Source: Xanthobacteraceae bacterium
GTDB taxonomy: Bacteria > Pseudomonadota > Alphaproteobacteria > Rhizobiales > Xanthobacteraceae
Direction: 5' to 3'
NCBI GenBank assembly: GCA_019745775.1
Contig: JAIESR010000057.1
Span: forward strand, 1 to 54,032
Length of the DNA stretch: 54,032 nt
Numbering within the stretch: the first letter of the stretch is position 1; every line of letters begins with the position of its first letter. Under the pieces are notes generated by a model. That model worked only from the letters and a program-made list of their open reading frames with translations, ran no database searches and was not told the DNA's origin. A program made the translations under genes and the position numbers. This document shows positions 1 to 54,032 of this stretch, one piece after another.

Positions 1-72
1 GGCTTGGTGGGCACGGCGCTGCAACGTGTGCGTGGAGAGGGTGTGCGGACGCGGCCCGCGCCTTTGCCCACC

Positions 73-1038
73 CTACCGCATCGGCTTGAGGCCGAGCCGG
101 TCGAGCAGGCGCATGTCGCGATCGCGACCGGGGTTCGGCGTCGTGAGCAGCTTCGGTCCGTAGAAGATCGAGTTGGCGCCGGCCAGGAAACACAGCGCCT
201 GGGTCTCGTCGCTCATGTCCTCGCGCCCGGCGGAGAGCCGAACCACCGATCGCGGCATGGTGATGCGCGCGACGGCGATGGTGCGCACGAAGTCGAGCGC
301 GTCGAGGCCATTGCTGCCGGACAACGGCGTGCCTTCGACCTGCACCAGCATGTTGATCGGCACCGACTCCGGATGCTGCGGCAGGCTCGCCAGCGCCGCG
401 ATCAGCCCGGCGCGGTCGTCGTCGCTCTCGCCCATCCCGACAATGCCGCCGCAGCACACATGAATGCCGGCGCTGCGCACCGCGCTCAGCGTATCGAGAC
501 GGTCCTGATAGACGCGCGTGGTGATGATCTCGCCGTAGAACTCCGGCGAGGTATCGAGGTTGTGGTTGTAGTAGTCGAGGCCCGAAGCCTTGAGCCGCTT
601 CGCCTGCGCCTCGGTGAGCATGCCGAGGGTGGCGCAGCTTTCCAGCCCGAGCGCGCGCACGCCCTCCACCATGGCGCAGACCTGTTCGAGATCGCGGTCC
701 TTCGGCTCGCGCCAGGCCGCGCCCATGCAGAAGCGGCTCGCGCCCGCGCTCCGGGCGGCGCGCGCCTCGGCGAGCACGGCATCGACGCTCATCAGCTTCT
801 CGGCCTTGACGCCGGTCGCGTAGGCCGCGCTCTGCGGGCAATAGGCGCAGTCCTCGGGGCAACCGCCGGTCTTGATCGACAGCAGCGTCGAGATCTGCAC
901 CGCCGCGGGATCGAAGTGGGATCGGTGGACCGCCTGCGCGCGGAACATCAGCTCCGGGAACGGCAGCTTGAACAGCGCGCCGACCTCGTCGCGCGTCCAG
1001 TCGTGGCGGATCATACCGTTCGCGTGTCCCGTGCTCAT
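73..1038 (-). CDS. bioB: Biotin synthase BioB
   Basis: Radical SAM enzyme that inserts sulfur into dethiobiotin, the last step of biotin synthesis, in the cytoplasm. The 321-residue protein is of normal length. The CxxxCxxC motif for the SAM [4Fe-4S] cluster is C60, C64, C67. C104, C135 and C195 plus the Arg of a VVRLSAGR motif match the usual ligands of the second, sacrificial [2Fe-2S] cluster. The ATG at 1038 has GAGG just upstream. No other bio gene is adjacent; the next gene is divergent. A half copy of a palindrome (TTTGCCCACCCTAC) overlaps the stop codon region. Identification is secure from the motifs. Confidence 0.97.
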
Positions 1039-1216
1039 CGACCTCAGCTTGATCGAAAACAGTGGCTTCGGCGCAAGATGCGGACAGAAAGGCCCTAAAT
1101 CAAGCGATCTGTGGGAACTTCACACCGGCCCCATGGGGAGAATTCGGTTCATTTGGCGGCCTCGCTGGGATATGGTCGCGCCCGGGATTGCGTTTTGGCG
1201 GCGGGAAACGTTTTTG

Positions 1217-3019
1217 ATGGTTCAGAACTCTCCCAAATCGGGCTTGTTTCATCTCGTGATGATCAAGCCGACGCACTATGACGACGACGGCTACCCGATC
1301 CAGTGGGTCCGCTCGGCGATCCCATCGAACACGCTCGCCTGCCTCAACGGCCTCGCCGAGGACGCGCAGCGGCGCGGCGTGCTGGGTGACGGCGTCGAGA
1401 TCCGCCTGCACACCTATGACGAGACCAACCGGCGGGTTCACCCCGGCCGCATCATCCGCATGATCCGGAAGGCCGGCGGCAAAGCGCTGATCTCGCTCGT
1501 CGGCGTGCAATCGAACCAATTCCCGCGCGCGGTCGATCTCGCGCGGCCGTTCCTGGCCGCCGGGCTGCCGGTCGGCATCGGCGGCTTCCACGTCTCCGGC
1601 TGCCTGTCCATGCTGCCGGAGCTTCCCGCCGACATCCGCGAGGCGCAGGCGCTCGGCGTCTCGATCTTCGCCGGCGAGGCCGAGGAAGGGCGGCTCGACG
1701 AGGTCTTGCGCGACGCCTGGAACGGCAAGCTCAAGCCGCTCTACAACTACATGGACAAGCTGCCTTCGCTGCAAGGCGAGGCGCCGCCGTTCCTGCCGCG
1801 CCAGCACGTGCGCCGCACCGCGGGCTCGCTGTCGAGCGTCGACCTCGGCCGCGGCTGTCCCTACCAGTGCTCGTTCTGCACCATCATCAACGTGCAGGGG
1901 CGCAAGAGCCGCTTCCGCTCGCCCGACGATCTCGAAAAGATCATCCGCGACAACCACGCGCAGAACATCAAGCGCTTCTTCATCACCGACGACAATTTCG
2001 CGCGCAACAAGGATTGGGAGATCCTGTTCGATCGCCTGATCGCGCTGCGCAAGAGCGAATTCCCCGGGCTCGGCTTCACCATCCAGGTCGACACGCTCTG
2101 CCACAAGATCCCGAACTTCATCGAGAAGGCGGCGCAGGCCGGCGTGCGGCGCGTCTTCATCGGGCTCGAGAACATCAATCCCGACAACCTGATCACCGCG
2201 AAGAAGCGGCAGAACAAGATCACCGAATACCGCGAGATGCTCCAGAAGTGGCGCAACCACGGCGCCATCACCTATGCCGGCTACATCCTCGGCTTCCCGG
2301 CCGACACCAAAGAGTCGATCCTGCGCGACATCGAGATCATCAAGCGCGAGCTGCCGATCGATATCCTCGAGTTCTTCTTCCTGACGCCGCTGCCCGGCTC
2401 GGAAGACCACCAGAAGCTGTCGGCGAAAGGGGTCTGGATGGACCCCGACATGAACAAATACGACCTCAACCACCGCGTCTCGCATCACCCGAAGATGTCG
2501 GACCAGGAGTGGGAAGAGGCCTATCGCGCGGCGTGGCTCACGTTCTATACGCCCGACCATATCCGTACGATCCTGCGGCGCTCGGCCGCCTGCCCGATCG
2601 GCCGCCCGAAGACCACGCTGTCGACCATCCTGTGGTTCTATTTGATGGTGCTGTTCGAGGGCGTGCACCCGCTCGAAGGCGGCGCGGTGCGGCTGAAATT
2701 CCGCCGCGACCGCCGCCACGGGCTGCCGCGCGAGAACCCGCTGCTGTTCTATCCGCGCTTCGCCGGCGAAACCGTGATCAAGCTGTGGCGCTATTACAAG
2801 GTCTACCGGACCTGCAAGAAGATCCTCGACGAGACGCTGACGGCGCCCGACCGCATGACCTACACCGATCTCGCGATCTCGCCGCCGAAGGACGACGAGT
2901 TCGACGCGCTCGACATGTATCATGCGACCCGCGGCGGCGAGGACGCGGTCGCGCGCAAGCACCGCGACGACGCGATCCGCGGCCACACCCACGCCATCCC
3001 GGCCGCCGCGGCGGAATAG
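1217..3019 (+). CDS. B12-binding-type radical SAM protein
   Basis: The frame is open from 872, but the ATG at 1217 is preferred because the region before it lacks protein-like composition and overlaps the bioB upstream region. The product is about 600 residues. Residues 1-170 look like a cobalamin-binding-type Rossmann region (GVQSN and GIGGFH segments), followed by the radical SAM core with CxxxCxxC at C214, C218, C221 and a GRG motif just before it. The C-terminal ~150 residues are specific to the subfamily. Many such proteins are methyltransferases or act in lipid/hopanoid or pigment tailoring, but nothing here fixes the substrate. It is transcribed away from bioB. Confidence 0.85.
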   Translation: MVQNSPKSGLFHLVMIKPTHYDDDGYPIQWVRSAIPSNTLACLNGLAEDAQRRGVLGDGVEIRLHTYDETNRRVHPGRIIRMIRKAGGKALISLVGVQSNQFPRAVDLARPFLAAGLPVGIGGFHVSGCLSMLPELPADIREAQALGVSIFAGEAEEGRLDEVLRDAWNGKLKPLYNYMDKLPSLQGEAPPFLPRQHVRRTAGSLSSVDLGRGCPYQCSFCTIINVQGRKSRFRSPDDLEKIIRDNHAQNIKRFFITDDNFARNKDWEILFDRLIALRKSEFPGLGFTIQVDTLCHKIPNFIEKAAQAGVRRVFIGLENINPDNLITAKKRQNKITEYREMLQKWRNHGAITYAGYILGFPADTKESILRDIEIIKRELPIDILEFFFLTPLPGSEDHQKLSAKGVWMDPDMNKYDLNHRVSHHPKMSDQEWEEAYRAAWLTFYTPDHIRTILRRSAACPIGRPKTTLSTILWFYLMVLFEGVHPLEGGAVRLKFRRDRRHGLPRENPLLFYPRFAGETVIKLWRYYKVYRTCKKILDETLTAPDRMTYTDLAISPPKDDEFDALDMYHATRGGEDAVARKHRDDAIRGHTHAIPAAAAE

Positions 3020-3022
3020 GCG

Positions 3023-5242
3023 TCAGGCGCCTGAGCGCATCGCGGCCTTCACCTTCTCCGGCGTATAGGGCACCGAGCGCAGCCGCACGCCGATGGCGTC
3101 GAACACCGCGTTCGAGATCGCCGACGGCACCACCGCCGCAGCCGGCTCGCCGGCGCCCCACGGCGGCGCGTTGGGCCGGTCGATGAGGTCGATCACGATC
3201 TCCGGCACGTCCGGGAAGCGGATGACCGGATAGCTCTCCCAGTCGAGACTGGTGACGTGCGAGCGGTCGAACTTCAGCTCCTCGATCAGCGTGCGGCTCA
3301 CCATCTGGATGACGTTGCCGTCGAGCTGGTTGCGCAGCCCGTCCGGATTGACGATCTGCCCGCAGTCGTGCGCCATGTAGACCTTCGACACCTTGATGGC
3401 GCCGGCCGCGCGGTCGACTTCGACCTCCGCAACCACCGCCACATAGGTACGCGCCAGCTCGTATTTGACATACGAGACGCCGCGGCCCTTCGCGACATTG
3501 CCGCCGGCGCCGCGTTGCGGCGACGGCCGCTTTTCCCATTTCGCCAGCGCCGCGACGCGGTTGAGGGCCTCGATGCCGCGCTTGTCGGCGGGGTCGAGAT
3601 ATTTCAGCCGGAACTCGATCGGGTCGGCATTCGCCGCCGCCGCGAGCTCGTCGAGGAAGCATTCGTTGGCGTAGGTGTTCTGCATGCGGCCCGGCGTCCT
3701 GATCCAGGACGGCCGGAACGGCGTGCTCTCCAGGCGGTGGCAGACCGCTTTCACATTGGCGAACCTGTAGGGGATGTTCGAGTTATGGAAGATGTTGCCG
3801 GGCGCAATGTCGGGCTTTGCCGGCAGGCCCGCGAGCGTCGCCGGGATCAGCGGCACGAAGAAGCTCTTGTCGGTCTGCTGCGGAATGAAGAATTCCGACT
3901 CCCAGGCCGTCACCGTGCCGGAGCCGTCGATCGCCGCGCGCAGATCGATCAGCGTGGGCGGTCCCTTCGGATCCCAGCCGTGCTCGTCGGCGCGCGACCA
4001 CTGCACCCGCACCGGGCGGCCGACCGCCTTGGCGAGCATGGCGGCGTCCGCCGCCGCATCCTCATGGCCGTTGCGGCCGTAGCAGCCGGAGCCTTCGAGA
4101 TAGATGCAGCGCACGTCGTCGACCGGCATCTTGAACATCTCGGCAAGCTGCCTGCGCAGACTGTGGGTCGCCTGCGAGGCCGACCACGAGGTCAGCTTGC
4201 CGTCGCGGAATTCCGCGACCGCACACGACGGCCCGGTCGATCCGTGGGTATGGATCGGGAACTCGTAGGTGGCGGCGAGCTTCCTGACGCCGTCCTTGGC
4301 CATCGCCTCGGCGGTGTTGCCGACATTGCCGGTGGTCTCGTCGCGGAAAACCTTGGTGGCGCGCACATGCTCGAAGAGCTTGGCCTGCTCGGGCAGTCCT
4401 TCCCACTTGGACCAGCTCGCCTTGAGCTGGCGCGCGCCCTTGATCGCGCCCCACTCGGTCTGCGCCACCACGCCGAGGAAATTGCCCTCGCGCACCACCT
4501 GCACGATGCCGGCGACATCCTTGATCGAGCCTTCGTCGACGCTTTCGAGCCTGGCGCCGACCGACGGCGGCCGGATCACGCGGCCATGCAGCATGCCGCG
4601 CAGGCGCAGATTGTTGATGTAGGGAAAGCGCCCCCTGACCTTGTCCGGGATGTCGACGCGCGCGATCGGCTTGCCGACGATCTTGTAGTCCTTCGGATCC
4701 TTGAACTTCGCCGGCTTGGCCGGGTCGAGCTTGAGCGAGAACATCCGGCCGCCGACCAATTCGCCGTAGCTGACACGGCGATCGCCGGCGCGGATGACGC
4801 CGCCCGACACGGTGAGGGTATCGGCCTGGACGCGCAGCCGCCGCGCCGCCCGCTCGATCAGCTCGGCGCGCGCCGTCGCCGCCGCGTTGCGGATCTGCAT
4901 CCCGCCGGCCTGGATCGAGAGGCTGCCCCAGGTCGTGCCCTGGTCGGGGGTGAGCGCGGTGTCGCCCTCGACGACCCGCACCATGTTGAACGGAACGTCG
5001 AGCTCTTCGGCGGCGATCTGCGCGAGCGCGGTGCGCACGCCGGTCCCGAGATCGACCTTGCCGGAATAGAGCGTCACGCGTCCGCGCACGTCGATCGCGA
5101 GGTACGCATCGACTTCGGCGATCGACAGCGGACGCTGCGCCGCCTGCTGGGCGGCTGCTTCGCCGGCAAGGGAGAAGCTGACGATCAGCGCGCCGCCGCC
5201 CGTGAGGAGATCGCGCCGCGACGGATTGAAATGCCTGGTCAT
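3023..5242 (-). CDS. Molybdopterin-binding subunit, IorB/CoxL (xanthine dehydrogenase) family
   Basis: Large subunit of a two-component molybdenum hydroxylase, probably oxidising an aldehyde or N-heterocycle in the periplasm. The N-terminus has a twin-arginine signal (SRRDLL plus a hydrophobic stretch ending AAAQ), so the enzyme is likely exported folded. The C-terminal GAGEP motif places the catalytic Glu at about residue 699. The segment GSGCYGRNGHED takes the place of the GGxFGR-type loop of the family. At 739 residues it fits IorB-like proteins. The (2Fe-2S) subunit lies 13 bp upstream in the same direction. No FAD subunit is encoded, so electrons probably leave through a cytochrome encoded elsewhere. 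Substrate unknown. Confidence 0.9.
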   Translation of the reverse strand: MTRHFNPSRRDLLTGGGALIVSFSLAGEAAAQQAAQRPLSIAEVDAYLAIDVRGRVTLYSGKVDLGTGVRTALAQIAAEELDVPFNMVRVVEGDTALTPDQGTTWGSLSIQAGGMQIRNAAATARAELIERAARRLRVQADTLTVSGGVIRAGDRRVSYGELVGGRMFSLKLDPAKPAKFKDPKDYKIVGKPIARVDIPDKVRGRFPYINNLRLRGMLHGRVIRPPSVGARLESVDEGSIKDVAGIVQVVREGNFLGVVAQTEWGAIKGARQLKASWSKWEGLPEQAKLFEHVRATKVFRDETTGNVGNTAEAMAKDGVRKLAATYEFPIHTHGSTGPSCAVAEFRDGKLTSWSASQATHSLRRQLAEMFKMPVDDVRCIYLEGSGCYGRNGHEDAAADAAMLAKAVGRPVRVQWSRADEHGWDPKGPPTLIDLRAAIDGSGTVTAWESEFFIPQQTDKSFFVPLIPATLAGLPAKPDIAPGNIFHNSNIPYRFANVKAVCHRLESTPFRPSWIRTPGRMQNTYANECFLDELAAAANADPIEFRLKYLDPADKRGIEALNRVAALAKWEKRPSPQRGAGGNVAKGRGVSYVKYELARTYVAVVAEVEVDRAAGAIKVSKVYMAHDCGQIVNPDGLRNQLDGNVIQMVSRTLIEELKFDRSHVTSLDWESYPVIRFPDVPEIVIDLIDRPNAPPWGAGEPAAAVVPSAISNAVFDAIGVRLRSVPYTPEKVKAAMRSGA

Positions 5243-5255
5243 GGCTCGCCCTCCC

Positions 5256-5726
5256 TCACGCCTGTCCGGCCGCGCGCTTGACCGCGCGTACGATGCGGGT
5301 GTGGGTGCCGCAGCGGCAGATGTTGCCGGCGAGCGCCTTCCTGATATCCGCCTCGGACGGATTCTTGTTGCCAGCGAGGAACGCGGCCGACTGCATGATC
5401 ATGCCGTTGATGCAGTAGCCGCACTGCACCGCCTGCTCCTCGACGAAGGCGCGCTGCACCGGGTGCAGCCGGCTGCCCTGCGAGAGCCCTTCGATGGTCA
5501 CGACCTTCTGCGCCGGTGCGACCTTCGACAGCGGCAGCACGCAGGAGCGCACCGGCTTGCCGTCGACATGGACGGTACAGGCGCCGCACTGGGCGAGCCC
5601 GCAGCCGAACAGCGGGCCGTTGAGGCCGAGATTCTCGCGCAGCGCGAGCAGCAGCGGCATGTCGGGATCGTCGACGGTGATCGTGCGCGACCGCCCATTG
5701 ACGTTGAGCGTCCTGCGTTCAGCCAT
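5256..5726 (-). CDS. (2Fe-2S)-binding subunit, IorA/CoxS family
   Basis: Small electron-transfer subunit partnering the molybdopterin protein encoded immediately downstream. The 156-residue protein has the plant-type [2Fe-2S] pattern GCGxxxCGxC with a further Cys after VDGKPVRS, and the second, all-alpha cluster domain with CGYC and CRC. It has no signal peptide, as expected for a subunit exported by hitch-hiking on the Tat-targeted large subunit. GGGAGGA precedes the ATG at 5726 at good spacing, making it the first gene of a two-gene operon. Confidence 0.92.
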
Positions 5727-5833
5727 GTGAATTCCTCCCCGGCTGCTGGCCTTGTTTGCGTGGCGGTTTTTTGTTGGATCGATTTCAGTCTAGCAGCGCG
5801 CCTCCAGCCGCGCCATATAGGGGCCGCTGCCGC

Positions 5834-6109
5834 ATGAACCTGGACGATGCCATGAGCGATACCATGAGCGATACCCCGCCCGACCGCCTGTCGAACGACC
5901 CGAACAGTCCCTACCACGACGCGGCGCTGCTGGAGCGCGGCATCGGCATCCGCTTCAAGGGCGCCGAGAAGACCAATGTCGAGGAGTATTGCGTGAGCGA
6001 GGGCTGGATCCGCGTGGCCGCCGGCACCGCCAAGGACCGCCACGGCAATCCGCTGACGATCAAGCTCAGGGGCGCGGTGGAGCCTTATTTCAAGGACAAG
6101 GCGGGGTGA
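5834..6109 (+). CDS. DUF3297 family protein
   Basis: Small conserved soluble protein of unknown function. The C-terminal two thirds match the family pattern recalled for DUF3297: a PPDRLS..PNSPYHD start, then GIGIRFKGxEKTNVEEYC, and a GNPLTIKL segment before the end. Three in-frame ATGs (5834, 5852, 5864) compete; the protein reading MSDTPPDRLS from 5864 is the family-typical start, giving 81 residues, whereas 5834 gives 91. It is divergent from the molybdenum enzyme genes across a ~107 bp gap. No motif indicates a reaction. Confidence 0.85.
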   Translation: MNLDDAMSDTMSDTPPDRLSNDPNSPYHDAALLERGIGIRFKGAEKTNVEEYCVSEGWIRVAAGTAKDRHGNPLTIKLRGAVEPYFKDKAG

Positions 6110-6167
6110 CGCGGAGTAAGCTCAATGGGCGCGAATTCTTCGTTGATACAAACACCGGAGGAACGCA

Positions 6168-6575
6168 ATGTTGAGAATGGCCGCGATCCTTGCGCTTGCA
6201 GTCAGTGTCGCTGGCTGCGGTGACTTCGTCAGCACGTTTACGGACGGCTTGAATCAGGCCAAAGCTGTTGAAGCCGAGTTGGAGCAGTCGATCGGGGCCA
6301 AGCCGCGGGTCGGGTTCAATTCGCACAACGGCAAGCTGACATCGGTAACGGTGATGTTCCCTGCACTCTATGAATCCAAGCCGTTGAGCGAGCTTGCCGA
6401 GATCGTACGCTCGGCGGTGCGAGCTAATTTCAAGCAAGCTCCCGGCGCGATCGTGCTCAGCTTCGCGGTGCCAGCGCAGGCCGCAGCACCGGCATTGCCG
6501 GCGAAGCCGCCGGTGCCCCACCTGGACAAGCTCCCGATCGGCGACGGTGAATCGGCGGCATTGCCGCGCAGATAG
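6168..6575 (+). CDS. Small predicted lipoprotein, hypothetical
   Basis: 135-residue protein with a short hydrophobic signal and a lipobox (VAGC, Cys17), so probably lipid-anchored and exported. The mature part has no domain I recognise; it ends in an Ala/Pro-rich tail. GGAGGAA lies just upstream of the ATG at 6168, so the start is well supported. It follows the DUF3297 gene by 58 bp and converges on fdsA. Confidence 0.75.
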   Translation: MLRMAAILALAVSVAGCGDFVSTFTDGLNQAKAVEAELEQSIGAKPRVGFNSHNGKLTSVTVMFPALYESKPLSELAEIVRSAVRANFKQAPGAIVLSFAVPAQAAAPALPAKPPVPHLDKLPIGDGESAALPRR

Positions 6576-6614
6576 GATGCGCCTCAGCGGCAAGCGATTT
6601 CGTTGCCGCTCGCG

Positions 6615-9407
6615 CTACTCCGCCGCCACCATCGTCGGTGAGCGAACCGCCTCGACCTTGGCCGCGCAGAACTTGAACTCGGGAATTTTCCCGAACGGAT
6701 CGAGCTTCGGATTGGTGAGCAGGTTCGCCGCCGCCTCGGCATAGGCGAACGGGATGAACACCACGCCGTCCGGCACCGCGTCGTCCTGGCGCGCGGCGAG
6801 CTCCACCGTGCCGCGGCGGGTCGAGACGCGCACCCTGTCGCCGGGTGCGATGCCGAGCTTCGCGATCGTGCCGGGCGAGAGCTGCGCGCTCGCCGACGGC
6901 TCGATCGCGTCGAGCACCTGCGCGCGCCGCGTCATCGATCCGGTGTGCCAATGCTCGAGCTGGCGCCCGGTCGAGAGGATGAACGGATACTCGGCGTCAG
7001 GCACCTCGTCCGGCGGCTGTAATTTCGTGGCGACGAGCTTCGCAAAGCCGCCCGGACGCGGGAAGCCCTTGTCGAACACCACGTCGCGGCCGGGCTGGTC
7101 GGGCGCGTCGGAGGGATAGGTGACGGCGTCCTCGCGCGCGATGCGCTCCCAGGAGATGTTGGCAAGCGCCGGCATCATCGACGCCATCTCGGTGTAGACC
7201 TCGCTGACATGCCGGTAGTTCCAGCCGCAGCCGAGGCGGTTGGCGATGTCCTGGATGATCCAGAGATCGTGGCGCGCCTCCCCCGGCAGCGGCAGCGCCT
7301 GGCGGCCGATCTGCACCTGGCGGTTGGTGTTGGTGACGGTGCCGTCCTTCTCCGGCCAGCCCGACGCCGGCAGCACCACGTCGGCATAGACGGCGGTCTC
7401 GGTGAGGAACAGGTCCTGCACCACGAGATGCTCGAGATGCGCGAGCGCCTGCCGCGCGTGGTTGAGGTCGGGGTCCGACATCGCCGGGTTCTCGCCCTCG
7501 ATATACATACCCTTGATCTCGCCGGCGTGCACCGCCTGCATGATTTCGACCACGGTCTTGCCGCGCTTGGGATCGAGCTTCACGCCCCAGGCTTTTTCAT
7601 ACTGCGCACGGATCTCCGGATTCTCGACCGACTTGTAGTCGGGGAAGAACATCGGGATCAGGCCCGCGTCGGACGCGCCCTGCACGTTGTTCTGGCCCCG
7701 CAGCGGATGCAGGCCGGTGCCGGGACGGCCGATCTGCCCGGTGATGAGCGACAGCGCGATCAGGCAGCGTGCATTGTCGGTGCCGTGGGTGTGCTGCGAC
7801 ACGCCCATGCCCCAGAAGATGATCGCGCTCTCGGCGCGGGCATAGGCGCGCGCGACCTCGCGCAACGTGTCGGCGTCGATGCCGCAGATCGGCGCCATCT
7901 CCTCCGGCGTGAAGTCCCTGATGTTCTGCTTCCAGGCGTCGAAGCCTTCGACATAGGTCTGGATGTACTGCTGGTCGTAGAGCTTCTCGGTGACGATGAC
8001 GTTGAGCATGGCGTTGAGCATCGCCACGTCGGCGCCGTTCTTGAACTGGAGCATCTTCCAGGCATGGCGCTTGAGCGCCTGCCCGCGCGGGTCCATCACC
8101 ACGAGCTTGGCGCCGCGCTTGGCCGCCTGCTTGAAGAACGTCGCCGCCACCGGATGGTTCTCGGTCGGGTTGGCGCCGATCACGATGATGAAGTCGGAAT
8201 TCTTGCACTCGTTGAAGGTCGCGGTCACCGCCGCTGAGCCGACGCCCTCGAGCAGCGCCGCCACCGACGAGGCGTGGCAGAGCCGCGTGCAGTGGTCGAC
8301 GTTGTTGGTGCCGAAGCCGGTGCGCACCAGCTTCTGGAACAGGTAGGCCTCCTCGTTCGAGCCCTTGGCGGAGCCGAAGCCGGCGAGCGCCTGCGGCCCG
8401 TCGCGGTCGCGGATTTTCTTCAAGCCGCCGGCGGCGCGGTCGAGCGCCTCCTCCCAGGTCGCCGCGCGGAAATGCGTCCACGGGTTCGCCGGGTCGATGA
8501 ACTCGTGCGGCACCTTCGGCACGCCGTCCTTGCGGATCATCGGCTTCAGCAGGCGGTGCGCGTTGTGCACGTAGTCGAAGCCGAAGCGGCCCTTGACGCA
8601 CAGGCGGTTCTGATTGGCCGGGCCATCGCGGCCGCTGACCGCGACGATCTTGTCGTTCTTGATCTCATAGGTGAGCTGGCAGCCGACGCCGCAATACGGG
8701 CACACGCTGTCGACAGTGCGATCGGGCTTGCCGGTGTAGACGTTGTCCGCGTCGACCATGGTCGCCGGCATCAGCGCGCCGGTCGGACAGGCCTGCACGC
8801 ACTCGCCGCAGGCGACGCAGGTCGAGGCGCCCATCGGGTCGTCGAAGTCGAACACGATCTTTTCGAGATGGCCGCGGCCGGCCATGCCGATCACGTCGTT
8901 GACCTGCACCTCGCGGCAGGCGCGGACGCAGAGATTGCAGTGGATGCACGCGTCGAGATTGACCGCCATCGCGACGTGGCTGCGGTCCGGCGCCGGCACC
9001 TCGATCGGCGCGCGCTTGGGGAAGCGGCCAGCGTCGGCTTTCAGGCGCCTGGCGGTTTTCCAGAGCTCCGAGTCCGGGTCGTGCGCGTGCGCCTGATCCG
9101 GCTGGTCGGTCATCAAGAGCTCGGCGACCATGCGGCGTGCGGTTAAGGCGCGCTCGGTCTGCGTCTTCACCTTCATGCCGGGCGTCGGCGTGCGGATGCA
9201 GCTCGCCGCCAGCACGCGCTCGCCTTCGACCTCGACCATGCAGACGCGGCAATTGCCGTCGGGGCGATAGCCGGGCTTCGGCGAATAGCACAGGTGCGGC
9301 AGCTTGATGTCGAGCCGGCGCGCGGCGCGGAAGATCGTCTCGCCGGGGCGGATGTCGACCTCACGATCGTCGATGAAGAAGGTGGCGGATTTGGCTGCTT
9401 GGGTCAT
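6615..9407 (-). CDS. fdsA: NAD-dependent formate dehydrogenase, molybdenum/tungsten alpha subunit
   Basis: Catalytic subunit oxidising formate to CO2 and passing electrons to the NAD-reducing FdsB. The frame is open to 9767, but the ATG at 9407 begins the family N-terminus and has GAGGGAA upstream. The 930 residues show a [2Fe-2S] site (C40, C53, C56, C70), two ferredoxin-type [4Fe-4S] sites (C154/157/160/164 and C197/200/203/207), the cofactor-proximal cluster (C236, C239, C243, C270), then the bis-MGD domains with C377-H378 as metal ligand and catalytic His. A later PLRGQNN segment carries the conserved Arg. The His-Cys3 cluster motif of longer homologues is absent. Its ATG overlaps the stop of the DUF559 gene (ATGA). 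Confidence 0.95.
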   Translation of the reverse strand: MTQAAKSATFFIDDREVDIRPGETIFRAARRLDIKLPHLCYSPKPGYRPDGNCRVCMVEVEGERVLAASCIRTPTPGMKVKTQTERALTARRMVAELLMTDQPDQAHAHDPDSELWKTARRLKADAGRFPKRAPIEVPAPDRSHVAMAVNLDACIHCNLCVRACREVQVNDVIGMAGRGHLEKIVFDFDDPMGASTCVACGECVQACPTGALMPATMVDADNVYTGKPDRTVDSVCPYCGVGCQLTYEIKNDKIVAVSGRDGPANQNRLCVKGRFGFDYVHNAHRLLKPMIRKDGVPKVPHEFIDPANPWTHFRAATWEEALDRAAGGLKKIRDRDGPQALAGFGSAKGSNEEAYLFQKLVRTGFGTNNVDHCTRLCHASSVAALLEGVGSAAVTATFNECKNSDFIIVIGANPTENHPVAATFFKQAAKRGAKLVVMDPRGQALKRHAWKMLQFKNGADVAMLNAMLNVIVTEKLYDQQYIQTYVEGFDAWKQNIRDFTPEEMAPICGIDADTLREVARAYARAESAIIFWGMGVSQHTHGTDNARCLIALSLITGQIGRPGTGLHPLRGQNNVQGASDAGLIPMFFPDYKSVENPEIRAQYEKAWGVKLDPKRGKTVVEIMQAVHAGEIKGMYIEGENPAMSDPDLNHARQALAHLEHLVVQDLFLTETAVYADVVLPASGWPEKDGTVTNTNRQVQIGRQALPLPGEARHDLWIIQDIANRLGCGWNYRHVSEVYTEMASMMPALANISWERIAREDAVTYPSDAPDQPGRDVVFDKGFPRPGGFAKLVATKLQPPDEVPDAEYPFILSTGRQLEHWHTGSMTRRAQVLDAIEPSASAQLSPGTIAKLGIAPGDRVRVSTRRGTVELAARQDDAVPDGVVFIPFAYAEAAANLLTNPKLDPFGKIPEFKFCAAKVEAVRSPTMVAAE

Positions 9408-9850
9408 GGGCCGATTCCCTCGCCGCTCGCCGCAGCGCGCTCCCCTCCCCCTTGTGGGGAGAGGTCGGGGGTGGGGTCTTTCCGCGTCGGCACTCTCTCG
9501 TGTGCCGCCGCCAGAACCGCCTCGCCCACACTTCGCGGCGACTTGAGAACGTCGTTGTTCCTGAAGCGAAGCACGCGATAGCCCTGCGACTCCAGCCACG
9601 CGGTCCGCTTTGCGTCGTATGGGGCGCGCACTTCCGCATGTTGCGAACCGTCGAGTTCGACAACAATCTTCCCGGCGTGCCACGCGAAATCGGCGATGTA
9701 GATGCCAATCGGCGCCTGTCGTCGGAAATGCATCCCGAGTGGCTTCAGCGAGCGCAGCAGGTACCACAGCTTGCGCTCAGCGTCGGCCGGCGCGCGGCGC
9801 AATTGCTGCGCCTGCCCTCTCGTCCGCTTGCTGATCGCACTTTGAGGCAT
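9404..9850 (-). CDS. DUF559 domain protein, Vsr-like endonuclease fold
   Basis: 148-residue protein of the DUF559 family (PD-(D/E)XK / very-short-patch-repair-like fold). Family features are the RRQAPIGIYIADF segment, the acidic KIVVELDGSQH motif with the predicted catalytic Glu/Asp, and a YRVLRFRNNDV segment. It sits between fdsB and fdsA, where it has no metabolic role. Its last ~25 residues (around DLSPQGGGE) are translated from a REP-like palindrome, and the inverted copy of that palindrome lies just upstream at 9883-9939. The stop codon overlaps the fdsA start, so fdsA translation may be coupled to it. Function in vivo is unknown. Confidence 0.85.
   Translation of the reverse strand: MPQSAISKRTRGQAQQLRRAPADAERKLWYLLRSLKPLGMHFRRQAPIGIYIADFAWHAGKIVVELDGSQHAEVRAPYDAKRTAWLESQGYRVLRFRNNDVLKSPRSVGEAVLAAAHERVPTRKDPTPDLSPQGGGERAAASGEGIGP
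9440..9478 (+). repeat. REP-like palindrome, left copy flanking DUF559
   Basis: GC-rich imperfect hairpin (CCCTCCCCCTTGTGGGGAG core followed by a GGGGGTGGGGT tail) read on the plus strand. It lies inside the 3' coding end of the DUF559 gene. The same motif occurs inverted at 9883-9939 and as a doublet at 33881-33995. Confidence 0.8.
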
Positions 9851-9882
9851 GTCCGTCGCCGTCTCCTAAGTCCTCGTACGCC

Positions 9883-9939
9883 GCCACCCCACCCCGGCGA
9901 GCTTCGCTCGCCACCCCTCCCCACAAGGGGGAGGGGCTA
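9883..9939 (-). repeat. REP-like palindrome, right copy flanking DUF559
   Basis: Inverted partner of the copy at 9440-9478. Read on the minus strand it begins CCCTCCCCCTTGTGGGGAGG, then has an inner small hairpin (GGCGAGCGAAGCTCGCC) and the GGGGTGGGGT tail. It lies between the fdsB stop and the DUF559 start, so the two copies bracket the DUF559 gene in inverted orientation. Confidence 0.8.
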
Positions 9940-9965
9940 ACCCGCGGCCTCACCTTCATCCTTCA

Positions 9966-11693
9966 TCACCAGCGCCCGAGCGGCTTCGACAATTCGTCCG
10001 GGAAATATTTCAGCACGCACAAGAGCGGATTGGGCGCGGCCTGACCCAGGCCGCAGATCGACGCATCGCGCATCAGCGTCGAGAGCCCCGTCAGCAGCGC
10101 GGGGTTCCACGGACCCTGCGCCATCAGCTTCACCGCCTTCTCGGCGCCGACGCGGCACGGCGTGCATTGGCCGCAGCTTTCGTCCTCGAAGAACTTCACC
10201 AGGTTGAGCGCGACCGCCTTCATGTCGTCCTCCCCGGACAGGATCACCACCGCGTGCGATCCGACGAAGCAGCCGTATTTTTCGAGCGTGCCGAAATCGA
10301 GCGGCTCGTCCGCCATCGACGCCGGCAAGATGCCGCCGGAGGCGCCGCCGGGCAGATAGCCCTTGAAGGTCTGCCCGTCCTCCATGCCGCCGCAATACTC
10401 CTCGATCAGCTCGCGCGCGGTGACGCCGGCCGGCGCCAGCACGACGCCGGGCTTCTTCACGCGGCCCGACACCGAGAAGCTGCGGAAGCCCTTGCGCTCG
10501 CGGCGGCCGTGCGACGCGAACCACGCCGCGCCCTGCTCGACGATGTCGCGCACCCAGTAGAGCGTCTCGACGTTCTGCTCGAGCGTCGGGCGGCCGAACA
10601 GGCCGACCTGCGCGACGTAAGGCGGGCGATGGCGGGGCAGCCCGCGCTTGCCCTCGATCGACTCGATCATCGCGGACTCTTCGCCGCAGATATAGGCGCC
10701 GGCGCCGCGGCGCAGATGCAGCCGCGTGTGCGAGGCGAGCCCGGCCGCCCTCACCTTCTCGAATTCCTGTTCGAGCAGCAGCCGCACCTCGGGATATTCG
10801 TCGCGCACATAGATGTACGTATCCGGCGCTTCGATCACCCAGGCCGCGATCAGCATGCCTTCGATGAAGCGATGCGGGTCCTGCTCGAGGTAGTGGCGGT
10901 CCTTGAACGTGCCCGGCTCGCCTTCATCGCAGTTGACGGCGAACAGGCGCGGCGCGGGCTCGGCGCGCACCAGCGACCACTTGCGGCCGGTCGGGAACCC
11001 CGCGCCGCCGAGGCCGCGCAGGCCGGCGTCGCTGACGATCTTGATCAGGTCGTCGCGCGTGCGCTTGCCGGCGAGGCAATCGCTCAGCAGCGCGTAACCG
11101 CCGTTGTTGCGGTAGGCCGCGAGATCGTTCGGCGTCGCGAACGCATGCGGATGCGGCGGCGCCTTCGCGGTCGAGGCAACCTTGTCCGGCGTCGCCTTGA
11201 ACACCTGCATGTGCCCGACCGCGACGACCGGCGCGCGATCGCAGGCGCCCATGCAGGGCGCGCGCACGACCCGCACGTCGCGACCGAGCTTGGCGGGAAG
11301 ATCGCGGATGAGATGTTCGGCGCCCCGCATGGCACACGAGAGCGAGTCGCAGACACGAACGGTCACAGGCGCCGGCGGCGTCTCGCCTTCCTTCACCACA
11401 TCGAAATGCGCGTAGAAGGTCGCGACCTCGTAGACCTCGGCGAGCGCAAGCTTCATCTCGGCGGCGAGCGCCGCGAGATGCGCGGCCGACAGATGCCCGT
11501 GGCGATCCTGGATCAGATGCAGATGCTCGATCAGCAGATCCCGCTGACGCGAGCGGGCGCCAAGCAGCGCGCGCACCTCGTCGAGCGCCGCCGGATCGAC
11601 CTGCCGGCCCTTGGGCGTGCGCCGCGGCCGCCGGCCATCGCCGTTCGGTGCGGCGCCGTTTGTGTTGGGATTAGAAAGGGTTGTCGTGCTCAT
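9966..11693 (-). CDS. fdsB: NAD-dependent formate dehydrogenase, fused gamma/beta (NuoE-NuoF) subunit
   Basis: Diaphorase part of the formate dehydrogenase. The 575-residue protein is a natural fusion: residues ~30-190 are NuoE-like with a [2Fe-2S] site (CDSLSC and PCMGAC), and residues ~195-575 are NuoF-like with an FMN/NAD region (GLRGLGGAGFPTGRKW, then GAYICGEESA) and a [4Fe-4S] site (CGQC..C and later SICGLG). This resembles the two-subunit Fdh1AB arrangement known from Methylobacterium rather than separate FdsG and FdsB. It is first in the operon and separated from fdsA by the DUF559 insertion. The promoter region is shared with the divergent LysR gene. Confidence 0.95.
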   Translation of the reverse strand: MSTTTLSNPNTNGAAPNGDGRRPRRTPKGRQVDPAALDEVRALLGARSRQRDLLIEHLHLIQDRHGHLSAAHLAALAAEMKLALAEVYEVATFYAHFDVVKEGETPPAPVTVRVCDSLSCAMRGAEHLIRDLPAKLGRDVRVVRAPCMGACDRAPVVAVGHMQVFKATPDKVASTAKAPPHPHAFATPNDLAAYRNNGGYALLSDCLAGKRTRDDLIKIVSDAGLRGLGGAGFPTGRKWSLVRAEPAPRLFAVNCDEGEPGTFKDRHYLEQDPHRFIEGMLIAAWVIEAPDTYIYVRDEYPEVRLLLEQEFEKVRAAGLASHTRLHLRRGAGAYICGEESAMIESIEGKRGLPRHRPPYVAQVGLFGRPTLEQNVETLYWVRDIVEQGAAWFASHGRRERKGFRSFSVSGRVKKPGVVLAPAGVTARELIEEYCGGMEDGQTFKGYLPGGASGGILPASMADEPLDFGTLEKYGCFVGSHAVVILSGEDDMKAVALNLVKFFEDESCGQCTPCRVGAEKAVKLMAQGPWNPALLTGLSTLMRDASICGLGQAAPNPLLCVLKYFPDELSKPLGRW

Positions 11694-11761
11694 GCGAGCG
11701 TTTCCATCGGTCCCCTAGATGCCGATTCCGGCCCCCCGGCCTCAATCCCCTCGTCCCGATA

Positions 11762-11786
11762 CCACGATTGAAATTTTCTATCGTGG
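11762..11786. promoter_or_regulatory. LysR-type operator (T-N11-A palindrome)
   Basis: Perfect 7-bp inverted repeat CCACGAT / ATCGTGG separated by exactly 11 bp, the classical LysR T-N11-A geometry. It lies between the divergently transcribed LysR gene (start 11828) and fdsB (start 11693), the expected position for a regulator controlling both directions. Its role is inferred from geometry and location. Confidence 0.85.
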
Positions 11787-11827
11787 CGAATAGCTTAGGT
11801 TTATCCTGTGCTTAGGACGACGAAACG

Positions 11828-12721
11828 GTGCTTGATAAGCTCGAATATCTCATCGCGCTGTCGCGCGAACAGCATTTCGGCCGCGCCGCCGAAACCTGCG
11901 GGGTGACCCAGCCGACGCTGTCGGCCGGCATCAAGCAGCTCGAGGAAACGCTCGGCGTCCTGCTGGTGCAACGCGGCTCGCGCTTCATCGGCTTCACCGC
12001 CGAGGGCGAGCGCACGCTCGACTGGGCGCGACGCATCGTCGGCGACTCGCGCGCCATGCGCGAGGAGATCAACGCGCTGCGCCACGGCCTCACCGGGCAA
12101 CTGCGCATCGCCGCGATCCCGACCGCGCTGGCGATGGTCGCGCAGCTCACCACGCCCTATCGCGCGCGCCATCCCGACGTGCGCTTCACGATCTGGTCGC
12201 GCACCTCGATCGAGATCCTCACGCTGATGGAGAATCTCGAGATCGACGCCGGCCTCACCTATCTCGACAACGAACCGCTCGGCCGCGTCAACGCGGTGCC
12301 GCTCTATCAGGAGCGCTATCAGCTCCTCACCGCCGCCGACGCACCGCTCGGCAACCGCGAGCGCGTCACCTGGAAGGAGGTCGGGCATGTGCCGCTCTGC
12401 CTGCTCACGCCCGACATGCAGAACCGCCGGATCATCGACGGCTTGCTGCGCGCGGCCGGCGGCGACGTGCAGCCGACACTCGAATCCGACTCGATGATCC
12501 TCTTGTTCGCGCATGTGCGCACCGGCCGCTGGGCGAGCGTGATGCCGGCGCGGCTCGCCGAGACGCTCGGGCTTACCGCCACCATCCGCGCGATCCCGAT
12601 CGTCGAGCCGGAAGCCGTCCACACCATCGGCCTCGTCGTTCCGCCGCGCGAGCCGCTGACGCCGCTCGCCGCCGCGCTGGTCGCGGAAGCCAAGCGACTG
12701 GCGGCGACATTGGATACGTAA
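11828..12721 (+). CDS. LysR-family transcriptional regulator of the formate dehydrogenase operon
   Basis: 297-residue LysR regulator: N-terminal winged helix-turn-helix (residues ~1-60, with HFGRAAETCGVTQPTLSAGI as the recognition region) and a C-terminal substrate-binding-like effector domain. It starts with GTG at 11828, with AGGA upstream. It is divergent from fdsB, and a T-N11-A box lies in the shared 134-bp gap, so it very probably activates fdsB-fdsA, perhaps in response to formate. The effector is not evident from sequence. It converges with the ABC export operon downstream. Confidence 0.92.
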   Translation: MLDKLEYLIALSREQHFGRAAETCGVTQPTLSAGIKQLEETLGVLLVQRGSRFIGFTAEGERTLDWARRIVGDSRAMREEINALRHGLTGQLRIAAIPTALAMVAQLTTPYRARHPDVRFTIWSRTSIEILTLMENLEIDAGLTYLDNEPLGRVNAVPLYQERYQLLTAADAPLGNRERVTWKEVGHVPLCLLTPDMQNRRIIDGLLRAAGGDVQPTLESDSMILLFAHVRTGRWASVMPARLAETLGLTATIRAIPIVEPEAVHTIGLVVPPREPLTPLAAALVAEAKRLAATLDT

Positions 12722-12745
12722 TCGTGTTCGCGAGCCCGGCTTCCG

Positions 12746-13456
12746 TCATGCCGCCATGCGATCGGGTAACTCAAGAGCTCCGTCACGCAGCGAGTAGATG
12801 TGATCGAAGCGGTCGAATATCTTCTCGTCGTGTGTCACCACGATCACCGCCGTCCGGCGCTCGGCCGCGACCTTTCTCAACAAATCCATCACGATGCCGG
12901 CGCGCTGGGAATCGAGCGCCGCGGTCGGCTCGTCGGCCAGAATAATGCGCGGATCGTTGGAGAGCGCGCGTGCGATGGCGATGCGCTGCGCCTCCCCGCC
13001 CGAGAGCTGGCCGGGCATCGCATCCTTGCGGCGCCCGACGCCGAGATAGTCGAGGAGTTCCAACGCACGCCTGCTCGCCTGTGCGGGGGCGACACCGGCC
13101 AGGACTTGTGCGATCGCCACATTCTCCCAGGCATTCAGGAACGGCAGCAGATTGTGGGCTTGGAAAATGAAACCGATCTTCTCAAGCCGCAACTTGCGGA
13201 GATCGGATCGCAACCAGCGCCCGTCATAGACCAACTCTCCGTTGAGGCGCATGTTGCCGGAATTGGGCTCGAGAATGCAGCCGATCACGTTGAGCAGGGT
13301 GCTCTTGCCCGATCCGCTTGGCCCACGCAGACCGATCACCGTGCCCGGGAAGATGTCGAGCGACACATCGCGCAAGGCGTCGACGCGCGTCGCACCTTCA
13401 CCAAAATACTTGTTGATGTTTCGGATTTGGACCACGGCTGGTTCGTTCATGATCAT
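12746..13456 (-). CDS. ABC transporter ATP-binding protein (DevA/LolD-like)
   Basis: 236-residue ATPase of the MacB/LolD/DevA group. Walker [10 protein letters not shown] is at residues 45-53, the signature LSGGEAQR at 151-158, Walker B IILADE at 171-176, and the switch His at 209. The start at 13456 overlaps the permease stop by ATGA; a second Met lies two codons later. It is the last gene of a coupled four-gene operon, so it powers export through the DevC-like permease. Substrate unknown. Confidence 0.93.
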
Positions 13457-14589
13457 CCTGCCAGCGCCGATGCCGGGTCGATCTTGAGCGCCGTGCGAAC
13501 GCCGAGGCTGCTCGCCAGCAGGCATACCACCAGCACCGCTGCGAACAGCGTTCCGGCGTCGGCAGGCTCGAGAACGAGCCGTCGCGGGAAGTATCCTTGA
13601 GCCGAGTTGATCAGGACCGCGCCAACCGCAAAGCTGATCAATCCCAGCCCGAGGGCCTGCTGCACGATAAGACCGACGATCGTCCGGTCCGGCGCGCCGA
13701 TGAGCTTGAGCGTCGCAATCGATTTCTTCTTGTCGAGGGTCATCGTGTAGATGATCAGCCCGATGATCACCGTCGACACCAGCAGCAGCAGGCTGGTGAA
13801 AAGCCCGATCTGCCGGCGCGCCCGCTCGATCACCGGCCGCGCGAGCACGTTCTCCTGCTGCTCCTGGGTCAGGGCGGAAAGCTGCTTCCAGCGCTCGATC
13901 GTCTGCGCGAATTGAGCGCCGTCGACGTCCGGCAGCAGACGCACGAGCACCGCGTTCACGGTGTTGGTCGAGACGATCGCGCCCGGCGTACGCGCCGCTT
14001 CCCGCCGCGCCGCGGAGGGCGTGAGATCGAATTGCAGCTTCTGCGCATCGCGGAGCGTGATGAATACGACCGGATCGCCGCCGGAGGCCACCATGTTTTC
14101 GGTCAATCCAACGATGGTGAAGGTATCACGACCGAGTTCGATGCGCTCGCCCAGATCGAGCCCGGCGCGGCGATCGGCCACCGCCTCGTATCGGCTGCGG
14201 ATGATGGGGCGGCCAGCCACGAGCCCGGTGGCCTCGCCTGGGCGCCCGATCTCCGCTCCCACGACCAGCAGGCGCTTGGTGGCGCCCCGGTGCGTCGCTT
14301 CGACGTTCTGATAGGCGACCGCGCCTGCGGCAGCGACACCCCACTGTGCGGCGACGATGTCGCGGGTGTCACCGGGGAGGCGCGACGATTCTGCGAACGG
14401 GCCGCGCGTGCCGCCCTCGACAACCCAGACATGCGCGCCGGCGGCGCGCGCGAGCCCGAGCGATTCCAGCACGAGCCCGCGGTAGATGCCGACCATCGCC
14501 AGCACGATACCGAGCAACAGGCTGAGGCCGACGCAGGTCAGCAGGAAGCGCCCGAGACTGTGCCTGATGTCCTTCAGGGCGAGATTCAC
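13453..14589 (-). CDS. ABC transporter permease, FtsX/DevC-like
   Basis: 378-residue inner-membrane permease with the MacB/FtsX topology: one N-terminal membrane helix (~residues 15-38), a large periplasmic domain (~40-260), then three C-terminal helices in the last 120 residues. A GTG start at 14589 follows the adaptor stop by one base, and its stop overlaps the ATPase start, indicating tight translational coupling. With the HlyD-like adaptor this is the DevBCA arrangement, a tripartite exporter lacking a locally encoded outer-membrane channel. Confidence 0.9.
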   Translation of the reverse strand: MNLALKDIRHSLGRFLLTCVGLSLLLGIVLAMVGIYRGLVLESLGLARAAGAHVWVVEGGTRGPFAESSRLPGDTRDIVAAQWGVAAAGAVAYQNVEATHRGATKRLLVVGAEIGRPGEATGLVAGRPIIRSRYEAVADRRAGLDLGERIELGRDTFTIVGLTENMVASGGDPVVFITLRDAQKLQFDLTPSAARREAARTPGAIVSTNTVNAVLVRLLPDVDGAQFAQTIERWKQLSALTQEQQENVLARPVIERARRQIGLFTSLLLLVSTVIIGLIIYTMTLDKKKSIATLKLIGAPDRTIVGLIVQQALGLGLISFAVGAVLINSAQGYFPRRLVLEPADAGTLFAAVLVVCLLASSLGVRTALKIDPASALAG

Positions 14590-14590
14590 C

Positions 14591-15760
14591 TCACCGCGCT
14601 CCTTCAGGCGTCAGCCGCGCCGCACGGCCCGGCCGCATTCCCTGCTGCTCCTCGACCACAAGGGAAACGCCGGCAGGTAGGTCAGACAGGACGTGGACAC
14701 GCCCGTCGAGCAGCCGATCCCCGAGCTGGACGCGCCGTTGAGCGAGCCGACCGTTTTCCACGCTCCACACCAGGCCGGATCGACCATCGTAGCCCGCCAC
14801 CAGGCGGAGCGGCACGAACAGGCCGGCCGGTATCGTTCGCTTGACGATTTCGACTTCCGCCTGTTCTCCGAGGAAGCGCAATTGGTGCTGGGGGCTGCAG
14901 TCCCGGCACCGCACGTACACCCGGCGCTCCTCCGTCACGCGGTCGTTTTCCTGATCGATGCGGACGACCTCGGTCTCCACCAGACGGTCTGCTTCCGAAC
15001 GCAAGCGCACGAACGCGGTCTGGCCGACCGCCAGGCCTCCCGCGAGCGCCTGGTCGACATGGGCCCGCACCCAGATCGATTCGGGCGCGATCAACGTAAA
15101 CGCCGTTTCACCTGCGATGGCGATGCTGCCGAGTTCCTTGTGGCGTGCGATCATTCTGGCATCGAACGGCGCATGAAGCCCATGCTGGGATTGGACCACG
15201 CCTTCCAGCCGATGTTGCGCAGCGGCATCGTCCTGCAGCACCGCAGCGATCTCGGCTTCCGCTTCTATGACCTTGAGGTCGCTGTGCGCCGTTTCCTCGG
15301 AGGTCTGCGCATCGTCGGCCGCTTCCTGAGAGACCGTGCCACGGACGGCAAGCGTCTGCCGCCTGAGATTGATCGTCTTTTTTTGCTGGTAGGATGCTTC
15401 GACGCGTCTCAGTTGCGCCTTGACCTTCGAGAGGTTGGCCGCTGCCTGGCGCGTGGCGGCCTCGCTTTTCCTCAGCCTGGCGCGCTGGGCGGCATCGTCC
15501 AGTTTCGCGAGCAACGCGCCGGCCTTCACGACGTCGCCATGGTCCGCGTGGAGCGCCGCAATCTTGCCGCTGATCTGGAACCCGACCCGCGACAGGACCT
15601 GCGCTTCGACCGTGCCGATGCCGAAGACTCGAACCTCGACGTCCCGCTCCACTACGGCGACGCGCACCGGGATTTCGCGCACCAGGCTCACGTAGTAGCC
15701 GCCACCGATTACCGCGGCAGCAACGGTCGCTCCGATGGCGATCTTGGCATAGCTGTTCAT
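14591..15760 (-). CDS. HlyD/DevB-like periplasmic adaptor (membrane fusion protein)
   Basis: 389-residue adaptor anchored by an N-terminal helix (residues ~5-25), with lipoyl/barrel-sandwich halves (RVGFQISGKIAALHADHGDVVKAG at the front, APFDARMIARHKELGSIAIAGE after) flanking an alpha-helical hairpin (~105-190, rich in Ala/Gln/Arg heptads). It links the permease to an outer-membrane factor. The ATG at 15760 overlaps the DUF2892 stop by ATGA. The frame remains open upstream to 16030, but that part overlaps the DUF2892 gene and is not supported. Confidence 0.9.
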   Translation of the reverse strand: MNSYAKIAIGATVAAAVIGGGYYVSLVREIPVRVAVVERDVEVRVFGIGTVEAQVLSRVGFQISGKIAALHADHGDVVKAGALLAKLDDAAQRARLRKSEAATRQAAANLSKVKAQLRRVEASYQQKKTINLRRQTLAVRGTVSQEAADDAQTSEETAHSDLKVIEAEAEIAAVLQDDAAAQHRLEGVVQSQHGLHAPFDARMIARHKELGSIAIAGETAFTLIAPESIWVRAHVDQALAGGLAVGQTAFVRLRSEADRLVETEVVRIDQENDRVTEERRVYVRCRDCSPQHQLRFLGEQAEVEIVKRTIPAGLFVPLRLVAGYDGRSGLVWSVENGRLAQRRVQLGDRLLDGRVHVLSDLPAGVSLVVEEQQGMRPGRAARLTPEGAR

Positions 15761-15972
15761 CCGCTGGCGCGCCTCGCCGGGCAGGTCGACAGTCCCAACA
15801 AGCCGTAGAGCGGGCAGACGCCGACAATGCCGGTGAGGAGCGGCACGATGCCAATCCAACCGACCCAGTTCCAACCGGACGGCGCAAACCAGATGGGGAT
15901 CGCGTAGGCGATCAACAGCAGTCCAACGACAATGCGCGCGACGCGATCGATCATGCCGACGTTGCTTGTCAT
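15757..15972 (-). CDS. DUF2892 family small inner-membrane protein
   Basis: 71-residue protein with two hydrophobic helices (~12-29 and ~35-52) and the family end motif GVCPLYGLLGLSTCP. DUF2892 proteins often accompany rhodanese or sulfur-related genes (YgaP membrane part). The start at 15972 is chosen because GAGGAGA precedes it; an upstream in-frame ATG at 16011 lacks this. It is the first gene of the coupled DUF2892-adaptor-permease-ATPase operon, an unusual association that may hint at what is exported. Confidence 0.88.
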   Translation of the reverse strand: MTSNVGMIDRVARIVVGLLLIAYAIPIWFAPSGWNWVGWIGIVPLLTGIVGVCPLYGLLGLSTCPARRASG

Positions 15973-16089
15973 GGAACTCTCCTCGTTCATAGCACGAAGG
16001 TATTCGGCCATGCCGAGCGACAGCCGACATTGCGATGGATCAAATCCCGCCGGCTACAAAAGGGGCGCCCGCTGCTCCAGGTTTCCGCG

Positions 16090-17064
16090 CTACTCCGGCT
16101 GCACGCCGATCTCCTTCACCACGCGGCCCCACGCCTTGTGCTGCGCGTTCACGTAATCCTGCGCATCCTTCAGCGTGCCGGCGCCGCTGGTCGAGAAGCC
16201 CATTTCGTTGAGCTTCTTCAGGGTCTCGGGATTCCGGAAGATCGCTTCGGTCTCGCGGTTGACGCGGGCAAGCACGGCGTCAGGGGTGCCGGTGGGCGCC
16301 GCGAGCAGCATCCAGCCGGTGAAGTCGAAATCGGGGAACGTCTCGGCAATCGCCGGGACGTCGGGATGGTCCGCAAGCCGTTTTAGAGACGTGGTCGCAA
16401 TCGGGCGGAGCTGGCCGTTGGCGGCGAGGCCGCGCGCCACCGGAACGGCGAGGATGATGAGGTCGACGGTCCCGGCCACCGCATCCTGCACGCCCTGGCG
16501 CTGCGCCGTGTACGGCACCTGCAAGGTCTCGATGCCGGCGAGCTTGTTGAGCCACGCGACCACCATGCCGGAGAAGCGGCGCGTACCGTCGGTCGCGATG
16601 GTGAGCTTGCCCGGCTGCGACTTCGCATATGCAATCAGCTCCTGAAGGTTCTTCGCCGGCACCTTCGGGTTCGCCATGATCATGAATGAGACTTCGGCGA
16701 CCTTCGCCACCGGCACGAAGTCCTTCATCGGATCGTAGGGCAGCGTCTTGAACGTATAGGGATCGGTCACCAGCGCCGCTGCGGTCGCGAAAAAGAAGGT
16801 ATGGCCGTCGGGCGCCGCGCGTGCCGCCGCCTGGGTGCCGATGACATTGCCGCCGCCCGGCCGGTTCTCGACCACGACCGGCTGCCCGATCCGCGTCGCG
16901 AGTTGATCCGCGACGATGCGCGCGATGATGTCGGTGGCGTTGCCGGCCGCCTGCGAGGTGATGAACCGGACCGGCCGCTCGGGCCAGGTTTGAGCCAAGG
17001 CGGTCTGGGCTGGCGCCACGGAAGTCGCCAGCACCAGCACGGCCCCACGAAGCAGCGTACGCAT
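16090..17064 (-). CDS. TctC/Bug-family solute-binding protein
   Basis: 324-residue periplasmic receptor of the tripartite tricarboxylate transporter family. It has a cleavable signal peptide (to about residue 24, ALAQ), then the family start WPERPVRFITSQAAGNATDIIAR and the ENRPGGGNVIG loop that contributes to carboxylate binding. No TctA/TctB genes are adjacent, so it must share membrane subunits encoded elsewhere or have a non-transport sensing role. It is divergent from the GlcG gene. The ligand cannot be read from sequence. Confidence 0.92.
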   Translation of the reverse strand: MRTLLRGAVLVLATSVAPAQTALAQTWPERPVRFITSQAAGNATDIIARIVADQLATRIGQPVVVENRPGGGNVIGTQAAARAAPDGHTFFFATAAALVTDPYTFKTLPYDPMKDFVPVAKVAEVSFMIMANPKVPAKNLQELIAYAKSQPGKLTIATDGTRRFSGMVVAWLNKLAGIETLQVPYTAQRQGVQDAVAGTVDLIILAVPVARGLAANGQLRPIATTSLKRLADHPDVPAIAETFPDFDFTGWMLLAAPTGTPDAVLARVNRETEAIFRNPETLKKLNEMGFSTSGAGTLKDAQDYVNAQHKAWGRVVKEIGVQPE

Positions 17065-17256
17065 CTTGTTTTCTCCCCAATTGGCATGTTCTTGTTTTCC
17101 CGGACTGTACGCGAAAAGGGGGCCGACCGTGATGGGGCACGCCGTCCACCTTTGATTGACGATGCGGCCTTATCGCCGCGCCCACCCGCCCGCCGCCTCT
17201 TGCTGCCTCCTGCCGCCTGACGCACTATCCCGCCCGCTCAATCAAGGTATCCGGCC

Positions 17257-17697
17257 ATGTATGTCGCGGACTCAAAGCGCCTCACCCATCAAGGCGCGAA
17301 GATGATGGTGGACGCCGCCGTCACCAAGGCGCGCTCCGCCGGCATCGCGATTTCCGTCGCGGTGGTCGACGCCGGCGGGCATCTGGTCGCGTTCGAGCGC
17401 ATGGACGGCGGCCGCTTCCACACCCAGCATTCGTGCACCACGAAGGCGGTGTCCGCGGCATCGAACAAGCGCGTCACCTCCGCGAAGGGCGCGGTCGGAC
17501 AAGACCTCGACACCAATCACGCACTCGGGCTCGCGCTTGCGGCCGGGCCGGAGCGCTGGACCGCGATGGAAGGCGGCGCGCCGATCCTGGTCGGCGGCGA
17601 GTGCATCGGCGGCATCGGTGTCAGCGGCGGCGACTGGGCAACCGACGAACGGATCGCGCGCGAGGCCGTCGAGACCATCGGCGCAAGCTGGAAATAG
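17257..17697 (+). CDS. GlcG/HbpS-family protein
   Basis: 146-residue single-domain protein of the GlcG/HbpS (DUF336) family: an N-terminal helix, the core AISVAVVDAGGHLVAFERMDG, and the ending GGECIGGIGVSGGDWATDE. Family members bind haem or accompany glycolate and diol catabolic genes, but the activity is rarely known. It starts a plus-strand operon continuing with an oxidoreductase 34 bp downstream and a TctC receptor, suggesting a role in uptake and oxidation of a small organic acid or sugar acid. Confidence 0.88.
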   Translation: MYVADSKRLTHQGAKMMVDAAVTKARSAGIAISVAVVDAGGHLVAFERMDGGRFHTQHSCTTKAVSAASNKRVTSAKGAVGQDLDTNHALGLALAAGPERWTAMEGGAPILVGGECIGGIGVSGGDWATDERIAREAVETIGASWK

Positions 17698-17731
17698 TAC
17701 GTCACAAGCTTCAGATTCATCGGGAGTGGCA

Positions 17732-18733
17732 ATGGAACCGTTGCGCGTCGCCTGTATCGGCATGGGTTGGTGGTCGGACGTTCTTGCCGACGCCATGAAA
17801 CGTTCGAAGGAGATCGAGATCGCCGCGTGCTACACCCGCTCGGCCGACAAGCGCGACGCATTTGCGGCCAAATACCAGTGCCGCCCGGTCTCGAGCTACG
17901 AGGAGGTGCTGGCCGACCCCGCCATCAAGGCCGTCATCAACACCACGCCGAACGACGTGCATCTCGAGACCACGCGCGCGGCGGCCGCCGCCGGCAAGCA
18001 CGTGTTCCTCGACAAGCCGATCGCCAACACCGTGACCGACGGCCGCGCGATCAGCGAGGTGTGCCGCAAGGCCGGCGTCGTGCTGGCGCTCGGCTACCAG
18101 CGCCGCCGCGAGAGTCACTTCCGCTGGATCAAGCAGCAGATCGACGCCGGCGTGTTCGGCAAGCTGGTCAACGCCGAAGCCAACATCAGCCGCGACCGTC
18201 TCGGCAAGATCGATCTTTCGTCCTGGCGCTATCAGGCCGCCGGCATGCCGGGCGGCGTGATGCTGCAGATCGGCATCCACTATACGGACGTGCTCGAATT
18301 CCTGATGGGACCGGTCGTGGCGGTGCGCGGGCAGTTTGCGCAGCTGGTTTTGCCCGGCGACAATCCCGACGTGGCGAGCCTGATCCTCGAGCACGAGAAC
18401 GGCGCGCTCTCCACGCTGAATGCAAGCTACGCCTCGGCGTCGGAATACTATCTGATGAACATCTACGGCAAGGACGCCAGCGCCTATTACGACATGCACA
18501 ACGGCCTGCGCCTGATCAAGCGCGGCGAGGACAAGACGGTTCCGATCGCGACCCGCAAGAACGACACATTCGTGGAGGAACTTGAGGAGTTCGCCGATGC
18601 TTGTCGTGGCAAGGGCGCGCCGGAGGTGAGCGGCGATTTTGCGACGCGCTCGCTTGCGGTGGTGCGTGCCGGCATCAAGTCCGCGCGCGAGGGCCGCAAG
18701 GTCGAGGTCGAGGAGATCCTCAAGACCGATTGA
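17732..18733 (+). CDS. Gfo/Idh/MocA-family NAD(P)-dependent oxidoreductase
   Basis: 333-residue dehydrogenase with an N-terminal Rossmann domain (VACIGMGWWSD, variant of GxGxxG), the FLDKPIANTV segment containing the family EKP-like Lys (here DKP), and a C-terminal alpha/beta domain with GIHYTDVLEFL supplying the catalytic His region. GGAG precedes the ATG at 17732. Family substrates are sugars, inositols and related polyols; the substrate here is unknown. It is co-transcribed with GlcG upstream and a TctC receptor 14 bp downstream. Confidence 0.9.
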   Translation: MEPLRVACIGMGWWSDVLADAMKRSKEIEIAACYTRSADKRDAFAAKYQCRPVSSYEEVLADPAIKAVINTTPNDVHLETTRAAAAAGKHVFLDKPIANTVTDGRAISEVCRKAGVVLALGYQRRRESHFRWIKQQIDAGVFGKLVNAEANISRDRLGKIDLSSWRYQAAGMPGGVMLQIGIHYTDVLEFLMGPVVAVRGQFAQLVLPGDNPDVASLILEHENGALSTLNASYASASEYYLMNIYGKDASAYYDMHNGLRLIKRGEDKTVPIATRKNDTFVEELEEFADACRGKGAPEVSGDFATRSLAVVRAGIKSAREGRKVEVEEILKTD

Positions 18734-18747
18734 AACGGGACATCGCC

Positions 18748-19710
18748 ATGTACCGAATTGTGGGACTGTTGTTGGGAATTCTTGCGCTGGCCGGCAGCGC
18801 CGCTGCCGAGCCGGCCCGGCAAAATCCATTCGCGAACAAGCCCACGATCGAGATCACGGTGCTGTTCCCGGCCGGCTCTTCGGCCGACATCACCGCGCGG
18901 CTCCTGGCGGACGGCATCAGCAGGGAGCTCGGCACCAATGTCATCGTGGTGAACCGTCCCGGCGCCGGCGGCGCGATCGGCTACCGTCACGTCGCGGGGC
19001 AGAAGCCCGACGGCACCTCGCTGGTGTGGAATTCGAACTCGATCTCGACCACCTACCATTCCGGCACGCTCGCCTTCGACTATAAATCGTTCGTCGCGGT
19101 GGCGCAGGTGCTGACCGAGTCGCCGGTCGTCGCGGTCAAGAGCGACGCGAAGTGGAAGACGCTGAAGGACCTGATCGCCGACGGCAAGGCGCGGCCGAAG
19201 GCCATCACCGTCGGCAATTCGGGCGTGGGCAGCCATACGCATATCTCGTCGGTCGCGCTGTTCCGTCCCGCCGGCGTGCAGGCGGTCGACGTGCCGTTCG
19301 CGGCGGCGCAGGTGGTTCCGAGCCTGCTCGGCGGACAGGTCGACGCCGTGGTGCAGCTGCCGGCTGCGCTCGCGCAGTATCACAAGAGCGGGCAGGTGCG
19401 CTTCCTGACCGCGATGGTCGCGAGCCGCGATCCGGCCTTCCCGGACGTGCCGACCGCCCGCGAAGAGGGATTTGACGTGTCGCTTGAAGCATGGCGCGGC
19501 ATTGCTGTGCCCGTTGGCACGCCGGCGGCAACGGTCTCGGCGCTCGAGCTCGCGATCCGCAACACGGTGGCGAGCCGGGAATTCATCCTGGCCTGCGAGC
19601 GCCTCGGCGCGCGGCCGGCGTTCCTGCCGTCCGGTCAGTTCGGCGCGTTGATCGCCAAAGAGGACGCGATGCTCGCCAAGCTGATGGACGTGATCGGGCT
19701 GAAGAAGTAG
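18748..19710 (+). CDS. TctC/Bug-family solute-binding protein
   Basis: 320-residue periplasmic receptor with a signal peptide ending around AAAEP (residue ~21). Family motifs are ITVLFPAGSSADITARLLAD and VVNRPGAGGAIGYRHVA. The ATG at 18748 lies 14 bp after the oxidoreductase stop and has GGGA upstream. It ends the GlcG-oxidoreductase-TctC operon, so it likely binds the substrate handled by that oxidoreductase. No TctAB subunits are local. Confidence 0.92.
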   Translation: MYRIVGLLLGILALAGSAAAEPARQNPFANKPTIEITVLFPAGSSADITARLLADGISRELGTNVIVVNRPGAGGAIGYRHVAGQKPDGTSLVWNSNSISTTYHSGTLAFDYKSFVAVAQVLTESPVVAVKSDAKWKTLKDLIADGKARPKAITVGNSGVGSHTHISSVALFRPAGVQAVDVPFAAAQVVPSLLGGQVDAVVQLPAALAQYHKSGQVRFLTAMVASRDPAFPDVPTAREEGFDVSLEAWRGIAVPVGTPAATVSALELAIRNTVASREFILACERLGARPAFLPSGQFGALIAKEDAMLAKLMDVIGLKK

Positions 19711-19723
19711 CGACGCCGCCGCG

Positions 19724-20659
19724 TCAAGCCGGCCGCCGGACGACGCGCGCCGCGCCCGACCATTCATCATGGCTCCTGGTGAGCAGGAAGGTATCCGACG
19801 CGACGATGCGGTCACGGCCGGTCTTCTTGGCCTCGTACATCGCCATATCGGCGCGGCGCAGCATCGTATCGATCGTGTCCCGCTCTTCCCATTCGGCGAT
19901 GCCGAAGCTGCAGGTCACGCCGAACGCCCGCTCGCCCTGATGGAAGCGCAAGGCGCGGATCGAGCGCTGTAATTCGACGGCAGCCTCGAACGCGTCGGTG
20001 ACGCCGCCTTCCGTCAGCAGGCAGAATTCCTCGCCACCGAGGCGCCCGGAGACGCCGTCGGCAAGCTTGGCCTGGGCGCCGACCGCGGCGACGACCTTGT
20101 CGCCCATGTCGTGGCCGTAGGTATCGTTGACGCGCTTGAAGTGATCGATGTCGAACATGATCGCGGACAGCGGCTTGCCGCCTCGGGTCGCGCGGTGCAG
20201 CTCGGCCGCGCTGTCGAAGAAGGCGCGGCGATTGTTGAGTCCGGTCAGCGAATCCGTGGTCGCATACTGAATGAGCTGCTGCTTCATCGCGGTCACGCGA
20301 TCCGCGAGCCGCAGGCGCGCGCGCAATTCGTCGGGATTCGGCGGCTTGTGGATGAAGTCGTCCGCGCCGTTGTCGAGCGCGGTGACGGCGAGATAGTAGT
20401 CGTCGGTCGACGACATCAGGATCACATGCAGCGCGCGGCGCGAGCCGCTCAGCTTGCGCGCGGCGGCGCACAGCTCGATCCCGGAAATGTTCAGCGGTTG
20501 CGTGCTGGTGATCAGCGTGCGGACGGCGCGGTCCTGCGTGATGCACGCCAGCGCCTCCAGGCCGTCGGCGAAGGCAATGACATCGTGGGCGCCCTGCTCG
20601 ATGAGCAGCGTCATGGCACGTTGCACGGCACGACTTGGATCGACCAGTACGATCCGCAT
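19724..20659 (-). CDS. Receiver-GGDEF diguanylate cyclase with degenerate receiver
   Basis: 311-residue protein with PleD-like order: receiver domain (~1-120) and GGDEF domain (~135-295). The active-site loop is GGEEF at 208-212, compatible with c-di-GMP synthesis, and the metal-binding MFDIDHFKRVNDTYGH segment is intact. No canonical RxxD inhibitory site sits five residues before it. The receiver keeps Lys105 and Ser83/84, but the usual phosphoacceptor Asp is Ser52 and the acidic pair is reduced to one Asp, so it probably is not phosphorylated. It converges with the upstream TctC gene. Confidence 0.92.
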   Translation of the reverse strand: MRIVLVDPSRAVQRAMTLLIEQGAHDVIAFADGLEALACITQDRAVRTLITSTQPLNISGIELCAAARKLSGSRRALHVILMSSTDDYYLAVTALDNGADDFIHKPPNPDELRARLRLADRVTAMKQQLIQYATTDSLTGLNNRRAFFDSAAELHRATRGGKPLSAIMFDIDHFKRVNDTYGHDMGDKVVAAVGAQAKLADGVSGRLGGEEFCLLTEGGVTDAFEAAVELQRSIRALRFHQGERAFGVTCSFGIAEWEERDTIDTMLRRADMAMYEAKKTGRDRIVASDTFLLTRSHDEWSGAARVVRRPA

Positions 20660-20727
20660 GGCGCTCTCCGAAATTCCGCCAAGAATAGGATACCGGTCTT
20701 AATTATCGCTTAACTTCCTACTTGCGC

Positions 20728-21954
20728 TTACGCCGAGGCCGTTTTGGCGGGATTGCCTGCGATGGGTCGGGTCTCGCTCACGCCGAGCACGCCTTCCGCG
20801 ACCAGCGCGCGGATCTCGTCTTCGCTGCATCCGAGCGCCGCGGCGATCGACGCCGAATGCTCGCCGGCACGCGGAATATCGAGACGTTTGCCGAAACGCT
20901 CGCCGTCGACCTCGAGCGGCAACGCCGGGATCGGCATGATGCGGCCGTCCGCCAGCGTCACCTCGACCATCGCGCCGGGCTGCTGGAGCTGCGGATCGCC
21001 GAACAACTCTTCCGGCCGCGTGATCGGCGCGTAACCGACACCCGACCGCTCGCAGATGTCGGCGATCTCATCGCGCATGAGCTTGCCGAAGACCTCGCGC
21101 AGTCGAGGCAACAGCCAATCCCGCGCGGCGACGCGCTGCGGATTGGTGGCAAGCGACGCGTCGGCGGCGAGATCGGCGAGCTTGAACGTCTCGCAGAACG
21201 AGCGCCATTGCGTATCGGTCACACACGCGATGAAGATCTGACTCGGATCGGCGGTGTCGAACACATCGTAGACGCCCCACGAGGAGATGCGGGCCGGCAT
21301 CGGCGCCGCCGCCGCTCCGGTGACGGCGAACTGCGCCATGTGCTGCGACACCAGGAAAGCGTTGTTCTCGAACAGCGCGCTGCGGATTCGCTGGCCGCGG
21401 CCGGTGTGCGCGCGCTCCATCAGCGCGCCCATGATGCCGATCACCGCGAACATGCCGCCCATGATGTCGTTGACGGAGGCACCGGCGCGCAGCGGCCGCC
21501 CCGGCGGGCCGGTCATGTAGGCGAGCCCGCCCATCATCTGCACGGTCTCGTCGAGCGCGGGCCGATGCTCGTAAGGCCCGGCGAGAAAACCCTTGAGCGA
21601 GCAATAGATGAGACGGGGATTGCCCGCGCTCAGCACGTCATAGCCGAGGCCGGCGGCATCGAGCCCGCCGGGGCGAAAGTTCTCGATCAGCACGTCGGAA
21701 CGCGCGATCAGTTTCCGCGCGAAGGCGAGCCCTTTCGCCGCCTTGATATTGAGCTGGAGGCTCTGCTTGTTGCGGTTGAACGCGGCAAAGAAGCCGGCGC
21801 CGGCGCCAGGCAACCGCCGCGTGTTGTCGCCCTCGCCCAACGGCTCGACCTTGATGACGTCGGCGCCGAGATCGCCAAGGATGAGGCCACAGCTCGGGCC
21901 CATGATCATGTGCGAGAACTCGATGACGCGAACGCCCGTGAGCGGAAGCCTCAT
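20728..21954 (-). CDS. Class III (CaiB/BaiF) CoA-transferase
   Basis: 408-residue family III CoA-transferase that moves CoA between carboxylic acids. N-terminal GVRVIEFSHMIMGPSCG and the GADVIKVEPLGEGD segment are diagnostic; the catalytic Asp is probably in the PALDETVQMMGG stretch. Its ATG at 21954 overlaps the stop of the HMG-CoA-lyase-like gene, so the two are coupled. Together they suggest activation of a branched or dicarboxylic acid to its CoA ester followed by retro-Claisen cleavage. Exact acids unknown. Confidence 0.92.
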   Translation of the reverse strand: MRLPLTGVRVIEFSHMIMGPSCGLILGDLGADVIKVEPLGEGDNTRRLPGAGAGFFAAFNRNKQSLQLNIKAAKGLAFARKLIARSDVLIENFRPGGLDAAGLGYDVLSAGNPRLIYCSLKGFLAGPYEHRPALDETVQMMGGLAYMTGPPGRPLRAGASVNDIMGGMFAVIGIMGALMERAHTGRGQRIRSALFENNAFLVSQHMAQFAVTGAAAAPMPARISSWGVYDVFDTADPSQIFIACVTDTQWRSFCETFKLADLAADASLATNPQRVAARDWLLPRLREVFGKLMRDEIADICERSGVGYAPITRPEELFGDPQLQQPGAMVEVTLADGRIMPIPALPLEVDGERFGKRLDIPRAGEHSASIAAALGCSEDEIRALVAEGVLGVSETRPIAGNPAKTASA

Positions 21955-22883
21955 GCCGCCCTCCCCGCTGCCGCCGCCGGCGTGAAGCCTTTGGGCAGAC
22001 CAGCCGCGGGCACGTGGCCGTAGAGCGCTTCGCCCGGCAGCGCTTCGGCGAGGATCGCGCGCGCCGCGATCAGCTTGTCGATATCGATGCCGGTATCGAG
22101 CCCCATCGACTCAAGCAGGAATACCAGATCCTCGGTGACGATGTTGCCGGTGGCGCCGGGTGCATAGGGACAGCCGCCGATGCCGCCTTGCGAGGAGTCG
22201 AACGTCGTGACGCCGGCGTCGAGCGCCGCCACCACATTGGCGAGGCCCTGCCCGCGCGTGTTGTGGAGATGCGCGCCACCGGTCCGCTCGCCGACCTCGT
22301 CGCGCACGCGCTTGAACAATCGCCGCACCTGCGCCGGATTGGCGTAGCCGACGGTGTCGGCGAGATTGATCGCGTCGGAGCCCGCCTTCGCCATGGCCGA
22401 AGCCATGCGCAGCACGTCGGCCTCCGGCACCACGCCCTGGATGGTGCAACCGAACGCGGTCGAGAGCGAGGTCTCGACCTTGATACCGGGGAAACGCTCG
22501 TTGCGCAGCTCGACGATCGCCGCGACCTCGGCGATGATCTCGGCGTGGTTCTTGCGGATATTGGCGATCGAATGCGGTTCGCTCACCGACACCGGTATCG
22601 TGATCACGTGCGTGCCGGCCTCGAACGCCATGGTGGCGTAGCGCAGGTTCGGCACCAGCGCGATGACGCGCAGCCCGGGAATGCTGCGCGCCCGCCCGAC
22701 CACCTCGGCGCAGTCCGCCATCTGCGGCAGCACCTTCGGCGACACGAACGAGCCGACCTCGATCTCGCGCAGGCCCGCCTGCGCCAGCGCCGCGATCCAG
22801 CGGTGCTTGGCCTCGGTCGGCAGCGTGCGCTTGATGCTTTGAAGCCCGTCGCGCGGCCCGACTTCGCTGACTGTCACATCCAT
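21951..22883 (-). CDS. Hydroxymethylglutaryl-CoA lyase-type enzyme
   Basis: 310-residue TIM-barrel lyase of the HMG-CoA lyase family. Catalytic landmarks are present: EVGPRDGLQ at the N-terminus (Arg and Asp), HLHNTRGQGLAN (metal-binding His pair) and the GGIGGCPYAPGATGN loop with the catalytic Cys. The ATG at 22883 gives the standard family start; upstream sequence in the same frame is not protein-like. Paired with a CoA-transferase, it may cleave HMG-CoA or a related 3-hydroxy-3-methyl acyl-CoA such as citramalyl-CoA, so the name marks the family rather than the proven substrate. Confidence 0.92.
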   Translation of the reverse strand: MDVTVSEVGPRDGLQSIKRTLPTEAKHRWIAALAQAGLREIEVGSFVSPKVLPQMADCAEVVGRARSIPGLRVIALVPNLRYATMAFEAGTHVITIPVSVSEPHSIANIRKNHAEIIAEVAAIVELRNERFPGIKVETSLSTAFGCTIQGVVPEADVLRMASAMAKAGSDAINLADTVGYANPAQVRRLFKRVRDEVGERTGGAHLHNTRGQGLANVVAALDAGVTTFDSSQGGIGGCPYAPGATGNIVTEDLVFLLESMGLDTGIDIDKLIAARAILAEALPGEALYGHVPAAGLPKGFTPAAAAGRAA

Positions 22884-22935
22884 CGTCAGGTTCCATCCTT
22901 GGTCGTTGGATTGTACGAAAGGATGGCGCGACGCG

Positions 22936-24048
22936 CTATCGGCTGGTGAACCACTTATCGTAGATCTGCTGGTACGTGCCGTCCTCGCGGAGCTGCAACA
23001 GCGTCGCATTGACCTGACGGCGCAGCGGATTGCCGGGCCGGAAGATGATGCCGTAGTCCTCCTTGCGGAACGGCGTGCCGACCATGTGCACCCGCCCCTT
23101 GCCTTCGTTGGCGGCGTAGTAGAGCAGCACCGGCGAATCGAACACCACGGCATCGACCTCGCGATTCTGCAGCGCCTGATAGGCTTCATCGATACGCGAG
23201 ACCTCGACCACGGTTGCGCGCAGCTCGCGCACGATGTTGGCGGCGGTGCTGCCGCGCGTGGTCGCTACCTTGCGGCCGGCGAGGTCGTCCGGCCCGTTGA
23301 TGCCCCCCTGGATCTGCTGAACCGTCAGCGTCGCCGCGAGTTGCGCGGTATAGAGCGCGACGAACACGATGCCGGTGAACATCCAGAACACGGCGACCAC
23401 GCGTGCCAGCCATTGCCGCGGCTGGTTTTCCGCCTGGGTGGCGAGCGTCGCCGCCGACCAGAACATCGCGTAGAAGATGCCCGGAATGTAACTGGAGGTC
23501 GGGACGATGCCCGAAGGATGGCGGCGCTCCAGCAGCCACACGATATGCGACGGGATCAGCAGCAGCAGCAGTGCGACCCCAAGCCAGACGAGACTGGTCT
23601 TGGAGAACAACAGCCCAAGCAGGTCCCAGAGCGGACTGGCGTCGCCATCGCGGCCGCCGCCGCGGATCATGATCTGCAGGCCGGCGTTGAGGATCGGTTG
23701 CGAGAACTCGAACTCGACCTCGCGCGCCGCCGTGATCGAGATCGCAGCGACGCCGATCTCGGCCTTGCCGGAGCGTACCTCCTCCAGCAGCGCGCGAACG
23801 TCGGGCGCGGGCGCATAGTTCGTCTTCAGCTTCAGCCGCGCAGCGATCGCGTTCCAGAGCTCGATGCTGAAGCCCGACAGATTGTCCTTCTGCTCCACCA
23901 CCAGCGGCGGCAGGATGCGCGTGGCGACGGCGATGTCGCGTGGCTCGGGCTGAACCTTTTGCTCAGCGAGCGCAGTCGAGGCCAGCATTGCAGCAAGCCA
24001 CAAGGCCAGCGCGAGCCGACCGAAAACAGTCAACATGGGCAGCACCAT
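22936..24048 (-). CDS. Prokaryotic ionotropic glutamate receptor-like channel
   Basis: 370-residue protein with periplasmic-binding halves split by a channel: signal peptide (to ~29), S1 lobe (~38-135, with the ligand-binding Arg in ITAARE), membrane helix M1 (~152-172), re-entrant pore segment (~189-206, IFYAMFWSAATLATQ), helix M2 (~213-240), then S2 lobe (~248-370). This is GluR0-like topology. The K+ filter TVGYG of Synechocystis GluR0 is absent, so selectivity must differ. An amino-acid-binding ABC protein would lack the M1-P-M2 insert. The start at 24048 is the best of several Mets; no clear ribosome-binding site. Confidence 0.85.
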   Translation of the reverse strand: MVLPMLTVFGRLALALWLAAMLASTALAEQKVQPEPRDIAVATRILPPLVVEQKDNLSGFSIELWNAIAARLKLKTNYAPAPDVRALLEEVRSGKAEIGVAAISITAAREVEFEFSQPILNAGLQIMIRGGGRDGDASPLWDLLGLLFSKTSLVWLGVALLLLLIPSHIVWLLERRHPSGIVPTSSYIPGIFYAMFWSAATLATQAENQPRQWLARVVAVFWMFTGIVFVALYTAQLAATLTVQQIQGGINGPDDLAGRKVATTRGSTAANIVRELRATVVEVSRIDEAYQALQNREVDAVVFDSPVLLYYAANEGKGRVHMVGTPFRKEDYGIIFRPGNPLRRQVNATLLQLREDGTYQQIYDKWFTSR

Positions 24049-24206
24049 GATGTTGGAAGGGAGACGTTCTTGTTGGCGACCCCGCGCGCGCCATTGCACC
24101 GACCCGCCGAGGAGCAGCCTTACTATGCGACAATGCCATTGCAAATCTATGGCAGACGCTTCGCTATTCACAGCCGCTCCACAGCGCTAGGCGGCACCTC
24201 TCCCGT

Positions 24207-25178
24207 TCAATCAATACGGGTGCCGCTGGCCTTGGCGATGCCGGCGAACAGCGCCGCCTCCTGCCGCAGATAGGCCCGCAACTCGTCGAGGGTGAGCGAC
24301 TGCACCTCGCTGCCGGCATCGGTGATGATCTTCACCACGTCGGGCGCCGCTACCACCTTCCTGGTCTCTTCATGCAGCCTGGCGACGATATCGGCCGGCA
24401 CGCCGCTCGGCGCGAACAGCATGGCCCAGCCATACATCACGAAATTCTTGTAGCCGAGTTCCGTCATTGTCGGCGCGTCGGGTGCAAGGGGTAGCCGCTG
24501 CGCCGAGGTCACCGCGATCGGCTTGAGCTGGCCCGACCTCACATAGGATGCGGCCGAGACGACCGATGCGATCATCATCTGCACTTCGCCCGCCAGCAGC
24601 GCGGTGATCGCCTTCGGCACGCCGCCGTAGTTGATGCGCACCATGTCGACGCCGGTCGAGACGCGCAGATGCTCGCAGGCCAGGTGGTCGAGCGTGCCGT
24701 TCGCCGAGATCGCATAATTGAGCGCGCCCGGCTTCTCCTTGGCGCGCGCGACCAGATCGGCGAGGCTGTTGATGCCGGACTTCGGGTTCACCAGCACGAT
24801 CATGGCATTGCGATTGACCAGCGCGATCGGGGTGAGGTCCTTGTCAAGATTGTAGGGCACCTTGCTGTAGACCGACGGATTGACCGCGATGCCCGACGGC
24901 GTCGCAAGCAGCGTGTAGCCGTCATGCGCGCCGCGCACCACCGCTTCGATGCCGATATTGCCGCCGGCGCCGGGCCGGTTCTCGACAAACACGCTCTGCC
25001 CCAAGGTGCGCGACAGTCTGTCTGCGACCAAACGTGCAATGGGATCGACCGAGCCGCCCGGCGCGTACGGGACGACGATACGGACGGGCTTGGTAGGATA
25101 GGCGGATTGCGCGAGCGCAAAGGCAGCAAGCAGCGGACAAAGAAGGGCAGCAAGCAGAACCACGAGTCTCATGCGCAT
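24207..25178 (-). CDS. TctC/Bug-family solute-binding protein
   Basis: 323-residue periplasmic receptor with a signal peptide (cleavage near ALAQ, residue ~24) and typical motifs YPTKPVRIVVPYAPGGSVDP and VENRPGAGGNIG. It lies upstream of the glutamate-receptor-like gene in the same direction, 158 bp away, and downstream of a long repeat-bearing gap. No TctAB genes adjoin it. Ligand unknown. Confidence 0.92.
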   Translation of the reverse strand: MRMRLVVLLAALLCPLLAAFALAQSAYPTKPVRIVVPYAPGGSVDPIARLVADRLSRTLGQSVFVENRPGAGGNIGIEAVVRGAHDGYTLLATPSGIAVNPSVYSKVPYNLDKDLTPIALVNRNAMIVLVNPKSGINSLADLVARAKEKPGALNYAISANGTLDHLACEHLRVSTGVDMVRINYGGVPKAITALLAGEVQMMIASVVSAASYVRSGQLKPIAVTSAQRLPLAPDAPTMTELGYKNFVMYGWAMLFAPSGVPADIVARLHEETRKVVAAPDVVKIITDAGSEVQSLTLDELRAYLRQEAALFAGIAKASGTRID

Positions 25179-25672
25179 GGGACACCCCCGGCACCATTGT
25201 CAGCGCCAGTGTAGCGAGCGCGAAGCGGAAGTGGAACGAGCCTTCCGGGCGGACGCGCTCCGCTCCATCCCCGTCATCCTGAGGCGCCCGAGCCAACGGG
25301 TCCGCGCGAGGCGCGGCCCGATGATAAACTCGGCGATGGCCTGGAAGTATGCACGGCCCCGATGCCGCAACAGGCGGGCCGTTGTCCTTCGAGGCCCGCC
25401 CATAGCGCGTCGAAGACTCCCGTAAACGCGCTTGTGGGCGGGCACCTCGGGATGACGGGGATGGAGCGCACAAGCGTCCAGATACGCATCATCCTTCGCG
25501 CGAGGCTTATCTCCCCCGAAGTTTGCAGTCTTTCCCTCGTCAAGAAGAGGGAAGCGGGGCGCCGACGGCCATTTTGCTACCATAAGCCTTTTTGCCGGGT
25601 ACACTCATCGGGGTGATTCTTTGTCAACGCGCCGCCGATAGAAGAAGCAGGCTGAAAAGGATTGCCGCACCC
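25179..25672. other. 494-bp intergenic region holding a long inverted repeat
   Basis: No convincing gene. Short frames here are products of the repeat. The segment separates the divergent TctC gene and the DUF4239 gene and must contain both promoters; I could not assign -35/-10 boxes with confidence. The main structure is the inverted repeat at 25261-25468. Confidence 0.7.
25261..25468. repeat. ~208-bp inverted repeat element with 30-bp arms
   Basis: Terminal arms 25261-25290 and 25439-25468 are inverted copies matching at 28 of 30 positions (GTCATCCTGAGG / CCTCGGGATGAC cores). The interior carries further palindromes, including a module around 25402-25437 (CGTCGAAGAC...AAACGCGCTT) that also occurs, modified, inside the repeat at 32745-32780. 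It resembles the dispersed non-coding palindromes common in Bradyrhizobium-type genomes. Confidence 0.8.
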
Positions 25673-26458
25673 ATGCATACCGTCATCTATTGGATCGAAG
25701 CGCAGGCGACGCTCGGCATCGCCATCATCGTCCTGCTGGTCACCTACACGTTTGCAGCCATCGTGTTCTGGATCGTGACGATCCTGTCACGACGTCCCGT
25801 CGCCGAAGAGCTCAAGACGATCTCGCCGGTGACGCTCACGCCGCTCGCGGTGATCTTAGGCCTGCTGATTGCCTTTCTCGCCGCCCGCGTCTGGGACAAT
25901 GTCAACCAGGCGCACGAGCAGGTGGGCCGCGAGATCAGCAAGTTGAGCGAGGCTGCCCTGCTCGCGAGGACGATGCCGCCCGATATCGCCGGCAAGTTGC
26001 GCGACGGCCTCAAGCAGCACATCGCATTCATCGAGACCCAGGATTGGCCGGCGATGGGCCGGTTCGAGGCCAGCATGAAGATCGACCCCGTCGGCCTGAC
26101 CAATGCCGTGACGGCGCTGCTCTCGTTCACGCCGGCGCAGCCGCAGCAGCAACTGGCGCAGCAGCGCGCGCTCGATGCGCTTGCCAACGCCTACGATGCG
26201 CGCGTCAACCGCATCAGGATCAGCTATGTCGAGATCGGCGAAATTCAGTGGATGGCGGTCTTCGTGCTGGCCGCGCTGATCATCCTGACCACGGGCCTGA
26301 TCCACATCGGCCGACCGCGGGCGATGGCGACGACGCTCGTCATCTTCGCCACCGCGACCGGGATCTGCCTGACGATGCTGATGACGTATGACCGCCCATT
26401 CGCGCCGGGCGGCATCACGCTCGATCCGGCGATCTATAATCAGATCAATCTCGATTGA
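25673..26458 (+). CDS. DUF4239 (bestrophin-like) integral membrane protein
   Basis: 261-residue inner-membrane protein with two N-terminal helices (~12-38 and ~52-70), a central soluble helical domain (~75-205, Ala/Gln rich), and two C-terminal helices (~213-234 and ~240-260). This topology matches DUF4239, whose members have unknown function and are sometimes labelled bestrophin-like. The ATG at 25673 is the natural start. It converges with the MipA-like gene. Confidence 0.78.
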   Translation: MHTVIYWIEAQATLGIAIIVLLVTYTFAAIVFWIVTILSRRPVAEELKTISPVTLTPLAVILGLLIAFLAARVWDNVNQAHEQVGREISKLSEAALLARTMPPDIAGKLRDGLKQHIAFIETQDWPAMGRFEASMKIDPVGLTNAVTALLSFTPAQPQQQLAQQRALDALANAYDARVNRIRISYVEIGEIQWMAVFVLAALIILTTGLIHIGRPRAMATTLVIFATATGICLTMLMTYDRPFAPGGITLDPAIYNQINLD

Positions 26459-26536
26459 ACGCGTGCCGCATGGCGCGATCCAAGCTCATCGTGCTCCGGC
26501 GAAGCGATCCGTCGCGCGCGGGGCCGCGCAACGACG

Positions 26537-27379
26537 TCAGTTGAACAGCCTCAGCCCGAAGCGATAGCTCAAGCCGAGCTTGACGGTGAACTGATCGTCG
26601 TCGCCGGCCTGCACGATCGGCGAGTCGGCGGCGGCGCCGATCAATTTTTCGTAAGCGACCGAGCCTATGACCGCCCATTGCGGCGTGAACTGATAGCGGC
26701 CGGTGGCTTCGGCGCCGACGCCTTTGAACCCGGCGCCGGGCGCGTAGGCCGCCAACCCCGAGGTTACCGACTCGAGCGGCGTGACGCCGAGATAAGTCTG
26801 CATGTATTCGCGATTGGCGAAGCTGGTGCGTGGACCGAACGTCAGTTCCGTGACGGCCGTCGGACGAAGGATCATGTCCAGCCCGGCCTCGCCGACAATG
26901 CCGCTGTGTCCGCCAAACCCGTAGCGCACCGCCACCCAGGGCCGGAACATCCCGAAGGTGTAGGCGAAGCGCCCGCCCAGCTCGAACGCCGCATCGACGT
27001 CGTTGAGGCCACGCAAGGCGGCGTAGTCGCTGCTGTCGCGCTCGCGGACATAGCGAAACGACGGACCGAACGAGAACCCTTCGGTCGGGCGGCCGCTCTT
27101 CACCTCGCCGAGACCGGGAACCCAGAGATAATGCAGGGTGAAGAAGCCGGTCGGCGAGAACCGATAATCCTTGGCGCCTTCATAGGCCGGCCGCATGGCC
27201 GCGCCGGCTCCCACCTCGAGCTCGATGTCATAGGGCCGCGGGGGCTCGTACCTGGGATGATCGGCGCGATCGGCCGCGGCGGCCGGCACCAGCGGGGTTA
27301 GGACCAGAAGTGAAGCGACCAGAAGTGGCACCGCGAAGCGTTTGCGCGCATGCTTTGCATACTCAGGCACCGGAATCAT
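26537..27379 (-). CDS. MipA/OmpV-family outer-membrane protein
   Basis: 280-residue secreted beta-barrel protein: signal peptide (~15-37, ending AAAAD), then alternating amphipathic strands with the family landmarks EVGAGAAMRPAYEGAKDYRF and, at the end, KLGLSYRFGLRLFN with a terminal aromatic residue typical for outer-membrane insertion. MipA/OmpV proteins act as scaffold or porin-like proteins; several are induced by stresses. No partner gene is adjacent. Confidence 0.88.
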   Translation of the reverse strand: MIPVPEYAKHARKRFAVPLLVASLLVLTPLVPAAAADRADHPRYEPPRPYDIELEVGAGAAMRPAYEGAKDYRFSPTGFFTLHYLWVPGLGEVKSGRPTEGFSFGPSFRYVRERDSSDYAALRGLNDVDAAFELGGRFAYTFGMFRPWVAVRYGFGGHSGIVGEAGLDMILRPTAVTELTFGPRTSFANREYMQTYLGVTPLESVTSGLAAYAPGAGFKGVGAEATGRYQFTPQWAVIGSVAYEKLIGAAADSPIVQAGDDDQFTVKLGLSYRFGLRLFN

Positions 27380-27591
27380 TTATCCCCCGCGTCTCACGGC
27401 ACACTAACACAATCTTCAACGAAAACAATTTCCGCCTGGATCACAGCGGCGGCGATCGGATCCGGACCGCCCGCGGGCGCCGTGACGATGGCGCAGAGCG
27501 CCGCGGCGACGCGCTGGCAACATAATCCCCCGGGTTTACTTATGGTTCATTGCTCGTACGTATGCTTGGCCTTGCGCTCGGGGGCAACGCA

Positions 27592-27906
27592 ATGAGCAAG
27601 GCGTCCAATACCGGACACTCCACGAAGCATTCGTCCCTGGCCGAAAACGGCAAGCTCGTCATCGCGAGCGGTGTTGCCGCATGCCTCTTGCTGGGCACTG
27701 GAATTTTCTGGTTCCTCAACCACAGCGCAGGACATCATCCGGACGCGTTGACTGCAAGCACCGTCAGGCCGGTGGAGACAATTCGCTACGCCCCGGCTCC
27801 CGAAAAGAAGGCCAGCAGCGGTCCCGTCGAAATGCCAAACGTGCAGCCGCCGCAAGGGACGATCCGCCGGATGGAAGCCATCAGCGGGGCGTTCTCGAAG
27901 AAGTAG
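27592..27906 (+). CDS. Single-pass membrane protein, hypothetical
   Basis: 104-residue protein with one hydrophobic helix (~24-42) after a short charged N-terminus and a Pro/Ala/Lys-rich periplasmic tail. ATG 27592 is preferred over an in-frame upstream start because it begins the charged segment. I recognise no domain. It is the last gene before the islet bounded by IS5-type ends. Confidence 0.55.
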   Translation: MSKASNTGHSTKHSSLAENGKLVIASGVAACLLLGTGIFWFLNHSAGHHPDALTASTVRPVETIRYAPAPEKKASSGPVEMPNVQPPQGTIRRMEAISGAFSKK

Positions 27907-27918
27907 CGCCGCCCTAGA

Positions 27919-27939
27919 CTAGGTCGTGTACCCATAAAC
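27919..27939 (+). repeat. Left IS5-type terminal inverted repeat
   Basis: The 21-bp segment beginning CTAGGTCGTGTACCC matches, in inverted orientation, 17 of 21 positions of 30945-30965, the segment at the end of the transposase remnant. Both begin with a CTAG tetranucleotide, which may be the target duplication. Together they delimit a ~3.05-kb islet. Confidence 0.65.
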
Positions 27940-27966
27940 TGGGGACATTCGGAGCAAGCACGCTTG

Positions 27967-28007
27967 GATGTCCGCTTGTACCCAAAAGCAGCGTGAAAGC
28001 GGACATC
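27967..28007. repeat. Short hairpin, 11-bp perfect arms
   Basis: Arms GATGTCCGCTT (27967-27977) and AAGCGGACATC (27997-28007) form a perfect inverted repeat with a 19-bp loop. It lies inside the left end of the islet, downstream of the glycosyltransferase stop. It may act as a terminator for the islet genes, although no T-run follows; it also resembles repeats often seen near rhizobial IS elements. Confidence 0.6.
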
Positions 28008-28090
28008 CCGGCAGGTCCGAGTTGGGCAGCTGGGCGACTCGTCATTTATTAAAGTGCCGTGCGTGTTTTCAAGACACACGCGCCTGTTCG

Positions 28091-29398
28091 TCAAGCCTCG
28101 AGCGCGAAGCGATAGCCCTCCTCCAATTTTGCCAAGTATCGCTCCCGCGAGAACCGGTCAGCCTGGACTTTGCCGCGCCGGACCAACTCCGCACCGAGAT
28201 CGCGGTCCGTTGCCAATACATCGATTGCATCGGCGATCTGTCTGACATTGAGCGGATCGACGTACATCGCCGCGTCGCCGCATATCTCTCGGGGCGAAGT
28301 CGAATTTGAGGTGATGATCGGGCAGCCCATCAGCATCGCTTCCAACAGCGGGATGCCGAAACCTTCATAGAGGGAAGGAAACACCAATCCTCGCGCACCC
28401 TTGAGCAGAAACATGAGGTGATCGAATGGCAGGTAATCAATGCGAACGATCTTCCTCCTTCCTTGCGCGCCACTCTCATGTTGCTCGATGAGGGCCGCAA
28501 CGCCATCGTCAAGCCATCCACGTTTCCCGGCAATCACGATGGGCAGATCCGTCTGCGCTGCGCATATCGCCTCAATGAGGCGACCTATATTTTTCTTTGG
28601 CTCGATTGCACCGTAAAACAAAAAATAGTTCCCATAATCCAGCCCGAACGCCGCTTGCAAAAATGTGGAGACCGCTTCACGTGACGGAGCCATGAGGTTT
28701 GCGGGAATATCAGCCGACTGGTGCGTAATGAAAACTCTGTGCTCGGGTATTCCGAAATAGGATATCAGGTCTCGTTTCGTGTGCTCCGAGATTGCAAATA
28801 TCATGTCGGCGGACTTGTATGATTGCCAGACCATGCGCCGGTAATGTCTGAGATTTATCGTCGTGCTATGCGGAAGCACGAGTGGAACAACATCGTGTGC
28901 TGTGACGACCCATTTTGCGCCGGCAACCTTGATCGGCATCGGCAACGTTCCATGCCATATGTCGACTTTGTCGTCCAAGTGAAGCCGCAACGGATGGCTG
29001 AAAACCAATGAATATGCCTGTACCGAACGGTATACCGAAGGCACATTGTAGACTTTGGCGTAGCTCGGTAGGTGGTCGGAGATCGACGAGATATCGATCC
29101 TCTTGTCACAAATAATCTCCTTTGCTCGGATCGGCCGGCCAATCAGATAGCTCGGGAAATAGAGCGCACAATACCCAGCCCAACGCGCGACTTCGGACGG
29201 TTTCGCCTCGCCGCGCACTATGAGCGACTGTATGAATCTCGGCCATTTGAGATCGGGAATGCCGCCAATACCGTTCAAGCCATACACTGGAAACACTTGA
29301 TGCCGTTCTGCCAATACCCTCGATAGTTCGACGGCATACCGGGTTATGCCGGTGCCCCGCGGGATGCCTAGCGCAAAGCCATCGATTGCAATCTTCAT
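28091..29398 (-). CDS. Family 4-type glycosyltransferase (GT-B fold)
   Basis: 435-residue retaining-type glycosyltransferase, probably building a surface polysaccharide from nucleotide sugars. The N-terminal domain has the acceptor-side glycine loop (IPRGTGITRYAVEL). The C-terminal domain shows the donor-binding motif FPSLYEGFGIPLLEAM (EX7E) and FYGAIEPKKNIGRLIEA. GC content and codon choice are visibly lower than in neighbours, suggesting horizontal origin. Its ATG overlaps the stop of a small upstream frame (ATGA), and an FkbM methyltransferase lies upstream on the same strand. Sugar specificity unknown. Confidence 0.92.
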   Translation of the reverse strand: MKIAIDGFALGIPRGTGITRYAVELSRVLAERHQVFPVYGLNGIGGIPDLKWPRFIQSLIVRGEAKPSEVARWAGYCALYFPSYLIGRPIRAKEIICDKRIDISSISDHLPSYAKVYNVPSVYRSVQAYSLVFSHPLRLHLDDKVDIWHGTLPMPIKVAGAKWVVTAHDVVPLVLPHSTTINLRHYRRMVWQSYKSADMIFAISEHTKRDLISYFGIPEHRVFITHQSADIPANLMAPSREAVSTFLQAAFGLDYGNYFLFYGAIEPKKNIGRLIEAICAAQTDLPIVIAGKRGWLDDGVAALIEQHESGAQGRRKIVRIDYLPFDHLMFLLKGARGLVFPSLYEGFGIPLLEAMLMGCPIITSNSTSPREICGDAAMYVDPLNVRQIADAIDVLATDRDLGAELVRRGKVQADRFSRERYLAKLEEGYRFALEA

Positions 29399-29649
29399 TG
29401 GCGACGCTCAATCTCTCCGGACGACATCTTGCGGATCACCAATCCGAAGCAAGTGCAAGCAAAGCCATCCACCGCGAGCTTGGGATGGCCATTGGGCCAT
29501 CGAGTCTTGGAGTGCCACCCTTCGCCCAAGGTATACGGCGGTACGTCTATGAATCGGCCGAGAACGCCATCCCCCGCGTTGAAATCAGGTCCGAACATGT
29601 GGTGTACCGAACACTCACTTTCGAAAACGGGCGATATCCAGATGGTCAT
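29395..29649 (-). CDS. Small hypothetical protein between methyltransferase and glycosyltransferase
   Basis: 84-residue frame coupled to the glycosyltransferase by an ATGA overlap and following the FkbM gene by 73 bp on the same strand. The centre (LGEGWHSKTRWPNGHPKL) resembles the GxGWxxxE..RW pattern of some carbohydrate-related accessory domains, but that is a weak resemblance. It may be a real small protein or the 3' remnant of a larger gene. The opposite strand is also open here, so coding status is uncertain. Confidence 0.4.
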   Translation of the reverse strand: MTIWISPVFESECSVHHMFGPDFNAGDGVLGRFIDVPPYTLGEGWHSKTRWPNGHPKLAVDGFACTCFGLVIRKMSSGEIERRQ

Positions 29650-29722
29650 TCAGGATCGACGAAGCCGCAGATGAGAGTCGAGGGACTTGGTGCCGCCGTC
29701 TCTGCGAAACGGAGCGCGCCGA

Positions 29723-30610
29723 TCAGCATTCGCGCTGATTGATGAGGAACCGGCTGTAATCCGGAAAACGCCGCGGCTCGTGCGAGCAATAGAGCATCCA
29801 ATCTTGGCCGTCATTCCGCGAAAGGACTTCATCCATTGTAACCTCTTTGCGTCTGCCGTCGAAGTCGATATACGCGACATGCGAAAACATGCTCTGGAGC
29901 TTGGCAAGAAACCTCGCCGCGTCATAACTGCGTCGAACGTTGAACTCGAGGAGAACCTCAGGCCGCAAGCGTTTCACGGTTTGAACCATGCCCTCCAAGA
30001 TGTCTGCTTCGGCGCCTTCTGCGTCGACCTTGACGAAATCCAGTCGGTCAAGTTCCGAAGCAAGCTCGTCGATACACGTGGCACGAACCGAGATGGTGCG
30101 TCCGGGCCCATGGGTTGCCTCGTCGGGCCGAACGACATGCGATTCCAGGGGGTTGTTCTCGGGAAGATGAAATGGCAGTTCACCCCGGGGTTCGCGACCG
30201 AGGGCGGCTTCCTCGACCCGAGCGTGGCGAGCGAAACCGTTGACGAACAGGGTGTCGCGAAGGAAAGGGGTGACGTGAGGATTTGGCTCGACCGCCACCA
30301 CGTGACCGTAGGGTCCAACAAGGTCGGCCAGCAACACGCTGAAATATCCGAAATTTGCGCCCACATCGATCACCGCCATGCCAGGCTTGACGGTCGCGAT
30401 CATGAATTGGGTGATCCAGTACTCCCAATAGCCATCCAGCAGGATGTGCGGAGCAAATACGACATCGTCACCGTCGAGAAAAATCTTGTAGCGCCCGAGG
30501 CACCGGGCCAGGATCCGACGCTTACCGAGGTATTGGGACTGACAAAGGTTCCTGATCCGAGCCTCGCCGTCCGCTCTTGACAGCCGATTGAGGTCGCGCA
30601 AATCGACCAT
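29723..30610 (-). CDS. FkbM-family SAM-dependent methyltransferase
   Basis: 295-residue O-methyltransferase of the FkbM family: SAM motif I AVIDVGANFGYFSVLLA around residue 80, acidic motif VAVEPNP after it, and the family VKVDAEGAE motif about residue 190. It likely methylates a sugar hydroxyl in the same glycan made by the downstream glycosyltransferase. Its composition is less GC-rich than surrounding metabolic genes. It is the first gene of the islet operon. Confidence 0.9.
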   Translation of the reverse strand: MVDLRDLNRLSRADGEARIRNLCQSQYLGKRRILARCLGRYKIFLDGDDVVFAPHILLDGYWEYWITQFMIATVKPGMAVIDVGANFGYFSVLLADLVGPYGHVVAVEPNPHVTPFLRDTLFVNGFARHARVEEAALGREPRGELPFHLPENNPLESHVVRPDEATHGPGRTISVRATCIDELASELDRLDFVKVDAEGAEADILEGMVQTVKRLRPEVLLEFNVRRSYDAARFLAKLQSMFSHVAYIDFDGRRKEVTMDEVLSRNDGQDWMLYCSHEPRRFPDYSRFLINQREC

Positions 30611-30729
30611 GGCGCCACACTAGCCTTAGGTACGCAAACCCGCAATCGGCGACGATGCCTGGTGTCCGTAGCGGGTACCGACCGACACAACCCGCAGTAA
30701 GCATAATGGGTCCGCTTTCGGGCGTATGC

Positions 30730-30965
30730 CTTGTTCGCCAACATGGCGCATGGGCGAATATTCCACCAAAAAGAAATCGGACAGAGGCGTACGCTTCAGT
30801 CCGCATCTTTACCGGGCTCGCAACTTGGTCGAGCGGTTCTTCAATAAGATTAAGCGCTGTCGGCGTGTAGCAACCCGCTACGACAAGCTCGCGGCCAACT
30901 ATCTTGCATTCGCCCAGCTTGCTTCCATCCGGCTGTGGCTGCGCGTTAATGAGTCCACGTCCTAG
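30730..30965 (+). pseudogene. IS5-family transposase C-terminal remnant, frameshifted
   Basis: Two adjoining frames together spell the end of an IS5/IS427-type transposase: HGAWANIPPKRNRTE in one frame (from ~30730), then FSPHLYRARNLVERFFNKIK and RCRRVATRYDKLAANYLAF in another, ending NESTS and stop at 30965. The NLVERFFNKIK segment contains the family's final catalytic Glu. The N-terminal three quarters and the DD residues are missing, so it is inactive. Confidence 0.85.
30945..30965 (-). repeat. Right IS5-type terminal inverted repeat
   Basis: Inverted partner of 27919-27939 (17 of 21 matches). It contains both the transposase stop and, on the other strand, the fhs stop codon (TAG at 30964-30962), so the insertion end abuts the 3' end of fhs exactly. 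Confidence 0.7.
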
Positions 30966-32659
30966 AACAGCCCCACGATCCGTCCATCCGGCCCGACGTC
31001 GATCGAGTCGGCGGCGGGCACGCGCGGCAGGCCCGGCATGGTCATGATCTCACCGCAGATCGCCACCACGAACTCGGCGCCGGCCGAGAGCCGCACCTCG
31101 CGCACGTTGATGGTGTGATCGGTCGGCGCGCCCTTCAGGTCGCCATTGGTCGAGAACGAGTACTGCGTCTTGGCGATGCAGACCGGCGCCTTGCCGTAGC
31201 CCATGGCCTCGAAATTCGCGAGCTGGTCGCGCACCGCCTTGTCGGCGGTCGCGTCCTTGGCGCGATAGATTTCCTTGGCGATGGTGCGGATCTTCTCGAA
31301 CAGCGGCATGTCGTCGGGATAAAGCAGCTTCAGCTTGGCCTTGCCGGCATCGATGGTCTTCACCACGGCGCGCGCGACGTCGGCGGCGCCCTCGCCGCCC
31401 ATCGCCCAGTGGTCGGCCATCAGCGCCTCGACGCCGAGCGCCTTGCATTTCTCCTTCACCAGCGCGATCTCGGCGTCGGTGTCGGCGGAGAAGCGGTTGA
31501 TCGAGACCACCGCCGGGATGCCGAACTTCTGGATGTTCTGCACATGGCGCTCGAGGTTGGCCATGCCGGCCGCCAGCGCCTTGAGGTCCTCTTTCTTGAG
31601 GTCGTCCTTCTTGACGCCGCCGTGCATCTTGAGCGCGCGGATGGTCGCGACGATGACCGCGCAGTCCGGCTGCAGGCCGGTCTTGCGCATCTTGATGTCG
31701 AGGAATTTCTCGCCGCCGAGGTCGGCGCCGAAGCCGGCTTCGGTCACCACGTAGTCGCAAAGCTTCAGCGCCGTCGTCGTCGCCAGCACCGAGTTGCAGC
31801 CATGCGCGATGTTGGCGAACGGGCCGCCATGGATGAAGGCGGGCGTGCCCTCGAGCGTCTGCACCAGGTTCGGCGACAGCGCGTCCTTCAGGAGCGCCGT
31901 CGTCGGGCCCTGCGCCTTGATGTCGGAGGCGCGCACCGGCTTCCGATCGCGGGTGTAGCCGATGATGATGTTGCCGAGCCGCTTCTTGAGGTCGTCGAGG
32001 TCGGAGGCGAGGCAGAAGATCGCCATCACCTCGGAAGCGACGGTGATGTCGAAGCCGTCCTCGCGCGGGAAGCCGTTGGCGACGCCGCCGAGCGAGGAGA
32101 CGATCGAGCGAAGCGACCGATCGTTCATGTCGAGCGCGCGCCGCCACGCCACGCGGCGGCCGTCGAGCCCGAGCGAATTGCCCCAGTAGATGTGGTTGTC
32201 GATCAGCGCGCTCAGGAGATTGTGCGCGGTGCCGATGGCGTGGAAGTCGCCGGTGAAATGGAGGTTGATGTCCTCCATCGGCACCACCTGGGCGTAGCCG
32301 CCGCCGGCGGCGCCGCCCTTGACGCCGAAGCACGGCCCGAGCGACGGCTCGCGCAGGCACATCATCGCCTTCTTGCCGATGACGTTGAGCGCGTCGGTGA
32401 GGCCGACCGTGGTGGTGGTCTTGCCCTCGCCCGCCGGCGTCGGCGTGATCGCGGTGACCAGGATCAGCCTGCCGTTCGGCTTCGACTTCAGCGACTTGAT
32501 GTAGTCCATCGACACCTTGGCCTTGTAGTGGCCGTAGGGGTTGAGGTTCTCCGGCGCGATGCCGAGCTTTTCGCGGGCAATGTCCATGATCGGCCGCATC
32601 TTGGCGGCCTGGGCGATTTCGATGTCGGATTTGGGATTCTGGTGCTGAGAGGCAGGCAT
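30962..32659 (-). CDS. fhs: Formate-tetrahydrofolate ligase
   Basis: 565-residue enzyme joining formate to tetrahydrofolate with ATP to give 10-formyl-THF. The P-loop [13 protein letters not shown] (GEGKTT at residues 77-82) and the [15 protein letters not shown] and [14 protein letters not shown] motifs are diagnostic. The frame is open upstream to 32857, but the ATG at 32659 gives the family start. It is the last gene of the oxalate-type block, directly feeding formate into one-carbon metabolism. Its stop lies in the IS end of the neighbouring islet, yet the family-typical C-terminus (GLF) is intact. Confidence 0.96.
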
Positions 32660-32730
32660 GGCGATTGATCCAATCAAAGAGGGCAACGAGTGATGGCGGG
32701 GATGAGTCGAGGCAAGCGCGCCGCGGGTTG

Positions 32731-32895
32731 CACCTCTCCCCGCATAGCCCGTCGAAGACGGGCGTGAACGCCCTTTCGCGGGGGAGAGGTCGGCGCACGA
32801 AGTGCGCCGGGTGAGGGGGAGCTTCCATGAGTCATTGCATATGGAGGGCCCCCTCACCCCGACCCTCTCCCCGCAAGCGGGGAGAGGGAGCGCAC
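32731..32895. repeat. REP-like inverted doublet between fhs and the formyltransferase
   Basis: Left unit 32731-32820 (CCTCTCCCCGC arm, an inserted module, GGGGGAGAGGTCGG, tail GGGTGAGGGGG) and right unit 32849-32895 in opposite orientation. The right unit has perfect 10-bp arms CCCTCTCCCC (32863-32872) / GGGGAGAGGG (32879-32888). Fills most of the 264-bp gap between the two genes; a transcript crossing it would form strong hairpins. Confidence 0.8.
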
Positions 32896-32923
32896 CGAAT
32901 GCGCGGCGATATCGACAGACAAA

Positions 32924-33850
32924 TCACGAAAAGCGCGCGCCGGTGGAGAGATTGATGGCCTTGGCCCATTCGCCGGCGCCGACCTTCGGGCCGTCGGCCT
33001 GCACGCGGGTGATCTTGATGCGGCCGTCGGGGCAAACCACGGTGACGCCGTCGGCCTCGACCGCGACCACCTCGCCGTATTTGCCGCCGATGCCCTTGGG
33101 GTCCTTCGCCGGGATCGGGGTGGCGTCGAAGATCTTCACGGTCTTGCCGTCGAGCGTGGTCCAAGCGCCGGGCGCGGGATTGCAGCCGCGGACCAGCGGG
33201 TCGATCTGGCGCCAGGACTTGCCCCAGTCGATCTTGGCGATGTCGGCGGTGGCGCGGCCTTCATAGGTGGCGAGGCTTTCGTCCTGCTTGATGCGCGGCG
33301 CCTTGCCGGCCTTCACCAGGTCGACCGACTCCAGCATCGCCTCGACGCCCATCGGGAACAGGCGGTCGAAATAGACGGTGCCGAGCGTGTCCTTGGGACC
33401 GATCGGCGTCTTCTTCTGCAAGAGCACGTCGCCGGTGTCGAGGCCGTTGTCGGGCCAGAAGATCGAGAGCCCGGTCTCCTTCTCGCCGAGGATGATCGGC
33501 CAGTTGATGGCGCTGGCGCCGCGATAGGCCGGCAAGAGCGACGGGTGATACTGGATCGAGCCATGGGTCGGGATGTTGAGGAAGTCTTCCGGCACGAACA
33601 GCGTGACGAACGCCATCACCTGGAGGTCGGGCTTGAGCGCCTTGAACTCGGCCCACACCTCCGGCTTGCGGTAGGACTCCGGCTGATAGACCGGGAGGTT
33701 CGCGGCAAGCGCCGCCTCCTTCAGCGGGTCGGTTTTCTGGCCGGGCTTCTCCGGCGCGACATAGACGGCGACGACATTCTCGCCGCGCTTGATCAGCGCC
33801 TCCAGCACGGCCTTTCCAAACGCCTGCTGGCCGTGAACGACGATACGCAT
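32924..33850 (-). CDS. ALDH1L1 N-terminal-like formyltransferase (10-formyl-THF-dependent)
   Basis: 308-residue formyltransferase. The catalytic region reads YHPSLLPAYRGASAINW and FWPDNGLDTGDVLLQK, closer to the hydrolase domain of 10-formyl-THF dehydrogenase (ALDH1L1) as I recall it than to Met-tRNA formyltransferase. H102 and D138 have the same 36-residue spacing as H106 and D142 there. A C-terminal barrel domain follows (~205-300). GGGAGGGAG precedes the ATG at 33850. Lying between frc and fhs, it may release formate from 10-formyl-THF, or move formyl groups between THF and another carrier. The acceptor is not established. Confidence 0.85.
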   Translation of the reverse strand: MRIVVHGQQAFGKAVLEALIKRGENVVAVYVAPEKPGQKTDPLKEAALAANLPVYQPESYRKPEVWAEFKALKPDLQVMAFVTLFVPEDFLNIPTHGSIQYHPSLLPAYRGASAINWPIILGEKETGLSIFWPDNGLDTGDVLLQKKTPIGPKDTLGTVYFDRLFPMGVEAMLESVDLVKAGKAPRIKQDESLATYEGRATADIAKIDWGKSWRQIDPLVRGCNPAPGAWTTLDGKTVKIFDATPIPAKDPKGIGGKYGEVVAVEADGVTVVCPDGRIKITRVQADGPKVGAGEWAKAINLSTGARFS

Positions 33851-33880
33851 TCGCAACTCCCTCCCCAACTCCGACGGTGT

Positions 33881-33995
33881 TCCCTCCCCCCTTGTGGGGG
33901 AGGGTTAGGGAGGGGGTGGCTGTGCATGGCACTTACCAACAACGACCCCCACCCCGCTCGCCTTCGGCGAGCGACCCTCCCCACAAGGGGGAGGG
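33881..33995. repeat. REP-like inverted doublet between formyltransferase and frc
   Basis: Unit 33881-33919 (CCCTCCCCCCTTGTGGGGGAGGG core plus G-rich tail) and inverted unit 33946-33995 (with inner GCTCGCCTTCGGCGAGC hairpin), separated by about 26 bp. Same motif and same orientation as the pair that brackets the DUF559 gene at 9.4-9.9 kb, but with no gene between. Confidence 0.82.
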
Positions 33996-34014
33996 TTGGC
34001 ACCGCCTATGCCTC

Positions 34015-35472
34015 CTACGCCGCTTCCGCCTTCGCCGGCTTCTCCGGCGGCGTGATCGCGCCGGATGCCTTGATCTCCGCGAGTTCCTGGGCGGAATAGC
34101 CGAGTACCGTCGTGAGGATCTCCTCGGTGTGCTCGCCGAGCAGCGGCGAACGCTTCACCTCGGTGATCGAGTCCGACATCTTCACCGGATTGCCGACGGT
34201 GAGATACTTGCCGCGGCCGGGGTGATCGACCTCGACCACGGTGCCGGTGTCGCGCAGCGACTGCTCCTCGGCGATCTCCTTCATCGACAGGATCGGGCCG
34301 ACCGGGATGTCGTGCTCGTTGCAGATGTTCATGACCTCGAACTTGGTCTTGGTCTTGGTCCACTCCTCGATGGTGTCGAAGATGTGCCGCAGCCGCGGCA
34401 GCCGCGCCGGCGGCGTGGCGTAGTCCGGGTCGGTCTTCCACTCCGGCTTGCCGATGAGGTCGCAGATCGGCCCCCATACCGGCGCCTGGGTGATGAAGTA
34501 GATATAAGCGTCGGGATCGTCCTCCCAGCCCTTGCACTTGAGAATCCAGCCGGGCTGGCCGCCGCCGGAGTCGTTTCCGGCGCGCGGCACCGCCTTGCCG
34601 AACGCGATGCCCTCGCCGTACTGGCTGTACTCGGTGAGCGGGCCGTGCTTGAGGCGCTGCTGGTCGCGCAGTTTTACACGCGCGAGGTTCAGAACACCGT
34701 CCTGCATGGCGCAGAGAACCTTCTGGCCGCGGCCGGTGCGCTGGCGCTGGTAGAGCGCGCACATGATACCGAAGGCGAGATGCAGCCCGGTGCCCGAGTC
34801 GCCGATCTGCGCGCCGGTGACCAGCGGCGGGCCGTCGCGGAAGCCGGTGGTCGACGCCGAGCCGCCCGCGCATTGGGCGACGTTCTCGTACACCTTGCAG
34901 TCCTCGTACGGACCGGGGCCGAAGCCCTTCACCGACGCGACGATCATGCGCGGGTTGGTCTTGTGGATGTACTCCCAGGTCAGGCCCATGCGGTCGAGCG
35001 CGCCGGGCGCGAAATTCTCGACCAGCACGTCGCAATGCTTGATCAGCCGCTCGAGGATCTCCTTGCCCTTGGCGTGCTTGGAATCGATCGTGATCGAGCG
35101 CTTGTTGCCGTTGAGCATCGTAAAGTAGAGGCTGTCCTGGCCCTTCACGTCGCGGAGCTGCCCGCGGGTGATGTCGCCGACGCCGGGACGCTCGACCTTG
35201 ATGCAGTCGGCGCCCATGTAGCCGAGGAGCTGCGTGCAGGTCGGGCCTGACTGCACGTGGGTGAAATCGAGCACCTTGACGCCGTCGAGCGCCTTGCCGG
35301 CCTGGCCCCACGGCTTGCTCGAAGGCTTCGGCAGACCGTTGGCGGCCACGGTCTTCTTCGCCGGCGCCTTGGTCTTCAATTTCACGACCTTCCGGGCGGT
35401 TTTCTTCGCCGCCGCCTTGGTCTTTGGTTTCGTCTTCTTGGATTTCGTCTTCTTGGCTTTACGGGTGGCCAT
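34015..35472 (-). CDS. frc: Formyl-CoA:oxalate CoA-transferase with lysine-rich N-terminal tail
   Basis: 485-residue class III CoA-transferase that moves CoA from formyl-CoA to oxalate. From residue ~61 it follows the Oxalobacter Frc pattern closely: [53 protein letters not shown], catalytic D225 in [12 protein letters not shown] (D169 in Oxalobacter Frc), and GGGQPGW. The first ~57 residues are an added Lys/Ala/Thr-rich, histone-H1-like tail with no alternative start between it and the enzyme. GAGGGGAC precedes the ATG. Oxc is encoded upstream, supporting the oxalate role. Confidence 0.93.
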
Positions 35473-35499
35473 TGTCGTCCCCTCTGTCGCTCATCCTCA

Positions 35500-35612
35500 G
35501 TATCGTAGGGTGGGCAAAGGCGCCGAAGGCGCCGTGCCCACGAACAAGTCTCGCCTTTTGCATTCCCCGGCGGGCAACGGCGTTAAGCACCTTTTGCCCA
35601 CCCTACGAAGCT
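35500..35612. repeat. Inverted repeat between oxc and frc (GTAGGGTGGGCAAAGG type)
   Basis: Ends CGTAGGGTGGGCAAAGG (from ~35505) and CTTTTGCCCACCCTACG (to ~35609) are inverted copies with one extra T, around an inner GGCGCCGAAGGCGCC hairpin. A half copy of the same motif lies at the left edge of the window (60-76). Confidence 0.78.
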
Positions 35613-35625
35613 ACCAAGCTCCCAG

Positions 35626-37371
35626 CTACTTCTTGCGCAGCGCGCTTTGCGGATTGAGATTGCCGATGCGGCCGCTCTCGCTGCCGGCGCCCGGGTCGAT
35701 CACGGCGTTGATCAATGTCGGCTTGCCGGAGTCCATCGCCTCGTTGACGGCGCGCTTGAGTTCGTCCGGCGAGGTCGCGTTGACGCCGATGCCGCCGAAC
35801 GCCTCCATCATCTTGTCGTAGCGCGCGCCCTTCACGAACACCGTCGGCGCTGGGTCGTCGCTCACCTTGTTGACGTCGGTGCCGCGGTAGATCCCGTCAT
35901 TGTTGAAGATGACGATACAGACCGGCAGCTTGTAGCGGCAGATCGTCTCCACCTCCATGCCGGAGAAGCCGAACGCCGAGTCGCCTTCGATCGCGAGCAC
36001 CGGCTTGCCGGTCTCGACTGCGGCGGCGATCGCCTGGCCCATGCCGATGCCCATGATGCCCCAAGTGCCGACGTCGAGGCGCTTGCGCGGCTTGTACATG
36101 TCGATGATGCCGCGCGCGAGGTCGAGCGTGTTGGCGCCCTCATTGACCAGGATGGCGTCGGGCCGCTCCTTGATGATCGTGCGAAGCACGCCGAGGGCGC
36201 CATGGTAGTCCATCGGCACGTTGTTGTTCATCAGCCGCGGCGCCATCTTGGCGATGTTTTCTTCTTTCTTCGACTTCACCGCGTTGACCCAGTCGGCCGG
36301 CGGCGCCGGCCAGTTGCCGCCCATGGCTTCGAGCAGCGCGCCGACGCAGGAGCCGATATCGCCGACGACCGGCGCGACGATCTCCACGTTCGAGTCCATC
36401 TCCTTCGGCTCGATGTCGACCTGGATGAATTTCTTCGTATGCGGCTCGCCCCAGGCCTTGCCCTTGCCGTGCGACAGGAGCCAGTTGAGCCGCGCGCCGA
36501 TCAGCATCACGACGTCGGAATCCTTGAGCACCGTCGAGCGCGCCGCGCCCGCGCACTGCGGATGCAGGTCGGGCAGCAGGCCCTTGGCCATGCTCATCGG
36601 CAGGAACGGCGCGCCACTCTTTTCGACGAAAGCGCGGATCGCGTCGTCGGCCTGCGCATAGGCGGCGCCCTTGCCGAGAATGATCAATGGCCGCTTGGCA
36701 CCCTTGAGCACGTCGAGCGCGCGCTTGATCGCGTTCGGCGCCGGGATCTGCGCCGGCGCCGCGTCGATGACCTTGACCAGCGACTTCTGGCCCGCCGCGG
36801 CGTCCATCACCTGGCCGAACAGCTTCGCCGGCAGGTCGAGATACACGCCGCCCGGGCGGCCCGACACCGCCGCGCGGATCGCGCGCGCGACGCCGATGCC
36901 GATGTCGGCGGCGTGCAGCACGCGGTACGCGGCCTTGCAGAGCGGCTTGGCGATCGCGAGCTGGTCCATCTCCTCGTAGTCGCCCTGCTGGAGGTCGACG
37001 ATCTCGCGCTCGGACGAGCCGGAGATCAGGATCATCGGGAAGCAGTTAGTGGTGGCGTGGGCGAGCGCGGTGAGGCCGTTGAGGAAGCCGGGCGCCGACA
37101 CCGTGAGGCAGACGCCGGGCTTCTTGGTGAGGAAGCCGGCGATCGCGGCGGCGTAGCCGGCGTTCTGCTCGTGGCGGAACGACAGCACGCGGATGCCGGC
37201 GGCCTGCGCCATGCGGCCGAAATCCGTGATCGGGATGCCGGGCACGCCGTAGATGGTGTTGAGGCCGTTGAGCTTGAGCGCGTCGATGATGAGGTGAAAG
37301 CCGTCGGTCAGCTCTCGCTCGGCTTCGGCTGCCGCGTCGGGCGCCTTGCTCTTTACTGCTGCGTCAGCCAT
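35626..37371 (-). CDS. oxc: Oxalyl-CoA decarboxylase
   Basis: 581-residue thiamine-diphosphate enzyme converting oxalyl-CoA to formyl-CoA and CO2. The cofactor-activating Glu is E68 in [13 protein letters not shown]. The C-terminal ThDP/Mg motif starts [20 protein letters not shown] and ends FNNDGIYRG. The overall pattern ([20 protein letters not shown] start, [21 protein letters not shown]) matches Oxc rather than glyoxylate carboligase or acetolactate synthase. GGGAGG precedes the ATG at 37371. It follows the GntR regulator by 20 bp and precedes frc, its obligate partner. Confidence 0.96.
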
Positions 37372-37391
37372 GGGAACCTCCCGTTTCTTCT

Positions 37392-38129
37392 TCAGTCGAG
37401 ATAATCGGCGTACTTGGCGACGTGGTCGGCCAGGCCGAGCGCATGATCGCGCACCAGCGTCTCGGCGCGCGTGGTGTCGCGCGCCTCCAGCGCCTCGATG
37501 ATGTGCATGTGATCGCGGATCGAGCGGTCGGCGCGATCCTTCTCGCCGATGGTCTTGCGGCGGATCATGCGCATGTGGGTGAACAGGTTCTCCGCCAGAT
37601 CGATCAGCACGCCGTTGCCGCTCATGCGGATGATGGCCTGGTGGAATTCGATGTTGGCTTCCGAGTACTCGTCGAGATGGGCGCGTAGCTGGCCGTTCTC
37701 GAAGATCGTGAACATGCGCCGCAACGAGGCGATGTCGTCGTCGCTGGCGTTCTCAGTGATCAGGCGGGCGGCCATGCTTTCGAGCGCGGCCCAGGCGGTG
37801 ATCATCTCGATCACCTCGGCCTTGGTCTTACGCACCACGTAGATGCCGCGGCGCGGCACCGCGCGCACGAACCCCTCGCGCTCGAGCTGCGCCATTGCCT
37901 CGCGCACCGGTGTGCGGCTGATGCCGAAGTCGCGCGCGAGCCGGCGCTCGTCGAGGCGGATGTCGACGCGGCTGTGGTAGACGTCCATGGAGACGATGAC
38001 GTCTTTGAGCGCCGCGTAGGCCTTATTCTTGAAGCTTGCGGGCGTATCGATCGGTGCTACCGCGACCCGAAGAGCGCCGTCGGTCGCTTCGTCGCGTTCA
38101 CGGCGCCGGGCACTATCACTTCCATTCAT
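37392..38129 (-). CDS. GntR-family (FCD domain) regulator of the oxalate operon
   Basis: 245-residue regulator with an N-terminal winged helix (~35-100, [25 protein letters not shown] as the DNA-binding core) and an all-helical FCD ligand domain (~105-235) with the His-containing metal site pattern ([12 protein letters not shown], later [14 protein letters not shown]). Its gene immediately precedes oxc, and a 17-bp palindrome lies 20 bp upstream of its start, implying self-regulation and control of oxc-frc. The effector could be oxalate, oxalyl-CoA or formate. Confidence 0.93.
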
Positions 38130-38148
38130 GTCGCCACCATCGAATTTA

Positions 38149-38165
38149 TGGTATACAGTATTCCA
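38149..38165. promoter_or_regulatory. GntR/FCD-type operator
   Basis: The 17-bp sequence TGGTATACAGTATTCCA is a near-perfect palindrome (one mismatch across the central A), the form expected for FCD-type GntR proteins. It lies in the 128-bp gap between tctA and the gntR gene, 20 bp before the regulator's start, inside an AT-rich stretch suited to a promoter. Confidence 0.8.
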
Positions 38166-38257
38166 GCTAGCGCATTGGCACGCAATAACAAAAGCGAGGC
38201 CAATCCTCCTCGTGTGTTTGCCGACCAGCGATCAAAGCCGAGGCCGGCGTTCTTGGA

Positions 38258-39760
38258 TCAGACCGCCGGGCGCGGGCGGAGCCGCGCCATGCCGTTCTGA
38301 ATGATCGGCCAGAACAGCGCAATCAGGCCAAGCAGCATGATCGAGCCGACCAGGCCGTTCGACCAGAAGACCGTCAGGCTGCCTTGCGATCCCAGCAGCG
38401 CCTGCCGGAAAGCTTCCTCGGCCTTGTCGCCGAGCACCAAGGCCAAGACGAGTGGAGCAAGAGGGTAGTCGCATTTCTTCAGCACATAGCCGAGCACGCC
38501 GAACACCATCATCATGACGACGTCGAACGGATTGTTGTGCACGGTGTAGGCGCCGATCGCGCACAGCACGAGGATGATCGGCGCGATCACCGGGAACGGG
38601 ATGCGCAGCATGGCTGCAAGCAGCGGCACGCAGGTAAGCACGATCAGCAGGCCGACGATGTTGCCGAGATACATTGAGGCGATCAGGCCCCAGACGAATT
38701 CCTTCTGCTCGACGAACAGCAGCGGACCGGGCTGCAGGCCCCAGATCAGCAGGCCGCCAAGCAGCACCGCCGCGGTCGGCGAGCCGGGCACGCCGAGCGA
38801 CAGCATCGGCAAGAGCGCCGAGGTGCCGGCGGCGTGCGCCGCGGTCTCCGGCGCCACCACGCCTTCGATCTCGCCCTTGCCGAAGTTCTTGCCGCGCGGC
38901 GACATGCGCTTGGCAATGCCGTAGCTCATGAACGAAGCGGGCGTCGCGCCGGCCGGCGTGATGCCCATCCAGCAGCCGATGATGCAGGAGCGGATCGAGG
39001 TCGCCCAGTAGCGCGGCAGCTCCATCCAGGTCTGCAGCACGACGCGCGGATTGATGGTGGCCGACTTGCCCTTGAACTGGAGACCCTCTTCCATGGTGAG
39101 CAGGATCTCGCCGATGCCGAACAGGCCGATCACCGCGATCAGGAAGTCGAAGCCGGCCAAGAGCTCGGTGGAGCCGAAGGTCAGGCGCAGCTGGCCAGTC
39201 ATCTGGTCGAGCCCGACCGCCGCGAGCGCGAAGCCGATCATCATGGCGACGACGGTCTTGGCCGGGGGTTCTTTACTGAGGCCGACGAAACTGCAGAACG
39301 CCAGGAAGTAGACGCCGAATTTCTCCGCCGCTCCGAACTGCAGGGCGAAGCGAGCAACCAGCGGCGCCACCAGCGTGATCATGACAACCGCGAACAGCGC
39401 GCCGACGAAGGACGACGTGAACGCGGCGGTGAGCGCCTCGCCGGCGCGGCCGTTCTGCGCCATCGGGTGGCCGTCGAAGGTGGTCGCCACCGACCATGGC
39501 TCGCCCGGGATATTGAACAGCACCGAGGTGATGGCGCCGCCGAACAACGCGCCCCAGTAGATGCACGAGAGCATGATGATCGCCGAAGTCGGCGACATCG
39601 AGAAGGTGAGCGGCAGCAGGATCGCGACGCCGTTGGCGCCACCGAGGCCGGGCAGGACGCCGATGATCACGCCGAGCAGAATGCCGATGATCATGACGCC
39701 GATATTGAACGGCTCCAGGACCGTCGCGAAGCCCTGCATCAAGTTGGCAATTTCTTCCAT
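38258..39760 (-). CDS. tctA: Tripartite tricarboxylate transporter large permease TctA
   Basis: 500-residue inner-membrane protein with about 12 hydrophobic helices. Family motifs are GVLPGLGGANGVAILLPL near the N-terminus and LGVPGSPTAAVLLGGLLIWGL in the second half, which line the substrate path. GGGAGTGAG lies before the ATG at 39760. It forms a symporter with TctB and the TctC receptor encoded just upstream; it is the only TctA in the window. Position before the oxalate genes suggests oxalate or a related dicarboxylate as cargo. Confidence 0.95.
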   Translation of the reverse strand: MEEIANLMQGFATVLEPFNIGVMIIGILLGVIIGVLPGLGGANGVAILLPLTFSMSPTSAIIMLSCIYWGALFGGAITSVLFNIPGEPWSVATTFDGHPMAQNGRAGEALTAAFTSSFVGALFAVVMITLVAPLVARFALQFGAAEKFGVYFLAFCSFVGLSKEPPAKTVVAMMIGFALAAVGLDQMTGQLRLTFGSTELLAGFDFLIAVIGLFGIGEILLTMEEGLQFKGKSATINPRVVLQTWMELPRYWATSIRSCIIGCWMGITPAGATPASFMSYGIAKRMSPRGKNFGKGEIEGVVAPETAAHAAGTSALLPMLSLGVPGSPTAAVLLGGLLIWGLQPGPLLFVEQKEFVWGLIASMYLGNIVGLLIVLTCVPLLAAMLRIPFPVIAPIILVLCAIGAYTVHNNPFDVVMMMVFGVLGYVLKKCDYPLAPLVLALVLGDKAEEAFRQALLGSQGSLTVFWSNGLVGSIMLLGLIALFWPIIQNGMARLRPRPAV

Positions 39761-39854
39761 CTCACTCCCGCCCCTGAACGCGTCTCAAGTCTTGTTTGTC
39801 TGGCGACGTGCCGCTGCTTCGCGCGGATACGCTCCTGTGCTTGGGCTTGTTGAT

Positions 39855-40364
39855 CTACAAGCCAAGCCAGTATTCGATCGGGCCCTTGGGAAGCGCGATC
39901 TGGAAGTAACGTTCGAACACGACATAGACGACGGCGGGCACGCCGAGCGCGATCGGCAGCGTGTGCAAGAGGCTGTACTTGCCGAGCCACATCATAAAGA
40001 CGGCGATCAGAAGGATCGACGAAACGTACATGCCGATGAACGGCACCAGCGCCACGTAGATCGTGGCCGGCACCACCACCGACAGCACGCGCTTGAGCTG
40101 ATCAACGCTCGCGAACAGCCCCGGCTTGATGCCGCCGAGGGTCGTCGCCTGCAAGAGGTTGTAGAGGCTCGCCACGATGATGAAGAGCGAGACATAGAAC
40201 GGGAAGAATCCGGACTTCGGACCTTCGAAACCCCAGTCGATGCCGACTTGCAGGCTGCCGATGAGGATGATGATGCCGAAGGCGAGCGTGGCGAGCGCGA
40301 CGGCGATCTCGACGCCACGTTGCGACGGCCCTGTTTCGCCGGCCGAATGCGATTGATCGGACAT
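39855..40364 (-). CDS. tctB: Tripartite tricarboxylate transporter small permease TctB
   Basis: 169-residue membrane protein with four hydrophobic helices (about 20-42, 54-73, 95-118, 125-150) and the family pattern of a first helix followed by GPKSGFFPFYVSLF. It partners TctA (94 bp downstream) and TctC (71 bp upstream). The start at 40364 gives a short polar N-terminus before helix one. Confidence 0.93.
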   Translation of the reverse strand: MSDQSHSAGETGPSQRGVEIAVALATLAFGIIILIGSLQVGIDWGFEGPKSGFFPFYVSLFIIVASLYNLLQATTLGGIKPGLFASVDQLKRVLSVVVPATIYVALVPFIGMYVSSILLIAVFMMWLGKYSLLHTLPIALGVPAVVYVVFERYFQIALPKGPIEYWLGL

Positions 40365-40435
40365 TCCTCGAACTCTCAGACGTTGCGGTCACGGCCGCCG
40401 GCGGAGCGCTCCGCCGGCGGATACTGGCGATGGCG

Positions 40436-41449
40436 TTACTTGGCGAGGAAGCCGGCTTCCTTCATGAGGTCGCGGTGGCGCTGCTCTTCCTTGGCCACCC
40501 ACTTGGCGTATTCGTCGCCGACCATGAAGCTCTGGTTGAACGCGCCATCGGCCATCAGCTTCTTCCACTCGGGCGTTTCGCGCACCTTCTTGAACAATTC
40601 GACGTAGTAGTTGACCTGCTCGGGTGTTGCGCCGGGCGACATGAAGATGCCGCGCAGCATCAGGTAGTCGAGGTTGAGGCCTTGCGAGATACAGGTGGGA
40701 ATCGACGCCCACGACAGATTGTCGACGATGGTCTCCTTGTAGGGCAGCACCGCGTCGTCGAACACGCATAGCGGCCGTACCTTGCCACCGCGCCACTGCG
40801 CCACGGCTTCGATCGGATTGTTGACGGTGGAGTTGACGTGGTTGCCGACGAGCTGGACGGCCACTTCGCCGCCGCCACGGAACGGGATGTAGGTGAACTT
40901 CACGCCCGTCGACTTCTCGATCGCGACCGTGATGATCTGGTCTTCCTGGCGCGAGCCGGTGCCACCCATCTTGAACTGGCCGGGCGGCGCGTTTTTGATC
41001 GCGGCGACGTAGTCCTTCACCGACTTATAGGGCGTCTCCGCATTCACCCAGAGCACGAACTCGTCGAGCGCCAGCATCGCGACCGGGGTCAGGTCCTTCC
41101 AATTGAAGGGAATGCCGGTTGCGAGCGGCGTGGTGAACAGGTTCGACAGCGTGATGATGATCTTATGCGGGTTGTTGCGCGAAGCCTTGACGTCGAGGAA
41201 GCCCTCGCCGCCGGCGCCGCCTGCCTTGTTGATCACCACCATCGGTGTCTTGGTGAGATTGTACTTGGTCACGATCCCCTGGATCGTGCGCGCCATCTGG
41301 TCGGCGCCGCCGCCGGTGCCGGCCGGAACGATGAACTCGATCGGCCGCGACGGTTGCCATTGGGCCTGGGCTGGCTGTGGTGTCAGCACACCAGCGACCC
41401 CAACCGCGGCCAGGGCGCCGAATGCAATGCGGGTTGTCTGTGACATCAT
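40436..41449 (-). CDS. tctC: TctC solute-binding protein of the oxalate-linked TTT system
   Basis: 337-residue periplasmic receptor; signal peptide to about residue 29 (PAQAQ), then WQPSRPIEFIVPAGTGGGADQMAR and INKAGGAGGEGFLD. AAAGGAG precedes ATG 41449. It is first in a tctC-tctB-tctA operon that runs into the GntR regulator and oxalate genes on the same strand. Among the five TctC-type proteins in the window, this is the only one with its own membrane subunits, so it is the best candidate for a dedicated importer. Confidence 0.94.
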   Translation of the reverse strand: MMSQTTRIAFGALAAVGVAGVLTPQPAQAQWQPSRPIEFIVPAGTGGGADQMARTIQGIVTKYNLTKTPMVVINKAGGAGGEGFLDVKASRNNPHKIIITLSNLFTTPLATGIPFNWKDLTPVAMLALDEFVLWVNAETPYKSVKDYVAAIKNAPPGQFKMGGTGSRQEDQIITVAIEKSTGVKFTYIPFRGGGEVAVQLVGNHVNSTVNNPIEAVAQWRGGKVRPLCVFDDAVLPYKETIVDNLSWASIPTCISQGLNLDYLMLRGIFMSPGATPEQVNYYVELFKKVRETPEWKKLMADGAFNQSFMVGDEYAKWVAKEEQRHRDLMKEAGFLAK

Positions 41450-41815
41450 TAAGCGTGCTCCTTTGTCCCCCACCGGTTTCTTTGCTTTATGGCTGCGATA
41501 GCATCGTCGGCAGAGCCGCGAAGTGTCCCGGCCGTTTTCATCGACGTTTGGGCTTATTCGGACAGCGCCCCCGGTTAGGTCCGCATTTACACAAACGGTA
41601 ATCCATAATGCCAGAGGGATTTTCGTTGGGAAGCACCCGCGATGCGCGTTGTGACGCAGACATGCGATGTTGCGGCGCATCAACAAGATCCGCCGCGATT
41701 GCCATTATGGACGGCAACTCAAGCGGAATCCGGCGTACTGCACTGCACGCGCTGCGCGCCGCGAACACAGCTTGTCCGCAGCGCCAGTAACCAAAGTCTT
41801 AGACGAGCGATGCTG
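41450..41815. other. 366-bp intergenic region, no gene recognised
   Basis: Upstream of tctC and downstream of the phytase-like gene. Short frames on the plus strand are not convincing. It must contain the tct promoter. I looked for a second copy of the TGGTATAC...GTATTCCA operator and did not see one. Confidence 0.6.
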
Positions 41816-43144
41816 TCAGCGGGCGGCGATGCCGGTCCCCCGCAGCACCACGATCTGCGTGCGGCCGCCGGCGATCCCGAAATCGTCGTCATTGATGATG
41901 GCGAGCGACCCGTTGCCGAGCAGCGCCATGCCTTCGGTTTTGCCGACGATGTCGGGGAAGTCCGCGGTGTCGAGCCGCAGCGTCTTCGGCACCGGCGTGA
42001 TCTTCGCGTCGGCGACGGCGGTCTGCTCGAGCGACGGCGCGGTCGCAGCGTCGTCCCAGCGCGTGCCGGCGATATTGGTCGCGTTGCCGAGATCGACCTC
42101 GTAGAGCTTGGTGGTCTGCTCGGTGCGCTCCAGCACCACCAGCCGGTCGAGGCCGATCGCCATCAACTCGCTGATGCGCGGATCGTTCTGCCGCTTCGAG
42201 GGATCGCGTCGGAAGGTCGAGGGGTCGTCGAGCGTGTAGACGTATTCGCCGACGACCTTCATCGACGCACGCTCGATCTTGAACAGCCGGATGTTCTTCG
42301 CCTGCTGGTAGGCCTTCACATCGGGATTGGCGAGCGCGTTCTGCGTGATGAAATAGAGGAAGTTCTCATCCGGCGAGGCCGCCATCGACTCGATGCCGCG
42401 GTTGATCGGGCGTCTGGCGAGGATTGCCGGCAGCGTGCCCTTCACGTCGTATTTCGCGCCGGCGAATTCGCCTTCGGTGCCCTGCGGCACGTGCCGGACG
42501 ATCATGCGGCCGTCAGCGGAGAAATGCGCGATCGACGGGCCGTTCTCGTCGCCGATCCAGAACGTGCCATCGGCCAGCCGCACGATGCCTTCGGCGTCGA
42601 AGCCGTTGAGCTCGCGCGGCAAGGGCTTGCCGGCGCCGTCCATCGCGTTCTCGGTGGCGGCGGTCTTGAGCGGATTGAGCATGCCCGAGAGCGGCGTGCC
42701 CTCGCGGTCCTTCAGCGTGATGACGTCGGTCACGCGGAACGTGCCGTCGTCGAGCAGCATCACGCGATAGATCGACGGCGCGTAGGACGGTGTCGGATAG
42801 ACGCGGCCGTTCTGCACGCCCTTGCAGGGCGCGAAGTCGAGGCCGCCGATCTCCTTCATCTCGCTACAGGCGATGTTGGGACCGCGGTCGCCGACCGTCC
42901 AGATCACGTTCGCCGGGTCCTTCGGGCCGCGCCACGCGCCGGAGCCGATGCCGACGGTGAGATTGAGCGTCTTGCCGCCTTCGAACGTGAAAGGACCGAT
43001 GCGCAGCAGCGTGTCGTCGCTGGTGTAGAACCTGGCCTGGATCTGTTTGAAGTTCTCCTGGGCGGTCGGTTGGACCGTGGCGGCAGCGATTGTCGCCGTT
43101 CCAAGGACGAGAGCGGCCAGGCCGCCGGTGCGCAGGGTCAGCAT
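41816..43144 (-). CDS. Secreted phytase-like/esterase-like beta-propeller protein
   Basis: 442-residue exported protein: signal peptide (~1-22), then repeated propeller strands typical of the phytase-like domain family, including TVGDRGPNIAC, NGFDAEGIVRLADGTFWIGDENGPSIAHF, GIESMAASPDENFLYFITQN and a final VGKTEGMALLGNGSLAIINDDDFG. Such proteins hydrolyse phosphate esters or are uncharacterised. ATG 43144 gives the signal peptide; the frame upstream of it is not protein-like. Confidence 0.85.
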   Translation of the reverse strand: MLTLRTGGLAALVLGTATIAAATVQPTAQENFKQIQARFYTSDDTLLRIGPFTFEGGKTLNLTVGIGSGAWRGPKDPANVIWTVGDRGPNIACSEMKEIGGLDFAPCKGVQNGRVYPTPSYAPSIYRVMLLDDGTFRVTDVITLKDREGTPLSGMLNPLKTAATENAMDGAGKPLPRELNGFDAEGIVRLADGTFWIGDENGPSIAHFSADGRMIVRHVPQGTEGEFAGAKYDVKGTLPAILARRPINRGIESMAASPDENFLYFITQNALANPDVKAYQQAKNIRLFKIERASMKVVGEYVYTLDDPSTFRRDPSKRQNDPRISELMAIGLDRLVVLERTEQTTKLYEVDLGNATNIAGTRWDDAATAPSLEQTAVADAKITPVPKTLRLDTADFPDIVGKTEGMALLGNGSLAIINDDDFGIAGGRTQIVVLRGTGIAAR

Positions 43145-43294
43145 CGAAACCTCGTGAAAATGAGCCGTCGAGGGACGATAGACGCGCGCAAACAACGCAT
43201 CGATGACAGCCGCATGACGGTTTGGCGACAGGTGGACAAGGCCTTGATGCGTCAGTAGCCTTTTGCCCGGTCCCACCAAGAAACGCGAGAAACA

Positions 43295-44047
43295 ATGACG
43301 ACGCCCGTGAAAATCGAAGATGGCAAGATGTACGGCTACCGCGCCAGGATCGGCTACACTTCGCCGCCACTGACCACCGAGGTCTTCCCCTACGAGTTCT
43401 ACAAGATCGTGCCGGACGGCGTGTCACTCGTCGTCACGTCGCTTGCGATCGTGGTGCGCTCGAAGGACGAGGTCGACCAGTCCTACGACATCTCGATGCG
43501 CGCGACGCGCGAGATGGCGGCGGCCGGCTGCGACATCGTCGTGCTCGGCGGCGTGCCGATCAATCTCTCGCGCGGCACGAAGAACGCCGAGCAGATGATC
43601 GCCGATCTCGAAGCCGAACTCGGCATCAAGGTGTCGTCGAGCGCGGCGGCGCAGGCCAAGGCGGCGAAGGCGCTCGGCTGCAAGAAGGTCGTGGTGGCGC
43701 AGCCCTATTCCCATTCCGACACCGCCCGCATCGCCGGCTATTCCGAGCATTTCGGCTGCGAGCTCCTGGGCGCCACCGGCTGGGGCAGCGCGTTCAATCG
43801 AATCGGCGCGATCCCGCAGCACGCCGCGGTCGAGATGGGGCGCAAGCTGATGAAGGAGCATCCCGACGCCGACTCGATCCTCCTGCCCTCGCCGCACTGG
43901 CCGACCGCCGGCGCGATCGACGTGCTGGAGAAGGAATTCGGGGTCAACGTGATGACTGCGCACCAAGCGATCGTGTGGGACGCCCTGCGCCGTTGCGGCG
44001 TCAACGACAAGATCGATGGATTCGGGAGACTCTTTAGGGAATTCTAG
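43295..44047 (+). CDS. Maleate isomerase/arylmalonate decarboxylase-fold protein lacking both cysteines
   Basis: 250-residue Asp/Glu racemase-superfamily protein. The layout matches maleate cis-trans isomerases, but the two catalytic Cys positions read GGVP (residues ~85-88) and PSPHW (near 206), so neither Cys is present. A thiolate mechanism is therefore unlikely; a decarboxylase, a binding protein or another chemistry is possible. It begins a plus-strand run leading to SsuA-like binding proteins. Confidence 0.75.
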   Translation: MTTPVKIEDGKMYGYRARIGYTSPPLTTEVFPYEFYKIVPDGVSLVVTSLAIVVRSKDEVDQSYDISMRATREMAAAGCDIVVLGGVPINLSRGTKNAEQMIADLEAELGIKVSSSAAAQAKAAKALGCKKVVVAQPYSHSDTARIAGYSEHFGCELLGATGWGSAFNRIGAIPQHAAVEMGRKLMKEHPDADSILLPSPHWPTAGAIDVLEKEFGVNVMTAHQAIVWDALRRCGVNDKIDGFGRLFREF

Positions 44048-44080
44048 TTTGGATACGGACGGTGCCGCGAACTCGGTCTG

Positions 44081-44248
44081 CTCCCTCTCCCCACCCGAAC
44101 TCGGGTTTACCCGAGTTCGGCATAAAAGGAGCGGTCGAAGTCGGAACCATCCGACGTCGACTGGGGAGAGAGGTGGAGTGAGGGGGAATAGGTCCCTCGA
44201 TAGGTTCGAACCCCCTCACCCTACCCCTCTCCCCTCCGGGGAGAGGGG
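44081..44248. repeat. REP-like inverted doublet with inserted perfect hairpin
   Basis: Left unit starts CTCCCTCTCCCC at 44081 and closes CTGGGGAGAGAGG around 44161-44173, with a GAGTGAGGGGGA tail; it is interrupted by an insert containing CCGAACTCGGG (44095-44105), loop TTTA, CCCGAGTTCGG (44110-44120), a perfect 11-bp hairpin. The inverted unit is 44211-44248 (CCCCTCACCC...CCCCTCTCCCC/GGGGAGAGGGG). Lies between the racemase-like gene and the first SsuA gene. Confidence 0.8.
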
Positions 44249-44306
44249 ACACGCTGCGGCAAGTTGCGAAGTCTAGACACAACAAGAAGCGCCGGGAGGA
44301 ATTGCC

Positions 44307-45296
44307 ATGAAAGTCTCAATACGCATCGCCCTCGCCGCGCTTGTAGTCGCCGTTTCTCTCCTCCCCGCCGCCGCGCAACAGCTCGTGCCGTTCCGCGTCG
44401 GCATCACCGACGCGGTCAACACCGTGCTGCCGGTGTGGATGGCGCAGGAAGGCGGCTTCTATGAAGCGAACGGCCTCAAGGTCGAGATCGTCAACATGGG
44501 CGGGGGCACCCGCGGCGCCAAGGAATTGCAGGCCGGCAACATCGACCTGATGCGGGTGGGCATGTCGTCGGTGGTGCAGGCCAACACGTCGGGCGGCGAC
44601 CTGCGGCTGATCGGCTCGATGAGCAACGTGATCCGCTTCGTGATCGCGACCGCGCCCGGCGTGAAGAGCGCGGCCGATCTCAAGGGCGGCGTGATCGGCG
44701 TGAGCACGACCGGCTCAGAAAGCGATTCCACCGTGACGCTGGCGCTCGAGCGCTTCGGCATGACGCGCGCCGACGTGACGGTGAAGGAGTATGGCGGCGG
44801 CGCCAAGCGGCTCGCAGCGGTGCGCACCGGCGAGATCAAGGCGACCGCGATCAACGAGCCGACCACGAGCCAGGCGCGCGAGCAGGGCGTCAATATCCTG
44901 ATCGACCTCGCCGCCGAGAAGATTCCGTGGCTGTTCAGCGGCGTAGTGGTGCGGCGCGGCGACCTGAAGGAGCGGCGCGAGCTTGTCGTGCGCTTCATGC
45001 GCGCGGTGATCGAAGGCAACTATCTAGCGCTGACCGACGCCGCGCGCGCCAAGGCGGTGCTGACGCGCGAGCTCAACATCAAGAACCCGAAGATCATCGA
45101 GATCAGCTACGAGGATTTCCGCGCGCAGTCGCCGCCTGACATGAATATCTCCATGACCGGGGTCGAGAACGTGCTCAAGATCAGCGCCGGCACGGGCAGC
45201 CGCAATCCCGCCGACTATGTCGACGGCAGCGTGCTCGAGGAATTGCGCAGGAGCGGCTTCTTCGCGGCCATGCAGAAGAAATACGGGAAGCTGTAG
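44307..45296 (+). CDS. SsuA/NMT1-like ABC substrate-binding protein
   Basis: 329-residue periplasmic receptor (signal peptide ending PAAAQQ, ~24). Features: RVGITDAVNTVLPVWMAQEGGFYEANGLKVEIV, GVSTTGSESDS and a C-terminal FFAAMQKKYGKL. GGAGGA precedes ATG 44307. A close paralogue lies 107 bp downstream. No ABC permease or ATPase adjoins. Sulfonate-, nitrate- or thiamine-precursor-type ligands are known for the family; the ligand here is unknown. Confidence 0.9.
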   Translation: MKVSIRIALAALVVAVSLLPAAAQQLVPFRVGITDAVNTVLPVWMAQEGGFYEANGLKVEIVNMGGGTRGAKELQAGNIDLMRVGMSSVVQANTSGGDLRLIGSMSNVIRFVIATAPGVKSAADLKGGVIGVSTTGSESDSTVTLALERFGMTRADVTVKEYGGGAKRLAAVRTGEIKATAINEPTTSQAREQGVNILIDLAAEKIPWLFSGVVVRRGDLKERRELVVRFMRAVIEGNYLALTDAARAKAVLTRELNIKNPKIIEISYEDFRAQSPPDMNISMTGVENVLKISAGTGSRNPADYVDGSVLEELRRSGFFAAMQKKYGKL

Positions 45297-45402
45297 TTGT
45301 GGAGACGGATGCCATGCAATGGTGGTCGGCTCCCTTTCCCCGTTGGGGAGGAGGAATCCGTCGGCGCAAGCGGCACGACCAAAAACAGGACGAGAGGAAA
45401 CG

Positions 45403-46389
45403 ATGACTTCAGCACCAAAGTGGTTTGTCATTGCGCTCGTGTTGCTGTGTAGCGCACCCGCCCTCGCGCAAGCTCCCGCCGAGGTGCGCGTCGGAACCTC
45501 CGGCACCGCCAACACCGTGCTGGCGCTCTGGATGGCGGAAGACGCCGGGCTCTACGCCAAGCACGGTCTCAAGGTCACGATGAGCAACATGGGCGGCGGC
45601 AGCCGCGGCGCCGCGGAAGTGCGCGCCGGCAAGCTCGAGGTGATGCATGTCGGCCTCTCGTCGGTGGTGCAGCTCAACCAGAAGGGCGCGGACCTTCGCA
45701 CCATCGCGTCGCTCGCCAACCTGATCCGCTTCGGCTTCTTCACCGCGCCGGGCGTGAAGTCCGCCGCCGACCTGAAAGGCGGCGCGGTCGCGATCAGCGC
45801 CGCCGGCTCGGAGAGCGACGCGGTCGCGACCATCGCGCTGGAGCGGCTGAAGCTCACGCGCCAGGACGTCGAGATCAGGGAGTTCGGCGACAGCCTCAAG
45901 CGGCTGGAGGCGCTGAAGGCCGGCGCGGTGAAGGCGACGATGCTGAACGAGCCGTTCGCCACCGCAGCGCGCGACATGGGGCTGACGCCGATCGTCGACC
46001 TCGCGGCCGAGCGCATCCCCTGGCTGTTCTCGACCCTGGTAGTGAGTCAGAAGTATCTCCACGAGAACCGCGAGGTGATGGCGCGCTTCCTGCGCGCCAC
46101 CGCCGAGGGAAACTATCTCGCGATCGCCGAGCCGGCGCGCGCCAAAGCCGTGCTCGCCAAGGGCACGCGCGTGACCGATCCGAAGGTCGTCGAGCTCACT
46201 TACGTGGACTTCACCCAGATGACGCCGCTCGACCTCGCGGTGCCGCGCTCCGGCGCCGAGAATATCCTGGCGCATTTCCCGCCGACGGTAAGCCGCAAAC
46301 TCGACGACTACATCGACCTCTCGGTGCTGGAAGCCTTGCGCAAGGAGGGCCTATTTGCCGCACTCGAAAAGAAATACGGCAAGCGTTAG
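45403..46389 (+). CDS. SsuA/NMT1-like ABC substrate-binding protein, tandem paralogue
   Basis: 328-residue paralogue of the preceding gene with near-identical layout: signal peptide (ALAQ, ~23), VGTSGTANTVLALWMAEDAGLYAKHGLKV, GGGSRGAAEVRAGKL, IPWLFS and C-terminal ALEKKYGKR. GAGAGGAAA precedes ATG 45403; the frame is open upstream but that part is not protein-like. A tandem duplication with divergence suggests two related ligands. The next gene starts 9 bp later. Confidence 0.9.
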   Translation: MTSAPKWFVIALVLLCSAPALAQAPAEVRVGTSGTANTVLALWMAEDAGLYAKHGLKVTMSNMGGGSRGAAEVRAGKLEVMHVGLSSVVQLNQKGADLRTIASLANLIRFGFFTAPGVKSAADLKGGAVAISAAGSESDAVATIALERLKLTRQDVEIREFGDSLKRLEALKAGAVKATMLNEPFATAARDMGLTPIVDLAAERIPWLFSTLVVSQKYLHENREVMARFLRATAEGNYLAIAEPARAKAVLAKGTRVTDPKVVELTYVDFTQMTPLDLAVPRSGAENILAHFPPTVSRKLDDYIDLSVLEALRKEGLFAALEKKYGKR

Positions 46390-46398
46390 CCTCACCGC

Positions 46399-47451
46399 AT
46401 GCCGAGCCGCACAATCAAGAAACACTGGTCAGGTCTCTGCGCCGTCGCGCTGACGCTGTCGCTGCCGTCATTTGCGTCCGCGCAATCCGTCGAGGACTTC
46501 TACAAGGGCCGGCAGATCAACCTGATCATCGGCGGTGGCGCCGGGGGCGGCTACGACGTCTACTACCGCACCCTTGCTCGCCACATGGGCCGGCACATTC
46601 CCGGCAATCCGACCTTCATCGCCAAGAACCAGCCGGCGGCCGGCGGGCTCGCCGCCGCGTCGGCGATCTACACCACGGCCGAGAAGGACGGCGGCACCAT
46701 CGGCGCCTTCGCCAACAACGTCACCATGGATCCGCTGTTCGGCGCGGTCGGCGCGCGCTACGACCCGCTCAAGCTCAACTGGCTGGGCTCGATCGGCAAG
46801 CAGCAGAGCGTCTGCGCGACCTGGCACGAGAGCCCGATCAAACGGATCGAACAGGCGCAAGAGCGCGAGGTGATCGTCGGCGCCGCCGGCGCGACCTCGA
46901 ACACCGCGCTGATGCCGAAGGTGCTCAACGCGCTGCTCGACACCAAATTCCGCGTGATCGCCGGCTACGATCCCGCCGCCGGCTTGACGCTGTCGATCGA
47001 GCGACGCGAAGTCGAAGGCATCTGCGGGCTGTCGTGGTCGACGATGAAGGCATCGCGGCCGCACTGGATCAAGGACAAGCTGCTCAACGTGATCGTGCAG
47101 CTCGCCTTGCAGAAGCTGCCCGAGCTGCCGGACGTGCCGGCCGGGCTCGACATCGTGAAGGACCCGCACAAGAAGCGCGTGCTGACCTTGATCCTGCTGC
47201 GGCAGGAGACCGGCCGCCCGATGGCGGCGCCGCCCGGCGTGCCGGAGGATCGGGTCGCGGCGCTCCGCCGGGCCTTCGATGCAACGATGAAAGACCCCGC
47301 CTTCATCGCCGAGGCCGAGAAGCTGCAGCTCGAGATCGAGCCGATGACCGGGCCAGAGATCCAGAAAATGCTGGCGGACGCCTTCGCCACGCCGAAGCAG
47401 ATCGTGGCGGAGGCGGCCGAGTTGCTCACCCCGCCGGCGCAGAAGAAGTAG
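46399..47451 (+). CDS. TctC-family solute-binding protein, long form
   Basis: 350-residue periplasmic receptor with signal peptide (to FASAQ, ~29), then the variant start VEDFYKGRQINLIIGGGAGGGYDVYYR and KNQPAAGGLAAASAIY in place of the usual ENRPGGGG loop. It is a distinct TctC branch, often found beside SsuA-like receptors. Only 9 bp separate it from the upstream gene, so it is co-transcribed. No TctAB nearby; function in uptake is inferred. Confidence 0.88.
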   Translation: MPSRTIKKHWSGLCAVALTLSLPSFASAQSVEDFYKGRQINLIIGGGAGGGYDVYYRTLARHMGRHIPGNPTFIAKNQPAAGGLAAASAIYTTAEKDGGTIGAFANNVTMDPLFGAVGARYDPLKLNWLGSIGKQQSVCATWHESPIKRIEQAQEREVIVGAAGATSNTALMPKVLNALLDTKFRVIAGYDPAAGLTLSIERREVEGICGLSWSTMKASRPHWIKDKLLNVIVQLALQKLPELPDVPAGLDIVKDPHKKRVLTLILLRQETGRPMAAPPGVPEDRVAALRRAFDATMKDPAFIAEAEKLQLEIEPMTGPEIQKMLADAFATPKQIVAEAAELLTPPAQKK

Positions 47452-47464
47452 CGCCACTTTCCGG

Positions 47465-47572
47465 CCTCATCCTGAGGGCCGTGCGCAGCACAGCGTCTCG
47501 AAGGATGGGGCGGCCCATACTCGTAGCCATGGTTCGAGACGCGTCGCTGGCGCGACGCTCCTCACCATGAGG
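47465..47572. repeat. CCTCATCCTGAGG-type dispersed palindrome
   Basis: About 108 bp. Left half begins CCTCATCCTGAGG and includes CGTCTCGAAGGATG; right half reads CATGGTTCGAGACGCG and ends CACCATGAGG, the inverse pattern. This is a familiar intergenic palindrome in Bradyrhizobium-like genomes. It lies between two convergent genes, where it may terminate both. Confidence 0.82.
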
Positions 47573-47594
47573 GCGGAGTGTGCGGGAGCTCTCC

Positions 47595-48368
47595 TCAATT
47601 CCGATAGCTCGGATCGATGCCGTCGAGCATCGCGAGCAGCGACGGCCAGCCATTGGCGCGGCCGTCGACGCCGCCCTCGAACTGGTTGGCGGCGTGCTCC
47701 ATCAGGTTGGGCGAGAGCCTGATCAGCGTGCCGCCGGTCGACATCGCCGCGATCTGCGCCTTGCAGCTCTTTTCGAGGTTGCGCATCAAGAGGAACGCCT
47801 GCGCCACCGTCTTGCCGCAGGTGAGCAGGCCGTGGTTGCGCAGGATCAGCGCGTTGTGCTTGCCGAGCGAGGCGACGATGCGGGTGCGCTCGTCAAGATC
47901 GTCCGCAACGCCTTCATAGTCGTGATAGCCGATGCGGTTGTAGAAGCGCATCGACTTCTGCGTGAGCGGGAGGAGCCCCTCCTCCAGGCTTGCGATCGCC
48001 ATGCCCGCCACGGTGTGGGTGTGCAGCACGCATTTGGCGTCGGGGCGCGCCAGATGCACGGCCGAATGGATCACGAAGCCCGCCGGATTGACCGAGTATT
48101 CGGTGTCGCCGACGATGTTGCCGTCGAGATCGACCTTCACCAGGTTCGACGCGGTGATCTGGGTGTAGAGGAGCCCGTAGGGATTGAGCAGGAAGTGCTC
48201 CTCCGGCCCCGGCACCCGCGCCGAGATGTGGGTCGCAAACAGATCGTCCATGTCGTAGTGGGCGACGAGGCGATAGCACGCCGCGAGGTCGACGCGCATC
48301 GCGCGCTCTTCCGCGCTCATTGCGGACGCTTCGCCCTTGCGGGAGATGACGACGGGTTTCAGCGCCAT
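47595..48368 (-). CDS. Class II aldolase/adducin-family protein
   Basis: 257-residue metal-dependent aldolase-fold protein. The zinc-binding residues lie in VLHTHT (H116, H118) and the later RNHGLL His. Family activities include fuculose-phosphate aldolase and, relevant here, decarboxylation of dihydroxyphthalate-type acids. It is downstream of a hydroxyacid dehydrogenase and LigAB on the same strand, so a decarboxylase or retro-aldol role in ring-fission product breakdown is plausible. GAGAGGAAAC precedes the ATG at 48368. Confidence 0.9.
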   Translation of the reverse strand: MALKPVVISRKGEASAMSAEERAMRVDLAACYRLVAHYDMDDLFATHISARVPGPEEHFLLNPYGLLYTQITASNLVKVDLDGNIVGDTEYSVNPAGFVIHSAVHLARPDAKCVLHTHTVAGMAIASLEEGLLPLTQKSMRFYNRIGYHDYEGVADDLDERTRIVASLGKHNALILRNHGLLTCGKTVAQAFLLMRNLEKSCKAQIAAMSTGGTLIRLSPNLMEHAANQFEGGVDGRANGWPSLLAMLDGIDPSYRN

Positions 48369-48411
48369 GGCGGTTTCCTCTCTTTGTGCGGGCGATGCCT
48401 TCGCTTCAAGC

Positions 48412-49371
48412 TCACACCCCGTAGAACTCCTCCGGCTCGACCACCCGGGCGATATCGAGCCCCTTGATCGCGGCCTGCACCATGATCAGCCGCGTCTCCT
48501 CGGTCGAGGCACCGATATGCGGCGCCGCCAGCATGTTCGGATGGTTGAGCAGCCTGTCGCATTCCGCCGGCTCGACGCCAAACACGTCGAAGCACGCCGC
48601 CATCAGCGCATTGTTTTCCAAGCGCGCCAACAGCGCGTCTTCGTCGACGATGCCGCCGCGGCAGGCGTTCACCAGCACCGCGCCCGGCCGCATCTTCTTG
48701 AGCACGGCGTCGGAATAGAGCCCGATCGTCTGCCTGGTCTTCGGCAGATGCAGCGTCAGCACCTCCGAGCGCGCGAGCAATTCGTCGAACGAGACCGGCG
48801 TCACGTCCCACTGCTTGTAGAAATCGGCGTAGTCCTTGATGTCGCAGGCGATGATCTTGCAGTCGAACGGCTGGAGCAGCCGCACGACCTCCTTGCCAAT
48901 ATTGCCGCAGCCGTGGATGCCGACGGTGCGGCCGGTGAGGAACAGCCCGTTGCGGATGCGCGGCCGCTCGCCGGCGCGCATCGCGAGGTTGAGCGGCATC
49001 ACGTGGCGCAGCCCCATGATCATGAAGCCCAGCGTGAGCTCCGCGACCGCTAGCTTGTTGACGCCCCAGGTGTAGCCGAATTTCACGCCGTGGCGCTTCA
49101 GCGCGGCGAAGTCGATGGTCTCGCAGCCATTGCCGTATTTGCCGATGACCTTGAGGTTCGGCAGCGCCGAAAGCGTGCGGTCGTTGATCGGCTCGAAGCC
49201 GATGATCGCGGCGTCGCAGTCCTTCAAGAGCGCGATCGTCTCGTCCTCGCCGATGCGATAGCCGGCTTCGTTGAATTTCGCGTTCGGATAAGCCTTGATC
49301 ACCTCCTGCCGCATGACCGGATGGCGGCAGACGTGATCGGCGGCAACACCCAACTGATTGATCGAAGCCAT
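48412..49371 (-). CDS. D-2-hydroxyacid dehydrogenase (NAD-binding, SerA-like)
   Basis: 319-residue dehydrogenase: NAD fold motif GIHGCGNIGKEV around residue 150, the VNACRGGIVDEDAL substrate-binding Arg region, and AAPHIGASTEE with the catalytic His. It reduces 2-oxo acids or oxidises 2-hydroxy acids. Its neighbours are ring-cleavage genes, so it may act on the oxo acid or semialdehyde from cleavage rather than on phosphoglycerate. No serine-pathway partner is near. Confidence 0.9.
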   Translation of the reverse strand: MASINQLGVAADHVCRHPVMRQEVIKAYPNAKFNEAGYRIGEDETIALLKDCDAAIIGFEPINDRTLSALPNLKVIGKYGNGCETIDFAALKRHGVKFGYTWGVNKLAVAELTLGFMIMGLRHVMPLNLAMRAGERPRIRNGLFLTGRTVGIHGCGNIGKEVVRLLQPFDCKIIACDIKDYADFYKQWDVTPVSFDELLARSEVLTLHLPKTRQTIGLYSDAVLKKMRPGAVLVNACRGGIVDEDALLARLENNALMAACFDVFGVEPAECDRLLNHPNMLAAPHIGASTEETRLIMVQAAIKGLDIARVVEPEEFYGV

Positions 49372-49401
49372 TGCTAGACGCCCCCCTGCCTGCCGGTATC
49401 T

Positions 49402-49671
49402 CTATTGCGGATCTTTGGCGCCCTTGATGCGCTCGGCATAGAGCGCGGGCGTCAGGCCGAACAGCCCCCAGCGCGTGGTGTGCGCCAGCAGGAATGGGTG
49501 CGTGCCCCATTCGTAGAGTTTCTTGACGTCGCCTTCGAGCAGCGCCTTGCGCTGTTCGTCGGTCAGCGGCCAGTCCTTGATCGCCTTCGCCGGATCGGCG
49601 AGGACGGCCTCGCGAAACGCGCGGTCGTGATAGGCACGGTGGCAGATCTTGTTGATTTGATACGCGCTCAT
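49402..49671 (-). CDS. Extradiol dioxygenase small subunit, LigA-like
   Basis: 89-residue alpha-helical protein (NKICHRAYHDRAFREAVLADP start, ALLEGDVKKLYEWG) that resembles the alpha subunit of protocatechuate 4,5-dioxygenase but is shorter than the ~139-residue LigA. It would cap the active site of the LigB protein encoded just upstream in transcription order. The gap between the genes is 56 bp. Confidence 0.85.
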   Translation of the reverse strand: MSAYQINKICHRAYHDRAFREAVLADPAKAIKDWPLTDEQRKALLEGDVKKLYEWGTHPFLLAHTTRWGLFGLTPALYAERIKGAKDPQ

Positions 49672-49727
49672 CTCGTTGGTCCAGTGTTCTATCTGTTTCT
49701 ACAGGCGCACTCTCTCCCCGTCATCAT

Positions 49728-50552
49728 TCAATTCCACCGCCACACCGCATAGGCGTGACCGTCCTTGTCGTCGTGGTCGGCGAGGTAGACCGGCTTGTCC
49801 TTGCCGACCATGCCGAGCAGCACCACCCAGTTGAGCAGCTCGCCACCGATATTGCCGGCCTTCCACATCTGCTGCGGCGTCGCTTCCGTGACGATCGCGT
49901 CGAACTCGCCTTTGCCGATGCGGCGGTGCAGATGCCTCGACCATTCGAGGTCGGGCACGGAATTGCGCTTGCCGGGATCGATCTTCGGCCCGCCGATCTC
50001 GAGCGAGAAGCTGCCGGTCGCGATCACGGCGACGCGCAGCTTCTGCGGCAGGCTTTTCACCGCGCGCTCCATCATCTTGCCGAGCGCATAACAGCGCCTG
50101 GCAGTCGGCAGCGGCGCGGAGAAGGTGTTGATCCAGACCGGCACCACCGGCGCCTTCACGCCGTCGGTGAGGTAGTGCAGCGGCACCAGCATGGCGTGGT
50201 CGACGCCGAATTCCTGCGTCACCGCGAAGTCGAAGCCCTCTTCCATCGCGGTCTTGAGCATGTGCGAGGCGAGCGTCTCCTGCACCGCGAAGTCGTAGTG
50301 CGGCATTTTGGTCTGGTCGTTCGGACCATAGGCCGCGTCGGTGAGGCCGATCGCGAAGGTCGGGAAATTGTTCATGAAGAACGTGTTGAAATGGTCGTTG
50401 GCGATCACGATGATCGCCTCGGCCTTGGCGGCGTCGAGCTCCGCCTTTACTTCGCGAAACAGCCGCGGCGTGTCCTGCGGCCCGTCTTTCGGATACTGCG
50501 AGGGATAATGGGGCGAATGGGGGACGCCCACGGCGGCAACGAGTTCGGCCAT
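49728..50552 (-). CDS. Class III extradiol dioxygenase catalytic subunit, LigB-like
   Basis: 274-residue Fe(II) dioxygenase subunit. Metal-ligand candidates are H12 (VPHSPH), H54 (ANDHF) and E238 (IGGELLNW). At the place of the acid/base His of Sphingobium LigB (H195, in a GMSHQ loop) the sequence reads TGSFSLEIGG, so that His appears to be Leu184. GGAG precedes the ATG at 50552. With LigA and the aldolase and dehydrogenase genes it forms a ring-cleavage operon; the aromatic substrate is unknown. Confidence 0.88.
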   Translation of the reverse strand: MAELVAAVGVPHSPHYPSQYPKDGPQDTPRLFREVKAELDAAKAEAIIVIANDHFNTFFMNNFPTFAIGLTDAAYGPNDQTKMPHYDFAVQETLASHMLKTAMEEGFDFAVTQEFGVDHAMLVPLHYLTDGVKAPVVPVWINTFSAPLPTARRCYALGKMMERAVKSLPQKLRVAVIATGSFSLEIGGPKIDPGKRNSVPDLEWSRHLHRRIGKGEFDAIVTEATPQQMWKAGNIGGELLNWVVLLGMVGKDKPVYLADHDDKDGHAYAVWRWN

Positions 50553-50657
50553 TGCTAGCTCCGGTTTTTATGGGGAATAGAATGTGCCGAATTCCGCCCC
50601 GGAGACAAGCGGCCGCGGCATCGGCTATGCTGCGGCCGTACGGATCGGAAACGCAAA

Positions 50658-51869
50658 ATGTTGAACAGCGTATCGAGCGCAGAGAACGCCACAGACCATG
50701 CGCGGCGCGGTGCCGAGCTGGTCGAGCGGGCGCGCGGCCTCATCCCTATGATCGCGGCGGCGACCGGCCAGGTCGAGCGCGAGCGGGTGATCCCCGCCGA
50801 TGTGCTCAAGGCCATGCACGACGCGCGGCTGTTCCGCACGCTGATCCCCGCCAGCATCGACGGCGAGGAGGTCGAGCCCGCCACGTTCTTCCAGGTCGTC
50901 GAGGCGGTGGCGATGGCGGACGCCAGCGTGGCGTGGTGCCTGTGCCAAAACTCCGGGGTCTCGATGGCGGCCGCCTATCTCGATCCGAAGGTGGCGCGGG
51001 AGCTGTTCGGCGCGGCCGATGCGGCAGTCGCGACCGGCGCGCCCTCGACGCAGGCCAAGGCGGTCGTCACCGAAGGCGGCTATCGCGTTACCGGCCACTG
51101 GCATTTCGCGAGCGGCAGCCGGCATTCGCAATGGATCGGCGGCCACTCGACGATCTGCGAACCGGACGGCTCGCCGCGGCTTGGACCGAACGGCAAGCCT
51201 CTCGAACAAAGGACGATGTTCTTTCCGAAGGCCCGCGCCAAGATAACCGACACCTGGCAGGTGATCGGGCTGCGCGGCACCGGCAGCGACGATTACGCGG
51301 TCACCGACCTGTTCGTGCCGGAGGCCTACAGCTTCACGCGCGAATCCGACGCCGATCGGCGCGAGGCCGGACCGCTCTACAAGTTCTCGATCTTCAACTT
51401 GTTCGGCATCGGCTTCTGCGCGGTCGCGCTCGGCATCGCGCGCACCGTGCTCACCGACTTCATCGCCGTCGCCAGGGGCAAGAAGGCGCATTCGTCCGGC
51501 AAGCTCCTCGCCGAGAACAATTTTGTGCAGACCGAGGTCGGACGCGCCGAGGCCAAGCTCGGCGCGGCACGCGCCTACGTGCTCGACGGCTACGCGCAGC
51601 TCTACGAGCAGGCGTTACGCGGCGAGAAGGTCAGCGCCGCACAACGCTACGCCAGCCGTGGCATGACCTGCTTCGCGATCCAGCAGGCGCGCGAGGTCGT
51701 CGACTTCGCCTATCACGCCGCCGGCGCCGGCGCGATCTTCGACAACAATCCCTTCGAACGGCGCTTCCGCGACCTCCACACGGTGACCCAGCAGAGCCAG
51801 GCGCACACCGAGAATTTCGAAGCGCTCGGGCAATCGCTGATGGGCATCCAGCCGGCGCGCAAGCTGTAA
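50658..51869 (+). CDS. Acyl-CoA dehydrogenase-fold flavin monooxygenase (group D-like)
   Basis: 403-residue flavoprotein of the acyl-CoA dehydrogenase superfamily: helical N-terminal domain, beta domain around VTGHWHFASGSRHSQWIGGHS, and C-terminal helical domain. The GHWHFASGSRHSQW pattern is typical of two-component flavin-dependent monooxygenases such as HsaA-like enzymes. Divergent from LigB across ~105 bp, so it may hydroxylate the aromatic substrate before ring cleavage. A reductase partner is not encoded here. No clear ribosome-binding site. Confidence 0.82.
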   Translation: MLNSVSSAENATDHARRGAELVERARGLIPMIAAATGQVERERVIPADVLKAMHDARLFRTLIPASIDGEEVEPATFFQVVEAVAMADASVAWCLCQNSGVSMAAAYLDPKVARELFGAADAAVATGAPSTQAKAVVTEGGYRVTGHWHFASGSRHSQWIGGHSTICEPDGSPRLGPNGKPLEQRTMFFPKARAKITDTWQVIGLRGTGSDDYAVTDLFVPEAYSFTRESDADRREAGPLYKFSIFNLFGIGFCAVALGIARTVLTDFIAVARGKKAHSSGKLLAENNFVQTEVGRAEAKLGAARAYVLDGYAQLYEQALRGEKVSAAQRYASRGMTCFAIQQAREVVDFAYHAAGAGAIFDNNPFERRFRDLHTVTQQSQAHTENFEALGQSLMGIQPARKL

Positions 51870-51898
51870 TCAAGCTGCAAGAGAGAAACGTCAAAGAC

Positions 51899-52615
51899 AT
51901 GATCCGCGTGGCCTTCGTCATCGGCGACTATCCCCCGGCGGAGCGCAAGCTCCGCGAGGACACCGCCAGGAGCTTTTCGTCGCCCGAGGTCGAGGTCGGC
52001 ATCATCTCGGTGGCGCCCTCGCCGTTCGGTGGGCTCGGGCCGGCCGAAATCCAGCTGGTCGCGCCGTACTTCCACGACGCCTTCATCCGCGCCGAGCAGG
52101 AAGGCTACGACGCGGTGGTGCCGCTCGGCACGCTCGACCTCGGCGTCGACGGCGGCCGCTCGCTGGTCGACATTCCCGTGATCGGCCCGTGCGAGGCAAT
52201 GTTCCACATCGCGGCGCAGCTCGGCGACCGCTTCGGCATCATCTGCTACCACGACAGCGTGATCCCGCGGCAGATCACGCAGACGCGTATGTACGGCATG
52301 GAGAACTGGATCGCCGGGCGGCGCGCATCGGGCTTCAAGCTCAAGGACATCGGCGCCAACAAGGCGACGATGAAGGCGAATTTCATCGCCGCCGGACGCT
52401 CGCTGATTGAAGAGGATGGCGCCGACGTCATCATCGTGCACGGCATCACGCAATGTCCGGTGCACATGAAGCCGGCCGAGCTGACGAAGGAATGGGGCGT
52501 GCCGGTGGTCGAGGGGATCGGCGCGCCGATCCGGATGGCGGCGATGCTGGCGGGCTTGGGCCTTAAGCACAGCCGCAAGCGCTGGCCGAAATCGAGCGCC
52601 CGGCCGAAGCTCTGA
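51899..52615 (+). CDS. Asp/Glu/hydantoin racemase-family protein
   Basis: 238-residue protein of the Asp/Glu racemase superfamily (DAVVPLGTLDLGVD, VIGPCEAMFH, VIIVHGITQCP). The position of the first catalytic Cys in hydantoin racemases (usually CxxDPG) is Thr in LGTLDLG, and the second motif (GCAGM) reads HGITQCP, so the standard Cys pair is not present. ATG 51899 is used; the frame upstream overlaps the previous gene. It is co-transcribed with the monooxygenase-like gene. Confidence 0.78.
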   Translation: MIRVAFVIGDYPPAERKLREDTARSFSSPEVEVGIISVAPSPFGGLGPAEIQLVAPYFHDAFIRAEQEGYDAVVPLGTLDLGVDGGRSLVDIPVIGPCEAMFHIAAQLGDRFGIICYHDSVIPRQITQTRMYGMENWIAGRRASGFKLKDIGANKATMKANFIAAGRSLIEEDGADVIIVHGITQCPVHMKPAELTKEWGVPVVEGIGAPIRMAAMLAGLGLKHSRKRWPKSSARPKL

Positions 52616-52698
52616 CCTTCTCAGCTGCGACATCAGCCCCGCTCGCGCCGGCTGCCGTGCTGGACTATCCTTCGTCCCAACAATCAAGGGAGGAAGCC

Positions 52699-53721
52699 TT
52701 GTCCGCATTCAACGCGACGCGCCCGGTGCTGTTGGCCTTGCTCGGACTGGCGCTGGCGACGCCCGCCGCCGCGCAGTCGTGGATAGACCAGAAGCTGCTC
52801 GATGCCGCAAAGAAGGAAGGCGCGCTCGTGGTCTACGGCTCGATGAACGAGGAAGAGGCGCTGCCCTACTACAAGATCTTCACCGAAGCGACCGGCATCA
52901 AGGTCAACTACGTGCGCACCTCCGACACCGGCGTGATGGGCCGTATCGCGGTTGAATTTCGCGCCAAGCAGAACGTGTGGGACGTGGTGATGACCACGCC
53001 GGTGAACCGGCTGCCGGACGCGGCGCTGGCGCAGATCGATCCGCCGGAGGCGAAGGGCCTCATTCCGCAGGCGCGCGATCCGAACCGCCGCTGGTACGGC
53101 GTCTACGCCAACTACAACTCGCCCGCCTACAACACCAAATACGTCAAGCGCGAGGAGCTGCCGAAGACCTACGAGGATTTCCTGAAGAAGGAGGAGTGGC
53201 GCGGCAAGATCGCAATCGACAATGCCGATAGCGAATGGCTGATGGCGATGTACACGCATTACGGCGAGGAGAAGGGCCGCAAGCTGGTGCAGGACATCGT
53301 CACGACCTTGCAACCGGTGGTGACCGACGGACACCTCGCGCTCGCGCGTGCAGTCGGCTCCGGCGAATATTGGATCGCGCTCAACAACTATACGAACCTC
53401 ACCGTCAACGTGAAACTCGCCGGCGGCGCGACCGACTACTGGGCGATGGACCCGGTGGCGCTGATCTTCGGCTCGGTCGGCGTGGCGCAGCATGCGCCCA
53501 ACCCGAACGCGGCGCGGCTGATGGCCAACTATGTGCTGAGCAAGGAAGCGCAGACCCAGCTCACCAAGCGCGGTCGCATCCCCACCCGGCCCGACACGTC
53601 AAGCAATCCACCCGAGGTGAACGAGACGCTGCTCAAGCAGAAGATCATCACCGCCGTGCTCTCGGCAGCCGAAAACAAGCGCTACCAGACCGAGTTCCAG
53701 AAGCTGTTCCGATCGAAGTGA
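52699..53721 (+). CDS. Extracellular (Fe3+/AfuA-type) solute-binding protein
   Basis: 340-residue periplasmic binding protein of the ABC type 2 family (signal peptide ending AAAQS, ~24; then KKEGALVVYGSMNEEEALPYYKIF). Fe3+-binding relatives exist, but so do receptors for organic acids and polyamines; the key Tyr pair is not evident. Translation probably starts at the TTG at 52699, because AAGGGAGGA lies 5-10 bp upstream and no ATG or GTG fits. It closes the operon with the racemase-like gene. No permease gene is present before the window ends. Confidence 0.88.
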   Translation: MSAFNATRPVLLALLGLALATPAAAQSWIDQKLLDAAKKEGALVVYGSMNEEEALPYYKIFTEATGIKVNYVRTSDTGVMGRIAVEFRAKQNVWDVVMTTPVNRLPDAALAQIDPPEAKGLIPQARDPNRRWYGVYANYNSPAYNTKYVKREELPKTYEDFLKKEEWRGKIAIDNADSEWLMAMYTHYGEEKGRKLVQDIVTTLQPVVTDGHLALARAVGSGEYWIALNNYTNLTVNVKLAGGATDYWAMDPVALIFGSVGVAQHAPNPNAARLMANYVLSKEAQTQLTKRGRIPTRPDTSSNPPEVNETLLKQKIITAVLSAAENKRYQTEFQKLFRSK

Positions 53722-53743
53722 GCGGCGCTACGCTGCTGCACGG

Positions 53744-53890
53744 ATGAAGTACGTCCCGACGATCATCGCCGCGGTCGTGCTCGTCGGTATGCTGATCTGG
53801 CTCTATCTCTACGCGCCGTGCGGCGTGTTCTACTGGAACAACACCAAGGACGTGCCCGCGCGCTGCCACGCCGAGCTCGGACGGGGATAA
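53744..53890 (+). CDS. 48-residue single-pass membrane protein, hypothetical
   Basis: Short frame starting 22 bp after the binding-protein stop: MKYVPT, a hydrophobic helix (~5-25), then YAPCGVFYWNNTKDVPARC and a short tail. I believe related small proteins with the YLYAPCG and KD(I/M)PARC pattern exist in Bradyrhizobium-type genomes, but that is memory, not a search. The start ATG at 53744 and stop at 53890 are clear. Function unknown. Confidence 0.6.
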   Translation: MKYVPTIIAAVVLVGMLIWLYLYAPCGVFYWNNTKDVPARCHAELGRG

Positions 53891-53918
53891 ACCGCAGCGG
53901 TTGCCGCGACGGCAGCGC

Positions 53919-53961
53919 GCTCCCTCTCCCCGCTTGCGGGGAGAGGGTCGGGGTGAGGGGC
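53919..53961 (+). repeat. Single REP-like hairpin near the right edge
   Basis: Perfect 10-bp arms CCCTCTCCCC (53922-53931) and GGGGAGAGGG (53938-53947) around GCTTGC, followed by the TCGGGGTGAGGGG tail. Same motif as the right unit at 32849-32895. Its inverted mate may lie beyond the window. Confidence 0.8.
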
Positions 53962-53985
53962 CTCACCGCGAACGCGCCCTATCGA

Positions 53986-54021
<36 letters not shown>

Positions 54022-54032
54022 GGACGCAGAGC

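Follow-up and report, generated by a model that had tools for sequence, protein, structure and literature searches.

Inverted palindromic repeats around a stand-alone DUF559 nuclease gene: a candidate REPtron-like unit

In the source genome and in most of the relatives sampled, stand-alone DUF559 genes lie between matched inverted palindromic repeats, and the class of repeat goes with the class of protein. These observations suggest that the nuclease, so far not recognised as such, spreads a class of repeats scattered in bacteria. Probably, each such locus is a REPtron-like unit, with a stand-alone DUF559 nuclease between inverted copies of its cognate repeat and a nuclease of the Vsr/I-Bth0305I fold replacing the RAYT. 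REPtrons are described as a RAYT (TnpA_REP, a Y1/HUH transposase) flanked by GTAG REPs, with REPINs and BIMEs as the non-autonomous forms (PMC3733652, PMC8049555).

The DUF559 gene and its terminal repeats in the fds operon

Within the window (the whole 54,032-nt stretch of contig JAIESR010000057.1 from a Xanthobacteraceae bacterium), the open reading frames, profile matches and repeat coordinates bear out the first-pass annotation in placing a DUF559 gene between fdsB and fdsA with inverted palindromes on either side (Table 1). Both host genes are intact, and the stop codon of the DUF559 gene overlaps the start codon of fdsA as ATGA, as read from the sequence. The PF04480 profile matches the encoded protein with E = 4.6e-35 (120.2 bits against a curated cut-off of 20.6), and the only other matching profile, MTES_1575, scores below its own cut-off. 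One palindrome copy is indeed translated within the C-terminus, as had been noticed: 9440-9478 encodes residues 125-137, part of a C-terminal tail to which the AF2 model assigns low confidence.

Table 1. Features of the DUF559 unit and related repeats in the window
Feature	Position	Strand	Remarks
fdsA, host gene downstream	6615..9407	-	ORF and profile matches
Stand-alone DUF559 (PF04480) nuclease gene	9404..9850	-	148 aa; ORF and profile match
Downstream terminal repeat	9440..9478	+	Hairpin 1 and inner G-rich motif; no second hairpin by our reading
Upstream terminal repeat, inverted	9883..9939	-	Hairpin 1, hairpin 2 (GGCGAGC..GCTCGCC), inner motif GGGGTGGGG
Fused fdsG-fdsB-like host gene, upstream	9966..11693	-	Thioredoxin-like [2Fe-2S] and 51K domains
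Solo hairpin core, same repeat type as DUF559 ends	32867..32884	.	
Gene-less inverted pair (REPIN/MITE-like)	33881..33995	.	Between formyl-CoA-transferase-like and formyltransferase-like genes (names are our own reading)
Solo hairpin core, same repeat type as DUF559 ends	44229..44243	.	
Solo hairpin core, same repeat type as DUF559 ends	53926..53943	.	

The AF2 model of the protein (pLDDT 85) is closest in the PDB to 3hrl and then to the catalytic domain of the homing endonuclease I-Bth0305I (3r3p), which is also detected by profile (E 3.4e-4; TM 0.76-0.78 by target), and its similarity to the fold of Vsr (1vsr, 1cw0) is distant, with a TM of about 0.4. Residues E25, D54, E65, D67, H71 and D79 are invariant in two alignments, of 20 and 18 sequences. 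We rejected a defence gene, for which there is no real PADLOC match, and a phage gene, for which the PHROG matches are weak.

Element ends begin with hairpin 1, which is often followed by a second, variable hairpin; the inner motif that comes next is G-rich and similar to the 3' arm of hairpin 1. As lone DNA, the upstream repeat of the window folds well (z -5.05 versus shuffles), as does the gene-less pair (z -7.2), and the downstream repeat folds no better than its shuffles (z -0.36). With a score of 22.5, the seventh lowest of 75, the window's inverted pair is among the weaker ones. The inverted pair described as copies of the same palindrome is real, but across DUF559 genes the palindrome is not a single sequence: it falls into many classes, and each class goes with a DUF559 clade of its own.

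Repeat framing and class specificity across DUF559 genes

The source genome has nine DUF559 genes (10 matches), and a matching inverted pair is found at 8/8 of those that stand alone. A family-level list contains 118 stand-alone matches of at least 77 bits, 77 of which were fetched and 75 scored, two (L011 and L061) being dropped at a contig edge. Left and right repeats match in 71/75 of these loci at a score of at least 18, in 69/75 at a score of at least 22 and in 65/75 at a score of at least 25. The corresponding counts are 4/21, 0/21 and 0/21 for fused-domain DUF559 genes and 9/162, 6/162 and 5/162 for ordinary genes, while sliding windows over the same loci give 107/2115 at 18 or more and 5/2115 at 25 or more. 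The source genome has 198 exact cores that fit CTCCCC-N1-12-GGGGAG, against two for the reversed control pattern; at this density, a gene would be flanked by cores within 260 bp on either side with a probability of ~7e-5.

With the phylum loci added (28 new loci and 40 stretches chosen from the list), 117 of 147 stand-alone DUF559 genes score at least 22 and the other 30 fall below; these are high-scoring genes and no random draw. The genome-wide count that the first-pass annotation had proposed gives a strong enrichment over both ordinary and fused genes. Left out of the 147 are L049 (a split, low-scoring domain), L110 (the same gene as L164), and, from other collections, L040-L042 (scores of 26.0, 19.0 and 7.0; L040 is the G033 gene discussed below), as well as L202-L206 (9-12), L208 (46.0), the IMG/VR loci and the named plasmid loci. 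On IMG/VR contigs, 12 of the 15 high-scoring loci with sufficient flank reach at least 22, two of them near-duplicates; the 15 exclude five lower-scoring phage-like domains (L307-L309, L311 and L312, at 11.5-14.5), and four loci were short of flank. Among named plasmid loci, 5/11 reach 22, and repeats are found around DUF559 genes on Deinococcus and Pseudanabaena plasmids.

When nine repeat classes (57 elements) are placed on the protein tree, they require 11 changes, compared to 38.2 for shuffled labels (minimum 33). In a choice test limited to protein similarity of at least 0.65 and non-homologous flanks, the nearest protein carries the nearest repeat in 51/53 cases, with 15.9 expected. Genes lacking terminal inverted repeats (TIR-less) are scattered on the tree (24 changes versus 27.4 shuffled), and a TIR-less protein clade, as for a domesticated lineage, was not seen.

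These results bear on whether ordinary dense intergenic repeats, such as terminators or mRNA stabilisers, merely flank the gene by chance. The repeats at the junctions that we read are indeed intergenic, as this explanation would have it, but at a score of at least 22 the ordinary and fused controls lie far lower than the 69/75 of stand-alone genes, and the repeat classes co-vary with the protein. Chance density as the cause of framing is ruled out by the control rates, and we regard the explanation by ordinary repeats as very improbable.

Site occupancy, gene-less copies and inheritance

Among 30 fdsB-fdsA loci fetched, including that of the window, two carry the gene, one holds a gutted remnant and one has the right palindrome only, so that gene-free sites of the kind for which the first-pass annotation suggested a search do exist. 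This result and the enrichment next to the palindrome both go in favour of the first-pass idea, against the two outcomes that it had named as refuting. In both same-genus genomes, the fdsB-fdsA gap contains neither gene nor palindrome. G033, which belongs to another genus, has a DUF559 gene at the same fds site with 84% domain identity. Because the window copy is common to G033 at this site and is under purifying selection, a recent insertion is ruled out.

Two sites in another genus alternate between gene, gene-less pair, scar and empty, and at one of the sites examined (g53) a short spacer appears replaced rather than interrupted. Such changes may reflect loss or replacement by homologous recombination; the tree cannot separate gain from loss. 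Neither a target-site duplication nor a nucleotide-clean empty site was found, and at the gene-free sites the spacers differ. A clean empty site was likewise not found on Azospirillum plasmids, where five A. brasilense/argentinense loci (L201-L205) all carry the gene and show palindromes by eye on the left side only, or in E. coli, where the two strains examined that lack ycjD have an efflux operon in the gap. On pSymB of S. meliloti, the DUF559 element adjoins ISRm16, and its boundary is therefore unreadable. One DUF559 element occurs twice in the same genome; the two copies match at 86% over 589 bp, and their flanks are unrelated.

The inverted pair without a gene at 33881-33995 is real, as had been described; it is present in G055, and none was seen in the equivalent gap of the same-genus G052 and G008. 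Short gene-less inverted pairs are dispersed over the source genome, in which two further units, ~88-91% identical in DNA to an L003-type element at its two ends, have lost the middle of the gene. A RAYT was rejected as the mover in this genome, as the PF01797 search finds no Y1 domain at E <= 0.001. Across 61 genomes, the palindrome excess correlates with the number of stand-alone DUF559 genes (Spearman 0.66, uncorrected for kinship) and more weakly with the number of Y1 transposases (0.28, p 0.03). G021 and G009 have many palindromes without a stand-alone match of at least 77 bits, and a 69-bit DUF559 match in a 163-aa frame of G009 may be a divergent gene; G006, G051 and G060 have the gene yet few palindromes.

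DUF559 genes are low in copy number, vertically inherited and under purifying selection, as described for RAYTs. Estimates of dN/dS are about 0.05-0.25 in 16/17 pairs, those with estimable dS. Near-identical elements, among 140 of 631 alignments, are mostly orthologs with aligned flanks, and gene movement therefore looks rare. The orientation of the gene tends to follow its upstream neighbour.

One way to explain such occupancy is a homing-type element, whose nuclease would cut a pair-only or empty allele and be copied in by host recombination, the palindromes being a split target. Gene and gene-less pair do alternate at one site within one genus, the gene has few copies, which relatives often carry at the same sites, and I-Bth0305I is the nearest solved relative after 3hrl. 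However, same-class proteins with the same repeats are found at unrelated loci, short gene-less pairs are dispersed over the genome, and the fds site has no palindrome in two same-genus genomes; homing into one allele would also not yield internally deleted copies at other loci. We consider homing unlikely.

For the REPtron-like unit, we propose that the nuclease most likely recognises its cognate hairpins, perhaps extruded or single-stranded during replication, and would nick or cut at them. Host replication and repair would then copy or excise gene-less inverted pairs, in the manner of REPINs, and rarely the gene-bearing unit. The gene, few in copies and under purifying selection, would pass vertically while its repeats scatter. 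The first-pass analogy with RAYT elements holds for the pairs without a gene, the low copy number, vertical descent and the co-variation of repeat and enzyme. Association, class specificity, non-autonomous derivatives, variation in presence and absence, purifying selection and fold are observed; mobility, like hairpin cleavage and the repair step, is what we infer.

Relation to repair nucleases and known repeat systems

A host repair or genome-maintenance nuclease, active in Vsr-like mismatch repair or in hairpin or cruciform processing and carried by REP-type repeats that are moved otherwise, would be consistent with the Vsr-like fold, purifying selection and vertical inheritance. For Caulobacter VsrA, which has a DUF559 domain in common with the window protein, the authors of the study propose a role as a nuclease in mismatch repair; it is SOS-induced and is needed for the SOS response in cells without cytosine methyltransferase (PMC12907096). 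In Deinococcus radiodurans, DR_0221 (DUF559) is listed among DNA-repair genes in an expression table (PMC6712171). A repair enzyme would nevertheless have no need for a private repeat class at both ends or for repeat-protein co-variation, the presence of the gene at each site is patchy, and the source genome has no Y1/RAYT to move the repeats. We rate this explanation as doubtful, slightly more so than homing. Whereas the vsr genes of E. coli and Neisseria adjoin a cytosine methyltransferase gene (PMC12907096), the partner of DUF559 is a class of palindromic repeat. The DUF559 protein and I-Bth0305I have a nuclease core fold in common, but no intron or intein was seen around the DUF559 gene, which is flanked by dispersed palindromes and has scattered non-autonomous copies.

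The closest parallels to the REPtron-like unit are REPtrons themselves, as they are described in PMC3733652 and PMC8049555, which share a gene between inverted palindromic repeats, many-copy gene-less inverted pairs, a low-copy vertical gene, a repeat class matched to the enzyme and intergenic siting. DUF559 units differ in that the nuclease is Vsr-like, of PD-(D/E)XK type, and lacks an HUH/Tyr domain, one genome has several enzyme classes, the hairpin is C-rich and comes with a G-rich inner motif, and hairpin 1 has no adjoining GTAG or CGTC tag. For the tags as described in PMC3733652, 195 of 232 ends had a readable core; GTAG/CTAC lies within 12 nt of hairpin 1 at five ends and CGTC/GACG at eight, both below the shuffled means (15.3 and 21.5, respectively). 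TIRtrons, in which long terminal inverted repeats enclose a RAYT-like gene (TIRYT), resemble DUF559 units in their small, repeat-framed nuclease gene, in repeats that are also dispersed and, in some cases, in a G-rich motif (GGGGWSAS), but the TIRYTs are described as HUH/tyrosine enzymes (PMC3733652), which DUF559 proteins are not. CGTC-class alphaproteobacterial palindromes are without a known mover in the account of Di Nocera 2013 (PMC3733652).

If the enzyme moves its repeats, a Vsr/restriction-type nuclease would join HUH, DDE, serine and tyrosine enzymes as an engine of bacterial mobile elements, one whose gene is very small and whose repeat code can be read from clade to clade. We know of no mover so far for alphaproteobacterial palindromic repeats, and a separate, C-rich set of repeats gains a candidate enzyme from a family still named for unknown function. 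A broader proposition, which we see as evenly poised, is that DUF559 proteins are widespread REP/REPIN-mobilising nucleases, unrelated to the HUH/tyrosine RAYTs, whose PD-(D/E)XK-type action on hairpins of clade-specific palindromes would explain many orphan palindromic repeats of Alphaproteobacteria and perhaps BoxC of E. coli. On that proposition, minimal mobile elements spread by a lone restriction-fold nuclease would make up a new superfamily. Two proteins of laboratory strains, VsrA of Caulobacter and YcjD of E. coli, would also be recast as DUF559 members with testable repeats.

E. coli ycjD is a DUF559 gene followed by hairpin repeats of the same build, which are one-sided, unlike those of the framed units. 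Places that resemble the 57-bp repeat beside ycjD, which we take to be BoxC, number 19 in the median E. coli genome, with a range of 2-35 at an E-value limit of 10. The BoxC family of E. coli is described as 50-56 bp long with 22-32 copies (PMC2267715).

The formate dehydrogenase locus and the build of the element

Of the 147 contigs that make up the 6.3-Mb genome, the window is C112; the stop of its DUF559 ORF overlaps the start of fdsA in an ATGA read from the window sequence. The first-pass annotation had described a pair of palindromes around this gene, with one copy translated as the C-terminus of the protein; both copies are there, mutually inverted, and the fdsA-side copy supplies the codons for residues 125-137. 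In a structure model of the protein, pLDDT is at least 90 at 92 of 148 residues, and residues 125-137 lie within a tail of ~60.

Genes and repeat features of the window
Feature	Position	Strand	Context
Fused fdsG-fdsB ORF	9966-11693	minus	first in row fdsG-fdsB, DUF559, fdsA
DUF559 ORF, 148 aa	9404-9850	minus	between fused fdsG-fdsB and fdsA
fdsA	6615-9407	minus	after DUF559 ORF
Gene-less repeat pair	33881-33995
Two repeat units of different classes, facing each other	32780-32892		between fhs-like and formyltransferase-like genes
More than 30 G in a row	53989-54021		near contig end, adjoining a solo hairpin; may be an assembly artefact

From outside to inside, an end consists of hairpin 1 (for example, CCTCTCCCC..GGGGAGAGG), hairpin 2, which occurs in many classes and is variable in sequence, and a G-rich inner motif (for example, GGGTGAGGGG, GGGGTGGGG or GGGGAGGGG) similar to the 3' arm of hairpin 1. 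For the downstream copy in the window, the best DNA fold predicted joins the 5' arm not to the 3' arm but to the inner motif, and this copy folds no better than shuffles. In some elements, the left-right match extends past hairpin 1. The REPs covered in Di Nocera 2013 carry either a GTAG tag, which goes with RAYT transposases, or a CGTC tag, for which no transposase is known there, whereas the repeats of DUF559 elements match neither. Beside hairpin 1, neither tag is enriched among 195 readable ends (GTAG at 5 versus a shuffled mean of 15.3; CGTC at 8 versus 21.5). In a search of open-access literature, 14 papers mention DUF559, and none of them was seen to connect it with palindromes.

The DUF559 enzyme and its repeats belong together

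Elements were scored by aligning the two flanks of the DUF559 domain, 260 bp on its left against the reverse complement of 260 bp on its right. Among 75 stand-alone genes of the family sample, scores of at least 18, 22 and 25 are reached by 71, 69 and 65, respectively, compared with 107, 19 and 5 of 2115 sliding windows of the same loci, 4, 0 and 0 of 21 DUF559 domains that form the C-terminus of long fused ORFs, and 9, 6 and 5 of 162 ordinary genes predicted with a simple script. With the phylum sample included, 117 of 147 stand-alone genes score at least 22 versus the 6 of 162 ordinary genes, which bears out the enrichment beside DUF559 genes expected from the first-pass annotation. By rank, this score is found in 8/8 genes of the genome itself, 7/7 of the same genus, 57/64 of the family, 14/23 of the order, 14/19 of the class, 16/24 of the phylum and 1/2 of named Azospirillum. 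In a separate collection, IMG/VR, the high-scoring loci that have 150 bp of flank or more number 15 (two near-duplicates included); 12 of them score at least 22 and 13 at least 21. Named plasmid loci reach 22 in 5 of 11 cases (two Deinococcus, Pseudanabaena, Sinorhizobium meliloti and Sphingomonas); those below are Picosynechococcus (16.5), Synechocystis, Thermoactinomyces, Shinella, Neisseria and E. coli.

The repeats also co-vary with the protein. Nine repeat classes of at least three members (57 elements) require 11 changes on the protein tree, versus a shuffled mean of 38.2 and minimum of 33. In a choice test, an element was compared with another genome holding two or more elements with flanks non-homologous to its own. 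The closest protein also carried the closest repeat 51 times out of 53 when protein similarity was at least 0.65 (15.9 expected), 112 of 127 at 0.6 (39.0 expected), 214 of 295 at 0.55 (91.5 expected) and 472 of 819 at 0.5 (287.7 expected). One repeat class therefore accompanies related proteins at unrelated loci. Across all pairs, the matrix correlation of protein and repeat is weak (Spearman 0.17; reached by 0/500 free and 1/500 within-genome shuffles), and the link is thus strong where proteins are related and weakens as they diverge.

Three further arrangements were observed. A second form, in which DUF559 is C-terminal in ORFs of about 400-600 aa, occurs in many family genomes (loci L009 and L083-L102); it has no terminal repeats at score 22 and is possibly a domesticated branch. 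On pSymB of S. meliloti Ak57, the DUF559 unit abuts ISRm16; it is flanked on either side by nested repeats and has long inverted arms on the outside. In Azospirillum (L201-L205), the gene is common to strains, and by eye palindromes stand on the left only, the right end missing.

Gene-less copies, scars and empty sites

The element also exists in deleted and gene-less forms, and its sites are variable. This genome has 198 copies of the core CTCCCC-N1-12-GGGGAG versus 2 of the reversed control pattern, and 61 family genomes together have 4708 versus 226. Seven repeat pairs were found over 454 kb of sequence from this genome that includes the window: five measure 91-110 bp, and the remaining two, on contig C147, match an L003-type DUF559 element at its two ends with about 88-91% DNA identity, the gene middle being missing. 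Across the 61 genomes, core excess rises with the count of stand-alone DUF559 genes, taken as matches of at least 77 bits (Spearman 0.66, kinship uncorrected), with medians of 17.9 cores per Mb in 45 genomes with the gene and 3.9 in 16 without. Exceptions are G021 and G009, with many repeats and no match of that strength (G009 does have one of 69 bits, in a 163-aa frame), and G006, G051 and G060, with the gene and few repeats. With Y1 transposases, to which this genome has zero matches, core excess correlates at 0.28 (p 0.03). Elsewhere in this genome (L007, contig C114), a duplicated stretch of a DUF559 gene's 3' end and palindrome adjoins the gene, as if a second element had decayed there.

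Between fdsB and fdsA, the sites without the gene that were sought in relatives are common: 26 of 30 family loci, including both same-genus genomes, hold no DUF559 sequence, one of them keeping a lone short hairpin. Two loci have the gene (the window and relative G033), another a gutted remnant of the DUF559 C-terminus and right palindrome, and another keeps the right palindrome. The gene-less pair of the window is present in G055 and absent from both same-genus genomes; its gap is filled by other repeat classes in other genomes, with no DUF559 domain in 30 loci.

Two sites in another genus, that of G130, show more states. At the first (61 genomes searched, 30 loci read, 29 scored, one dropped at a contig end), 10 loci are empty or have a short spacer (one with a lone hairpin), 9 have a gene-less pair, 7 a DUF559 element of one class and 3 of another; the right end of some gene-less pairs resembles, by eye, that of a DUF559 element. 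On the tree of flanks, these four states require 14 changes (8 for gene versus no gene), clustering hardly above shuffled labels. At the second, the gene is present in 4 of 30 loci, several retain one hairpin or one half-end of the same element, 15 by our count have gene-less pairs of another class, and two have no repeats. Neither a target-site duplication nor a nucleotide-clean empty site was found at the sites compared.

Fold, inheritance and possible mode of action

The window protein has the fold of a Vsr-like nuclease. Invariant residues in DUF559 alignments include E25, D54, E65, D67, H71 and D79. Profile searches of structures return the gonococcal DUF559-type 3hrl (4.8e-37), 3r3p (3.4e-4) and Vsr (0.36), and Foldseek with the structure model gives TM scores by target of 0.89, 0.76-0.78 and about 0.4, respectively. 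3r3p is the domain of a homing endonuclease, I-Bth0305I. In the favoured, inferred reading, the enzyme would act on its own hairpins, thereby moving or excising repeats; cutting of two inverted hairpins, or slippage across both, would leave single-hairpin scars such as those at the second G130-genus site. The main rival is homing into alleles. The behaviour of RAYTs used as comparison is taken from Bertels 2021.

The gene is under purifying selection, with dN/dS of about 0.05-0.25 in 16 of 17 compared pairs (our division; dS was not estimable in the remaining pair); the window and G033 genes differ by dN 0.11 and dS 1.46. Among the matches listed, most of the elements that resemble each other are orthologs whose flanks align as well, and one clear within-genome duplication is seen (L164, 86% over 589 bp, flanks unrelated). 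With a simple gene caller, 73 DUF559 cases were scored: the gene runs in the same direction as the one upstream of it in 62 and as those on both sides in 49, and ordinary genes are co-oriented with both neighbours in 65 of 132. Among the host sites are a sufB-DUF559-sufC row annotated in Sphingomonas and gaps before genes that we take, from their N-terminal residues, to be glyS-like and pheT-like.

In E. coli K-12, ycjD is a DUF559 gene followed by hairpin repeats; the open-access literature yielded nothing on ycjD together with BoxC. With a loose E-value limit, E. coli genomes show a median of 19 places similar to the 57-bp repeat beside ycjD. With a longer query, the matches listed comprise 10-21 places in 19 genomes with ycjD and 1-14 in 10 chromosomes without, one plasmid row being left out and lineage uncorrected. 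In the sapF-fabI gap (L324, L325, L326), the strains opened have either ycjD or an eef-type efflux operon.
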